From assembly GCF_009730915.1 (NCBI RefSeq), contig NC_052475.1, forward strand, positions 24,055,016 to 24,119,015: DNA of 64,000 nt, read 5' to 3'. Numbering within the stretch: the first letter of the stretch is position 1; each line of letters starts with the position of its first letter. Source of the DNA: Dioscorea cayenensis subsp. rotundata. Taxonomy: Eukaryota > Streptophyta > Magnoliopsida > Dioscoreales > Dioscoreaceae. A model generated the notes under the pieces. That model was not told the DNA's origin, ran no database searches, and saw only the letters and a list, made by a program, of their open reading frames with translations. The translations under genes and the position numbers were made by a program. Shown piece after piece: positions 1 through 64,000 of this stretch.

Positions 1-65
1 TTTACTATTTTCTAACAACAAGTGTTTATGGTCAATTACATTAATCTAAAATTTGTTTAATGCAG

Positions 66-1999
66 GTGTTTAAAAATTGCCATGCTCACAATAGTGGTTC
101 AGATTCCTTTGAACTTTCTCTTATCACTTGCAAGTGCATTGGCGCATATGCCAGGAACAAGAAAAATCAAAATCAGGTTTTTCTACAATCCAATTATTGG
201 ATACCTAACAGACTTAATTTTTGTAACAGTGTAAAATTCAATTGCATTCAGTATTTCTTTAGTGGAATATTTAGTAACTGAACTACCCTTTTATTCAGAT
301 ATGCTGGTTGTTCCAAAAGGTCAGATCAACTGATGATAGGGGATTCCAACGTTTCCTTGATAGCGTACAATATAAAAGTAGTGGAATATTACGTTACGAA
401 CGAGTCTTTGGAGAAGGCTTTGTGAGCACTGGAGGAATTGGTATATATTTATACATCTTTTGTTCATTAAAGCGGTTTTACTATTAATCTATATGATACA
501 AATAGTTAATGCATCCGTCTTTTTGAAACTGAGGTCCACCCTGTTTCTGCAACCAGCACTGAAGGAATTCTTCTGGTAAATTGATACAATAGTAAAGCAC
601 TAATATTTAGAATTGTCAATGGGAACATGCTTATGATATTGCCTATGCATTTATGAGATTTTAGCAACTTTCAGTTTACAACAATTTTTTTTGTCGAGGC
701 TACAAATGTCGGACCATTTATCATTTAATTCCATTAATCCATAATGACTATATGGAAGATATTAAAGTTGCTGACTTTGCACATCTCTCCATCACAGGAA
801 GTTCTACTTTTTGTTTTTCTTTATCTCTTCTCTTCTTCCATAACTACACTGAATCCTGAGTGATTATAATCAGAAACTACGAAGGAATTTGTGTCAAAGC
901 TGGAACTCAAACCTGGTCAGAAAGTCCTTGATGTTGGTTGTGGCATTGGTGGAGGTGATTTCTACATGGCAGAAAAGTTTGATGTTGATGTGATTGCCAT
1001 TGATCTCTCTGTAAACATGATTTCATTTGCCCTTGAACGAGCCATTGGCCTCAAATGCTCAGTGGAATTTGAGGTTGCTGACTGCACAAAGAAAACATAT
1101 CCAGATAATACATTTGACGTGATCTACAGCCGTGACACTATTCTTCACATACAAGTATGCATTCATTTGTGGTTCCATGTTAGTAAACTAAATACTGCTA
1201 AACATTCTGTTACATTAACCTCGTATCAATGGATGACGTTTCAGGACAAGCCATCTTTGTTTAAGGAGTTCTTCAGGTGGCTGAAGCCAGGGGGGAAGGT
1301 TCTCATAAGTGACTACTGCAAGAACCCTGGAACACCATCTGAGGAATTCAAAGAATACATCAAACAAAGAGGATATGATCTGCATGATGTTGGAACTTAC
1401 GGAAAGGTATCATATCAGTTAATATCATTAATAGTCCCTTAGATTATTCATATTGTCAATCCCGGTAGAACTGTCTGGTACAAATAGCATTACTTTTCCC
1501 ACTATTTGCATCTCTCTTGGCACTGATACAGTGATACTCCTCTTTTAACAAAGATAAATTCCCTTTTTTTTTTCCCCTTTGTTTCAGATGCTCAAGGATG
1601 CTGGTTTTCATGAGGTTGTTGCCGAAGACCGAACAGATCAGGTTCTAATCTATGATATATATCTCTGCATTTGAAGGCATTGTATTCTCTGTGACTTCAT
1701 CACAGTAAAGCTCATATGTTCATAATTTCTGTTATAGTTTATTGAAGTTCTTCAGAGGGAGTTGGATGCTGTTGAGAAGGAAAAGGATGAATTTATTTGT
1801 GATTTCTCAAAGGTGTGAATCCCACTTTGCAAAATCCTGCAGTTCTCTCCCTCCCTCCCCCCTTTGCACTATATAAATAATGTTTCTTGCTCTAATACAG
1901 GAAGATTATGATGATATTGTTGATGGATGGCGAGCAAAGTTGAAGAGAAGCTCAAAAGGTGAACAGAGGTGGGGCTTGTTCATTGCTAAAAAGAAATGA
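66..1999 (+). CDS. PEAMT: Phosphoethanolamine N-methyltransferase, 3' two thirds (5' end outside window)
   Basis: Methylates phosphoethanolamine to phosphocholine with SAM in the cytosol, feeding phosphatidylcholine and choline synthesis. Seven exons read in one frame with GT-AG introns: 66-176, 299-440, 874-1154, 1245-1406, 1588-1641, 1738-1812, 1901-1999, giving 307 residues and a stop at 1997-1999. The usual protein is about 490 residues with two tandem methyltransferase domains, so the N-terminal domain lies left of the window. Visible: the inter-domain linker ([16 protein letters not shown], then ICWLFQKV), and the second SAM-binding domain with motif [12 protein letters not shown], followed by the acidic post-I region and the [12 protein letters not shown] strand. 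The protein ends GLFIAKKK. No frame lesion is seen. An AATAAA at 2041-2046 is a possible poly(A) signal. Plant PEAMT transcripts are often controlled by a 5' uORF, which would lie outside the window. Confidence 0.93.
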
Positions 2000-3056
2000 A
2001 CTTTAAGAAGCAATGGACATATTTAATAATGATATTGTCTAATAAAATTGTATTTGCTTAGCTATGTTTATGGTACTATTAATTTGCAGTTCACTGTATC
2101 TCGGAAATGCTGTTAAACTATATGCTTTACTTTTTGAATAATAAACTTATAATAAAGTTGGCTAGCATCAGCCAACATGGTTGGCTAAGTGCACCGTTTC
2201 TTGGTGGGTTCTTATGTAGGATGAGAAGTAATATTGTTTGCAAACTTTGTGAAACGAAGTCCCAAAAGGATTTTCTCGGTTTCACTCAATGTGTTTGTTT
2301 AGGGTATATGTGAAGTTGAAGCATGGTAGTGACTGTGTTTGATGTTTGTTTGGTTGGAAATGATTTTTAGGTAATAAATTCACACAAGCATGGTTTTTTG
2401 TGTGTTATTTTTTTTTTTCAGGGACTTTTGTGTGTTATTGCTTTGTGTGCTATTCATTTTTAGTGAAGTTGTTGTATCTCTCTTTTTTTTATATACATAT
2501 TACTTTTATATATTTTATTTTATTTTATTTAATTTATATGGTTTATCCACTGTTTAAAAAAATTAATTTTATGATATTATTTTTTAAATAAGTAAATCAT
2601 TTAATAATTAATTAAAAACCATAGGATAAATCACACAATCTTCACAACTCAAAGCGTCCTGCAATTATCTTAAAAAAAATAAATTAAAATAAATTAAATT
2701 AAATGAAAATCTAAATAATAAGGTACAAAAACATCATTCCACGTTATAAATAAAGAACAATATAATTACAATTAAACTAATTTGCATTATCTCAGATTTT
2801 TTTCAAAATAAATACCAAGTAAATTATATAAATACAAACTCCATATAATTGGTAAATATATTGAATTTCCAAATGATACAGGTGTACACATGTAAGAATC
2901 CCAAACATAAAAGGCTAAAAGCCATAACTTGTGGCCACAAATCCAAAACCATATAAAATCAAGCGATCATGAAATCCAAATTCCGGCAAACAAATAAACC
3001 ATAAACCGCCACAAAAACCCCCCGACAAGACCAGACCAGACCAGAGCTCACTTCTA
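2000..3056. other. Intergenic spacer with a LINE-tail-like sequence
   Basis: AT-rich sequence between the end of PEAMT and the next gene. At 2536-2562 a TATGGTTTATCCACTG stretch followed by an A-run resembles the 3' end of the LINE at 11.7 kb. The last 150 bases before the ATG at 3057 are more GC-rich and are probably 5' leader. No gene is seen. Confidence 0.5.
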
Positions 3057-5286
3057 ATGGCTGCCCTACTCCACACCACCACCGCATCCCCCTTCTTCCA
3101 TTCTCGCAGCACTCGCCCCTTCTTCTCGCCATCCCATCCTCCTTCCAATCTCTCATTTCGTTCCTCAATCCCCAATTGTTCCTCTCCTTCCATTTCCCCA
3201 GTGATTTCTCAGCGTTCCCACCCAATCAGGCTCACTTATCTTGAGGTGATTTCTCCCTTTCAATTTTCATTCTTTCTTTGTGTTTATCATCGAAAGGGTT
3301 GGTATTTCTACAGGGGAATAGTTGGTTGTGGGATATGGCTGGGTTGAATCTTCTGGTTGATCCTATCCTGGTGGGAAACTTGGATTTTGGTTTTCCATGG
3401 CTCTATGATGCTGCAAAGAAGTTTGTCAAGAATTTCAAAGTGAGTGATGTGTGTGTTTTGGAGATGAGTACGGGTTTTGTCGATTATTGGACTGATTTGG
3501 TGTTTTTAATTTGTAGCTGGATGATCTCCCTGAACTGGATTGCTTGTTGATAACTCAAAGCCTTGATGATCACTGCCATGTAAAAACACTGAAGCCGCTT
3601 TCCAAGATGTGTCCTCATTTGCAGGTTGTGGCCACTCCTAATGCTGAACCCATCTTGGGGTCACTCTTTAGCAATGTGAGTTTTACCATTACTGGTTTTA
3701 ATATTTTGATGAATCATAAAGATGTTGCTAAACTTTGATGTCAATTTGATTTTATAATGGTATTCTTTAGATTTCTGGATTATGTTTTGTTGAATCTTGT
3801 GTATGATTTTATTAGGCAAAATTAAATTCTCTATTGTTTGAACAAACTAAACAGGATTCGTTTGAATTAGGACCTCCATTGTTTATTGAATTCTAATTAT
3901 GAGAGTAGTTTGTTCTTAACAGGTTACTTATCTAGAGCCTGGTCAAAACTTTGAGATTGGTGGAAGAAATGGCGGCAAGGTTGATATAATTGCTACTGCA
4001 GGTCCAATACTCGGGCCTCCTTGGCAACGGCCAGAGAATGGGTAATTTTTTTTTTTCAACTGAGCTTATTTATTTCTTTAAACTTTAAGAAAGAGAGCTG
4101 ATCCTTTAGTTTTGTGATAGGTACATTGTCTCATGTGGACCGAGAGACTTATCCCTTTACTATGAACCGCATTGTGTATATAACCAGTCATTTTTACAGA
4201 AATACAAGGCAGATATAATCATCACTCCGGTTATAAAGCAATTGTTACCGGCATTTACTTTAGTGTCTGGACAAGAAGATGCAGTTCAGCTTGCCAAGTT
4301 GCTGCAAGCCAAGTATGATTCTATGAGTTTAATTATTTTCCTCTATACTATTCTTTCCTTTGATCTCCATGATCATGCCTTCCTTCCAGATATATAGTTC
4401 CAATGAAGAATGGGGACCTAGATGCAAAAGGGTTTCTCTCTACCATTTTATTTGCGGAGGGTACAATAGATTCATTCAAGGTTAGATCACTTTTCTTTTT
4501 TTTTTGTCTACATGAAGGTTGAAGCTACACGTTACTGAGTTGCTGAAACCATCACTTGTCTAAGTGTACTCTATAGATAAACTCACACAAAATCCAGAAA
4601 TATAAGAGTAAGATGTAGAAACAAATGAAATTGATGGATCGTTTTTTTCTCCTTTCACTATTTGTCTATTATGTTTTGTTCTCTTGTCCTCTATTTTATC
4701 TCAATCCAGTCACACCCTAATGTCTTCTATTTGCACACTCTTTGAAGTTGCCCATGAATGAAAGTCTTGAAACTCGTTTGGAACACAATGCTAATAATAT
4801 CTGATTTATTATCCAGTAGACTCATTTTAGTATTGAGAACCATGATTCCCAACTTTTAACCTATGTATGAGTATCACCTTTATCATTTCTTTAAACTTAC
4901 GACCTTAAAATATTATAAATGATTCATGGATCCCTTCCAAACTCTTGCACACATTTCCCTGTAAACTAAAAATTTATGTTACTGATGGGAGAACAGAGAA
5001 ACATTTATTTTTATAATAACATTCAGACTAGTTCTTGCTTCTTAACGGTTTCAAGTTTCAATGTCTTGGACATGCTTTTGTAACAACCTAGCTCCACTCT
5101 GTTGGTTTGATAGACCTTATATTAAGCTCTATAAATTGATAATATCTGATTTCTGAAGCAAGGATTTCATATCAGTTAAACATAATTGTACAGGAACTTT
5201 TGTCCAGAGAGTTGCCTGAAGCATGCGTGTTGGAGCCCACACCTGGTGTGCCGTTTGAAATTTCACTTGCACCAAGTGTCAAATAG
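3057..5286 (+). CDS. Metallo-beta-lactamase-fold (MBL superfamily) protein, probably plastid-targeted
   Basis: Seven exons join in frame: 3057-3245, 3314-3439, 3517-3675, 3923-4041, 4121-4312, 4390-4480, 5194-5286, giving 322 residues. The first 50 residues are rich in Ser, Pro, Arg and His and poor in acidic residues, like a chloroplast transit peptide. The body has the MBL-fold order: GNSWLWDMAG, then LLVDPILVGNLDFG, then LLITQSLDDHCHVKTLKPL, then the VTYLEPGQNFEIGG and YIVSCGPRD strands. The expected metal motif HxHxDH is degenerate here: the aligned stretch reads TQSLDDHCH, keeping the Asp-His but not the first two His. Plants have a conserved protein of this type annotated only as metallo-hydrolase/oxidoreductase superfamily, and from memory the same degenerate motif occurs there. 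The substrate is unknown. The last intron (about 710 bases) is the longest. Confidence 0.88.
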
Positions 5287-5950
5287 TGTGACATTCATAA
5301 AGTCTAGATGGTAATCCTCTGATATATACCTTACTTTTGCATGAGTTGTGATTCTGATGAAAATTTGTTTATCACTCTGATGCTCTGATTGTGTTATCCT
5401 TGTATATGTCTATAATGTATAGGAGAAACAGCATCAGTCTCAATATGACTTTCAATAGGTTCTAATGATAATACACAATTTGTTTCTCAATCAAATATCT
5501 GCATGGAGTTATTCATTGTGAAATGTTTGTTTAGTTTGCCATTGAATTAATAATATGTCCTGTTGGAATGAAGACATTTTCGGGGTATGAAATTACCTGC
5601 AGTTGGATTAGGAATATTGGAGTAATAAAAGAAAGGGACATGCACAAACTGCACTTGGCCACGAGTTTCAACTACTGAGATGGAAAACAAATAGCTAACG
5701 GATGTTATACAATTGCCATCCAATTTCTGAAGAAATCTCATATAAGCACGGAAGGAAAACAAACATATTAATGCCACAAACAAAATATTATGTGCACTTT
5801 CTCCTCCTTTTTTTTTCATCCTTGACTCCTGCAGTATGTACAAACTCTATAATGTGTCTCTCCAAATGATATTGCACCGTAACATTTATTTAGCTTCTAG
5901 CAATAAAGTATTCTCAAGCGCTGCGTACATCATAAATGCAGCATAGCTTC

Positions 5951-7779
5951 TCATATCTGAAAGTATAGTTCACTGCTTTCTATTGTTTGTGGTTCATATG
6001 GCAAAGCATCCACTATAATCTTGCTCTCTAGAACTGGCAAACTATCAGCACTGGGAATCTTCTCATGATAAACAGTCTCATTATCGTATTCCAGTTTCTT
6101 GAGCTTTTTGTCTGCATCACTGATCTCTTGGCTTATAACTCTGCACCATGAATTACTGTTAGAATTCCTTACTTTCTTTGCTTTGGCCACTGCATGACGA
6201 AGAACAGCAACTGCAGTGCCATGACTTTCATGTTGCAGGTGCTCAGCTAAATACCTTCGGCTTCTCAGTTCATGCAGTGTAATGTTGATGGGTAATAATT
6301 CCTGTTTAATAGATATATTTTTGGATATTTTGCTTGTCAGTGAAGGTGCATGATCAGAAGAACGTTAAAAATAACGCCTAAAAGTTCTGGAGGATTCTAC
6401 TAAAGGTGTTCAAGTTCTGCTAAAAATGCAGAAAAAAAAAGACATTAGAATAAGGAACAAATTAAATCAATGAATTTTTGCTTAAGTAGAACTGAAGACA
6501 TTAGACTAAGGAATAAATATAGATGAATTTATGGATGACTGATTAAATGGCAGAAATATTATGACTTTCCACCTGAAGGGGTGTGTCTGTGGTGTAACTT
6601 CAGATTGAAATTCATACCTTAAACTTTGCTGAGACATCATTGCCCTCTTCTTCTGATAATGCTAGAACTGAATTTGCTTCATGAAGTATAAAATTGACCC
6701 CAAGGTGCAGCTTTGATAACAGGCTTGGAGAGTTTCCCTTTTCTTCAGCTCTTTTTACAGTAGCAGCCTGTTCCGAAATTACAGTTATCGGTTTATTTGG
6801 ATTGAACTAAGAACTTCAGTCAGAAATAAACCGAATAATTTTCTAATTAAATGAGCTGTAATTTCAGTTATAGTTACAAGACGAGAAGAGGACATTGATA
6901 ACCTGAGCATCTGCCAAGCATATCAAGCTCATAACAGTGGACAATGATGAGGTAACTTCCGGCGGCCTATCTTTCGCCAAATGAACTTGCAATGGTGGGA
7001 GGATCACCTCAGCAAGATACCTATAAACCCCTGCAGCTTTCCTAAAAAGAGTGGAGGTTTCCTTCAAGTCTGCAGTAAAAGAGTGTGAATTAGAGAAGCA
7101 CAGATTTAAACATCTGGAACTGAAAAAAGACGTATATCCAACCTGTCAATAAAGTTTCAAAAGCCCTCTCTCTGAGTGTGGCACCATAAAGGAACAGACT
7201 CATTCCAAGCTCAAACCGAAGATTATCAATAGAGTAGAACTTCGGACTGCCAATTCTCATTATACAAGAAGCACTTAGAGGACTTGACCATCTGATCTTG
7301 AAGTCAGTTACCCTTTTCTGCAACTTCAGTGTCTTTGTTTTAACTGATTCAGTGTAAAATACCAAGTTGATCAGAAGAGGCAGGTAACGTTCCAGTTTCT
7401 GCAGATCCTGAACATCAGAAAAAAAAAAAAAGAAGAATTCATTCACATTACTCTGAACAATATTCAAAACAAGTTGATCACTACCTGCTCATATGGACAA
7501 CTTGAGCCTCCGGACATTTCTCTTGCAATAGCTTCTGTGATGTTACTGTTCTGATTGATAGATTGTTCGATAACCCGCCTTCTCGAGCTCAACTCTTTCA
7601 GTCTCTCCAGTGTTTTGGCATCACAAGCATAGAACACCTCCTCGAACACAAGCTGTCAAGAATTATTTACAGTTGAGAGTTAAATCTTTGATCTTTGCTG
7701 CTGTAATGCATTGAAGATAAGAGTAGGAACTCACCTTCTTTGTTCTCATTTTCGCCGCATCTCTGAATCCCACCAACAT
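5951..7779 (-). CDS. BRO1-like-domain protein
   Basis: Six exons on the minus strand: 7779-7735, 7652-7485, 7407-7143, 7069-6903, 6767-6618, 6301-5951, with phases that match and give 381 residues. Start chosen at 7779 (MLVGFRDAAKMRTKK), which agrees with the usual N-terminus of this plant family. Family-typical segments: VFEEVFYACDAKTLERLKEL, ITEAIAREMSGG, LQKLERYLPLL, FELGMSLFLYGATLRERAFE, and AAGVYRYLAEVILPPL. The BRO1 fold is a boomerang-shaped helical domain; in Alix/Bro1 proteins it binds ESCRT-III subunits at endosomes. The plant members of this short class are annotated as endosomal-targeting BRO1-like domain proteins, and their precise role is not known. The C-terminal 40 residues are acidic. 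The gene is convergent with the MBL gene, with about 660 bases between the two stops. Confidence 0.85.
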
Positions 7780-7858
7780 ATCTGAAGAACCAAGATATAC
7801 AGCTCAGGTCTTCCTGCAACTTTTGCTGCTAATTTTAAGAAACAGTGATTAGTTGGGA

Positions 7859-7881
7859 TATATATATATATATATATATAT
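7859..7881. repeat. (TA)n microsatellite
   Basis: About 23 bases of alternating T and A, just upstream of the first coding exon of the BRO1-like gene. Confidence 0.9.
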
Positions 7882-7899
7882 GAATAAGAAGACTAGAAA

Positions 7900-8564
7900 T
7901 AAATTATTGGCTAGAATAAGAGCATCCCATGTCTATGCAAACACAGCTTCCCGGATGTTCATGAGTGGAATTTTTTGGAAGTTGCTTTGGAATATCATTT
8001 GGATCAAATAACGGCTTTGTGTATGAAAGCATTTTATCGACAGATATTAACAAAAACTTAAACTTGATACACAACATTAAAACTATCAAGTTTGACATCA
8101 TAATTTTAATCAGACAAATTTAGATATGATAAGATTAACGAGGCAAATAAAAACGTCTGGATTTGATTAATCATGTAAGTAGAATATATTCAATAAACAC
8201 ACAATGAAGGATTAATAGATCAAGGTCTTTCTTTTTCATTTTCTGCTATTATATTTTCTTTAAAGGTTCCATATAATGTTTTATTGAATCTTAGACTTAG
8301 TTATAAGGAGTTTGGTTCTTTTTTAGGTTAATTGGGCCCTTAAAAAAGGAATTATGTTTTCAAATACTTAAGTTTTGACACAATGTACATAATCAATGGG
8401 CATTGTTATATTTGTCAACCCTTTTATCACTTGGAATTTGTGAGGCACTTTCTCATTCAATAATTTAGCAATTGAGGACTCGTTCTAAATTTGGCTAAAA
8501 TAGAGAATTGAAGAATATTATTGCTTTCTTAATTATCATATAAACTGAGTTGGCTTTGATTCTA
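7900..8564. other. Intergenic, no gene seen
   Basis: AT-rich sequence upstream of the BRO1-like gene. It should include the promoter of that gene. Only short unsupported open frames are present. Confidence 0.5.
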
Positions 8565-9470
8565 GGGCCTTGTTTGGATTAGCTTAATAAAAAAGTGCTT
8601 TTTTTAAGTTTGGTAGAAGGACTTTTAAAAAAAGTGCTTATGAGAGTAAGTTAAGTGCTTTTTTATATTTTATGTTTGAATATGTTAATGTAGAAGCACT
8701 TTTATATATGTAAAGTTGTTTGGATATGCATTCTTGAAAGGACTTTTTTCAATGTCAAATTACTAAAATGGGCATTCATTAGTTTATTATAATAACACTA
8801 ATTTTAATACTAATATACTAACATACTAATATTAATACAAATATAATAATAATATTAATATGAATACAAATACTAATTAATATACTAATTATAATATATG
8901 AATACTAATATACTAATACAAATACAAATATACTAACATACTAATATTAATACTAATATACTAATAATAATATTAATATACTAATAATTATAATAATACT
9001 AATATACTAATATATTAATAGTACTAATATGAATACAAATACTAATATACTAATAATAATACTATTACTAATACAAATATACTAATATACTAGTACTAAT
9101 ACTAATATACTAACATACTAATACTAATATATTAATGTACTAATTCTAACACTAATACTAATATACTATGATTATAATTATAATTATAATCATAATTATT
9201 ATTATTGAAAAAACAAAAATTATAAAAGCATAGTCATTTCTTTATTTGATAAGGGTAACATAGTAATTTAATAACTCCAAAATAGCTTCTAAGAAGTGCT
9301 TTTTCCAAAAGCACCACAAGACTAGCTTCTCAAAAAAGCTGTTTTTCAGCTTTTTTATCAGCTTCTGCTTCTGCAGAAAAGCTAATACAAACATGATTTT
9401 TTGAGCTCAGAAGTGCTTAACTTATAAAAAAGCACTTCTTGGCTTTTTAAAAGCCAATCCAAACACCCCC
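8565..9470. mobile_element. Non-autonomous TIR element (MITE-like) with ACTAATA-rich interior
   Basis: The left end GGGCCTTGTTTGGATTAGCT matches the reverse complement of the right end, GGGGGTGTTTGGATTGGCTT, over about 20 bases with few mismatches. Inner inverted stretches follow (left AAAAAAGTGCTTTTT, right AAAAAAGCACTTCTTGGC), so the terminal 150 bases on each side could fold back. The interior (about 8780-9190) is a degenerate expansion of ACTAATA/ATTAATA units with no coding capacity. Flanking bases are CTA on the left and TAA on the right, so a TA or TWA target duplication is possible but not clear. The superfamily is uncertain (PIF/Harbinger-like or hAT-like). Confidence 0.72.
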
Positions 9471-11158
9471 TAAATGTAAGACTTTGGTTTTGTTTATCAA
9501 CCAATAACATTGTCAAAGCTTCTTTTTTTTCAAAGGTGATTTTTAGGAGAGATTAAGTAGTTAGTAATTATGATTATATTCGAATAGGTTAATTTCACTG
9601 TTGATTGAGCTTATGAAAAATTATGTATTATTTTTATATTGAAAATAATTTTGGGAGGATACTTTCTCTTACCTCAGGGCGTATGTAGTTTATGTGTTAT
9701 TCTTTTTTGTTTCCATTCCTAATCGATTTGTGTCTTTATGAAATGTTTATTTGACTGTGATTTTGCTATTGTGCTTTATTTTTTTAATAAAATTATGATT
9801 TATTTTTTTAAAAAAAATTATTCAACTTAATGATTTAACCAATATGGTGAATCACACACCCTTGATGCCTTTATTTGTTTATTTATAATAAGAACCAATG
9901 CTATATGGCATGATATGAACTTTCCTCACTTTCTAATTAGATTAGTGAATGAAAGTCATGCCATGTATTAGAAATTGAGGAGAGTGTGTGTGTTTTTTTT
10001 TTAATTTAAAGAAATGTGAACAAGTCACCTATTAGAAACAAACATAAACATAGTATTAGTACTTCAATACATCTGTATTTTCAGTCTGTGTGAGCTAAAG
10101 TTTAAAGCTGCCTCCTCAACACTCAATAGGGACACAAGCACTTTATGTAGAAAGCCAAGTGCCAATAAAACAAGAGGCCGTCAATTTTTTTTTACATATA
10201 TATATATATTTATACATACATTTTTTTTAATATTTATGCAACAATGTTTTTTGCACGCATATATGCATACATACATTCTGTTTTTTTATTATTATTTATG
10301 CAACTAGAATGTGATTTTCATATGTTTTCTTTTCCTTACATTTTTTTATTATTATTTTTTGTTGTAAAACTAAACTATTTACTAAATTAAACCTGAGTTT
10401 ATCCAACACTGGTACCGGTTCGGCAGAGAAATAGCTCTGGTTCGTCTACTTTGTCATATTAACCTGCCAATTTCGGAGAATTAGATTGCTTTCACTTTTA
10501 ATGCAAAACACTTTTCATGTAGAGTTTATTTTTCATCTCTTCAATCATGTGAAAATATCCTTCACCAATTAATATTTGGACATTGAAAAATCAGTGAAGT
10601 GAAATGTTGTTGTAGCATACAACCTCTATGTTTCACATTATATATTTTTCCTTCTTGTGCGACTTTTAGCCGGTTGATCATCTTCTTCTTACACAGTTAC
10701 ACGGGTGCTCGCTCACAAGATTTGGAGTTGTTTTATTTCAAATTTGGTCTTTCGCTATTTCTTAAATCTCATGTCAATTGAAGAATTGCAGTGCACTTCT
10801 TCTGAATATATATATCTAACACCCTAACTTGACCCAGCATATATATATGAATAGAGATGATCTTTAATAGTGATCATTTTTAATGGTTCTATATATTCTG
10901 CTCTTCCTCATCTATTTCTATACTTAATTGTCCGAACTAATTCATATACCTTCCAGGATTTGACTTATGAATTTCATTTATATATCCGGCATGTTTAAGG
11001 GTAACAACTATATTTTTAATAACATTTTTGGATGATTTATCTATTTATTTATTTATTTATTTTAAATTCAACAAAAACTATAGCAGTTAGTATATTGTTA
11101 AAAAAACTTATCATATTCTATTTTAATGGATAGATAATCTTACCATAGACTCAGTTTC
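9471..11158. other. Intergenic, AT-rich; possible LINE-tail remnant at 9.68-9.83 kb
   Basis: No gene is supported. Around 9680-9830 the sequence has the T-rich 3'-UTR style and the TTATGATTTATTTTTTTAAA end seen at other LINE tails in the window, but diverged. The rest is simple AT-rich spacer with short TA and TATT runs. Confidence 0.4.
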
Positions 11159-11710
11159 GTGGTATGGTTACAACTAAATCAAGATGTGGATCATCCTCAA
11201 CCATTAGATTGTCTCAATTTAATAACTTTTAGAATAAAAAATAATATCTTGTCTAGGGCCTTAATTTGGAATGTTTGGCTTGAATGTAACAGGAGAATCT
11301 TTGATGATTGTTTTGATGATTGTTTATCTGTGATTATTAAAGTTTCTCATTTGTTTATGTTTTGGGTTTCCGCAGTTCCTGAGCAGAAAAGACAAAGGCT
11401 TGAGGAGGCTTCGCATTCAGTCAAGAGGAGCCTGGAGTTTGCTGAGCCCAGGAGGGGAGAGTCAAGCAGCCCCTGATCACCTTGGGTAGTTCCTAGTGGT
11501 TTCTTCCCCGCTAGGTTGCGTTTTTATCTTTCTGTTCCTTTCCACATCTAGTGGATCTGGTTTTCGGTCTGTGTGTTGTTCTTTGGTACTGGTCGACCTC
11601 TCTGGCTGTGTTGCTTTATGTTCTTGTAAACTTCCTTGTCAAGCCATGTTGTGTTTTTCTTTTTAATAAATTGTGGTTTATCCACTTTTTTAAAAAAAAA
11701 ATAAAATAAA
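11159..11710 (+). mobile_element. LINE (L1-type) 3'-end fragment
   Basis: The open frame at 11159-11476 ends the reverse-transcriptase ORF: it contains ILSRALIWNVWLECNRRIFD, the typical C-terminal zf-RVT segment of plant L1-type elements, then a short basic tail. A 3' UTR of about 200 bases follows and ends with GTGGTTTATCCAC (11673-11685), a T-run and an A-run. There is no upstream RT domain, so the copy is 5'-truncated; the exact 5' junction was not found. The GTGG...CCAC end can form a small stem-loop. Confidence 0.75.
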
Positions 11711-12040
11711 TAATAATATATTAAAAGTAATTACCAACCTATTCCTATATTAATAACAAATAAATAATAAAATTTATAAATTCATGTTAAAGAATGAGCC
11801 AAGTCTTGTTTCACGGAATCCACTAGATTGTTTTTTCATTTTTTAACGAATACATTCAAATCAAACCCAGTAGCAGCCATCGGAGTAACAATAGGTCCTT
11901 AAATTGATTATGTAGTCATCACATTTTTTCCCCCTAGTCATTAAAATTAACTTAAAATATATTCGTCATATAAATCATTTGGCCTTTTAATCAAGGATTA
12001 ATATGCTAACCACGTCACTTAATCCCTGGCTAAACACTAA
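11711..12040. other. Intergenic, no gene seen
   Basis: AT-rich spacer between the LINE tail and the 3' end of the glycosyltransferase gene. Probably contains the UGT 3' UTR. Confidence 0.4.
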
Positions 12041-13465
12041 TTAATGAGAAGGAACAGTATTAACGGAAGACACTTGAGAAACCAAAGTCTCCAAAGAAGT
12101 CCAAGAAGAACCACCACACTCCATTGCCAACCTTGCCTTCTCACTCAAAACCTTGATATTCCTTGCAACCTCCTTCCCTCCTTCCCCTACCATCAACTCC
12201 CTCACCATCTCTTCTATATGATCCCTCCCAATCAACTCCTCATTCTCAATATCCTTTCCTCTTGTTCTAATCCTCAACCCAATCTTCATCTCTTCAACAA
12301 CAAACTTAGCATTCAAAGGCTGCTCGGCCATCATCGGCCATGCAAGCATTGGAACTCCGGCCACCACACTCTCCATCACTGAGTTCCATCCACAGTGACT
12401 CATAAATCCTTTGACGCTTTCATGGCTAAGAATTTCCATTTGATCCACCCATTTATGGACAACCATTCCTCTATCTTTAACCTTCTCTTCAAACTCCCCA
12501 AAAAGAACATCATCATAATAATTTTCTTTGATCACCCAGAGAAAATCATGCTCAGACTTCTCCAACGCAACGGCGATCTCTTGCAGCTGCGCCGGTGCAA
12601 CAATCGCCTGAGAACCGAAGGCCACGTACAGCACCGGCCGGTTGGACAAGGAACGTGCGTCCAACCATTGCATGCATGCAAGCTGATGGTGCTCAGCATC
12701 CATCACGCATAGAGGACCAACATACCAAGATTTAGGTCCAATGTTTTTGTTCCAATAATGTAGATAAATCTCATCAAGTTCCGAGAAGCTGTTAACTATG
12801 ATGCCATGGCTCTGCATGGTGGCTATCCCTTGCTCCATAACAAACTCGTGAAGGGGGCCTTTTGGATCAGGATCAGGATCATCAAAGGGAGGATTTAAGT
12901 CAGCTTTGGTGAGTTTGAGATGAGGGAAAGGGGTGACAGTGAAGGGATCATCATAGGAGGAGACATGTTTGTGTGGTTTGTTTATAGATACAATATGAGA
13001 GATAGTCATGGCGAAGTTTCCCATGCCGTTGAAGACCATTCTAGGGATGCCGAACTTGGCGGAGGAGTCACCGGACCACCCAAGAAAGCCATCGGAGATC
13101 AAGAGGTTGATGGTCGGAAGGTTTTTCAGGGCTTGCTCAAATTGTGGCTGGAGTTTTTTGACAGCTTGGATGAAGGGTAGGAAGAGAAGCATGGAAGGGA
13201 GGCAGTCAGTGCTCTCAATATTGGGCGGGAGGTCTTTAGGGATGTCGCCCGGGAAAGAGAGCTCAATGATGTCTGGTTCAACGCCGGAGAGGAAGTTGAG
13301 GATGAAGGGTGAGTTGAGAGGAGTGGTGAAGATGGTGATGAGAGAGGCAAGGCGGCGGTGGTGGAGGAGGTGAGCTAAATGGAGGAGAGGGATGGTGTGG
13401 CCCTTGGACATGAAGGGGAAAATGGCTATGTGAGGCTTGTGAGCAGAGGAAGGAGATGCAGCCAT
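12041..13465 (-). CDS. UDP-glycosyltransferase, UGT90-like (GT1 family)
   Basis: An intronless 474-residue protein, the normal size for a plant GT1 enzyme. It transfers a sugar from a UDP-sugar to a small acceptor (often a phenolic or flavonoid) in the cytosol. The N-terminus has HIAIFPFMSKGHTIPLLHLA, with the catalytic His in SKGHTIP. The C-terminal PSPG box spans residues about 339-382: it starts WVDQMEILSHESVKGF, has HCGWNS and the conserved Glu, and ends AEQ. A final Gln in the box usually goes with UDP-glucose, so glucose is the likely donor. The overall sequence looks most like the UGT90A group; the acceptor cannot be read from sequence. The coding region is GC-richer than its surroundings, and several long frames overlapping it on the other strand are shadows. 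No lesions. Confidence 0.93.
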   Translation of the reverse strand: MAASPSSAHKPHIAIFPFMSKGHTIPLLHLAHLLHHRRLASLITIFTTPLNSPFILNFLSGVEPDIIELSFPGDIPKDLPPNIESTDCLPSMLLFLPFIQAVKKLQPQFEQALKNLPTINLLISDGFLGWSGDSSAKFGIPRMVFNGMGNFAMTISHIVSINKPHKHVSSYDDPFTVTPFPHLKLTKADLNPPFDDPDPDPKGPLHEFVMEQGIATMQSHGIIVNSFSELDEIYLHYWNKNIGPKSWYVGPLCVMDAEHHQLACMQWLDARSLSNRPVLYVAFGSQAIVAPAQLQEIAVALEKSEHDFLWVIKENYYDDVLFGEFEEKVKDRGMVVHKWVDQMEILSHESVKGFMSHCGWNSVMESVVAGVPMLAWPMMAEQPLNAKFVVEEMKIGLRIRTRGKDIENEELIGRDHIEEMVRELMVGEGGKEVARNIKVLSEKARLAMECGGSSWTSLETLVSQVSSVNTVPSH

Positions 13466-13496
13466 TTTTGTCTGCTCACTAGTTCTGTTTCATGGT

Positions 13497-13508
13497 TAAT
13501 ATATAAGC
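13497..13508 (-). promoter_or_regulatory. Candidate TATA box of the UGT gene
   Basis: On the minus strand the sequence reads CTTATATATTAA about 35-45 bases upstream of the ATG at 13465. If used, the leader would be very short, so the true start site may differ. Confidence 0.3.
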
Positions 13509-14292
13509 TTAGAATACATTAACAATGATCCCCTTGGTCAAGAGATTACTTGGACAGAATTCAATTCGTTAGATCTTTTTTATGTGAATGGCTCAGCGGC
13601 TGCACAGGCGATTTTATAATGGAAGTGCAGGAATACTATCCGGACATGGTTAGAATAGAAGTCAAAGGAATATTAGAATATGTTCATTCTAGAAACCGTA
13701 TGAAAACACTGAAACATGTGTCAAGCTTAGACTAGTAAGAGCATCAAATTTGTTCAAGCAATCGGACGGCAACGTCTTGACAAATCAGCCTCTTTGATGT
13801 ATAATATCCTGCTGCTTTAATGTCATTTAATTAAACTGTACGTCCTTGTTCGCTCTCTGCCAAAGTCGTAAAGACCTTTTAGTCCAAAAAAATAATAAAA
13901 ATAAAAGCAAAAATTAAAATTAAACTTTAAACAAAGAAAAATCCTGAATGGGATAACTAGTAAAAAATCAATCTCTAATCACCATTTTTATTTGGAAAAA
14001 ACTATTAAAGATGGGATAAATTCTCTAAAACACTTTCAAAAGCAACTTTTGGAAAGATGGGATAAATTCTCTAAAACACTTTCAAAAGCAACTTTTGGGA
14101 ATTGTCCCTTCTATTCATATCTCACTTTAATATCAGCCAGTAAATTATCCTGGCCACTGTAGTTCGTGAATGGTGTAAGCGTTACTCAGGTCAGGCTAAC
14201 TGGTTCATTAATATATTGTAAGTGTTTAATAATCTAGTCAGCCTCTTTAGTAAGTGTATGTATGCGTCTATCAGCCCTCAGATTAGTGACTA
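13509..14292. other. Intergenic, no gene seen
   Basis: Upstream region of the UGT gene. It contains one perfect tandem duplication, listed separately, and no supported coding sequence. Confidence 0.5.
14007..14098. repeat. Perfect 46-bp tandem duplication
   Basis: Two adjacent identical copies of a 46-base unit that begins AAAGATGGGATAAATTCTCT and ends AGCAACTTTTGG: 14007-14052 and 14053-14098. No differences are visible between the copies, so the duplication is recent. Confidence 0.92.
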
Positions 14293-14896
14293 AGCCTTTG
14301 TGTTATTTTTTTTTTTTTATGAAAAGGAGCCGACCGCTATTTATTGAAAAGAAAAGAAACAGAAAAACATGGAAAATAAAAGAGATACAACAGCGAAACA
14401 AAGGAACAAAAACAAAAGAAAGCAAGAGACAGGAAAAGACAACAAAAAACTACATAGAAAAGCCCTGAAGAAAGAAGCTCTTCATAAGCCAAGGGCAAAT
14501 CCTTATCAATGGTAGAGGGATAAAGAGTGTAAGCTTAATCCATGCAAGGCTAATCTGAGAGCTGCAGCATTCCAATTATGAGGTATAAGATGAATCTCCA
14601 GGTTGCCAGTACTTATCAAGGCATCATTAATTTGATTTATCCAATGATCAGTCCGCCAGTGATGTGGCAAAATACCAGTGGTAACAGCAGCATAAAGATC
14701 TCTGTTGGAACCAAAAATATGCTGAATGGAAGAATGATTGACCTTGATGTTTTCCATAGCCAAAAACAGAGCATGGGCTTCCAGAGAAGAAGCACTTGCT
14801 TCTGGAATTGGGTAGGCTACAACCAAAAGAATGGAAGAGTTCTTGGTTCACAATCAGGAAGCCCAAAAATTGGCCAGGCTCCATAGCCTATGTGTT
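14293..14896 (-). mobile_element. 5'-truncated LINE with RNase H-like domain, flanked by target-site duplication
   Basis: On the minus strand 14826-14506 encodes about 106 residues like the RNase H-type end of plant LINE ORF2: SSLEAHALFLAMENIKVNHS, then IFGSNRDLYAAV, then NLEIHLIPHNWNAAALRLAL. The 3' UTR runs to about 14320 and ends in a poly(A) tract (T-run on the plus strand, about 14305-14318). The insertion is flanked by AGCCTTTGTGTT (14293-14304) and AGCCTATGTGTT (14885-14896), a target-site duplication with one mismatch. Opposite-strand frames in this stretch are shadows. Confidence 0.72.
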
Positions 14897-17050
14897 TTAT
14901 CCACAAACTATTCCTGTAGGGAGTCAGTATATCCTGTTATGAATATGGTCTATTTGTTTAAACGAGTGTTCTATCTGTTTATTGATTGTGCGTGGCTACC
15001 AACCGTGACCATGTGTATAAAGTGTTTGTATGTCTATCAAAGTAGCCCATCCATTTATAAAATGTGTATATCAACCTGGTCGATCTTTTCAGTAAATTAC
15101 TCTATATGGTCTACCTGCTCAATCAACAAATGTTTGTCTTTCAGAACGGGTTTAAATGTCTAGTTCTAATTTTTCTATCTCCAGCAAGGTCTTCACAATA
15201 GATGACAGAAAGCAATGCCCATTAAAAAGTAGATCACTTTTAAAAAAAAAAGGTTTGACCTATTGGTTTTCTAAAAGGGCAAGAAACTACAAGCCCTATA
15301 AAAGTGTAGACATCTCCCAATGGATTTTTTTTTTTTTTGCATACACAAACATTCAAATTCGAAACCACTTAAGTGACACAAACAAATCTTTTGCCATTTA
15401 AGCCAACTCTATTAATTGTTCAGTCAAACCATACGTTCAGAAATGACTTTACAAGAGAAAAGAAGAAATGAAAAACTTAACTTCACCTAGACCCAAAAGA
15501 GAATTGAAAATGGTTTTTCAAAAGAAAGAGAACAAAAATGGTGGCATAATAAAAATACAATACATCCGCAGACTTGAAAAAATAAGAGAGAATGGAAAGG
15601 GTGAGGGTTGGATTTAGTGAAACGAGGGGACGAGGTGGGAAGGCCGTTAGATGTTGATTTGACAACCACCAGAAGGGGATGTCCGTAGAAATTCAATTTA
15701 CTGACATCCCCACATGACCGACGATCAAATTAAAAATAAGTAACCTTTTCGGAACAAGATGCTCTTTATATGTAATAACCAGCAACCTGAAAAATCTGAC
15801 GGATAAAATATGTGGCAACAAACATACACCTCTATAACATTCTATAACCACATATCCTTTCCTTCAGTTTGTTTCTAAACTAACAAGATGACCGACTGGG
15901 CATATACGGTTTAAGTTTCTTTGTCCCTGACTACTGTTGCCTGTTTCTTTCGTAGATATTATTAATATATTGACCAGAAGGATACATGAACCATCAAAGC
16001 AAAAAACAACTATACTTAGTATTGATCATTAAGAAATTAAATCAAAATTCTAAGAAACAAACATATAGAAAGAGAGAACAGATAGGGCCCACTGTTGGAA
16101 ATTTCCTTGATATTGCTGAGTGCAGACATGAACTTTAACATATTTTCAAGACAAGTACTGAAATTAGCATATACCCAATGCATCCTATTGCTTGACAAAA
16201 ATAATCTGCCACGACATCAAACAACTAATGGTACTAAGAATACAATCACTTGTAACTGAGAATGGAATTCCTTAGGCAGGGCAACACTGAATAGTTGACA
16301 AACAAAGCATAAAGCTTGTTATATGACATACACCACATACCTGAAGTTTGGATACTCAACTCACTAATGATCATTACTCGAACAACTTATGTTTTTGGAG
16401 TAAAAAGGCTGAAATCTAAGTACTGCTCAATTAACTGAATAAGGAGTTTGGATGTTTCAATACAACTCAATGATCACTCCTACCTCAACTTTGAGTTTAT
16501 GGGCAAAACTAGATGAAAACAAAGTATTGACTCAATTTACTGAATATAACATAACAGAGTTATAAACATGTGCTTAATTTTTTAGCCTCAGACTGGCTCA
16601 ATTGATCAATCCAGACATTCAGTTGGCCTTCTCCATCCACCCTGAGGTGCAAACCTACAGGATACACTTGATGATACCTTACAGAATTTTCTCTCCAGAT
16701 CAACACTTCTTCCAAAATAGATCACCACTTTGGGTTTGAATTCTTATTCCACATGGTTCTTCTCTGTTCAATCATTTTATCAAATCCATGTTAATAGTGA
16801 GATTTTGTCAGCATTCTCAGGCATCTTTTGAAGCAACCTGCCTCTTAAAGATAAACCTTTTTAGATGACTCATCTTTAATGATGGAATTCTAACGCATAA
16901 CAACCGGATTGTAACCCAAAGAACCTCACTAAGAGAAACCATAGGGGGAAAGTACCCGTGTTGCCAGGATATAAAGATGGGTGTCGAATATCCAAGTATT
17001 GGACAGCATCTAACACTTGAATTTCATGAAAACTAGATATGTGAACATTA
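14897..17050. other. Intergenic, no gene seen
   Basis: Mixed-composition spacer with short unsupported frames and poly-T/poly-A runs near 15240 and 15325. The part from 14900 to 15160 has repeated GTCTATC/GTCTACC-like words that may be old repeat sequence. Nothing recognisable as a gene. Confidence 0.45.
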
Positions 17051-17070
17051 TTGTATATGCATGTATGTCT

Positions 17071-17180
17071 GTGTGTGTGTGTGTGTGTGTGTCATGTGCT
17101 TCTTTTGTAATTCTCTTCCCATGTACTCTCAGTGCGGTCGTTTTATCTTCCCGACAAAATTATGGTTTATCCACTTCTCA

Positions 17181-17211
<31 letters not shown>

Positions 17212-17212
17212 G
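17071..17212 (+). repeat. (TG)n and (TA)n microsatellites around a LINE-tail-like segment
   Basis: A (TG)n run of about 22 bases at 17071-17092 is followed by a T-rich UTR-like stretch ending TTATGGTTTATCCACTT (17160-17176) and then a (TA)n run of about 30 bases. The TATGGTTTATCCACTT word is the same 3'-end motif as in the LINE at 11.7 kb, so this is probably a short LINE tail in which the poly(A) became a TA microsatellite. Confidence 0.55.
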
Positions 17213-17830
17213 CACATATGTTGAAATATGCAAACATGTAAAATCATATTAGTATTGGAAAATACTTTAGTAAAACAAATCCTTTTTAGATGCGTGCTTA
17301 TAAACACTGTGAACCATATTGGGTTAAGAAAGGTAGATAACATTGTAGTAAAACACATATTTTTCAGAAAAAAAAAATAGTAAAATAGGATTATTTAAAT
17401 TATGAAAATCATTTTTTAAAAGGTGAAAAATCAGATAATAAAACAACATAAAAAATCATGTACTTTAAAAAGATAAAAAAATAAGTAATCCAAAAGAAAT
17501 AAAAGATTTAATTTGAAAATTGAAAGGAAATATTACGATGGAGAGCAAAATGAAAAAGAAATAAGTGAAATCGAAGGTTTTTTTTCAAATAAATAAAGTA
17601 AAATAGGATCATGTGAGGAACATGTGACTCAAATGTGTCCCTATGTATCATAGGTCTCCTTGTATGGGTACTAATTTTTTCTGAATACACTGTATCCAGG
17701 TAACACACAGGAACCGATCTACATCCTACTTGTGTGCCTTAAATGAGATGCTATACCACTTGATCCTCCTTTGCTTGTTTATAATCATCATATAGAATCA
17801 CTAAAGTGGCAATTTCCGGCTCGCCTCTAG
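17213..17830. other. Intergenic, no gene seen
   Basis: AT-rich spacer without supported features. Confidence 0.4.
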
Positions 17831-17839
17831 GCCCTGCTC

Positions 17840-18320
17840 AATTGAGCTTCTATGGCACCCCTGATACTCCTTAATGGATAAATCACTTGTTGCCAGATGT
17901 GACCTTGTGGTCTTTGCAACTTGGAATATCTGGCTTGACCGCAACATAAGATCTTTCAATATCTACTGCTTTCATTGTAAACTCTGGAAACTCAGCATGT
18001 ATATCAATAATTTTCTCACATCTTGGTTTAATGTAACTCCATATTCTAAGCACCTGAAACTCATTGAGATTGAATCCTGGTTCAAAAGAAGCCTAACTTT
18101 CTAAGAAGAGAATCCTTGGAGATGGTTCATTATACTAGCAAAATTAAGGCGGTCTCTAAAGGAGCAGGCTAAGTTTGTTTGCTAGATTTTTATTTTGTGC
18201 TTCACCATTTCAGATTTGTATTTCATGTATTTTGCTGTTAATGACAAGCTCATACCAAATGGCCTAATCCTGTCTATTGCTTTTATTAATGAAATGCATC
18301 ATCCACTTCTGTCAAGGAAA
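17840..18320 (+). mobile_element. LINE ORF2 C-terminal fragment
   Basis: The frame at 17874-18104 contains CDLVVFATWNIWLDRNIRSF and ends in a short charged tail, the same zf-RVT-type C-terminus as in the 11.2-kb LINE (there ALIWNVWLECNRRIF). A T-rich 3' UTR follows and ends near 18320 with AATGAAATGCATCATCCACTT and an A-rich stretch. The copy is truncated and has drifted from the 11-kb copy. Confidence 0.65.
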
Positions 18321-18978
18321 AAAGACCATTCAAAGTTAAACACCAAAGTATAACATACCACCATAAGACCAAATCTATTTAAGAGTTATCTCTTGATTCA
18401 TCTCTTGCTACTGTTGAAAGGCACAATCATAGTTTAATCAATCCTTTGATATTCACTACTACTGTACACTCATGAACACATCCTGTTATTTAACCGTATA
18501 CTCCAACAAGAGAAAGAAGAAGAAGAAACGAAAAAGAAGATTTTTTTTATCAGAAGCTTTTGTATTACAGCTCGAAACAAATACAGCAACTGAGCATGAA
18601 ATTCGTCACATATGTATTCAAACCACTCTACATTCATATCCTCCAAGTACCAGACGAGATCCATTAACACCTATCACATGTTCGACATTATGCCTTATTG
18701 ATCTATAAATTTTATATTGACAAAATATTTCTACCGCTATAAGTCTTATAGATTTCTTTAGTAGCAGTTATAAGCCTTATAAATTGAGTAGATATTTTAA
18801 TAGCTAATCAAATCTGTTTTTAATATAGACAAACAAAGATATATATATACATATATACTAGATCTATTCACCCAATCCATACAAGCCACAATAACCCAGA
18901 AACAAGTCAAATAACAAAAAAAAAACACACCAGAAGCAATCAAAGAAGATATAGACAAGAAGAGGAACCTCAGGAGAT
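18321..18978. other. Intergenic, 3' region of the small one-helix protein gene
   Basis: AT-rich. Includes the likely 3' UTR of the minus-strand gene at 18979. No other feature is supported. Confidence 0.4.
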
Positions 18979-19253
18979 TCAAGTGTCAGATACGAGCTTA
19001 GGGTTGTCAATTCTCTGCTGCTCTAGCTGTTGCTGGGCCAATATCCTCTTCAGTCTCCTACGCATCTCACGCTGACACAAAAAACCACCGAAAAACTTTC
19101 AGATCAATAGAAGCCGATCAAAGGAGATGATGAGATGGAATAGAGGTTTGCCTGGTAGCTATCCTCAACGAGATCCATGAAATAGAAGCCAAACACTCCG
19201 CCGAGGATCGTGCCCGCCATGATCCCCAAGTTAGCCCAGCGATGGGGAGCCAT
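18979..19253 (-). CDS. Small conserved single-helix membrane protein (64 aa) with an apparent GC-AG intron
   Basis: Too short for long-ORF searches. Exon 1 (19253-19152) encodes MAPHRWANLGIMAGTILGGV followed by FGFYFMDLVEDSYQ; exon 2 (19071-18979) encodes REMRRRLKRILAQQQLEQQR and a short tail ending VSDT, then a stop. Residues about 7-26 form one hydrophobic segment rich in Gly (a likely membrane helix); the second half is a basic, Gln-rich helix, possibly a coiled coil. The only splice that joins the two parts in frame uses the donor CAG|GCAAAC, a GC-AG intron, and the acceptor TGTGTCAG|CGT. I do not recognise a named family; small mitochondrial or ER one-helix proteins look like this. Reading through the donor would end after 17 unrelated residues. 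Confidence 0.68.
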
Positions 19254-20500
19254 TCTTCAGATCTTCTCTACGATGAAGCTCTTCGCTCTTTGGTCCTTTT
19301 GAGTTTAACCCTAACCTTGCTCGGGGGCGGCGCAAATATATATGCTTTTTTTTTTAATTATTATTATAAATATCCCCCTGAACTATTCTATGAGCCCCAC
19401 CCCTTAATCAAATCCTAACCACTGCTTTTATCTTTTAATCCTAGCCGTTGGTTTTATTTTTAATCTTAACCATTGATTTTGTTTTTGTTTAATTTCAAAA
19501 CCCTAGCCGTCTCTTTAGCTTCTTCGGTTTCAAATCACCGTTTAGGGAGAGAGAGAGACCGTATAAGTGTCTGATATTTCTCTACATAGCCTGAAGAATT
19601 ATGGTCATTTTTGATGATCATGAAGATTGAACTGGATAAGGTAAAAAAAAATATGAAAGTTGTTCATTTCTGAGTTATCTTATTGTCAGTAAGATTGTAT
19701 TACTTTTGAAGTTATATGTTATGAGATATTTTTTATTGGAATATGCATGTCTGAAACTGTTGGTTTACATAAGTATGATTTTTAATACTGGTGACTTAAA
19801 TTCTGTAGGTCACAAATCATTGTGAGGTTTGGATATGTTTTAGATGAAGATGCCTAGTTTTCTCATAAGTTTAAAATTTTTGATTTGGGTTAGAATTTGC
19901 AAAGCTACGTTGATTTTAATGTAGGTGAATTGGTTATTGGTCTTGACCTTGGTAATTTTGTTAGTGTTTGATTTGTTTTTGCGAATTTTAGAATTTATTT
20001 ACTAGTAATTCTGATGGGTTATTCCCAAATTAGGACTTCCTGAGAAATACTCGATTGGTGTAAGAATTCAAAAATCTGGCTATATCCTACATATAAATCA
20101 TATTATATGTATATACTTTAGTTTTCTGAACATCTGAAAATTTTGAGAAAAATAATGATTTTATGTATTTATTTATATTTTGAATTATTTATTTATTATT
20201 AATTTTGAAATTATTTTAAATTATTTTAAAGTTCCAGTTAATGATATTTTATTTTGGATTAGAATTATCTGAAAGGTTTAAATAATTTATTTACATTTGG
20301 ATTACTTAATTTTTGAAGTCCATATATTTATTTACTTTCTGATTAATTACTATTGTGTTTTTCTTTATTATCTGTTCATGTTTGGATTCAATTAACTGGA
20401 TTATTTTGATATGATAAAAATGGGATCATGTGACTGCAAATTACTTGCATTGTGCCCGGTATGAATTTTGATAGTTTATTATTTTGTGAACATGAAATAT
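19254..20500. other. Intergenic, promoter side of the small gene and AT-rich repeat-like sequence
   Basis: The first 300 bases upstream of the small gene include a GAGAGAGAGA run (about 19548-19557). Beyond this the sequence is AT-rich without coding signal and may be the left part of the repeat that ends at 21210. Confidence 0.4.
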
Positions 20501-20648
20501 TTTGACAAAGTACTCGTAGTCCCCAAACTAACTTTGCAATAACCCTGTCACTGGGGGTTAAACACTGACCGTGTCAACATGTACTCTGATATAGAAACTA
20601 TAGTTTTCCACTGCTTTCCGTCGGTGAAGAATAATGGCCTCTGATAAA

Positions 20649-20732
20649 TCTGGCTCGGGTCACCGAGAGTAAACTTATGAGTTCTGATATTCTGGCTCGG
20701 GTCACCGAGGATAAATATATGAGTTCTGTTAT
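20649..20732. repeat. 42-bp tandem repeat, two copies
   Basis: Both copies start TCTGGCTCGGGTCACCGAG and end around GAGTTCTG; they differ at a few bases in the middle. Confidence 0.85.
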
Positions 20733-21096
20733 TTTGTTTTGGCAATAGTTGTTTGGGGGGCCTATATGCTTGGTTTTGACATCTATGTTCATTTGAAATA
20801 AATTTGTTTTCTGATTTTGATTTTGATAATTTTTTATTTTTGCAAATGATCCCTATAATTGTTTTAGTGGATGCTTACTGGGCTGTCAAGCTCATAATTT
20901 ATTGTTTAATATCTTTTCATATCAAGAGTAGAGTTGAGTGGCGGATAGCTTAGCGGGGATCGTTAGATAATCGTCGAGTATTAGCATGTATTAAGTCCTG
21001 TTTTTTTTGTGGGACTGTGTTTTATTTGTATAAGTTTATATTGTTTTTTGCAATCCACTGAGTTTGATCTTTGTTCTGTTTTGGATCAGGTTTTGA

Positions 21097-21153
21097 GGCC
21101 TTGTATGCCTACATGGTTTCGGCCTTGTATGCCTACATGGTTTCGGCCTTGTA
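21097..21153. repeat. 24-bp tandem repeat, about 2.4 copies
   Basis: The unit GGCCTTGTATGCCTACATGG plus TTTC is present twice without change (21097-21120, 21121-21144), then a partial copy. Confidence 0.9.
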
Positions 21154-21210
21154 GGTGTACGGTTGTTTGTCGACGTCTCAGGTCCATAGAGCTGGGTTCG
21201 GGGCGTGACA

Positions 21211-22160
21211 TATTCATTTTTCTAACCAAGCCCTTAGCCCTGCTCGACGAACACAGGTTTGGCTCCGATCCAATACACCTCTTCTTTGTGACTTTTTAAT
21301 ACATGTTTAGCTATTTTACTATATATGTCATTTATGTTTTCAGTGACCTAGATTTAAATTTAATTAATATTTTTTTTCATATATTAGAATATGATAATAT
21401 TAAATAATCTTTTTCACAAAAAATTAATTTTTTATATTTTATCTTTTTTTTATTCTTTTAAGATTTTTAAAAATTAATTTTATTATTTTCTAGATCAATT
21501 CAACGGATTTTGTATTTAAAAAAACTAAACTTTATTTTTTTTGTGACAACAATTGCAACAAACTTCATCTTTTCTTTATAAAAACTTATAATATATATAT
21601 ATATATATTATGATTTATTTTTCTCAAATAATCAAAAGAGAAGAAAAGGAGTTAGTTAAAACATATTGTTAAATTAATGCTCTAATTGATAAAAAAAAAA
21701 AAAAAAAGTTTTTTGTTTACATATATTAATCTCCACATTAATAAAGAGTTGCACCATAATTAAATTAATGATGTGAAGTTAAAATTTTAACTACTAAAAA
21801 CATAAATGACAAGTGTTAAACATTTAAACATGTATTGAAAAGTAATGGAGAAGAAGTTTATTGAAGTGAAGCCAAACCCCAAGGAACATGTGGCCACATG
21901 TTATAAACTATAATAGATGATTTTAATTTATTTATCCTCTAATTTTCCTTTGATCCAAATGCTCACAATTACGCATAGAATGTCACCAAAGTGAACGAGA
22001 AGCCTAACTTGGACCTTGATAATAAAATACTGAATATCACTTATGTGATCTTACAGATTTTAAATTTTTGTTCACAACTTTTGGGCATCAACCCATCAAA
22101 ATTTTGTACAGTTACTAATAAGATCTGGATCAAATAAGAGTATTAGTAGTTGAATGCATG
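21211..22160. other. Intergenic, no gene seen
   Basis: Very AT-rich spacer with a (TA)n run near 21592-21609 and an A-run near 21691. The last part is likely the 3' UTR of the minus-strand gene ending at 22161. Confidence 0.45.
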
Positions 22161-25100
22161 TCAGCACATCTCTGGATCAGTTTCATCTTGATCATCTTCC
22201 TGTGGATAACGATTCATCATAAACCTCAAACTGTCACCTTCCTCCAGTTCCCACTGTTGTTTCAGTTGGTCAATAGCTTTTGATGCAGCAGCAGCAACAG
22301 CGTGGTTGCTGTCTTGTGCCAATCTCTGCATCAAGAACCAAGAATAACAGCAGGTTTAGTTCTTTCAGTATGTGTGTTTGTGTTTGTGTTTGTGAGGATC
22401 CTTAACATTTACCTGCAATGCTCCCATTCCAGCATTCCCAAGAATCCACATGGATGGAGCTGCTGCTAAAGCATTTGCTAGAGCTTGCCTGCAGTGATAT
22501 ATCATGCGATCGCAATCAATAAGTTAGGACAAAACTACCACTTGACTGGTTAGTAGTTAAGGAATTAATATTATACCTTGTACTAACATCAGGAGAGCTT
22601 GAACATTCAGCCAATAATGAGACACTGCTTTTACCATCCATTGCATCAAGATCTATAAGAGTTGTCACCAGCAATTCAAGCTTGCAAAAAGAGAGAGAGG
22701 AAAAAGATATAAGAAGGTAAAGGACTTTAAATGAATAGAGTATTGCTTGTGAATTGAAAAGGATTTTGAGGTTTAAACCTCTTCAGGATCAGTATAGTCG
22801 ATCCCATCTGCCTCTGATAAGGCAGATGCCATGCTCCAATATGCTTCCTGTGATACTTCTCAAAGAATTGTGTTAAATGCGGAAGTGTTAACTAAGAAGA
22901 ATTTAAATATGTTTGGTTAAGTAAGAAAGACCTGAATGGCAGTTATGCGATCTGTAGGGACTTCCTGGCTGAAGAGATCAAGAGATTTCCCATTCTTTTC
23001 GAGTGTGATAAAACCCAAAACATCATTCTCTGAGAGACAACCTTGTGTCCTAGGTCTACATAAATGGTTACATGAATCAATATAGGCAAGTATGAACATA
23101 TAAACAATCACAAATTGATGTTCTAATATTTGTTAAGGAGCTTACTGTTGGTACAACTTGTTTGCCATCATCTCATGGATGTCCCTCACAAACTGCATTC
23201 GAGAAAAATGAAGGGAATTATTCTCAGATTGCAAATCGCCGTGACATTTATGTACGGAAATTTTATAATCGATTATGCATTTGAACAACTATCAAGAGGG
23301 GTACAAAATTGTGAGATCACAACCTTGGATATTGGATCTTTTTTGTAAGACATTATTCTTGCAACTGATTGAATGAGGGGAAGTTGGGATAATAGAAGAG
23401 CCCTTTCTGCTGCTAAGAATGAAAGTAGATTTAAATTTTCTCTATTTTGGAGATTATCTCAAAACAGTCTAGGGTGTGCACATACCCAAACTCGGAGGGT
23501 AACTATAAAAAAGACATATTATAACTAAACTGATAAGATCTTTTAAAATTATATTGTAATGAAGTCCACTTTATCATCTGACAATACAACCTGGAATACA
23601 GTGATTATTGGCATAAATTATCTTCTCTATGCAAAATTTATATCAAAAAGTGCAGCCAATTAAGAGGAACCTAAAGTTCCCCTGCAGAGCTCAATGCATT
23701 TACAGCTTATTCTACCTTCAATGCCATGAATGCGTCTTCCATGGCTCGGCGCCTCATACAAAAGTTTGCTCGCCTTAAATCAGCCTGAAACGAAAGCAAA
23801 AGTTGTCATGACGCCAAAACCTTTATATATCACCAACAAATGCAAATATGTAGATATTTCAAAGGTTTTGTAGTGACTTATAGGTGATATTAAACCTCCA
23901 AGATAATGAAGAAATTAGTAATGCTTGGTTCTTAGCCTCAAATTATACATCCTAGACGAAGCACTGGTTACACAAACCACAATAGCTAGTTAAAAAGAGT
24001 TTATCAGGTCAAATATGTTAATTCTTCCTGTCAAATATAGCAGGCAATTTTTTTCTGCATGGAACACTTAATTGGGCTGCTGCATCATTTACAAATGCAA
24101 CCTATGTCAAGACGCAACAGAATTTCATAATGACATTGAACCCACTAACAAAGAAATGAATGCAGGTAGAACATATAGCATTTTGAAAAGAAAATTAAGA
24201 AAAAATAAAAAAATAAAATAAACAAGGGCATGTCTGCTAACTGCTAAATCTTACCTCCAAGGCACCATCACTCCAATGCTTGTCTGCCACTGTCTTTAAT
24301 TTTGAGCGAGCTTTGTCTTTTAAGGTCTAAAATGAGTTTAGAAAAATGAGCGATTCATATATTACAGAAGTATCTGTTCAACTTTGGATACCCTACTTTA
24401 GATACATACTGTAGCTATATGATGTAATCGAGCAGCTTTTTTCTTCACACCATGGTCAATCTTCTCAGTATCCTCCCTCGCACGAGCTTGCAGGCATCAT
24501 AAAGAATAAATGAGGGGCAAATACTAATTGCATAAGTATACTGGAGGTAGGTAGATGATTGACTTCGTTAATTATGCAGCTTTTGAAGTTACAATGGATC
24601 AATCAAGAATGGATGTAAACGCATACCATCAAGCTTAAGAAATTCGAGCCCAAGAACTGCAACATCTTGGCGTGCTCGATCATTCAATCTTGTTATGCCG
24701 CTGAGGCATGACCATGGAACACATTCACATTCATAGAAAGACAGCAAAGCAATGTGAACAGCAAATACATGGATCAGCTAATGCCTGAAAACATGTTGTG
24801 ATTAACTTTATGCATCTGCAACTGTAGAAGTTACAAAGCAACTCTTTCAGCTAGTGTGAAAAATGAAAATTGAAGGCCATGGAGACGCCAGTCATTACAT
24901 ATAGATGACTCGGAACACTTGTTAGGGGAGAAAGATGTGGATAAATATCTAGTTCTTTACAATGGCTATCAATACTTTCTAAATGTGTCCATTGTTAATT
25001 GCCAATTTAGTCAAGAAATACAAATGTGTAATTCAGAGGCAGTTTTTTATGGTTGTTTTGGAGAGTCAGGATGTAGTATTAGATTGATATGAGGAACCTA

Positions 25101-26259
25101 ACTCATATTTTAAAACATTTTCACTTGATAAAAGAAAGAGAAATTGGCTCATAAACATGAAAACAATTTATCTGTATAAGACATACTGAAAGCACAAAGT
25201 ACCGTGAAAGCAAGATGATATCATTGCGTGCCCTTTCATTCACAAATTTTGCATCATTGTACACAAATCTGCAGGCTTCAGCCAACCCTGGATGAGCGTA
25301 AGAAGCAATTCGACACCTTGATTGATGGTCCGACAAATGATGACTAGTTCCCACAGGGTGCCCCTCTTCAGTTTGACTGCTATGACAGAAAGAACCAGGG
25401 CTCATAAATAGTATATAAACATGACACATGAATTGCGCCAGAAAAAGGAGAGTTATTATTTAGGCACAATGAGATTATTGCATTGGAAAACAGCGAGTAA
25501 TTACTTAGGTACAATGTGCTTACATGTAACTTCAATATGAAAGAAATAGACAGTCAAATGAGCTACGAAGTTACCTGATTCCAAGTTATGATCAAGAATT
25601 TCAAATGGGACATGTTAAAGTAAAAAATTAAGGAACTTCAATCTGGTAGAATAATTTATAAATGAATAGAAAATTAAATGAAAAACAGTACGCATTATAG
25701 ATTTTTTTTTTTACTTATTTATTTATTTTTTAATGTGAATCAACAATCAAGAATTAGTTACGCACATGATAGAATGACAATGCTTAAAAGAAAACAAATT
25801 TTTTATTAACCAAGTAAAATTTTCAAACATCCGTTCATTTATTATTGCTCAATTATGCTGTTCAGTAAATTCAGAAGTAAAAGAGACAAAATAATAACAA
25901 ATCGAAGAGTTATCATAGGACTACCAGTACCTTGAGCTATCAGTGCATTCTTTGGATCTCCATGCACACTCTTTAGTTTCACTGCTACTAGTGCCGGTAG
26001 AACGACATAGGATGCCATTTCTACGGAAAATCATGCTATGATATGGTATACCACAAACATGCCAGAGGTTCTTGTTGGATGAGTATGTTTGCAGCCCAGG
26101 GACTTGTCCACTACTAATTTTCCGGAACTCAAAATATTGCCTTAGATTATTTGCTTCAGTTAAACGATTTGGTTTGGAGAATGTACACATAAATCCGCAC
26201 TGGTCAGTGAATCCTGACCTATCAATTGCAGTGGTAACACCTGAAACTTTGCTAGCCAT
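22161..26259 (-). CDS. ARM/HEAT-repeat-like conserved plant protein, probably plastid-targeted
   Basis: Twelve coding exons join in frame with GT-AG introns: 26259-25931, 25376-25203, 24700-24627, 24486-24410, 24326-24255, 23784-23716, 23192-23146, 23055-22932, 22847-22779, 22680-22577, 22488-22413, 22325-22161, giving 459 residues. The N-terminal 110 residues are Ser/Arg-rich and of low conservation, like an organelle transit peptide. A helical middle section follows (RLNDRARQDVAVLGLEFLKL, REDTEKIDHGVKKKAARLHH, LRRANFCMRRRAMEDAFMAL), then an acidic helix pair (EAYWSMASALSEADGIDYTD) and a C-terminal ARM-like part (SLLAECSSSPDVSTRQALAN, then LQRLAQDSNHAVAAAASKAI). Plant homologues are annotated, as far as I recall, only as ARM-repeat superfamily or senescence-associated-like; the function is unknown. 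Sequence at 26.95-27.15 kb looks like a spliced 5' leader exon. Confidence 0.82.
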
Positions 26260-28367
26260 AGCTGCCACTACTTGCATGCAGATAAAACACAAATATCAAC
26301 TTTCGAAGTAGTAACTTTCAGAATGAAAGTCTTATTTCCAAGCTGTTACTTCAGTTTGGCATTCTCGTAGTTAACCTGAATAGCATAAACCCAATTAATT
26401 TTCCTGCCTTTTGACCCAAGCTTGAAAATACTTAATGACATGCATCCGAATTCTCTTTGCAATTGCTAAATTCCAACAAAACATTTGTTAAAAGTGAAAA
26501 GTATATCAGCAGCTCTGCTAAAGTAACCTGCTTAATGACTATACGGGCATACTTTCATTCAATGCAGACTTTGCAAGAATACAAGAACATTAAAAAAAAA
26601 AAGAAATGAAAGAAATTGTAACAGAACATTTTCTTCTAATTACTCAACTAGTTGTAACAACAACAAAACAATTAAGACAAAAACATTGTGAACATGTTTC
26701 AATCCAAAAACAACAACAACTACTAAAAAAATATATTGAACCATCAAAAACAATTTCTGAATTCATACTTATGAACAAAAGGCAACATCCAAAAAGCATG
26801 CAGACAAAGCATTACAAACAGGAATCTTGCGTCGATTGTCGACAATCAGTATCTCAAAAAGAAACAAACAACATGAAATTGGAAAGAACTGGAGATGAAT
26901 GAAAAGCAATTAAGGTAAACTAGGGAGTATAGTAGTGAATAGTGATACTCACTGGGAGGAAGAGAGAGGCGGAGAAGGGGAGAGAGGTCCAGAGGAATAA
27001 GAAGCATGCCCTGGGAGAAAGCGAAGGCAGCAAATAGTAGACAAGCTAAAGGGCAAAGGCCATGAAAATTAGGCAGAGCATTGAGAGCCACACGTTGAGC
27101 TTGCGGCCGCGCGTGAGCCAACAAAATGAGAACGTTTTGAGGAGGTTGGTTTGGGCCTTTTATTTGATCCACAATTATTTAGATTTTTTTATTTTAAATT
27201 TAATTATTTACTAGCAACTACCATTATATATATATATATATATATTTTTTTTTTTTTAAACAATAATAGAAATATGTCATCGATTGTGTGCAGACTCACA
27301 ACTTCAACTTCTCGTCCTGAATGATTAATTTTATGTCTGCGCACGCTATTGTCTATAATGTTTATTGTTTTTATAAAACAATAAAAATAAAAATAATAGT
27401 GGCTTTGATGTTTATAATATAATAATAACATAGAAACCATATTCATTCCAATTCAAAGACCAATTTATATCTAATGTGGATCATGTGAAAGGGTCACTTT
27501 TGGTTATAAATTAAATACCTGATACTAAAACAAACATATTTCTATAAATTATGACCCAAAATAAATATTTTAATATGTTAAAAGTCTAACTAAATCCAAA
27601 TTAAATTGTTTATTACCTTTTTGGACAAATTAACAAATACATATAAAATTTTTTATATACATAAAAACATACCATAAACTTGTGTAGTGGAATGTTATAT
27701 GGATAATGAATGAGCAAACTCAAGACTGAAACTCTAGATTGACAGTATTGTATAGATACTATAGTATATTGTAAAAATATTATATTATTACTGTTTATTC
27801 ACTGTTCACCGGTCTCCGATGGGAGATGCCATTTATCTCCCCTCCAAAATTGCATGGCAATATATTTATAAACTCGGTTTGATTTCTACATGCACATAGT
27901 AATACTCTAACTGATGAAAGTACTATAAATTCTAAATTCGTTAGGTAAGCGATCTAATCTCTACCACTTGATGAAAGTACCACTTGATGAAAGTACGATA
28001 TTACACATATCATACGCAAATGAAAGGAGTTTTCAATTAACAAGGATAATAATTAAGCACAAGCGAGGACGAAAAAACCGGTGGCGAACCTATGCCTCTA
28101 AACCGAGTTAGACTACACATGGAAACCAAATCCACCGAAATATAGACGCGAGCAACCAGTCAAGCTGAATCACCTGGCAGACATCACCAATCCAGAAATT
28201 GTCAAAAAGATTACTATGGTTTTAAAGAACCACACGACTCTATCTCATGATCCAAATTTCCGTCATGGTTTGATGGAAGGTCATCAAACCTCCAGCCACA
28301 AATGACATTATCACCATAGAGATAACCTTGGACACCATCTCACAATAATCCTAGATCCAGTTCAACT
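26260..28367. other. Intergenic; 5' leader of the ARM-like gene and upstream region of P450 copy 1
   Basis: Around 26950-27150 a C/T-rich stretch (minus strand) followed by a GTGAGT-like donor looks like a non-coding first exon of the minus-strand gene. A (TA)n run lies at 27223-27244. A short direct repeat CCACTTGATGAAAGTAC occurs twice near 27965-27997. The last 130 bases before 28368 are similar to the sequence upstream of P450 copy 2, so they belong to the duplicated segment. Confidence 0.5.
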
Positions 28368-30032
28368 ATGATACCTCAATCTCTATCTTCACCACAACAA
28401 TGGCTACATGAACAACACCAATACCCATACTGGTTCATCCCCATAGCCATAGTAACCAGCTGCTTCTTTTTGTTTCTCTTCTACAAATCATCTCTGTCAT
28501 CAAAGAAGAAGCTTAACCATCCACCATGTCCATTAATTCTCCCACTTGTCGGCAACCTTCACCAACTTGGCTCTCTCCCTCACCGTTCCCTGCATGCACT
28601 CTCTCAGAAACATGGCCCTTTGATGCTCCTCCACTTAGGGAAAGTCCCAGCAATCATTATCTCCTCTGCAGAACTTGCTCAAGAGATTATGAAAACTCAT
28701 GACCTCATCTTCTCCAGCCGCCCATTTTCCTCCATGGCTAACAGTCTCTTGTACAACTCTCTCGACATCTCCTTCGCTCCTTACGGCGAGTACTGGCGCC
28801 AAGTGCGACGCATTTCTGTCATTCACTTGCTGAGCCTCAAGAGAGTCGAGTCCTTTAAAAGTATCCGAGAAGAAGAAGTGTCTCTAATGTTGGATAAGAT
28901 CCATGCATCACAGGGATTATTGGTGAATTTTAGTGAGATCCTCGTGGCAGTCACTAATGGTGTGGTTTGTAGGGTGGCTTTGGGGAGGAAGTATGATAGG
29001 AGTAATAGATTCCATGATATGCTCACTGAGTTCTTGGCCTTGCTCGGTTCTTTTCCTTTAAAGGATTTCATTCCATGGTTTGGTTGGGTTGATAGAATAA
29101 CTGGTTTGGATGCAAGGGTGGTGAACAACTCCAAGGAAATGGATGGTTTCTTTGAAGAAGTCTTAGAGGAACACATCCATTCCAAGACATCAGAAACAAG
29201 CAATTTGGTGGATATATTGCTGTCTTTGGATGTTTCTCTTAGTAAAGAGAGCATCAAAGCAATCATCTTGGTATATATATATCTATATGTGTGTGTGTGT
29301 AAATGCTTTTACTGTTCCTCTATATAGTTTTATATACATATATATATATATATATATGCATGAAAATTATTAAATATATAAATATATATTAATTGATTAA
29401 TTTGTTCATCTTATAATAAGCAGGACATGTTTTCCGCTGGAACTGATACAACATTCACAGTGCTGGAATGGACAATGGCTGAGCTCATGAGAAACCCAGA
29501 AGTCATAGAGAAAGTTCAAGAGGAGATAGAGGGAGTAGTCAAAGGAAAAGCAAAGGTTTCAGAAGAAGACATTGATGAAATGAGCTACTTAAAAGCGGTC
29601 ATTAAAGAAGTGCTGAGACTTCACCCCCCAATTCCTTTACTGGTTCCTAGAGAATCCACTGAATATGTTAAACTCCATGGATTTGATATACCTGAGAAAA
29701 CAAGAGTTGTGATCAACGCTTGGGCCATTGGAAGGGATCCCAAGAGTTGGGAGAGGCCTGAGGAGTTCATGCCTGAGAGGTTCTTGAACAGTGAAGTGGA
29801 TTTCAAGGGACAACACTTTGAGTTCATACCATTTGGAGCAGGGAGGAGAGGATGTCCAGGAATCATGTTTGCCATTTCCACCATTGAACTTGCTGCTGCT
29901 GCACTCTTGCACCATTTTGATTGGAAGCTACCTGATGGAATGAGAACAGAGGAGTTGGATATGAGTGAATCTTCTGGTCTTACTGTTCATAAGAAAACAA
30001 GCTTGCTTGTGCAGGCTACACCAAGGTTTTAA
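28368..30032 (+). CDS. Cytochrome P450, CYP71 clan (CYP71A-like), tandem copy 1
   Basis: Two exons, 28368-29270 and 29424-30032 (phase 0, GT-AG), give a 503-residue protein, the normal size. It is a haem monooxygenase on the ER membrane that uses electrons from P450 reductase. Seen: a hydrophobic anchor (residues about 22-42), the Pro-rich hinge PPCPLILPLVGN, the I-helix oxygen-binding AGTDTT at 306-311, ExxR in KEVLR (Glu 363, Arg 366), PERF at 418-421, and the haem loop FGAGRRGCPG with the Cys ligand at 445. The one-intron structure is typical of the CYP71 clan. The substrate cannot be read from sequence. AATAAA near 30072 may be the poly(A) signal. It is nearly identical over long stretches to copy 2 at 32.6-34.4 kb. 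Confidence 0.94.
29335..29357. repeat. (TA)n microsatellite in the P450 copy 1 intron
   Basis: Alternating TA run in the single intron. Copy 2 has a longer TA run at the corresponding place. Confidence 0.85.
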
Positions 30033-31430
30033 TTTGTTTCTTGAATTAAAAACATGCATGTAAAGATTTCAAATAAACATTACTGTATCAGTTGTAAGCT
30101 AGCAACTCTATAGTTGAGTTTTTATACAAGTTTATTTTTTAATTAATAAAAATGGACAAAATCACAAGTTTGATAAAAGATAAAAAGTCTAAAGAGTACA
30201 AAAATGAAAATAAAACAAAAGATTCACCATATCAACCATTCCAGGAGGAATCATTTAAGATTGGAGAAAAGCTGAGTTGTTGGTTTATCTACTTAAAAAA
30301 CTATTTTTTATAAGATATTAGTAAAAGACTATTTTTTATTTCAATAAGTACCGTTCCTTGATTAATAAAAAATAGTTAACAAAGTTGTGAAATATTATAG
30401 CACAACAAATTGACAGTGAGAAAAAAATTATAATACTTAATCTAAGTAAAAGAAAATTATAAAAAAATTTCACAAAAGTTTAAAATGGGTCAAGGGCTAA
30501 TTTTCACTCATTTAATTAATTTCTGATCACTAGTCTAGTGATGACTCATTTAATTAGTTATTAATTAATTACTGATTGCTACTCTAATGATAACTCATTT
30601 AATTAGCTACTGATCACTAGTCTAGTGATGACTTTGGATTTTAGGGGGGAATGGAATATTGTTGATAACACCTTTGCCCAGCTAAGGTTTAATTAAACTA
30701 AAATCATTAGTTTAAATAATTAAGTATAGTAATCAAAGTAAATAATAACTAAACATAAATAGACTAATTTAAACGATTTTTTAGAATAATTAAAATAAAT
30801 AATAATTGACAAGAATTATTTAATACACATATTTAATTATAATAATTAAATTGAAATAAAACTTGTGCACAAGCAGTTATTTAATAAAATAAATATCATT
30901 ACTTTAAATAGTTAATTAAATAATTAAAGCAGATCGATAAGGATGAAAATGAGAAATATAATTAAAGCAGATAATTATATGAAATATGTGTACATTACGC
31001 TATCATATCCTAAGGGATTTGTGAAGCAACTAGATATTCTCCTTCAACCTTTCATTTAGGAAGACCTGCGATCTCATCTCCTGAGTTATAACCTCGAATA
31101 TGTCTATGGCTAGAACAAAATGGGTGTATTTTCAAAGGATAATTGCTCCAGTTGATTTCAATTTCTCTCAAAATTGATCATATGTTCCTTTTGATTTAAT
31201 GTAGTTTTAAAGCTAAAAAAGCTAAGCCAGAGGATTCTATTTCCATTGCAATTATCGCAATCCGGAGTTCATGAACTACCATGTAGCTGTAGAGAGCGAC
31301 CTTGCAATATCATCTTCTTTAAGTACAAGCCAACTCTGAGGTTCTTAACTTTTTCACCATTCTAAGATAGAACTCTTTCTTGTTTTCCCTAGGAGCAGCT
31401 AGTTCTCTTTTTTTCATTTTGCTCTATGTG
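30033..31430. other. Intergenic; 3' flank of P450 copy 1, part of the duplicated segment
   Basis: About 30290-30420 is clearly similar to 34475-34575 downstream of copy 2 (both have ACTATTTTTTATTTCA, then TTGATTAATAAAAAATAGTT). A set of imperfect repeats with a palindrome follows at 30508-30632. The rest is AT-rich without genes. Confidence 0.6.
30508..30632. repeat. Imperfect ~50-bp repeats with the palindrome TCACTAGTCTAGTGA
   Basis: Three diverged copies of a unit containing ACTCATTTAATTAG and CTGATCACTAGTCTAGTGAT. The 15-base palindrome TCACTAGTCTAGTGA is intact at 30527-30541 and 30614-30628 and altered in the middle copy. Confidence 0.75.
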
Positions 31431-31690
31431 TAGTGGCGTGTTCTCTCCTGTGTTGTCTATTCATCTTATCTATTGACTCATTATTCTCTTTTCATTATAT
31501 ATATATATATATATATTTTTTTTCAATGTTGTGGTTAGCTATGGTAAATATATCTTATTGTAGCTTATTTGTACTTTATGTTGTTTTTAGTGAATGTAAT
31601 ATACTTATTTTAAAAAAAACCATTTTGGTTATAAATTCCCAAGACTAAAATAAAAAAATTAATATATATATATATATATATATAACCCCT
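31430..31690 (+). repeat. T-rich UTR-like repeat with two (TA)n runs, possible LINE-tail fragment
   Basis: The segment has TA runs at about 31497-31515 and 31662-31684, and a T-rich stretch ending ATACTTATTTTAAAAAAAACC near 31620, the style of the LINE 3' ends in this window. No coding sequence. Confidence 0.4.
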
Positions 31691-31828
31691 TATTTTAAAG
31701 TCAGTTAAAAATAACTCCGCCACTATTTCATCGATTTGTGAGTAATTCACCCTTTTTTTCGCCTGCCCTTGTTAGCTTGGTGAAGGCCTTTGGCACTTTT
31801 TTGTGTTCTTCATCTTCCCTAGTTGTGA

Positions 31829-31880
<52 letters not shown>
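31829..31880. repeat. (ATT)n microsatellite, about 17 units
   Basis: An uninterrupted run of ATT/TTA units of about 52 bases. Open frames through it (poly-Leu or poly-Asn) are artefacts of the repeat. Confidence 0.97.
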
Positions 31881-32587
31881 TTGTTGTTGTTCTACTTGCG
31901 AGTTTGGTTGTAAACAAGTTTTTAGGTGTTTCATTACTTTTGGTGATAATCACCTAATTTGTCTGTCTATTTGCTTTCTTTTTTTGCTTTCAGTAGCTAT
32001 TTGTTTTTTATAACCTTGTTTTGCTTTAATTTCTTTGAATAAAGTAGTTGTTTATATATAAAAAAAAATGATCACATTTTGGAAATATTTAAAAAAATTA
32101 TATACATTTTTTATATATCTATAAATATTGTTGACCAACAACCAACCTTTATAAACAAAACTTTACAAAACCTAATTCAAATAGAAAAATTGAGGGCTCA
32201 GATACACTGGTTCAACAATTGATTTGTTAACTTCTCTTTAAAATAAAAATCAATCAATTATTGATTAATTTAGTGCAACACATAATAAGAACCGCATGAT
32301 CCCAACCAAAAGATGATCTTTATTACAAAGTATGCATGAGCACAAACTAAGAAGAAGAGACCATTGAATCCAGACCATGTATTTTAAAGCAAATATGTCC
32401 ACATGTATATGTGATAAAACAAGAGCACAATGTCGCATCACCAGAGTTCCAAATTTCACATAACCACACTTACGGGCCTCTCTCTGATCATGATTCAAAA
32501 TTCCGTCACGATGAAGCTATATGAAAACTCCGACACTCCAACCACAAATCACATTATCACCAAAGAGATCGAGACCAGTGATAAAGC
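31881..32587. other. Intergenic; upstream region of P450 copy 2
   Basis: A T-rich stretch ending ATATAAAAAAAAATG (about 32055-32070) could be another LINE tail. From about 32470 to the ATG the sequence matches the region upstream of copy 1 (CCGTCA, CACATTATCACCA, GGACACCATCTCACAAT), so the duplication includes promoter sequence. Confidence 0.5.
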
Positions 32588-34364
32588 ATGGACACCATCT
32601 CACAATCCACTCCAAAGATGATACCTCAAACTCCAACTTCACTGCAACAATGGCTACAAGAACACTACCACCTTTACTGGTTCATCAGCATAACCATAAC
32701 CCTAATAACCACCTTCTCTTTGTTTCTCTTCTACAAATCATCTCTGTTATCAAAGAAGAAGCTTAAACTACCACCATGTCCATTAATTCTCCCACTTGTT
32801 GGCAACCTTCACCAACTTGGCTCTCTCCCTCACCGTTCCCTGCATGCACTCTCTCAGAAACATGGACCTTTGATGCTCCTCCACTTAGGGAAAGTCCCAG
32901 CAATCATTATCTCCTCTGCAGAACTTGCTCAAGAGATTATGAAAACCCATGACCTCATTTTCTCCAGCCGCCCATTTTCCTCCATGGCCAACAGTCTCTT
33001 GTACAACTCTCTCGACATCGCCCTCTCTCCTTACGGCGAGTACTGGCGCCAAGTGCGACGCATTTCCGTCATTCACTTGTTAAGCCTCAAGAGAGTCCAG
33101 TCCTTTGGAAGTATCCGAGAAGAAGAAGTATATCTAATGGTGGATAAGATCCATGCATCACAGGGATCATTGGTGAATCTGAGTGAGATCCTTGTGGCAG
33201 TCACTAATGCTGTGGTTTGTAGGGTAGCTTTGGGGAGGAAGTATGATAGGAGTAATAGATTTCGTGAGATGCTCATTGAGTTCGCGATCTTGCTCGGTTC
33301 CTTTCCTTTAAAGGACTTCATTCCATGGCTTGGTTGGGTTGATAGAATAACTGGTTTGGATGCGAGGGTGGTGAACAATTCCACGGAAATGGATAGTTTC
33401 TTTGAAGAAGTCTTAGAGGATCACATCCATTCCAAGACATCAGAAACTAGCGATTTAGTGGATGTTTTACTATCTTTGGATGTTCCTCTTAGTAGAGATA
33501 GCACCAAAGCAATCATCTTGGTATATATATAAACTTGTAATGATAAAGTATATACTTGTTTTTTTTTTATGATAAAAGTGGATATATAAACCACTACGGC
33601 ACTACTTTATTAAAAAAACAAAAACAAAAAAGACAATACAACAAAGAAAGTAGAATATATAAACGTTTTGTGTTCCTCTGTATATAGTGTTATATATATA
33701 TATATATATATATGCATGCAAATTATTATATATATTAATTTATTTGTTCACCTATATATGCAGGACTGCTGGAACTGATACAATATTCACAGCTCTGGAA
33801 TGGATTATGGCTGAGCTCATGAGAAACCCAAAAGTCATGGAGAAAGTTCAAGAGGAGATAAAGGGAGTAGTCAAAGGAAAGGCAAAAGTTTCAGAAGAAG
33901 ACATTGTTGAAATGATCTACTTAAAAGCAGTCATCAAAGAAGCGCTGAGACTTCACCCCCCAATCCCTTTACTGGTTCCTAGAGAATCGACAGAACATGT
34001 TAAACTCCATGGGTTTGATATACCTGAGAAAACAAGGGTTGTGATCAATGCTTGGGCTATTGGAAGGGATCCCAAGAGTTGGGAGAGGCCTGAGGCATTC
34101 ATGCCTGAGAGGTTCTTGAACAGTGAAGTGGATTTCAAGGGACAACACTTTGAGTTCATACCATTTGGAGCAGGGAGGAGAGGATGTCCAGGAATCATGT
34201 TTGCCATTTCCACAATTGAGCTTGCTGCTGCTGCTCTCTTGCACCATTTTGATTGGAAGCTACCTGATGGAATGAGAACAGAGGAGTTGGATATGAGTGA
34301 AACTTCAGGTTTTAATGCTCATATGAAAACAAGCTTGCTTGTTCAGGCTACACCAAGGTTTTAG
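32588..34364 (+). pseudogene. Cytochrome P450, CYP71 clan, tandem copy 2, with a frame-breaking 8-bp deletion
   Basis: Exon 1 (32588 or, by homology with copy 1, 32618 to 33520) is intact; from 32618 it is exactly 903 bases, as in copy 1. Exon 2 begins after the acceptor at 33763 and runs to 34364, 601 bases against 609 in copy 1. The missing 8 bases lie right after the first codon of exon 2 (copy 1 GACATGTTTTCCGCTGG, copy 2 GACTGCTGG). With the same splice the reading becomes D-C-W-N-stop. No nearby AG acceptor or alternative donor restores the phase. The rest of exon 2 stays open in its own frame, with AGTDT, ExxR, PERF and FGAGRRGCPG intact, so the lesion is young or a sequence error. The intron carries a LINE-tail insertion. 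Confidence 0.85.
33556..33665 (-). mobile_element. Short LINE-tail insertion in the P450 copy 2 intron
   Basis: About 110 bases with no match in the copy 1 intron. On the minus strand it ends AGTGGTTTATATATCCACT (33596-33578) followed by CATAAAAAAAAAA, the same GTGG...CCAC hairpin plus poly(A) found at the LINE 3' ends elsewhere in the window. Possible target duplication AGTATATA / GAATATATA at the borders. Confidence 0.6.
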
Positions 34365-34426
34365 TTTCTTGAATTAAAAACATGTATAAGTTCTCAAATA
34401 AACATTGCTGCATCAGTTGTATTGAA

Positions 34427-34452
34427 GTATATATATATATATATATATATAT
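34427..34452. repeat. (TA)n microsatellite
   Basis: Alternating TA run of about 26 bases downstream of P450 copy 2. Copy 1 has no comparable run here. Confidence 0.9.
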
Positions 34453-34779
34453 GTTATTTTATGATTGAACTTAATTTGGTTGAAGACATTAGTCAAGGAC
34501 TATTTTTTATTTCAGTAACCGTTCATTGATTAATAAAAAATAGTTGACAAAAGTTGTGAAATACCATAACACATGTATGTATAGATCGAGTGACAACATT
34601 AAACATAAAACATAAAACAAAATTAAAATGTACGGCAAGAAAAAAAATGACATAAAATCAATTGGCATGCAAGGTTTCTGCTCATTTTAATTACTAATCA
34701 TTAGTGATGATCCTTAATATGTTTTTTTTAAACATATGAACTATAACTATGTGATTAGACATAAGGAAAAAATGACCTC

Positions 34780-34920
34780 TGTTATCTCTTTTTTTCTTTT
34801 GTCGAGGCTTGGTTCTATTTCCCACTCCTTGTGGATTTTCTGAGTCAACGTGGCTGCTTTCTTTCTCAGATCTCTTTTTATTTTCAATGAACGTGGTTTA
34901 TCCACTTTTTTTATAATGAC
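34780..34920 (+). mobile_element. LINE 3'-end fragment
   Basis: A T-rich UTR-like stretch ends AACGTGGTTTATCCACTTTT (34891-34910) and lacks any coding part. The end is identical in form to the LINE at 11.7 kb. Confidence 0.55.
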
Positions 34921-35169
34921 TCTTTTAAATATTAGATTAAGTTGGGTGAATGTTACCAATATTTAAAAATGGGAAAATTACTGTTTACCCCTCGATAATT
35001 TCAAAACTTCCCAAACGACTCGTGAGTTTTTGCATACCCTCGACACATTTCTTCCTTTATTGTTTCACTTCCTTTTTACCTCCTGCATTATGAAATTCCA
35101 TCATTGCCCTTAAACCTTTTTGCATACATTTTTTTCATTCTTTTTTGCATTCCTTTTTGCATGTACTCA

Positions 35170-35600
35170 TTTCTTAAACAGAGAGCTCATTTTTTAAACA
35201 TAAAACTCATTTTTTAAACAGAGAGTTCATTTCTTAAACAGAGAGTTCATTTCTTAAACAGAGAGCTCATTTCTTTAAACAGAAACCTTATTTCTTAAAC
35301 AGAAAACTCATTTCTTAAACAGAAACCTCATTTTTTTAAACATAAAACTCATTTTTTAAACAAAAACATTAATATTTAAACAGAAAAACAAATATTTACG
35401 TGATAAATTAATCCTGGATATAAAAACCAATTAATCTTGGTCACTCGTACATATTTAAATAGAAATAACAATATTTAAGCACTTTTTTAAACGCAAACGC
35501 AATATATTAAACAGAAACATCGATAGTTAAACAAAGACAAACAAGCATATAAACAGAGAATTCATTTCTTAAACAGAGAGCTTATTTTTTAAACAGAGAC
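35170..35600. repeat. Tandem array of ~20-21-bp TTAAACAGA units, left arm
   Basis: About ten regular copies of a unit like CTCATTTCTTAAACAGAGAG with a period of 20-21 bases between 35170 and 35370, then looser TTTAAACA copies to 35600. Confidence 0.85.
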
Positions 35601-35639
35601 CTCATTTTTTTAAACAGAAACCTCATTGAGTAGGGACAT

Positions 35640-36200
35640 TGAGTATCTCATCGTCGCTGATCTCGCGCGAACGCTTGAGTGTTGAGCTCCAGATCTGGCG
35701 AGCGATCTCGAAGGTGGCCTGCTCGTGTGGGTCTTAAAGGAGAAATCTTTGTCGGCGTTGGCGATTCGGTTGGCGACGTTCCTCGGCGGTCGGAGTGGTG
35801 AGGTCTTCGATGGCGACGTCGGATAAGACGGCCTGAACTTGAACGGAACCATTCTCGACTGCGGAGACCGCAACATGGATAGCAATAGGGTTAGGGTTAG
35901 GGATCATTCCGGGGTTTGGATCCATGGTACCTAAGTCGGTGACGGGAACGGAGGGAGGAAGCGGCGTCGATGAGGGTTCGATCTCGCCGTCTTTGTCTTC
36001 GTCTTCATCATCTTCCCTGTCGTCGACCTCATCTCTTTCATCTTATTCGTCGTCGACCTTGAGGAAGACCGCACGCTCCTCGTCGTCGTGCGAAGGCATC
36101 GAAAGGTTGCACCTTTTTCTCTGGCAAGATCGAGATCTAGATCGAAGTGAAGATCAAATTCTAGGGTTCGAAATCCCATTTTTCATGCAACGTGACTGTG
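35640..36200. other. GC-rich core of the small MULE-like element, possible captured gene fragment
   Basis: CpG-rich sequence unlike its surroundings. The plus strand has a frame at 35924-36265 with a poly-Ser/Leu stretch and a charged end; the minus strand has a frame at 35925-35734 starting MDPNPGMIPNPNPIAIHVAV. Neither is recognised as a known protein. It may be a captured host gene piece (Pack-MULE style) or a relic of the autonomous element. Confidence 0.4.
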
Positions 36201-36279
36201 ATTGTGAGTCGCATGCTTTGTCTCACTGGCCCAGCCCAACTGCAATAAAGAGATTTTGGGGGTGATAAATACACCCCAA

Positions 36280-36560
36280 AAAACTCATTTCTTAAACAGA
36301 GACCTCATGTTTTTAAACAAAAACCTCATTTCTTAAACAGAAAACTCATTTTTTTAAGCAGAAACCTCATTTCTTAAACAGAAAACTCATTTTTTTTTAA
36401 CAAAAAACTCATTTCTTAAACAGAAAACTCATTTTTTTAAACAAAAAACTCATTTTTTTTAAATAGAAAACTCATTTTTTAAACAAGAAACTCATTTTTT
36501 AAACAGAACCTCATACCTCATATTATAAATAGAAGCCTCATTTTTAAATAGAAACTCATT
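36280..36560. repeat. Tandem array of ~20-21-bp TTAAACAGA units, right arm
   Basis: About twelve copies of CTCATTTCTTAAACAGAAAA-like units in the same orientation as the left array, with more length variation in the T-run. Confidence 0.85.
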
Positions 36561-36795
36561 GCACCCAAGGGCATTATAGTCAAACCCTGTCACACTTGCC
36601 ACAACTTCCCACGCAAGGGACAATTTCGTCCATAAAATTCCAAATTAACTCTATCAATCACTGTTAGATGTTTGGGGGGTTTAAAAAATCATTATATTCA
36701 AAAGGAAGGGGTTTTTATGGATAGCCAAATTTAAGGGGAGAATCTGTGCATATTGCAAATTTTGAGGGTGTTTTTAGCAATTTCCACTTTAAAAA

Positions 36796-38520
36796 AATAA
36801 TAATAAGCTGCAATTTATTGAAATAAAGGAAGACTGATATAATCAGAAAATAAAAAAATTAATTTGCATATACCGTAAAGATAATAAACTAAGTTACAAC
36901 AAAAGGCTCAAAACCTTCAAAATAGGGGAAAAAATGAAAGGAAATAGCAAAAAACAAAACAAACTTGCAAAAGACACAAAAACAAATGAACCTTTAAAAC
37001 ACTTGAATGACTACTATACTCCATATAAATACTAGGAGGATTTTTTGAGACAGATGCTAGAGGTAGCAAAACAGAAATAATATCTACTTTCTAATTTAGT
37101 TTTTTAAAAAATAATAATAACAAGTGAATTATTATTATTTTTTATAAAAATGAATAAACTATTAATTTATTGAAACCAAACCATTACATAGAAAAAAAAA
37201 AGCAGGAATTAAATAAGTTTTTGGGTTTTCTCAGTGGTTTAATAAAAAAAAAGTTTTGACGGTGAATAAGAAAAGGAAATTTATCCCAAATTATATTCTT
37301 GTGATCATTATATATTTATTTCCAATCTCGAGGCTCTGTTAACGGCGTTAATGGATTTAATGCCGACCGTTAACTGAACTCCGATCCTGAGGCATGATGA
37401 AAGAGCCACATGCCAGCTACTGTCTTGGCGCTTCTTCGTTCTAGTTCCCTGCTTCCCCGTGGCAACACCGATGTAGTTTGATCTCGGCGAGGGTTCCATT
37501 ATCGTTGGCGAGCTCGATGATCGTTGACAAGCTACTGGATAATGTGAATTTCACCTCTTTCGTTTTGGTATAGGTTTCTTTTTTGGCGGTTTCATGATTC
37601 CAGCTTGTTTGGGAGAGTGTTTCGATTTCAGTGTTTTGTTTTTGATTGATAAATTTCGATTATTGCTCTCCATTTTGAGATTATTTCATGAGATCTGTTT
37701 GAGCTGTTTCTTTCTATAGATTGATCGATGATTGATATTTGTATTGATGTTGGATTTCTAGGTCTCCTGGTGGTGATCAATTGAAAATTTAGGAAACTTG
37801 TGTTACTTAGGCTTGATTTTTATCATTCTTCTCCAAACTCATTTGCTGATTTATTTATTAGATCAAGCTTCAACTTTGATCAGAAAGAATTTCTTTGTCG
37901 CTTCTTAGAGAGGGCTTGAAGATCATTGATATGGGAAATTTTAAATTGTCCAACTGGTTATTTTTATGAAGCATTTACCAATACAAGAGAGAGCCTGATC
38001 TTTTCTCTGAAATTTGGCATTTGAACCTGTTTTGGATTGTTTTCAGAATTTTGAAAGTCTTGCATAAGATTGATTTTTTTTTTCTTTACTCATTTACTAA
38101 GGTGTATGCATGGTACATGATTGGTGAAGTGAAGAATACTAAATGGACATAATTCTAGATTTATAGCAGAAAACAAAAGAACATCTTTGCCATCCATATT
38201 GTAGCCCCACCAGGACAGCACTATGTTATTGGAGGTGGGGATCTTATTACTTTGCATGTTTCAAGCTAATTTGTCTTGAGTTGGCCTTTGATAGTTTACG
38301 CCTGAAAGAGGAACTAGTGCTCTAACTAGAATATATAATATGAAAGTCTATAGACTCTATACATGGAATAAATATGCTTTTATATGGGATACATTACTCT
38401 CAGTTGGACTATTTTTTGGACTATTTCAGTTGTTTACTTGTTTTAATCCTGTATTTTGTTTAAGTGCTTTATTATTATGTTGATCGTTTTATAGACCATC
38501 ACCGCATTTTCTTTCTTTAG
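36796..38520. other. Intergenic; no clear gene, possible 5' part of the symplekin-like pseudogene
   Basis: AT-rich to 37300. A more GC-rich stretch at 37320-37560 looks like a leader or first-exon region, and the T-rich sequence after it like intron. No protein match was recognised. Confidence 0.35.
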
Positions 38521-41440
38521 GATATTGGAAGTGCTTCAGTTGGAGATGACAGAAGATTAACTTGTGTCAGTACCTATCTTATTGCTTTTTTTGAAGCAGG
38601 AGTCTCCTCTGGTTGTTACACGATCTATTGTCACTGGGACAGGTTTCTATTGCACTGTCATGGAAGAGATAGCATTGCAGGTGCTTTTTATACAGAATTA
38701 ACATTATATTGGCGTATCAAAACATTGGTATGGTGATACTTGAAATATCCTGTTGAAGTTTTCTTTGTCTCAGTTAATTGTACAGAAACATTATTTTTAT
38801 TCACTTATATTCTCACATCCTATAAGCATGGTATGAAAAAGAACAAAATCCATTATAAGCAGTGAATTGTTCATTGTCTTCTACACATGCAACTTCCTAG
38901 CTCTGGAAAAGTTGAGAGGTGGATTGAGGAGATATGGAAGTGGATGGTGAAATTCAAAGAGGCAGTCTGTGATATTGTGTTAGAAGTAGGTTTTGTTTTT
39001 TCCTTGGTCTTCCATTACGAAGCATAAATATTCCTGTATTTTCTTGTAATTACTAATGTTATATCCATCTACTAGAAATGCATATTTGCATGTGACCCTG
39101 TCCAAAAATTTCTTTTTTCTAAAGTACAAAGAAGTCATAGATCAAGTATATGTGTATGACACAATTATTTTTCTTTGGATGTTTAATATTGTCATGCTTG
39201 GCCTTTTGCCCTCTCTGCTCTTCACCAGTGGGCCTTTATATCTTCTTGACAACTGTACCCATCCTTTTCTGCTGAAGCATACAACAGATAACATTGTATT
39301 CAGTTTGGCAATACTTATGAACTCTTGCTTTTGAAGTTTAACTACATCGCTGACTTTAGGTACAGGAACCTGAATTGCAGCCTGGCTCTTCAAAAAACAA
39401 AGACGCTTGTCGTGAAATTTCTTGAAATTTGTATTTACTTTTCACACAAAATTTGAATGATTATGAGTCATCTTCATGGAAAGATATTACTTACCTCACA
39501 TACCATAACAAAGTTTGTCTGCAGTTTCAGATTTTTTTTCCTCATATGTTGAGATTTCCTTTTTATAGTTAATGAGCAATATTGCATCAATCACTTATTT
39601 TCCTCACTTCATTTTCTATGGATTTGTTAACCAGTTTCAGTTTTTTTTCCTTTTAGAATCTTTTTCTCAGTTATTTTTACACCTGGTTTTTATTAAGGGA
39701 ATGTACCTATATTATCCTTTTTTTTAATTATTTATACAGTGAATGTTCAGGATTTTAATCACTAGATTTATGTGGCAGCCATCCACTTTTCAATTCATCA
39801 TTTCTTGCATTGGAGTTGGAGGCAAAGAGATCTCTTGGTTTTCTACTGGATGTTCTTCAACAAGATAACCCTCATTGCAGTTCCCTTGTAATTGTAGCAA
39901 TCAACTAATGGATATGAATGTCTTATTCTAGCCAACATTTTCTCTTAATATGTTTTAGTTCATATATCCTTCCATTGCTAGGCTGTTATAATTGCATCCT
40001 TTTGTTGTTTATTAAAATACTATAAATTGCAGTAGTGTGACCATAGAAAAATTGATTGAAATGTCAAGATGTGGCATATAACAACTAAATATTGCTGATC
40101 AATTATTTGCAAATTGAACCACCGTCAAGTCTTGTGACCTTGTCTCTTTAAGAGGTCTCCTTGAACGGAACAGTTATTTCCCGGATTATTCCTTCTGAGG
40201 GTTTGTTGCTTATAATAATAAATCACTATGCATGTTAAGCTTGCCATGAATTTATTGGCCTAAATGATTGCTTTTATCAAACTCTTGGTACATTGATGTT
40301 CCTTTTGCATAAAGATATTGATTATGCACACACAGCTAAATACATGGTTTATTTGACATTCTATCAAGATAATTCAAATATGGATTTATTTAATTCTCGT
40401 TTTTTACTTCTTTGTTTTTGATCAATTTTTTCTTTATTGTTTTGAGTTTCTGTCTTGGTTATTATATGCATTTGGAATGATAATGCCATATTTGTTTGCT
40501 TTCTGCATCAACTATTTCTGCAATATCCATAGTTTGGCTGTGCTATTTGCTTGTTTTTTCTGTTTCTATTAACTTCCTCACTGTCAAATATTGTATATGG
40601 TTTCAGTGTCTCAAACATTGCAAAGAACAGGCACATTCACTACAGTGAGATCCTGACTGTATTTCTTGGTCTTGGTGAAAATATGGAAACCCTGCAAGGT
40701 CATGTTCCCAGTGTCCGCTAGACACTTTAAGCTTTCTAGAATGTGTTCATCCAGTAATATTGGAGGTGAGCCCTCAAATTACATTTAAGATTCTCTGCAG
40801 TTGGTTTATTGTTGTAGCTGTTAACAATAAGAAATTGCCCAGATGATTCTAAGATGCCCTTAATTACGATTTGGGATAAAGATTGCTTGGGTACTATCAT
40901 TTTCTTTGTGCTGTGACAAAGAAGGTTTTTAATTAGAATTTGATTTGATGCTTAAGATGTGCAGATTTTGTTTTCTTTGTTAACCATTTTTAAATATAAA
41001 CTTGTATCTTGAGATTGCCTTTTTGAAGTTAACAACCAACATTGCATCAATCACCATTTAAACCAGAGGGTTGGTACCAAGTAGCTGCTGATGAATGAAT
41101 CTTCACCGTAGTTCAAATTAAGTCCTTGATTATTTTGTTTCATCTGCAGGAGCACCTATAGTTTTTTCATACTACTAAGTTGTATATATGCTTAGAGCTC
41201 GATGATGCCAAATCAAATCAATTTCTTAACTTCAATTTTGGCAATTTTCCTTTTGATTGGTTCCGTTGATCTCAGATGCGTGGTCTACAAAGTTTTCATA
41301 TGGTGAACGGAATATGCTGTGACTATGTTCTCATTCAGTCACGGGACATCTTGCCGAGAACTTCACAAACTATGAACCTTGGTGAAGCAACTGATCTAAT
41401 TATTCAGCAAATGAAAAACATGGGCCAGAAGTATGGTTGA
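38521..41440 (+). pseudogene. Symplekin-like (polyadenylation scaffold) pseudogene
   Basis: Several diverged exons of a plant symplekin-like protein (HEAT-repeat scaffold of the cleavage/polyadenylation complex) lie in order on the plus strand. At 38521-38680: LLLFLKQESPLVVTRSIVTG and GTGFYCTVMEEIALQ, after an in-frame TAA. At 38891-38985: SSGKVERWIEEIWKWMVKFK. At about 39795-39905: HPLFN, then EAKRSLGFLLDVLQQDN, then SSLVIVAIN and a stop. At 40608-40725: VSNIAKNRHIHYSEILTVFL and METLQGHVPSVR, then several stops; LECVHPVILE follows in another frame. At 41335-41435: MNLGEATDLIIQQMKNMGQK. The order fits the N-terminal symplekin region. Stops and frame changes in most exons make it a pseudogene. 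Identification is from memory of the family. Confidence 0.68.
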
Positions 41441-41975
41441 TTTTCCCCCATGAAGGTTAATTTGGATTTTTCTCCCCCTTTTGTTTTTAAGTTTCTATTT
41501 CACACCTCTATGCTGAATGTCATGTTGTGCTTTCTAGGTTTTCTAAGCTTAGTTGTCTAATATTTTTTTTTCATGCCCTTTGAGGATGATCTAATATCAG
41601 TCGAACTCTCTAAATCTGCGATGATAATTAGCAAGAGGACCATGCTCAAGGTCAGTGACTCTTCTAAGAAGGGGCAGGTGAAACAACTGTTGATATATAG
41701 TATCTATTATCCAACCAAGTCTGTTGACAGATGTTACAGTGGTTAATATGAGAGCCGTTAATCAATGTAAATGTTACATCTCTCACTTCTAGCTCATTTT
41801 AGACATGCAGTGTAGTGGCACCTGGAAAAACATGCTGTGATTTATTTACCTTGATAAATGTCTTTGTTTGCATATTATTGATTAAATGTCTAACTGAAGT
41901 AGCAACCAAAAGCCTAGGAAGTAAACAAGTAAGCTATAACATATCCTGTCTGATAAAGCTCAAAATTACAAGAAC
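41441..41975. other. Intergenic, no gene seen
   Basis: Spacer between the pseudogene and the 3' end of the first peroxidase gene. Only a probable peroxidase 3' UTR. Confidence 0.4.
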
Positions 41976-43158
41976 CTAAGTGTTCACTTCACTGCAGACT
42001 CTTCTGACCTCCCCACCATCACCATCTCCGGTGAGCACCTGCATTGTAGAGAGTTTAACAAATGCTGTCGAGAAGACACTGTAGAAGTACCGGAGATCTG
42101 CAGCAAAGCGTTGAACAAAAGCAGCCGTCCGAGGATGGACGGAGAGCTCGGAGTCAACAGTGAACAAACCTCGGCCTCTAATGATGTCTCTGAAGTATTG
42201 GTTGTCAAAGAGGAAAGTGGTAAGGTCATTGAATATGATTGTTATGTTAGTTAGGGGCACTCTTGTGGGGCAGTTGATTCTCAAGAACCCCTTAAACAGA
42301 GGGTTCAGGTTCTCTCTTTCCATGTTTTTGGATCCATACAGCCTGTGCACTATGCTTTTGCAGTGCCCAACTCCCAGTGTATGTGCTCCTGCATGTCACA
42401 TTGAATATATTTATATAACTTGAGACAGAATGAGAAGGGAAATATACAAGTAAATATAACTTTTTTATGGGAAGCTGCATGGAATTGAAAGAAAACAGAA
42501 GAACTCACCAAGAATAGCCACAGTTTCCTCAACACTCATGTCGAAGGGGGAGAACAAACCCAGCGCAGCATCAACACCATCATCATGCCCAGGGACCTTC
42601 TCCTCTGCCATCATTCTACTCCCATTCACAGCATCCTTCCTTCCGAAAGGTATCACAATCCTCGGCCCGCCGGACCTCGCCACCGCCTCCCTCGCTGCCA
42701 TTGCTACTAAATCGGCACAAGAAACCACACCAGGGCACTTCTCCTCCACCACCCTCTTCACAACTCTTATCAGCTCCAAACCTCTCACACCAAAGTTCTT
42801 ATCTGAATCCATCTCACCACCTTCAGTATCCAACAGGATGGATGCATCACAACCCTAATGCAATGTAAGTAATCATTTTTAGTACGTGCATGTGCACGCA
42901 TGTTGCATTGTGATGGAGAGATTACGAGTTTGTTGTGTTTTTATGTGCGTATACCTGGACAATGCAGTCATGGAAAAAGAGACGAAGAGAGATTGCTGGA
43001 GTTCGAGGATCGGCGAAGAAGATGGGGAGCATTGTTTTGCTTACAATGCTCTCTACCTGAGGGCATGTTTCTTTATAGTATTCATTAGATAGACCTGCAA
43101 CAACACCAAGTAGAAGAGCTACTGCTACAGTACCATACAGTAACCAATAATGAAACAT
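41976..43158 (-). CDS. Class III (secretory) plant peroxidase, tandem copy A
   Basis: Three exons, 43158-42955, 42854-42509, 42388-41976, join in phase to 320 residues. Residues 1-23 form a signal peptide (hydrophobic WLLYGTVAVALLLGVVAGL), so the product is exported to the wall or vacuole. These haem enzymes oxidise phenolics with H2O2. Key sites: distal Arg and catalytic His in [39 protein letters not shown], the GGP...GRKDA segment, the proximal haem His in GAHTLGVGHC, and FDNQYFRDII near the end. Two positions differ from the usual consensus: HDCIV instead of HDCFV, and GLFTVDSEL where most members have GLLxSDQxL. Copy B shares both. All motifs for activity seem present. Confidence 0.92.
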
Positions 43159-43486
43159 CCTTCTTTTTTTTTTCTCCCTTAGAATTTGGAAGGGGGAAGT
43201 GAGAATGTAGAATTGTTCTTATAGAGGGAAAAATTAATGTCAATTTGGTCAACATGTAGACTTTGTTTTTTTTTTCCTTCATTTCTTTTTTGCTCCTGTG
43301 GAATTGTACATTGAAGTTGAACAGTGACTCACTTGTGCATTTAATTGTAATAGTTAAAGAAACTCCCAACTCCTTTATATGAAAGCCTTGATGTTGAGAG
43401 ATGTTACAGGATCATAGTAAGTTACAAAGCTTTGAAGTTGGTAGGAGTTTTCAACAACTCTTTTTATGAGTTACAAATTGAACACT

Positions 43487-44709
43487 TTAATATGCATTCA
43501 CTCTGTTACACACTCTCCTTATCTCCCCAGTACTGAGAACCACTGATGAAGAAAGCCTTACAAAGGCCATGGAGAATGATCTAAAGAAGTACTCTTGATC
43601 CTCTGCAAACATCTTCACAAAAGAAGCAGTTCTGGGATCTAAAGCAATCTCTGAATCAACAGTAAACAACCCTCTGCCACTCACTATGTCCTTGTAGTAC
43701 TGGTTGTCAAAGATCAAGGATGTGAGATCATTAGCCACAAAGGTCTCATTGCTTAATGGCACTTTATAGGGACACTTCAATCTCAGCATGATTTCAAATC
43801 CATGGTCCATGTTATAATCTCTATGCCTCTCCTTCCTATCATACAACCTGTGCACTATGCTCAAACAATGACCAACTCCAATGCTGTGTGCTCCTGAAGA
43901 CATTCTAGTTATAAGTAATCATATATATAAATTAGAAGATGGAGAAACCATAGTTAATTTCTCACCTAGAATGGCCACAGATTCCTCAATGCTCATGCCT
44001 TTAGATGAAAATATCTCTAGTGTTCTATCTACTCCATCTTTTGGCGAAGGGAGTTTGGCGTCCGCTCGCAAGAAGCTTGAAACAGTAGCATCTTTTCGGC
44101 CTAGAGGTATGTCGAAACACGGTCCGCCGGAGAATGCTACCGCCTCCTTCGCCGCCAATGCTATGATATCAGCACAAGAAACTACACCAGGACAATGCAC
44201 TTCTAGCAAAGAGTTCATCATCTGGATTAATTCTCTGTTCCTTATACCGAAATTCTTGCCAGATGCCATCTCTCCACTGTTGTTGTCCAATAGAATTGAT
44301 GCATCACAACCCTGAAACTTAAACTCATGAGGAGACTGTGATGTATCTGAAAATGTAGACATTGTGAGTACGTGATCAGTGAACAGTGTGGCAGCACCTG
44401 GACTATACAGTCATGGAAGAAAAGTCGGAGAAAGGCGGCCGGAGACCGGGGATCAGACATGAAGACAGGGAGTAGTGTTTTTCTCACAATGCTTTCAACT
44501 TGTGGACATGTTTGCTGGTAAAAGTCATATGACAGGCCTGCATTGCCACCTGCATGAACAATTTCTGCAATGCTCACTAATATAAGTGGCACCACTGCAA
44601 CACAATGCAGTACTGCTAACAAAGGACTCCTTGTTTTCACCATGATCTCGTTTTGTGAATGATTTGAGAGAGAAGAAGTAGAAGAAGAAGAAGAAGAAAG
44701 CATGTCCAC
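43487..44709 (-). CDS. Class III (secretory) plant peroxidase, tandem copy B
   Basis: Three exons, 44709-44398, about 44311-43966, 43893-43487, join in phase to 354 residues. The intron positions equal those of copy A. The N-terminus is long: a Ser-rich stretch precedes the Met at residue 23 (MVKTRSPLLAVLHCVAVVPL), which begins a normal signal peptide and may be the real start. Key sites: [39 protein letters not shown], proximal His in GAHSIGVGHC (Ser replaces the usual Thr), and FDNQYYKDIVSGRGLFTVDS. About 330 bases separate it from copy A in the same orientation, so the pair arose by tandem duplication; the divergence shows it is older than the P450 pair. Confidence 0.92.
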
Positions 44710-47700
44710 CCAGAGATAATAGAAGGGAAGCTCAAGTTATATGTGACTTCATGTCAAGGAGCCTCACTAGCTTTATTTGCATCATGATGCCATGCACTCA
44801 TATGCTTTGTTGCGTTGAATAATGTGTAATGAATGAGTCGTATTCTGTGTATTTAAAGTGAATTGTTTGGCTTTTGCTTTCAATCGACATGTTCAAGGAA
44901 ATCCCTATATATATATATATATATATATTAATTAAGTGGACAAGCAACCAGCGGTATTTACATTATTCACCATTTGAGGTGAAATTTGATCAGGTCTCCC
45001 GTGTAGGACTCACGTTTGGGCTATACTAGTGTTTGCAATCTATGTAGTTTTTAAAATGGTGATCTGAGGAAGGTTTTATTTGAGCGGGCAAAGTAATTAA
45101 TACTCAAAAATTATTCATTTTTTTATTAAAGACTAGTTTACATCTAACTTTTTATATCTTCATGTACATGAGGTCAAAAGAGCTTTGAGGTGCCCCTTTC
45201 CCATCCATGAATTTCATCTCTTGGTGAGCCATCCTCCTAAAATCTCAGTTTGTTTAACAATTTGTTAATTATGATTGTAAGCTAGTTTTTTCTGTTTTTT
45301 CTTGAACTCTTGCAGATCTCTTTTGGGTAGAAAATAAAAAATCAAAATTACCCACATTCTCCGTAACTAGTAACATTATAACTTATTTAACTTAATTTTT
45401 TCTAATGTGGGTATTTATATGTTGTTTGCAACTTTTAATGGTAAAGATTTTGAAGTATTATTGAAGATCTTTTTCCTTATTTATTAATTGTATTTAAGTC
45501 AGAATATAAATTCTTGAAAATTGAAGCCTGAATGAGATCATTGAGAACCCTACTTGAGGAATTCAGCACAAGTGAAGAAGAGTGGTCACATGAAGCTTGT
45601 TTGGTGCCTTAAATGATTTAGGTGGTGAAGTGTTCAATAACTTAATTATATCATGAACCCAACTACCAACAACGCAATGCTATGAACTCCTGACATTGAC
45701 CTTTGCATCTTTATAGTTAGATTTATCATGGCTTTCTTGTCTCTAATATATCTTTACATTTACATGCATACTGCATGTTCACCGACGCTCACTCTTGAGT
45801 AATTTATTTTTTTATATATTAAAATTGTGAGATTTTTTAATATTAAAATTGGAAATTGAATTCTTAATTTTTAAATAAAGAGGATAATAAAATGCCAGCC
45901 ACTGTGTTGCAAAGGTGGTTTCTCTATAGTATATGAGTTAACAACTTTTGTGTTTGTTTTAAATGTTTATGTGCATTTTCATTTGGGTTTGTTGGCCCGA
46001 ACTTAGTAAACCCTGCTTTAATATGTTGTTAAATTTTTTTTCATTTATTATACTTGTTAAAATTTTATTATATAGATATTGATTATTTTATTTTCTTTTA
46101 ACACAATACATTTCACATAAATAAGTATCTGAAATTTTCTAAATATTGAAAAAAATAATGTTTCTATACACAAGCGTGATTCATTTTTTAGAGAATTAAA
46201 ACTTAAAGAGTGGTTATTTGTAACTGCATATTTACAATATAGACGCGGTAATCAGTTGGACCTTTAATTGAGTAATATGATTAACCTCCTGCAAAAATAA
46301 GGTTAAATTCAAATTGTCCTTTAAAATCGAGAAGAACCCCTTCTTTCCACTTATTTAGATACAAAGAAAAGATCTCGAGAAGGAAGAAATTGATTTTGAA
46401 AGGAGCAATCTTCACAAATTTATAATTTTGTACATGTTTATTTTTAGGATCACATTTTATGGTATTTATGTATATTGGAGTTTATATAATATATATAAAT
46501 AAATACAATGGATAAACTACGATGAAAATTAAAAAGTTAGAGAATGTTCAAAGATTTTTATGAGTTTTTTCCATCAACTTTATGCTTTTATTAAATATGT
46601 ATTATTTATTCAAACCTTACATAAGATTTATTTGATTAGATTTATTATGTAATATGGTATTTAATTAGAAAAGTGTAAGATAAAATAAACAAAAATAAAG
46701 CAACAAAAATTGTCATAATAGGTCAGTGATAATGCCATTAACTCTTATGAGGAAAGTTGATGATTCAACTTTCTTTCAAAATATGATTCAAGATTTGAGA
46801 TGTGTATGGAATAGCTTGTCCACATTGTCAAAAAAATAAAAATAAAAATAAAAATAACACTAATATATATATATATATATATATATTAAGTTTAAAATGT
46901 ACATTTAAAATTATTAAACATTTCAAAACATGTGATCAATTTTAAAAGGAGAGAAATAATAGGAAAAAGAAAAGAGGACATGGTGGGCCTTTTTCACCGG
47001 ATTACAGCCCGCCCTAACGTTCTCTGTAATGCAACGATATGGGCCGGCACTATTCATAATGGTCACACATGATTAATTCTAGAAGAGCCTTATTATGATC
47101 TTTGATTTCTTATGCTTTGTGTGCATAACTTGGTTTCCGATTATATATATATATATATATATATAAACTAATCCATAAAACTAAATGTAACAAATTTAGT
47201 GTAATTATAATTAAAATTTTCTAAGATTTAATTTAAAATTACACAAATGTTCTCATAAAATTTGTCTTTTCAATAATATCATTAAAATATCGCTAATACC
47301 TTTAAATTTATACTTCTAAAATTCTTAAAATTCTATATCATATGTTTTGTTTTGATATTTTCTCTTTTTTTTTCTCTTTATATTTTACTCTATTCAAAAA
47401 ATAATCTATATTTTGACAATAAATTATCTATATTATTTTTCCCCAATTTTCTTTTATTATTTTTTCCCTTTTTTTCTTTAACAATACCTTTTTGCAAAAA
47501 AAATGAAATTAAATATATGTATATATACACAGAATAGGGTTGAATAATGATAAATTAAAATTAAGAAAAGAACTTTTAATATATGAAATTGAAAATTTGA
47601 TAATTTAAATAAACTTGGAGAGCTTTTATGTTTTTTATTTTATTGTTAGAAATATATAATTTGCATTCAATCAAATTTATGAGTTCAGAAGAACATGTAT

Positions 47701-49054
47701 AAAGATGATATATTTGTTTAGTTTTTAAAAACTAAAAAATATAATATTCATCAGAAATTTTATAAGTTGATTTATAGTTTTTGTTTGGCTTCAATATAAA
47801 ATTCAGATTATGCCTTATTTTCTTCCTTTTTTCCCCTTGTATTATTCAAAAAAATTTGTAATTAATTGTATATTTTTTTAAAAAAATATTGTGGGATTTT
47901 CACTCACAAACTGATTCCAAAAATATTGGTTTGAGAGTTATCACATGTAATTACTATGTCATGTAATGGCCAGAATCATATCATAGAATAATATTGAGTG
48001 ATTTAAAGAAAAACAAAGGGAAGAAAAAGGAAAAATGGAGTGGCACATGGTTTATCATGAAAGTACAATCATATTCTACACATGTTGACATTTTCAATCT
48101 TCAAAAGTACAAGAAAAGTCCATAATCACTGAAATTTTTGAAATGTTCCATAATAAATGATGTCTGTAAGCCAAGTCTGAATAAATTGCTCATCAAAGTC
48201 ATGGACCAAACAATTCATTAATCTACACCCTGTAAGAACACACACACACATATATATATATATAGCCACACACACACAAGACATTATGTAAAGCAAAGTT
48301 CACTTGTATTAATTATCACACTCTTATTTACCGAATAATAAATGCTATTCCTATAATAAGATTTTTTTTTTTTTCATTTTTCTCCTCGAATTAGGAGTGG
48401 AGAGTTCAATCAAGGGCTTGTCCACATTTATTAATAATTAAATAAATAAACAGAAGAAAACAAATTTTATCTGATTAATTTCCTATTTTTCTTTTCACTC
48501 ACTTCTAAAGTCCACTTTGCTTTCTTTGTTCAACAAAACACATGGCACCATTTTTCCATGTTGTTATTATCTTCCTTTTTTTAAAATGTTATTCTAAGAC
48601 TAAAAAGAGGTCAATTCAAATGTGCATTGGGTCAATTTGACAGCTCAAACCACTTGCAATTTTAATGGAGGGTGATGGATCATGTTCACCAAACACCTTT
48701 TCATGTGTTGCTTATTGTTGTTACTTTTATTCAGTTCCAAGCCAGAAATTACAACACCTTATCATGTTGCAACTTTCAATTCAAGTTAATACCACAAAAT
48801 AGCTACAACCAAGACTTTTCCTCCTCTTCCAACAATTTAAATTTTTTTTATTTCTTGTGTTTTTCTTATCAGTGACATAATATTTTTGAATTGTTCTAAT
48901 TTTTGTGTTACATTTCAACTATCAGATCTAGTTATTTTTATTTATCATATAATTAATTTTTAACTATTTTTTTACACTGTAGACAAATCACCATCACTCA
49001 TATATATATATATATATTAAATATTCAATATATTTTGGAAAAGAGTTATGACTT
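44710..49054. other. AT-rich intergenic region, no gene seen
   Basis: More than 4 kb with no supported gene. Contains TA microsatellites at about 44905-44928, 46863-46886, 47143-47164 and 49000-49017, and a (CA)n/(TA)n pair near 48240-48276. The first 200 bases are upstream sequence of peroxidase copy B. Short open frames (for example 47352-47537) are poly-T-type and not credible. Confidence 0.55.
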
Positions 49055-49745
49055 AACAGGGTAGTTTGGTTTGCGAGGTGGAATGGAAATGAGTGGAAGA
49101 GATAATGAGAATGAGGGGATTGGAAAAGGAATGGGAATAAGCTATGTTTGGTTGGAAGGATTGAAGAGGTGATTTTTGGGAATGAGAAAAAGTAAAAAGG
49201 GAAATAGGATAAAAATAGACTATTATGCCCTTTATACGAAATGAGTTGTGAGGGTTTATGTTTTTAAAAATATTTAAATATTAAAAGTAAATTAATTATT
49301 ATAAATAAATATTTAATTTTAATAAGTCACAAAATCTCAAATGTTAACATCAATAATTAGCAAATAATTAACTATAATAATTAATTAATTACCAATTTTA
49401 ATATACTTTGAAATAAATATATTATGAATAATAATAATTATTTTTTTCCTGATTAATATTGATTAATTTTCACATTTTATTATTAATATTATAATAATTA
49501 ATTAATTAGCTAATCTATATAACCAAATTCTAAATTGGAGATGGAGTATTTACTGAGAGGCAATATAGTCGTTTCATGAGTAAGGAATCGAGAATCACAT
49601 TTTTACTCGTGATTGTGAATCTCTGCCCACTAGCCACTTCCTCTCCCTTCGATCCTCATCAAGATTTCTCGCATCCAGAATAAATCTTCTGCGATGTAAA
49701 GAGTCGTTCAAAACTCGCATTCTCGAAAGCCAAACACCGCATGGT
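49055..49745. mobile_element. MITE-like element
   Basis: The left end GGGTAGTTTGGTTTGCGAGG resembles the inverted right end GCGGTGTTTGGCTTTCGAGA. The first 150 bases are purine-rich (GGAATGGAAATGAGTGG style) and the last 150 pyrimidine-rich, as expected for long inverted arms, with an AT-rich non-coding middle. Borders and target duplication are not exact. Confidence 0.5.
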
Positions 49746-52300
49746 CTTTCACGTGAAAGAGAAATTCACTCTCATAAAACTATTTGCATAAATAGTAACA
49801 AAATTTTTTAAATAATGTAATCATGAACATTTATTCCTCCTTTCTATTTTCTCTATGTTGTAGAGTCATGCTCTATAGTTTTGATCATTTATATATTATA
49901 TTCCATTAAATGAACTATTAATATATTTTAAGATAAATTTCTTTTAATTTATTTTCAAACTTGTATCATTTTTAATTTATGACAATGACCACAACCTAAT
50001 AGATTTACAAAACAAATCCCAAATAAATTTAAAAATATCAACCACTGTCGGTATGACAATAAAAAAAATTCAAACGGATAAATCTCATGATTATAAAACA
50101 ACAAGAGATAGATTAACATATTAAAAAAGAATTAGGAAAAAAAAGCACTAGACTTGGAAAAATGTTATCAAGGTATCAACATGCAAATTAAAGCGCGTGC
50201 AAGGACATGCAGTTCAAGAAAACAAAGTCTTCTAAAATGATGTTTTAGACTTGATGGGTTTTGACCCTTAAAACAAAAACAAAGAGTCAATGAAATCGTC
50301 GGCCGTGTCATGCCATTAAACCCTAAGAACTGCCTTTTGTTGTACTATTCTGCAAGTAGGGCAAACACTTGTTGAAAATTTGCTCCCTTATAAGTACTTC
50401 ATGATAATGATAATAATTATAATAATAGTATATAAATATTAAATATACGTGTGTGTGAGTGTAAATAATAAATATATGCGTATATATATAATATATGTTA
50501 ACGTGTGGAAGTGGTTGGAATTGAGGGACATGAAAACAAAGCACAGGGAATAGCAAGTTGCAAAGAAAGGAGGGAAATAAAAAAAGAGAAGGAAAAAAAG
50601 AAACACTTGGCCTTCTTATCCATAAGTATAGCTTGGAGTGATTCCATTTATGGCGGCAGCTAGGGAGATGAACTTCTATGACACGTACGTCGGCAGCAAG
50701 TGGTTTTGGAATGTGAGGAATCTTTGTATGTATATTACAAAAATGTACAAAAAGACATAATTAAAAAAATCGAGGCAACTAGTTCAAATGGTTTTTAATA
50801 GTGTTTTTAATATGATTAAATTAATGTTGGAACTTTTATTTTTCTAAAAATTTGAAATGGGCTAAATATAATGGTATAAAAATCCCAACTATAATAATAG
50901 ATTTGTAGCTCAAACTTTGTGTATGTAGAGTGAGTGTGCATGAACTAGAAAAAAATAATGCTCGGATTAGCAACCATGACTATTAGATGTTTTTATCTGC
51001 TTAATTTTTTTAGGAATATTATACTTTCAAGTTTTCAATGAAAAACATGAAAGAAAATTAATAATAATTCTTACTATTTTTCTATTGCTTTTATTTAACT
51101 AGTAAATGACAATAATACATCAAATGGAAGAATAAAAAGCTTTCGCAGATAAAAAAAATTAATATAGATATATAAAAATATTAAATATAAAGGCCGACAA
51201 ATGACATTTGTAAAAAAAAATGACTTTGCATTTGTAACGAAATTATATATTTGAGAAAAAATGTAAATATTTATGAAATGTTTGCAATGATAAAAAAAAA
51301 ATTATAATTCAATGACATTAGCCCCATTAGGAAAGATGTCGACATGAGATATTTATAAGATTTTGAATTCAAGTCATATTGAATATAATAACACTGAATA
51401 TTGATTGTGGGTGTTAGTTTGCAATTCGCATCTGTTTTAGTTAAATGAGAATACACAAAATGCATGTTTAAATTTTTTTTTAATGCACACTTATAACGGA
51501 GCTTATCATATTTGTTAAAAAATAAAATAATGGAATGGTCCCATATTAACCACCATTACTAAGCCAACGTTGGCAACTGAAAGATAGGATTGAACTCTTC
51601 AAATGCGATTCTTCCAAGATAACACAATCCTTATTCGAATTTTTTTTTAAAAAAAAAAAACAAATATTTAGGCAAAGCAAATGGCTTGTGGTCCTTGATT
51701 TTGATGCCGCCTTGCTGGACTCCATCTGTTAATCTATGCAAATTTTTTATTTGTTTTTTCACTATTACTTCATCTATGAAAATCCATTCCAACAAAAATG
51801 TTTTTGATTATACTGCAAAATGTGTGATGAGGGATACTTAAATATCTCAAGTTTAAATTTTGCTAAATATAAATAGTAATAACAAGTTTCAAGTATGGGT
51901 TTAGACTACAAATCCAAATATTCTCATGTCATTAAAAAAAATCATTTTCACTATTAATACTAAAATTTAATGGTTATTTTTTTAATTGTGTCATTAAATA
52001 AGTGATAGGGGCAATTAATATGGGAACATTTTAAGCGTTTGATTTAAGTAAAATCATGAAAAAATTTATCATAAATTCGTACAAAATAAAATAATGAAAA
52101 TTTTCATCATAAAGTTCTACAAAATCTGACTCTTATTTTTTTCTTATTTGTCACAACTCAAATAACAAATGCGTTACAAGCCATTGCCGCAATAGATTCC
52201 TTTGAGATCTAGGATGTTGATAATGTGGGTGAGAAAGCGCGATTTGAAACTCCAACGGCCACATCTAAGTGCAATTTGGAGTTCTTTAGGGAACAATCAT
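49746..52300. other. AT-rich intergenic region, no gene seen
   Basis: No supported genes. Several A/T homopolymer runs, for example near 51643-51660. Confidence 0.5.
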
Positions 52301-52319
52301 TTTCTGGCAAAGAGTGAGT

Positions 52320-52535
52320 AGATGAGGTGGGCGCAAATCCCATTTGTTGCTCGTTATCTTTTGTCTCTAGTTTCCCATGGTTGCATATCTTGGTTTTCGG
52401 TTTCCGGTTTTTCTTCTTTTGTTTTCTGTTTGTTTTATTGTTTGTCAGTTTCCATGGCTTGTGGACTAATTTTGTTATTTTGGTGTTTTTTCTCTAATAT
52501 ATGTGGTTTATTTATTTAAAAAAAAACTTAAAAAT
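52320..52535 (+). mobile_element. LINE 3'-end fragment
   Basis: A T-rich UTR-like stretch (TTTTCGGTTTCCGG, TTTTCTGTTTG) ends ATATGTGGTTTATTTATTTA plus an A-run, a diverged version of the 11.7-kb LINE tail (GTGGTTTATCCAC). Confidence 0.5.
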
Positions 52536-53229
52536 TAATCTATACACTACCTAATAACGAGATTACTATGTTGTTCAACCATTAGAAAAAATATTTTCAG
52601 TGCTCACAGGACAAAAAATTAACTTATAACGTCATTATTATTTCCTTTTTCACCCATAAATCATCAACATCTTGATTTTGTTTAAAGATAACATCATTGT
52701 GATATATTTATTTTTATCTCATTTTATCACTCATATATAAATATACACATTTATTTTATTTATTTTTCTAACAATTTAAACTAGTAATTCATCTGTGACA
52801 AAAAAAAATTAATCTCTAAATCTTTAACTTGGCTAACCTATCCTACTCATGTAAATTTGGACATTTAATAAAGGGAAAATTACTGCTCACCCTCAGTAAT
52901 TTTCAAAACTTCCCCAAAACTCCTCCTACTTTTGCAGACACCCTGATGCTAGTTAGTGTTTAACTTCCTTTTTACCCTCTACGTTCACTTCAAATGGGTC
53001 CATGTTGTGAAATCCCATTTTTGGCCCCTCGAAAATGAGTGGGAAAGGAAAGCTGCAAAATCACATCATGTTCAACCTTTTGAAGAGCTCTCTGTGGTTT
53101 AACGTTTAAATATTTTTACTAATATGTTTAATAATTATCATATCCGTGTAATACTTCCCATCTCCGCTTTAACGTTATCTTTACATGTATAACTATTCAT
53201 ATTAACGTGTAAATTCTCAAAGTCTCTGC

Positions 53230-54120
53230 GTAAAACGGTGATCTTTTTCGTTCGATCTCGAATTCTGCTGGGCAGACGCGTGGCAGTGCTGAGAGATTAT
53301 GTATCCCGTCGATAAGAATTAATGAGCGCATTAAAATTTACTGCACGAGTAACATAATTTTCCCGAACACGCGCTCGTTCTCATCGATCAATGTCTGCGC
53401 ATCGCGCTTAACTTTTTCTGGATACGAAGAGTCGACTCGCTGTGAATTCACACCATAAATAACCGGGAAAAGAACCCTCCCACGGACAACCACTCCTCGT
53501 CGTCCTCGTCATCATCCTCCTCCTCCTCCCTCGTCCTCCTCTTCCCATGGACAACCACTCTATCCCGAAAGGATGTTTCGTGAACCTTCTTCCCTTATCT
53601 TGAGAATCATAGCTGTAATCACGCAACGTTAAACTATCTTTTTCAGCTTGAGTCGAAAATCGCTCATAATCGCCTCGAATCGCGGAGGATTCTTCATGAT
53701 GTGGATGACGAGCAAGCAATTAAGCGAGCATTTTCGACTTGGGTAAGAAAAAGAAATTTTTCACGTATTTCGTGATGCGGAGGATTCTCTAGAGGAGGGA
53801 GATCGAGAAAGCATCCTTTAAGACGGGTTGATATTTATCACTTGAGACTTTTTCGTTACCATTTAAGAACATTACGCTGTACAACTATTACGCTCTACTG
53901 TTTAACTATCGGGATCTTCGCTTAAAGTCCCGACCATGCACACATTGATTAATAGTCATTTTCATGAATGTGTGTTGTTTAACCTTTTTAATGTTAGTAC
54001 GTTATGCGAGGTTCAAGTTGATCGCGACGTTATGCAAACCGTGAGCGATTCAGAATGTCATGACACTCTGTTTCGCTATACGTCAGAGTCGAGTCGCGTG
54101 AGTGTCGTAAAAGTCAGAGC
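53230..54120. other. Left GC-richer block of the MULE, coding origin uncertain
   Basis: Composition like the exon blocks, with a minus-strand frame at 53719-53408 and a short plus frame at 53936-54151. I recognise no domain. It may be a 5' part of the transposase unit or a further decayed ORF. Confidence 0.4.
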
Positions 54121-54129
54121 TTATTTGAC

Positions 54130-54530
54130 TGTGAACTTCCGAAAAATTTAAACATAGACCTAGTAAAAACAAACATGTGGGGAAACAAAAGAACGCCATC
54201 AGTAAACAATAGAAAATACGTAAATATGTTTAAACAATGACAACGGTGTTTAAGAAAAAGTTACTCTTTAAACAATGACAACGTGTAAACAATAGAAAAA
54301 GTTAAACAATACTCAAGTTACTCTTTAAACAATGACAACTGTGTTTAAGAAAATACGTAAAGATATTTAAACAGTGACCCAGGAGGTACCCATCTTCAAC
54401 GCGATGTCAGTGAAAGCATTCAATTTAAACAATAACATATTATTTAAATGATATAGACTTTAGTTAAACAATTAACTGCTTTTTTAAAACACTATATGTA
54501 TCGCTTAAACATAAAAAGCTTGACGCTTTA
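54130..54530. repeat. TTTAAACAATGA-type repeat block in the MULE (1)
   Basis: At least eight degenerate copies of TTTAAACAATGACAAC or shorter TTTAAACA words within 400 bases, between two GC-richer blocks. Confidence 0.75.
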
Positions 54531-55139
54531 CACAGTAGACTCATGTTGAGTCGAGAACTTTCATTCGAACGATGATAATATGTCTTCCTCGTGACAATGA
54601 CATATATTTCCCTTTTTGCCATTGGGATGGAGGGAAAAATACCGCCCAATCACATCACGCTCTAGTCTAACCTCTATGCAGTACAACCTGCTACTTTTTG
54701 TTTGCATTTCTCTCGACTCTGCTTTGTTCTTTTACATCTTCTACTTCTTCTTCTTCATCTTCTTTTTGTTCTTCATTTCATTTGGTTTGTACTGATTTGG
54801 TTTTCGATCGATATATTATGGAGAGTTTTTGTGGTATTGCTAGATTCAACGGGGAAGGAAGAGTGCTAATGTTCACTGCTCGCACTTCTTGGGAGTTGGT
54901 GTTAGACTGAGATATGTGAGCGATGGGGTCTCAAGTTTCTCTTGTCGTGGTTACGTTCATCACACCGGATGGATATAAAAGCGGTTTTGCCCTAATCGAA
55001 AATGATGTTGACTTCCGTGGATGTGTCACGCTCCACTCCATCTTCAAATGTCTGTCAGAGTTGATCTTGTCGCTCGAGGGCAGTAAAATGTGCCATTGTC
55101 GATCCTAATGAAAAGCGAGGTTTACTCGTCAGTAAGTTC

Positions 55140-55325
55140 CTTTTTCTTTTAATTATTCCAGTTGTTCAGGGGTCATTATTGTTTAAATATGTCCGCCATC
55201 TGGTTAACATATTTTTACTAGTCCTTTACGTTATTAGTTAATTGCTTAAGTATTTAATTTAACGTTTAACTATTGTCATTATCGCTTAAACATTATATCT
55301 CCGCTTAACATATTGATCTTTTCAT
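55140..55325. repeat. TTTAAAC-type repeat block in the MULE (2), intron-like
   Basis: Lies between the N-terminal and DNA-binding parts of the transposase. Copies run in both directions (GTTTAACTATTGTCATTATC and CTTAAACATTA). Confidence 0.65.
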
Positions 55326-56639
55326 TTGATCGAAGTGTTGGCGAGATTGATCTGCGAGTGCTCCCCATTCATCCCATGGTGACCGGGCGGTGTGGGATGT
55401 CTTCCTTCCTCGTCAGATCATTCTGAAGTGTTGTCGTTGGATATTGGACAACGTTTTGACGGTGTCGAACATTTCAGGGATGTACTTCGAAATCATGCAA
55501 TCAAAAGGAATTTTGACTTCAATTTCATAAAGAACGAAAAACATCGGGTGACCGTGGAATGCGTCACTTTGATGGTTGCTCTGGCTTTCATCGCATCGTC
55601 AAAGAGTATAACAAAAATACTTTTCGAATCAAGACGACCAACCGGCGTCACGCACTTTGCGGTGGTGGCGTAGGTTCGAGCGTCAGCATCCGAAAGCTGC
55701 CCAAAAATGGGTTAGCGCCACGAGTGATTCGAAGCTCAAGGGACCGATCCCTGTACGAGGCCATCGACATTCGGAAGGACATGTTCGTGAACAGTGGTGC
55801 CCACATACATACTAAGGCGAGGCTTGGTTGGGAAAAGAAGCGTGCAGGGGTGGTCCTCGGCTCAGCGTTACGTCTCCGACATATTTGTTTGCTTTGGTAC
55901 TGTGGATAAGGTGGGTCGAGACAAATCCGGCGTGTTGCGATCGTGGAGAGGCGGTGATCGTTTTAAAGCGTCAGTTCTTTTCTTCGGTAGCGTGTATTGT
56001 GGGATTTAAGATGACTGTGCGTGTCTAGCGTTTCTCGATGGTACCCACGCCGGCCAGAAAATATCGGGAGTGCGCTCACGTGGGTCGCGAGGGAAGAGAT
56101 GGTAAACGATGGTTTTCACGTCGCCTTCGGGTACTAGTCGACAGCGAGACCGATGCCGATTGGACTTGGTTCAGTATCTAGGTTAGGCGATGCTCTTACT
56201 CACGAGGGTGGAGAGTTATCATGAGATAGTACCTTCGTGTCGGACGGTCCAAAGGGCGCTCGTGAGCGCAATTGCTGAGTCTTCCCTTCCGCCACATGCG
56301 TCTTTCGCTCCGACATTTGGGAGGCCCATTTTACGAAAGCCGATGTCGGACTTGGGAAGGCATTGAGGGAGGTCTTGGTCTAGCATGCTCCGCATTACGT
56401 GGGCATCCACGGCTAAAGATTTCGACGATGACCAGTGAATGAACTCGCAGCCATCATCACTCGAAGCTCATCACTGGTCGATTAATAAATCGGATATGCG
56501 CACATTGGTCGAATTATCTGTTCGGGAGGTGATCGCTGGGGTGAGATGTATTCAAACGTCGGAGTCGCTCAATGCTTGGATCAAGGAAACTCGTCATTTA
56601 CCGGTGACGAAAATGGTCGACTCCATAAGGTCTGCGAAT

Positions 56640-56818
56640 GTTGGTTTACACTTAACATTTAGTGTTACCCTTTAAACATTCTCAATCTTTGTTTAATTAC
56701 ACTTGTCTGACTTTAAATATTAATCCTTTTGTTTAAATAATTTACAATAATGTTTAAACATGTTTACGTAATTATTTAACCATCACTCGCCTTTTGTTTA
56801 ACCTTATTTGCCGTGTTC
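56640..56818. repeat. TTTAAAC-type repeat block in the MULE (3), intron-like
   Basis: Falls between ...TKMVDSIR and the next coding stretch, which starts at GTGTTCAAG|TTGATGCACGATG. Contains TTTAAACATT, GTTTAAATAA and TGTTTAAACATG words. Confidence 0.7.
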
Positions 56819-57419
56819 AAGTTGATGCACGATGTCATGTAACCGGGCGGAGCAAGTGGAACAAAGCGGAGACCCACTTACGCCCGCACATACATTCCAA
56901 GTAGCGATCATTGTTGAGGACAGTCCAAATCTTCGCGGTTGGTCGCTGTGTCGATGATCGCTACGAGCGATCGCACGCAAGCAGCAACTCGTGGATCTCG
57001 CCATCAGAACTCTGTTCAGGCGTCGACAGTGCTAAGTTTACGGTATCCTCAGCAAACACGCTATGCGCAAAGAATCCAATGCAGCATGACACCAACGTAC
57101 ATCGATTTATTACGCGGGTACTTCACCGCTCGACAATTACAAACCTAGGGCGACAAGGAAGCTATATCCCATACCCGACGACTGACAGGCCTTCGACGGA
57201 AATCGCGAGCTTCGCTTATGCATCGCCTGACGGACAGAAGGCAGCGGCGCCCAGACGAAAGAGGATCGAGTCGCAAGCGCTTTGATGTCCGTGGAGTTAC
57301 ATTGCAGCTGCCGCCATGGATCGGCCACAACGACGATCTGCAATGAAACTGTCGCCGTACTAGGCATGTTAATAAGTCGACGATGACAGGAAACATTGTG
57401 TAATGATGGAGTCGTCCAC

Positions 57420-57850
57420 ATTTAAAACTCTTACTTTACAACGAATCTGAATATGATTTAAACAGTAGACATTGTTATTTTAAACGGATACACTCTAATT
57501 TGAAATATTTCAACCGATGTTTAAACGATATATGGTATATTTAAAACAACGAAACGGAAAATGCACATAACTACAACGTAAATTAAACAATGAAATGAAA
57601 CTCGAATGAAATTTAACCCTGCCTTACAATCGAAAACAAACAAACTTTACATCGAGATATATGTTATTGATGGGCAACTTCCCATATTTATTTTAAACAA
57701 TGAATGCATCTAGTTAAACAGAGACAGTAGTTATTTTTAACGGCACCGTATTTTGAAATATTTAAAACTGATGTTTAAACGATATATAGTATATTTAAAC
57801 AATGAAAGTGAAATGTACTAATTAGAACGTACTAAACAATGAAATGAAAA
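57420..57850. repeat. TTTAAAC-type repeat block in the MULE (4)
   Basis: Follows the end of the transposase. Contains two diverged copies of a longer unit of about 250 bases (ATTTAAAACAACGAAACGG... and ATTTAAACAATGAAAGTG..., each preceded by GATGTTTAAACGATATATRG). Confidence 0.75.
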
Positions 57851-57899
57851 CCGAAATCGAATTTAACTCGCTTTTACAATTTCAAAACAAAACAAAATT

Positions 57900-58680
57900 T
57901 ACATTAACATACAAGTCATGCTCTCGAACACGACACGACATTGAATTTGTCCAGATTTACATTCGAAATAGGGATCATCCGAGATATGGCCGTGACATGT
58001 TCTCGAAACAAACATTTCACGCCATTGTGACTTCAACTTCACAGATGGACGTCGCGCCTCCCAGCATGCGGTAACATACCGATCCCAGGTAAGAATCAGT
58101 TCGTGCAGCAGTCAGAATCTCACGTAGCACCGAGCTAAACCATGACGTACCTCGCAGCAATCGACGCCTTTCCCAGCTTTACGCGCGCGGCAATGCACGA
58201 GTGGCGTAGTCGTCGCCGACCGACCGAGCTCGGCATGCTCGCCCATCGTCATCACGGTGCACGCCGCAGATACGCAGATGAGATCAGACGATACTTAAAT
58301 ACCAAATCGTAGGCCACTACGGCCATACTAAGAACTTACCACGTCGCGGCTCTTATCGTGACTCCGACATGAAGAATACGCAGTATTTCTGTTTATCATC
58401 GTCTGTGATCGGCCTATATAGAGTGGCCATTCATGAGATTACCTGGAGGACGACACTTGAACTCACGCAGCCATGACGCCATCCCCGCATCATAGCCATA
58501 ATTGTCAGTCATGTGCGCGCGCTGACATAAACAACGAGAAGCGGTCTCAGGATGGAGGCGCGGCTTGGCGTAAGGATATCACCGCATTTCGCCGACTATC
58601 AGTACATGAAACATTAGCCGCGACCATTGCTGGGCCGCGGTCACATCATCGCCGACGCATACGTTTTCCATTGACATAGT
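57900..58680. other. GC-richer block of the MULE, not identified
   Basis: CpG-containing sequence with broken frames on both strands. Position suggests a 3' part of the minus-strand gene of the element, where related MULEs may carry a Ulp1-type protease, but no catalytic motif could be read. Confidence 0.35.
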
Positions 58681-58684
58681 TGCC

Positions 58685-58880
58685 GAGGTATAAACGATAA
58701 TGCATATACAGATCCATATTATAAATATTTAAATGATATTATCAATTGTTACATGATATTATATATAATTAAATGTCGTTAAGTAGACAAATTAAATGAT
58801 AAACATAAAGAAACAAAACACTATTAGGTAATCGTTAAACACTATAATAAAAACCTTTAAACAATATCATAAAAACTTTA
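58685..58880. repeat. TTTAAAC-type repeat block in the MULE (5)
   Basis: ATTTAAATGATATTATC, CGTTAAACACTATAATAAAA and CTTTAAACAATATCATAAAA words; lies between two GC-richer blocks and has a TTACCCATCC (minus-strand GGGTAA) border on the right. Confidence 0.6.
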
Positions 58881-58884
58881 CACT

Positions 58885-60010
58885 TACCCATCCATAGAGC
58901 AGTTGAGGAAGATCCTCATCAACCCCTCGCTCAGACGAGTTAAGACCCACTCGAGCCAACCCATTACTCTTCTTCTTCGAATAAAAGCTCGAAACCGCCT
59001 CAGTCCAATGTCATCGCGCTTTCGATCATCTCTCGCCGCTCGGCCGGTCTTCAGCCAAAGATCTTCCTCCGATGCGGGACGCACGCGATAGCATCAATCG
59101 CATACTATCCACATTACATGGTTGTTCTTGTCGTGGATTGTGTTCCGCTTTTGATGCGGGACGCACGGCGACGTAAAGATCAACCGCGTAATGATCCTTT
59201 ACACGGTTTCGCGTGGTGGAATCGGGCGCCGTCGCGAGCATCGCGCACGACGCCCACGCCACCAAGCAACGGATTCTCGGACCATCTTCTCAAACCGTGG
59301 GCTACGACACGTAAAAGAGTCAATCGAGACACACTAACTTGTTCTCCGATCTTCATCGATCAGTGTCCATCTGACGCCGCACTCATAGCACTCTTGCTCC
59401 ACGTGTCGAGGATTTCATCGAGAAGAGAGTCAACGGCCTTCCTCAACAAATGCAGAATCCAAGAATTCATCATCTACGTTTATGTCCTTCAACAACAAAG
59501 ATCACCACGATGGTGTTGCTATTGTTTCATCGTCACCGCGCTGGAGACAGAGGCGAGATTGTCCTCCTCTTTCGCAAGTCTCTTCGAATGTGGCCGCCTT
59601 TGAACGACCTTCTCCGACGACGCTCGCCGTCAAATTCCGACGCCTGCTCGTCCTGTGGTGCCTAGCTCGCGAGGGATGGCGCAACGGTCGCAGAACGCCC
59701 TTCCAGCGCCTCGACTACGAGCGGACAAGCCGAGGAAACCGGTCACAATATCCGGCATGCGATAAGAGTTCGCGCGGACATCTTCGCCCAATGTCACCGC
59801 TGGGGCCGCCACTTGGCGGAGGGCGCCATGGTCGACGCCACACTGCGGGACGTCGCTGTTCGCAGGGATCGTTGTCAACCGGGCCGGGTAGGGAGGCCCC
59901 TGCCGAGGAACGTGTGCGCTGAGGGCCGAAGTAGGAGAACGGCCCACCACAAGCACGACAAGAGGTCAGCTTCTCATCCCGCCCGAGCAAGTGGTTCCTA
60001 GTACGGAATC
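58885..60010. other. GC-rich block of the MULE, not identified
   Basis: Over 1.1 kb with much higher GC than the surroundings. Many overlapping open frames on both strands reflect composition; the longest is 59118-59603 (+). The minus-strand reading near 59084-58884 ends WLEWVLTRLSEGLMRIFLNC just before the repeat block, which could be an exon end of the minus-strand gene. No known domain recognised. Confidence 0.35.
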
Positions 60011-60059
60011 CATCCGTGGGTTGGCCCCAACAAATATTTTCTTCAAAGACCACCTAAAC

Positions 60060-60275
60060 ACCAGAAACTAACAATAAACCAAACAATTCATGGAAATCAC
60101 CATTTTAAACTATAAAACTATATCAAACAGAATATATATATTTAAACGTTATAGAATATAATTAAACTAAGAACAAAATATTTAAACCAAGATGAATAAG
60201 AGTTAAACGGTAAATACTAAAGTTAAACGCTAAATAAAATGTTTAAACGTTAAAGACTTATGTTAAACATTGTCC
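60060..60275. repeat. TTTAAAC-type repeat block in the MULE (6)
   Basis: At least eight TTAAAC words (TTTAAACGTTA, GTTAAACGGTAAA, GTTAAACGCTAAA, TTTAAACGTTAAAG) within 215 bases. Confidence 0.75.
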
Positions 60276-60344
60276 ATGATTTATTACCCTTTTCCATCGA
60301 AGCGATGATAAGTCGCTTCTACCGTCGCCGCTTCCGAAGTACTT

Positions 60345-60880
60345 TCACCGTAGCACAACATCCTGGGATTCGCCAAACGACTTTCTTCCCCGCTCCGCCA
60401 ACGAACAGACGCTAAGGCGACCGAGCAAACCTAATGTACCCCTGCGGTCTTCTCTTCCGGCGCATCTATCTTGCACTGGGCGGCCGCTGTGGAATATCCT
60501 CCATAAGCCACGGCAAAAGCCGCCAGTGCCCACGCGTATCGCCCTACGGCCGGTAGATCATCGACGTAATCAACGATCCAGCTCGAACCGAGCATGATGT
60601 ATTTGAAGAGGATCGTCCCCATGAGGAACACCATCGAGTTTGACAAAATTATCTTCTTCTCCCTCTGTCAAACAAGTTGCAACAGAGCGTTTCGGATGAG
60701 TCTCTGTGTCTCGTAGGTCTTTGATATAGATACCGTCGAACGCCGACCGCTTTCTTCTGAGACCATCGCCGCCATCCCAACGCGCACCAAGCACCAGGGC
60801 CACATCTTGAGGTCTCAAACTCAAGAAAGTCCATCTCGAATTTATCAGCGACCATCGTACCTTTGCAAAAGAGAATCAAG
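60345..60880 (-). pseudogene. Plant-mobile-domain-like (MULE-associated) protein fragment
   Basis: Minus-strand pieces in shifting frames: LRPQDVALVLGARWDGGDGL, then EEDNFVKLDG, then MGTILFKYIM, SSWIVDYVDDLPAVGRYAWA, VQDRCAGREDR. This order is like the plant mobile domain / DUF1985-type proteins that occur inside or beside some MULEs. No intact frame remains. A possible 5' exon is the frame at 61722-61450. The family call is from memory of similar transposon proteins and is not certain. Confidence 0.48.
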
Positions 60881-61079
60881 AAGGCCTTCCTAGGTAGTTT
60901 TCTGTATCAGCTAACGCCGCAAAACTGTCCGGTCACACCTGTCGAGGGGTCATGTTATTTTTCAATTCACCTAAAGTCTCCACTACCGTGTCAAATAGCA
61001 TCGGCCATTAACTAGGTTGACCGCCATACAAGCCTCGCACAACAACACATTCAACACCAAGACTACAAAAGTTACCCTA

Positions 61080-61440
61080 AATATATTTCAAACCATAAAC
61101 CATTAATTAAACATAGATATAAAAAAACAGACCCATTTTGCAAAGCAGACGCAGAATACTTTAAATGACAAAAATGTTAAACAGAACATCTCATTTCTTA
61201 AACGCCAACCCCATTTGTAAAACATAAACCATATCAAATTAAACTAAAAATGTACATTATAAATATTACATAAATCATAAATAACTTAAAAACTAATCTC
61301 TATAGCGATAATGAAAATGCAAACAAAAACCTCAGACGAAAAATCAACAAGAATAACAAAACCCTCACTTCAATATCTTCCAACAAAAAAGACACAAACA
61401 AATCAAAAATCTTTCATTTGTAACGAGAACAATTAACATA
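61080..61440. repeat. TTTAAAC-type repeat block in the MULE (7)
   Basis: Contains CTCATTTCTTAAACGCCAAC (about 61189-61208), nearly the same word as in the tandem arrays of the 1.8-kb element, besides looser TTAAACATAGA copies. Confidence 0.65.
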
Positions 61441-61908
61441 AAACCATACTCAATACCTTAGATTTTCAAGCCCGATGAAATGCCAACTAGTCGCGTGGAG
61501 GGACTTCTCCTTGAGATACTGGTGGAAAGGGAAAAGGCTGATGAAATGCCGATTACGGAGGCTTTCGCGCAGAGACGACCGGAGACAGATCGAAATGGAA
61601 AAGGCGAGGCGTGAGTTGAGAGCAATTAAACTGCTCGATAAATTAGCCCTCTGCGTGGTTACCCTACGGAGAAACCGCCCACTTCCTCTGATCGCGCCCG
61701 AGATGGTCGCAGAAATGACCACGACTCACTGAAGGGCATTTTCGGCCCAAAATTTCGAAACCTCACCCGCTCACATTCGCGTCAGAGCTGAGTTTGGTGG
61801 TTTGAAAAACATAGAGTTTAAAAGGAGGAGATTTTTGGGTATTGCAGAAACTAATGGGGTGTGTGTGGCAATTTTACAAACTTAAAAGTGGTTTTTGGCA
61901 ATTTTCAC

Positions 61909-63400
61909 TTAATTTTATTTTAAGTCAATTTTAAGTACAAAAGCCCATAAACTAGGTCATCATTTTATATAGATACGGTTTTCACTTCAGCAAGAAATCG
62001 CTGGCTAAGTTATCCCAATTGATGTTATAGTTTGCTACAATTTCGACCGCATAAAATATATATAGATATCATCAATTTATTATTTTAATTATATTGAAAT
62101 TACTATTTTAATTGGAAGTACTTTTATAACTTGAATTAAAAATATTTGATTATAGAGAAATAATCAAATTTAAGAAAAATAAGAACCAGCGCGATAATGA
62201 GAGGGGCACAGTCGTGATTTGCCTGCACTCTCACTGAACCCACCACCCAAAACCCTGTTGACGACCCGAAAGTGGACCGACTGTAGTGTGACACTGGCTC
62301 CACATTTGCTAGCAATCCCTAGTACTGGATCAATGCTTTTTAATTATAACCCGGCTCACTGGCCAACCTCCGGCACCACTGTTTGGCTCGGTGAACCCGG
62401 CGATTTATCAAGACTTGGGTTTAAGAGGTATAGAAGCCCATCCACTTAAAAGCTATGGTGATTTTGATGATGGATAGGAATATTTATATATGCAAATATA
62501 TAGATAAGCAATGAATGTAAGATAATAATAAATTGTTCTTTAAAAATATTAAAATTCAAAAATTCCATCAATAATTACAAGCGTGTTTAAATTGGATAAC
62601 ATAAAAGTTAAGAAATCCCTGAAACTAGTGATCACTAACAACATGATAAGTTAGGTCCGCTTTTTAATAAAGATGATTGTAGACAAAATCATGATATTAA
62701 AATTAATTTTATTATATAATAAAATTATATAATAATAATAAAAATGCTAAACCATAATTATGAATTACAATTAATAAAATAATGATCATAAAATAAGAAG
62801 CGTGCACAAATTCGACAATAAGAAACGGAGATGGGAAGTGCAAGCGAAAGGGACTTTTTCTTCACCGGAGCATACGATAAGCACAACAACAACCCCAACA
62901 TCGAGCAAGAGTTAGAACTCAAGCGTGATGAATAGGTAATTAGGTGATTACTTTAGTCTAAGGTAAGAAAAACTACATTGCTTTTGATTCCTCTTACAAC
63001 CAAGCAGGATACCTAGGCAAGTTCATTTTCGATTAATCATCACATTATGTGCAAGCCGAACTTTATAGTATTTTTAAATTATGTAAATGTTACAATCTTA
63101 TCTATTTGTTTTTATTTATGCAATGCACTAATTATTGAGCAGCCTAACCATCTTATCCAAAAACACATTAGGTTCAAATTTAAATGTATAAAAATGATAT
63201 ATTTTTATAATATATGTGTATATATATATAATTACAATCTATGTATATATATAAAAACAAAAAGTCCAGATTGAGATTTTTATTTTTCTTGGCTTTACCA
63301 TCCGCCCATCTCTCCCTTTTCTCCCACTAATAATAAACTGATACTTTGACGAGGATGAGCACTTCCACTAGCTTGCGTACCATGGTTAATGTCTTTAAGG
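61909..63400. other. Intergenic, no gene seen
   Basis: A short GC-richer stretch at 62200-62450 has an open frame (62219-62449) with no recognised similarity. The rest is AT-rich with a (TA)n run near 63215-63230. Confidence 0.45.
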
Positions 63401-63403
63401 AGA

Positions 63404-63630
63404 TGTGTCGCCGGGCAACCCAAGAGGAGGATGTTTAGGAAGTTCGGCTTTGCAGTGGTGTTAATCTTGATCAACCCTTTTGATATGCCCATCGAAGTCT
63501 AACAGAGATCGCTGCTTCTTCCATGCTCGCGCTCATAGAAAGTTTCAACGAGGTCTGAAGCGAAAATTGATGGCTCTCATCAAGAAGTTGCGCAAGGCGA
63601 AAAAGGATACTCCAACACAAGGGGGTATGA
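63404..63630 (+). pseudogene. RPS15: Ribosomal protein S15 (uS19) pseudogene, probably retroposed
   Basis: Reads VAGQPKRRMFRKFGF, then after a shift SGVNLDQ, then DMPIE, then HARAHRKFQRGLKRKLMALI and KKLRKAKKDTP. This is the N-terminal half of cytosolic ribosomal protein S15 (typical ARRRFQRGLKRKPMALIKKL). At least two frameshifts and a stop lie between the start and the RKFQRGL segment, and the C-terminal half after KKDTP is missing. The segments are contiguous without introns, which suggests a processed copy, but I see no poly(A) or target duplication. Confidence 0.75.
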
Positions 63631-63639
63631 AGATAAAAG

Positions 63640-64000
63640 AGCTAAATCATGAATGTAAAGAAAGTAAATCCCAAGTGAAACCTTCATGAATAGTTCTCTT
63701 TAAATGTAAGTTTTACCTATCTCTATTATTTTTAAAATTATATATTATAATTTAAAAGGTCGGGCGGGCCCATAAACGACGGGTTCTGCGGACCGCCCGC
63801 GGGTTATCAAGGCAGGTCTGTAATGATGATACATTAGGATCCATGTTAAGAGACTAGGATCCATATATAGTTGGTAAGAAATAAAAATCATATCACATCC
63901 ATGGTATAGTTGGTAAGAAACCAAATCATATCACATAATTATAGGATGTATCAACGTTGATGGTAAGCAATAAAATTGTAACACTATCTTATATATAAAT
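63640..64000. other. Intergenic with a GC-rich patch and short tandem repeat
   Basis: A GC-rich patch (63759-63805, GGGCGGGCCC ... GACCGCCCGCGGG) has partial inverted symmetry. It is followed by the tandem repeat listed separately. No gene seen. Confidence 0.5.
63866..63937. repeat. ~39-bp tandem repeat, two copies plus remnant
   Basis: TATAGTTGGTAAGAAA followed by TCATATCACAT occurs at 63866-63899 and again at 63905-63937; a third diverged trace GATGGTAAGCAATAAAAT lies at about 63959. Confidence 0.8.

Follow-up and report, generated by a model that had tools for sequence, protein, structure and literature searches.

Helically phased short-word arrays in the introns and spacers of a yam MULE as candidate protein-binding sites

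Main

Why should the introns of a transposon look like satellite DNA? The question is raised by a MULE at 52873..61908 (+) of a 64,000-nucleotide stretch of DNA (hereafter, the window) from a monocot, the white Guinea yam (Dioscorea rotundata). Exact matches to published Dioscorea rotundata primers bear out the monocot host. Its AT-rich blocks are crowded with TTTAAAC-type words and its exon-like remainder is largely free of them, as the original prediction had described. Our analysis shows that these words share a common core and recur at a period of about two helical turns, and suggests that they form phased arrays of binding sites for the protein of an antisense gene in the same element, acting against silencing much as in the VANDAL/VANC systems of Arabidopsis. 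We give this reading a probability of roughly 60%.

Extent and gene content of the element

The element belongs to a MULE family with a target-site duplication (TSD) of about 9 bp, and its earlier assignment to the MULEs is borne out by a MURA DNA-binding domain match of 5.3e-14 in the window. The termini are GGGAAAATTACTG and GTGAAAATTGCC, the latter read on the opposite strand. Inspection by eye suggests a likeness of about 13 bases between the two ends, and the left-terminus pattern occurs twice in the window. Local alignment of the terminal 200 bp scored 25 for the window copy against a shuffle maximum of 24, and 37 against 25 and 34 against 27 for relatives L019 and L021. TSDs were compared by eye throughout: the putative pair around the window copy (TTTAATAAA at 52864..52872 and TTAATTTTA at 61909..61917, both unstranded) is alike at just 5 of 9 positions, and the flanks of L019, L021 and L015 agree at 9, 9 and 7 of 9, respectively. 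A transposase exon gave 2057 first-look candidate copies in the genome, of which 40 were scored.

Two convergent genes lie inside the element, MURA on the + strand and an antisense gene. MURA exon 1 (54820..55131, +, approximate), with its start MESFCGIARF placed by eye, is broken in the window copy. Exon 2 (55336..56629, +) holds the DNA-binding and transposase domains according to profile matches, which in relative L014 reach 1.3e-20 for the MURA DNA-binding domain and 2.2e-10 for MULE. Exon 3 (56822..57387, +, end approximate) carries a SWIM domain (8.5e-11 on a majority piece, 1.8e-6 on relative L007) and a CCHC knuckle recognized by eye. Several word-bearing blocks had been expected at transposase intron positions, and both MURA introns do carry phased words: intron 1 (55132..55335, +) has a donor GT in 14 of 15 copies (14 full-length relatives and the window copy) and an AG at its end, and intron 2 (56630..56821, +) has a donor GT in all 15.

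Divergence is faster in the antisense gene than in either MURA or the intron arrays, and our assignment of PMD/DUF1985-like and Ulp1-like parts to this gene is a weak one. Running along the − strand, it comprises a 5′ region with an array located from word counts and relatives (61035..61300, −; one word only is left in 4 of 14 relatives), the putative PMD/DUF1985-like part (60288..61034, −, approximate; matched on a reading joined together from relatives, with weak matches in individual copies), intron A (60041..60287, −; donor GGTAATA in 14 of 15 copies), a variable linker (58888..60040, −, approximate), the word-bearing intron B (58668..58887, −; donor GT at 58887-58886 in 15 of 15 copies, acceptor not placed) and the putative Ulp1-like part (57958..58667, −, approximate), which is placed from relatives and badly decayed in the window copy. 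On a reading joined by eye, PMD matched at 2.2e-7, below the Pfam cut-off, and DUF1985 at 3.4e-6 with 27.5 bits (cut-off, 35.1). Among single ORFs, PMD was found in 1 of 10 in one set (0.011) and 0 of 4 in a second, and DUF1985 in 0 of 101. Ulp1 scores reach or come close to the Pfam cut-off in L020, L007 and L012 (21.3 bits against 20.7 in the last), and a search for PDB relatives of the Ulp1-like part returned none at E up to 1.

Word enrichment in introns and spacers

By a GC cut, the element has nine AT-rich segments where seven had been counted originally, and eight of them bear TTAAAC words; the segment at 54709-54826 has none. Across the nine pooled segments (2623 bases), TTTAAAC occurs 27 times against 2.68 expected, an approximately tenfold excess that 0 of 500 dinucleotide shuffles equal, and TTTAAACA occurs 19 times against 1.08 expected. 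The other 6408 bases of the element hold one TTTAAAC (0.72 expected) and six of the shorter TTAAAC (2.55 expected; equalled by 24 of 500 shuffles). This exon versus non-exon count against a shuffled background, proposed as a check with the original prediction, thus places the enrichment in the AT-rich blocks. Taken singly, the blocks at 54129-54560, 56633-56821, 57388-57957 and 60037-60300 have TTAAAC counts equalled by 0 of 500 shuffles, and those at 55131-55335, 61035-61467 and 53046-53223 by 2, 3 and 4; the weakest, 58668-58901, is equalled by 20. Genome-wide, TTTAAACAATGA has 2602 occurrences (1396+1206) against 375 (177+198) for the reversed pattern.

An A+T-rich word in blocks of 24-33% GC is what one would expect if the excess were due to chance or base composition. 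The shuffles, however, make this virtually impossible, and 26,400 bases of AT-rich window DNA outside this element and the short relative described below contain 18 TTTAAAC against 19.7 expected. Because equally AT-rich DNA of the same window lacks the excess, composition is ruled out as its cause.

The word-bearing blocks are the same in 14 of 14 full-length relatives, so that the intron arrays are kept across the family members, the second check suggested at the outset. In the window copy and 29 relatives chosen by a transposase exon alone, MURA introns carry 16-28 words per kb and exons 0-0.3. Four blocks coincide with the two MURA and two antisense-gene introns. The others occupy the antisense-gene 5′ region, the spacer that separates the two converging genes (57388..57957, unstranded; 321-865 bases in the 15 copies) and two positions upstream of MURA, namely a left array with GTTTAA on the + strand (53046..53223, +; aligned block of 175-603 bases in the 15 copies) and an array identified from word counts and orientation, mostly TTAAAC on the + strand (54129..54560, +). 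Array lengths differ between copies.

Helical phase and orientation

The words are spaced at a period of 20.5-20.6 bp, about two helical turns (1140 pairs); intron A of the antisense gene, for example, has seven consecutive cores at 20-21 bp, with another 37 bp before them. In the window copy alone, 0 of 2000 random placements match the observed phasing, at a period taken from the 1140-pair estimate, which itself included this copy. The phase resides in the word alone and not in the linkers: with cores masked, periodicity is 0.05 for A-runs and 0.04 for T-runs, against 0.75 for TTAAAC. Nor do the data support DNA curvature produced by A-tracts with a phase of about 10 bp, since A- and T-run periodicity nearly disappears after masking. 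The 20.5-bp phasing had no place in the original prediction, nor did the short relative at 34971-36787.

Words had been reported in both directions, which holds in part through the palindromes GTTTAAAC; once these are excluded, one orientation dominates each block. Four of the eight blocks are nearly pure (56:1, 101:9, 61:0 and 75:1), and the other four have a majority of 70-81% (29:12, 37:16, 50:12 and 34:95). Non-coding placement, a shared orientation within arrays and helical periodicity are all traits of VANC-type arrays that the yam family presents; Sasaki et al. (2022) reportedly describe helical periodicity of VANC-type motifs in their abstract.

GTTTAA predominates on the sense strand of four introns (29:12, 37:16, 61:0 and 75:1), a bias that could reflect intron or RNA architecture, with U-rich sense-strand units aiding splicing or serving as a signal in the transcript and the spacing a by-product. 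We consider this highly improbable: arrays upstream of MURA run in the opposite sense (34:95), arrays also occur within the short relative, at each of its two sides, although it has no transposase, and splicing does not demand a 20.5-bp phase.

A short relative with clean tandem arrays

The short relative (34971..36787, +) is flanked by TTTAAAAAT / TTTAAAAAA, a TSD alike at 8 of 9 positions. It contains clean 20-bp tandem arrays of CTCATTTCTTAAACAGAAAG (35165..35627, +) and a second set of such clean arrays, of 20-41 bp (36277..36553, +), which sit just inside the element ends on both sides. It shares its ends and the core with the big MULE and has different linkers. Local alignment of its two ends scored 18 against a shuffle maximum of 24, for a sequence that ended 4 bases inside the element end.

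Such plain tandem arrays raise the possibility of a passive minisatellite, in which slippage has carried a 20-bp repeat across the non-coding parts, where it now decays without any protein reading it. The variation in array length also fits, as does core retention after insertion, which was no better for TTAAAC than for other words (rank 24 of 40 among same-letter words). Adjacent linkers are 43-52% alike and distant ones 40-42%, a slight likeness of the kind that a decaying repeat would leave. However, the big copies repeat the core in phase between nearly unrelated linkers, a comparison that is conditioned on intact cores and so favours this result somewhat, and the period vanishes when cores are masked. 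Because decay should erode the core of a repeat as much as its linker, phase in the core alone counts against a minisatellite, which we regard as unlikely. CpG transitions were not found to be rarer in arrays than in exons (40 of 91 pairs), which, like the unremarkable core retention, counts against the binding-site reading.

A predicted binding protein

Among the explanations first offered, binding sites fit best, and local amplification in tandem is the likely route of origin. The sites might be those of the MURA transposase itself, for transposition or self-regulation; MURA has a DNA-binding domain, and there are arrays close to the left end of the big element as well as immediately within both ends of the short relative. 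This is decidedly unlikely, as arrays span the whole element, far from its ends, and the nearest known arrays of such layout are read by VANC and not by a transposase in the available part of that report (PMC5735166). The antisense-gene protein is our favoured predicted binder. Against this choice, neither the VANC21 motif nor the VANC6 motif is present in its exact form, and nothing ties the words to the antisense protein over MURA.

Binding by the antisense-gene protein would explain the arrays as follows. Sites kept at about every second helical turn would align the bound molecules on one face of the DNA, and would be confined to introns and spacers because coding sequence would be unable to carry them. 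The likely reader would have a PMD/DUF1985-like N-terminus, a variable linker and an Ulp1-like C-terminus. By analogy with VANC, it may coat element copies along their length and lift silencing, to the benefit of autonomous copies and of short ones sharing the core. The arrays probably arise by tandem amplification, still fresh in the short element, after which selection would hold core and phase while linkers drift.

Comparison with known systems

Motif-guided anti-silencing has been worked out in Arabidopsis. Whether monocots have their own version, in which this yam family would protect itself and its short derivatives through an antisense PMD/DUF1985-Ulp1 gene and phased TTTAAACA arrays, we put at even odds. 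If they do, such systems would be either older than the monocot–eudicot split or have arisen twice. A family in a monocot that has a motif of its own, many candidate copies and a short derivative whose arrays are still fresh would make the age of the system testable, along with motif turnover and the role of helical phase, and the satellite-like look of transposon introns would be explained. In searches combining Dioscorea with MULE, VANC or anti-silencing, with most subscription papers outside their reach, Dioscorea was absent among the matches listed.

MULE-Monocots and MUDRAVI2 resemble the yam family by description in pairing MURA, with SWIM or CCHC, with a PMD-type gene that is sometimes or often antisense, but the accessible portion of their description mentions no motif arrays (PMC6446971). 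Ulp1-carrying VANC genes, KIU or Kaonashi, are described in the part of the source at hand as conserved in eudicots, with capture placed at the monocot–eudicot separation and motif recognition reported in non-coding regions (PMC13317346). Their Ulp1 domain likewise belongs to a second gene of the MULE, there in non-TIR elements of eudicots and here, as a putative Ulp1-like match, in a monocot element.

In layout the yam element comes closest to two pairs from Arabidopsis thaliana, VANDAL21 (Hiun) and its VANC21, and VANDAL6 and its VANC6, as far as the consulted sections of their description extend (PMC5735166). These too are MULEs with a transposase and further genes, and their dense, mostly same-orientation short-motif arrays lie in non-coding DNA, are rare in exons and vary in length between copies; the tandem same-orientation arrays of VANDAL21, bound by VANC21, occupy introns as well as intergenic and terminal non-coding sequence. 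The VANC proteins in that comparison carry DUF1985 and DUF287, are more variable than the transposase and are reported to diverge faster than VANA, whereas the yam antisense gene has a PMD match at least equal to DUF1985 and an Ulp1-like end. The yam motif is TTTAAACA and the VANDAL motifs are YAGTATTAY or AGTTGTCC/AC; two genes are recognized in the yam element, known from its sequence alone and in a monocot host, against three in VANDAL. Because VANDAL/VANC arrays also occupy introns and spacers, the distinct architecture first proposed does not stand as such: the motif and the host are new, and the array architecture is not wholly so.

Repeated words in the introns and spacers of the MULE

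The AT-rich blocks of the 9-kb MULE at 52873–61908 were predicted to be crowded with TTTAAAC(A/G) words at the sites where introns are expected, an observation that our analysis confirms and extends. Nine AT-rich segments of the element, set by a GC cut, together contain 27 copies of TTTAAAC against 2.68 expected, a count reached by none of 500 dinucleotide shuffles. Elsewhere in the element (6408 bases) there is 1 copy where 0.72 is expected, and AT-rich sequence of the window outside the elements shows no excess (18 against 19.7 expected). Taken singly, segment 58668–58901 is weakly enriched (20 of 500 shuffles reach its count), and segment 54709–54826 has zero words.

The arrays are shared by relatives elsewhere in the genome. 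A first set of 14 regions of 10 kb was chosen for TTTAAACAATGA at two sites approximately 3.3 kb apart, which biases it toward the spacer and the block upstream of the MURA transposase gene, not toward the introns of the antisense right gene. Every one of the 14 matches the window element and carries words, at least one per block, in all eight blocks: left, upstream of MURA, two MURA introns, spacer, two right-gene introns and right-gene 5′ region. The block at 61035–61300 has a single word, in reverse form, in 4 of 14 relatives (L009, L010, L011 and L017). A second set was chosen via a MURA exon alone; 40 of 2057 first-look candidates were scored, representing 30 loci with the window included and matching, apart from the window itself, at 83–87%. 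Across these 29 relatives and the window element, the MURA introns carry 15.6 and 28.3 words per kb and the MURA exons 0.2, 0.3 and 0.0, with 28.8 in the block upstream of MURA and 16.8 in the spacer. The exact 12-mer TTTAAACAATGA is present in 27 of the 29.

The introns are predicted from sequence. Among 15 copies (14 relatives and the window element), a GT donor is found in 14 for MURA intron 1, 15 for MURA intron 2, and 14 and 15 for the two right-gene introns, A (60041–60287) and B (58668–58887, defined by its donor, with the acceptor not placed). With palindromes left out, GTTTAA is commoner on the assumed sense strand in seven of eight blocks: 29:12 and 37:16 in the MURA introns, 61:0 and 75:1 in the right-gene introns, 50:12 in the right-gene 5′ region, and 56:1 in the left block and 101:9 in the spacer, where there is no sure sense strand and the counts follow the assumed one. 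The block upstream of MURA is opposite to the other seven (34:95). Within the region upstream of MURA, 53985–54040 looks by eye like the junction of MURA intron 2 with exon 3 (56810–56835), as if part of this region were an internal duplicate. The left block (53046–53223 in the window) is longer in several relatives, up to 603 bases (L012 and L015 noted), with GC-richer, exon-like sequence absent from the window copy.

Helical phase and linkers

Word spacings cluster at 20–23, 40–43, 60–63 and 81–84 bases. The best period, within a tried range of 8–42, is 20.5–20.6 bp (1140 pairs from 15 copies, whose relatedness makes the pairs interdependent). For the window element by itself, 76 pairs give a mean cosine of 0.62 at 20.55 bp, a period derived from the 15-copy search with the window copy among them; none of 2000 random within-block placements reaches it (largest, 0.39). 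Sasaki et al. reportedly held in 2022 that helical periodicity matters in the VANC system.

Right-gene intron A has seven successive cores at 20–21 bp steps joined by dissimilar linkers. When cores are masked, the period of A-runs (0.05) and T-runs (0.04) is almost gone. Linker identity in the big copies is 43–52% for adjacent and 40–42% for distant linkers (few pairs in some copies, three in L018). The big element thus preserves core and phase better than it does the full repeat unit, and mainly for this reason we prefer a binding array to a minisatellite in decay. Results that go against a binding array are that TTAAAC is retained after insertion no better than same-letter words (rank 24 of 40; 0.951 versus a mean of 0.955), and that arrays, at 0.183, show no shortage of CpG transitions relative to MURA exons (0.137) and right-gene blocks (0.158; 40 of 91 copy pairs compared).

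A 1.8-kb relative at 34971–36787 has the left terminus of the window element; both its ends align to the family and its TSDs are alike at 8 of 9 positions. It contains tandem arrays of CTCATTTCTTAAACAGAAAG with the family's core and different linkers (identity 78% adjacent versus 65% distant). Such sharing is expected if a protein from autonomous copies would serve the short element also. Clean 20-bp arrays flank a GC-rich centre on both sides, and this centre (approximately 35630–36270) may be a captured fragment. Approximately 600 bases to the left of the short element lies, by eye, a putative CYP71-type cytochrome P450 gene (32652–34364). Other repeats in the window are a 46-bp unit in two perfect tandem copies, lying outside the elements (14007–14098), and an AT-rich, ATACTA-based minisatellite (8789–9168).

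Two genes and their divergence

The left gene, on the + strand, encodes a MURA transposase, with DBD matches in the window copy (5.3e-14) and relative L014 (1.3e-20, with a MULE domain at 2.2e-10) and SWIM on a majority piece (8.5e-11). The right gene (approximately 57958–61034, − strand) is Ulp1-like in its 3′ part. With E allowed up to 0.1, Ulp1 matches 3 of the 101 ORFs taken from the 15 copies. Among ten ORFs scanned apart, eight give no Ulp1 match, and those of L012 (2.6e-4, 21.3 bits) and L020 (4.3e-4, 20.6 bits) lie around the cut-off of 20.7. Ulp1 scores 6.5e-4 in a single ORF of L007 and 5.3e-6 after joining two, and 0.04 on a majority piece and 0.0027 on a joined reading. In the 5′ part, which we joined across frames, a single stretch matches both PMD (2.2e-7) and DUF1985 (3.4e-6) with scores short of the Pfam cut-offs; neither is found on an unjoined majority piece or in four ORFs of L006, and PMD reaches 0.011 in one of ten single right-gene ORFs. 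In none of the 15 copies does a reading frame reach the length of an intact gene; the longest has 327 codons (L014).

Among the 14 relatives, identity ranges from 0.888 to 0.911 across the four intron arrays and is 0.899 in MURA exon 2 and 0.869 in exon 3; the three right-gene parts are lower (0.846, 0.808 and 0.835), and misalignment in their indel-rich sequence may add to this faster divergence. In the window copy the two TSDs agree poorly, at 5 of 9 positions by eye. Identity of this copy to the relatives is 0.85–0.93 in arrays, 0.79–0.90 in MURA and 0.65–0.77 across 57930–61034; the low values there may reflect a diverged lineage or misalignment.

Comparison with VANDAL and VANC

The original prediction took arrays in introns and spacers for a distinct architecture, a view that yields to a precedent in Arabidopsis VANDAL21. 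In the sections of that report drawn on here (PMC5735166), VANC21 occupies YAGTATTAY motifs that lie densely and in one orientation in introns and in intergenic and terminal non-coding regions; the motifs form tandem repeats that vary among copies, and VANC21 causes methylation loss. The same sections give VANC6 other motifs than VANC21, DUF1985 and DUF287 in the VANC proteins compared, and faster divergence of VANC than of VANA. Excerpts of a second paper have RdDM acting on the same non-coding regions (PMC10398659). According to those of a 2026 review, VANC genes that carry Ulp1 have their own kind of recognition motif; the review dates Ulp1 capture to the monocot–eudicot separation and reports strong conservation among eudicots (PMC13317346).

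By its anatomy, the yam element resembles VANDAL21/VANC21, and its arrays probably represent a VANC-like binding array (probability roughly 0.6). The second gene is likewise the faster to diverge, the right gene relative to MURA as VANC relative to VANA. The host is taken to be D. rotundata (Liliopsida), a very close relative being less likely: both published primers for its sex marker sp16 (PMC5604175) have exact matches in the genome, the reverse one at a single site, on contig C11, and the forward one 238 bases from it. Excerpts of that paper assign the marker region to pseudo-chromosome 11. Unlike Arabidopsis VANDAL elements, the yam element has its own motif and a monocot host, D. rotundata; these, with the phased arrays, are what is new in an architecture that itself has precedent.
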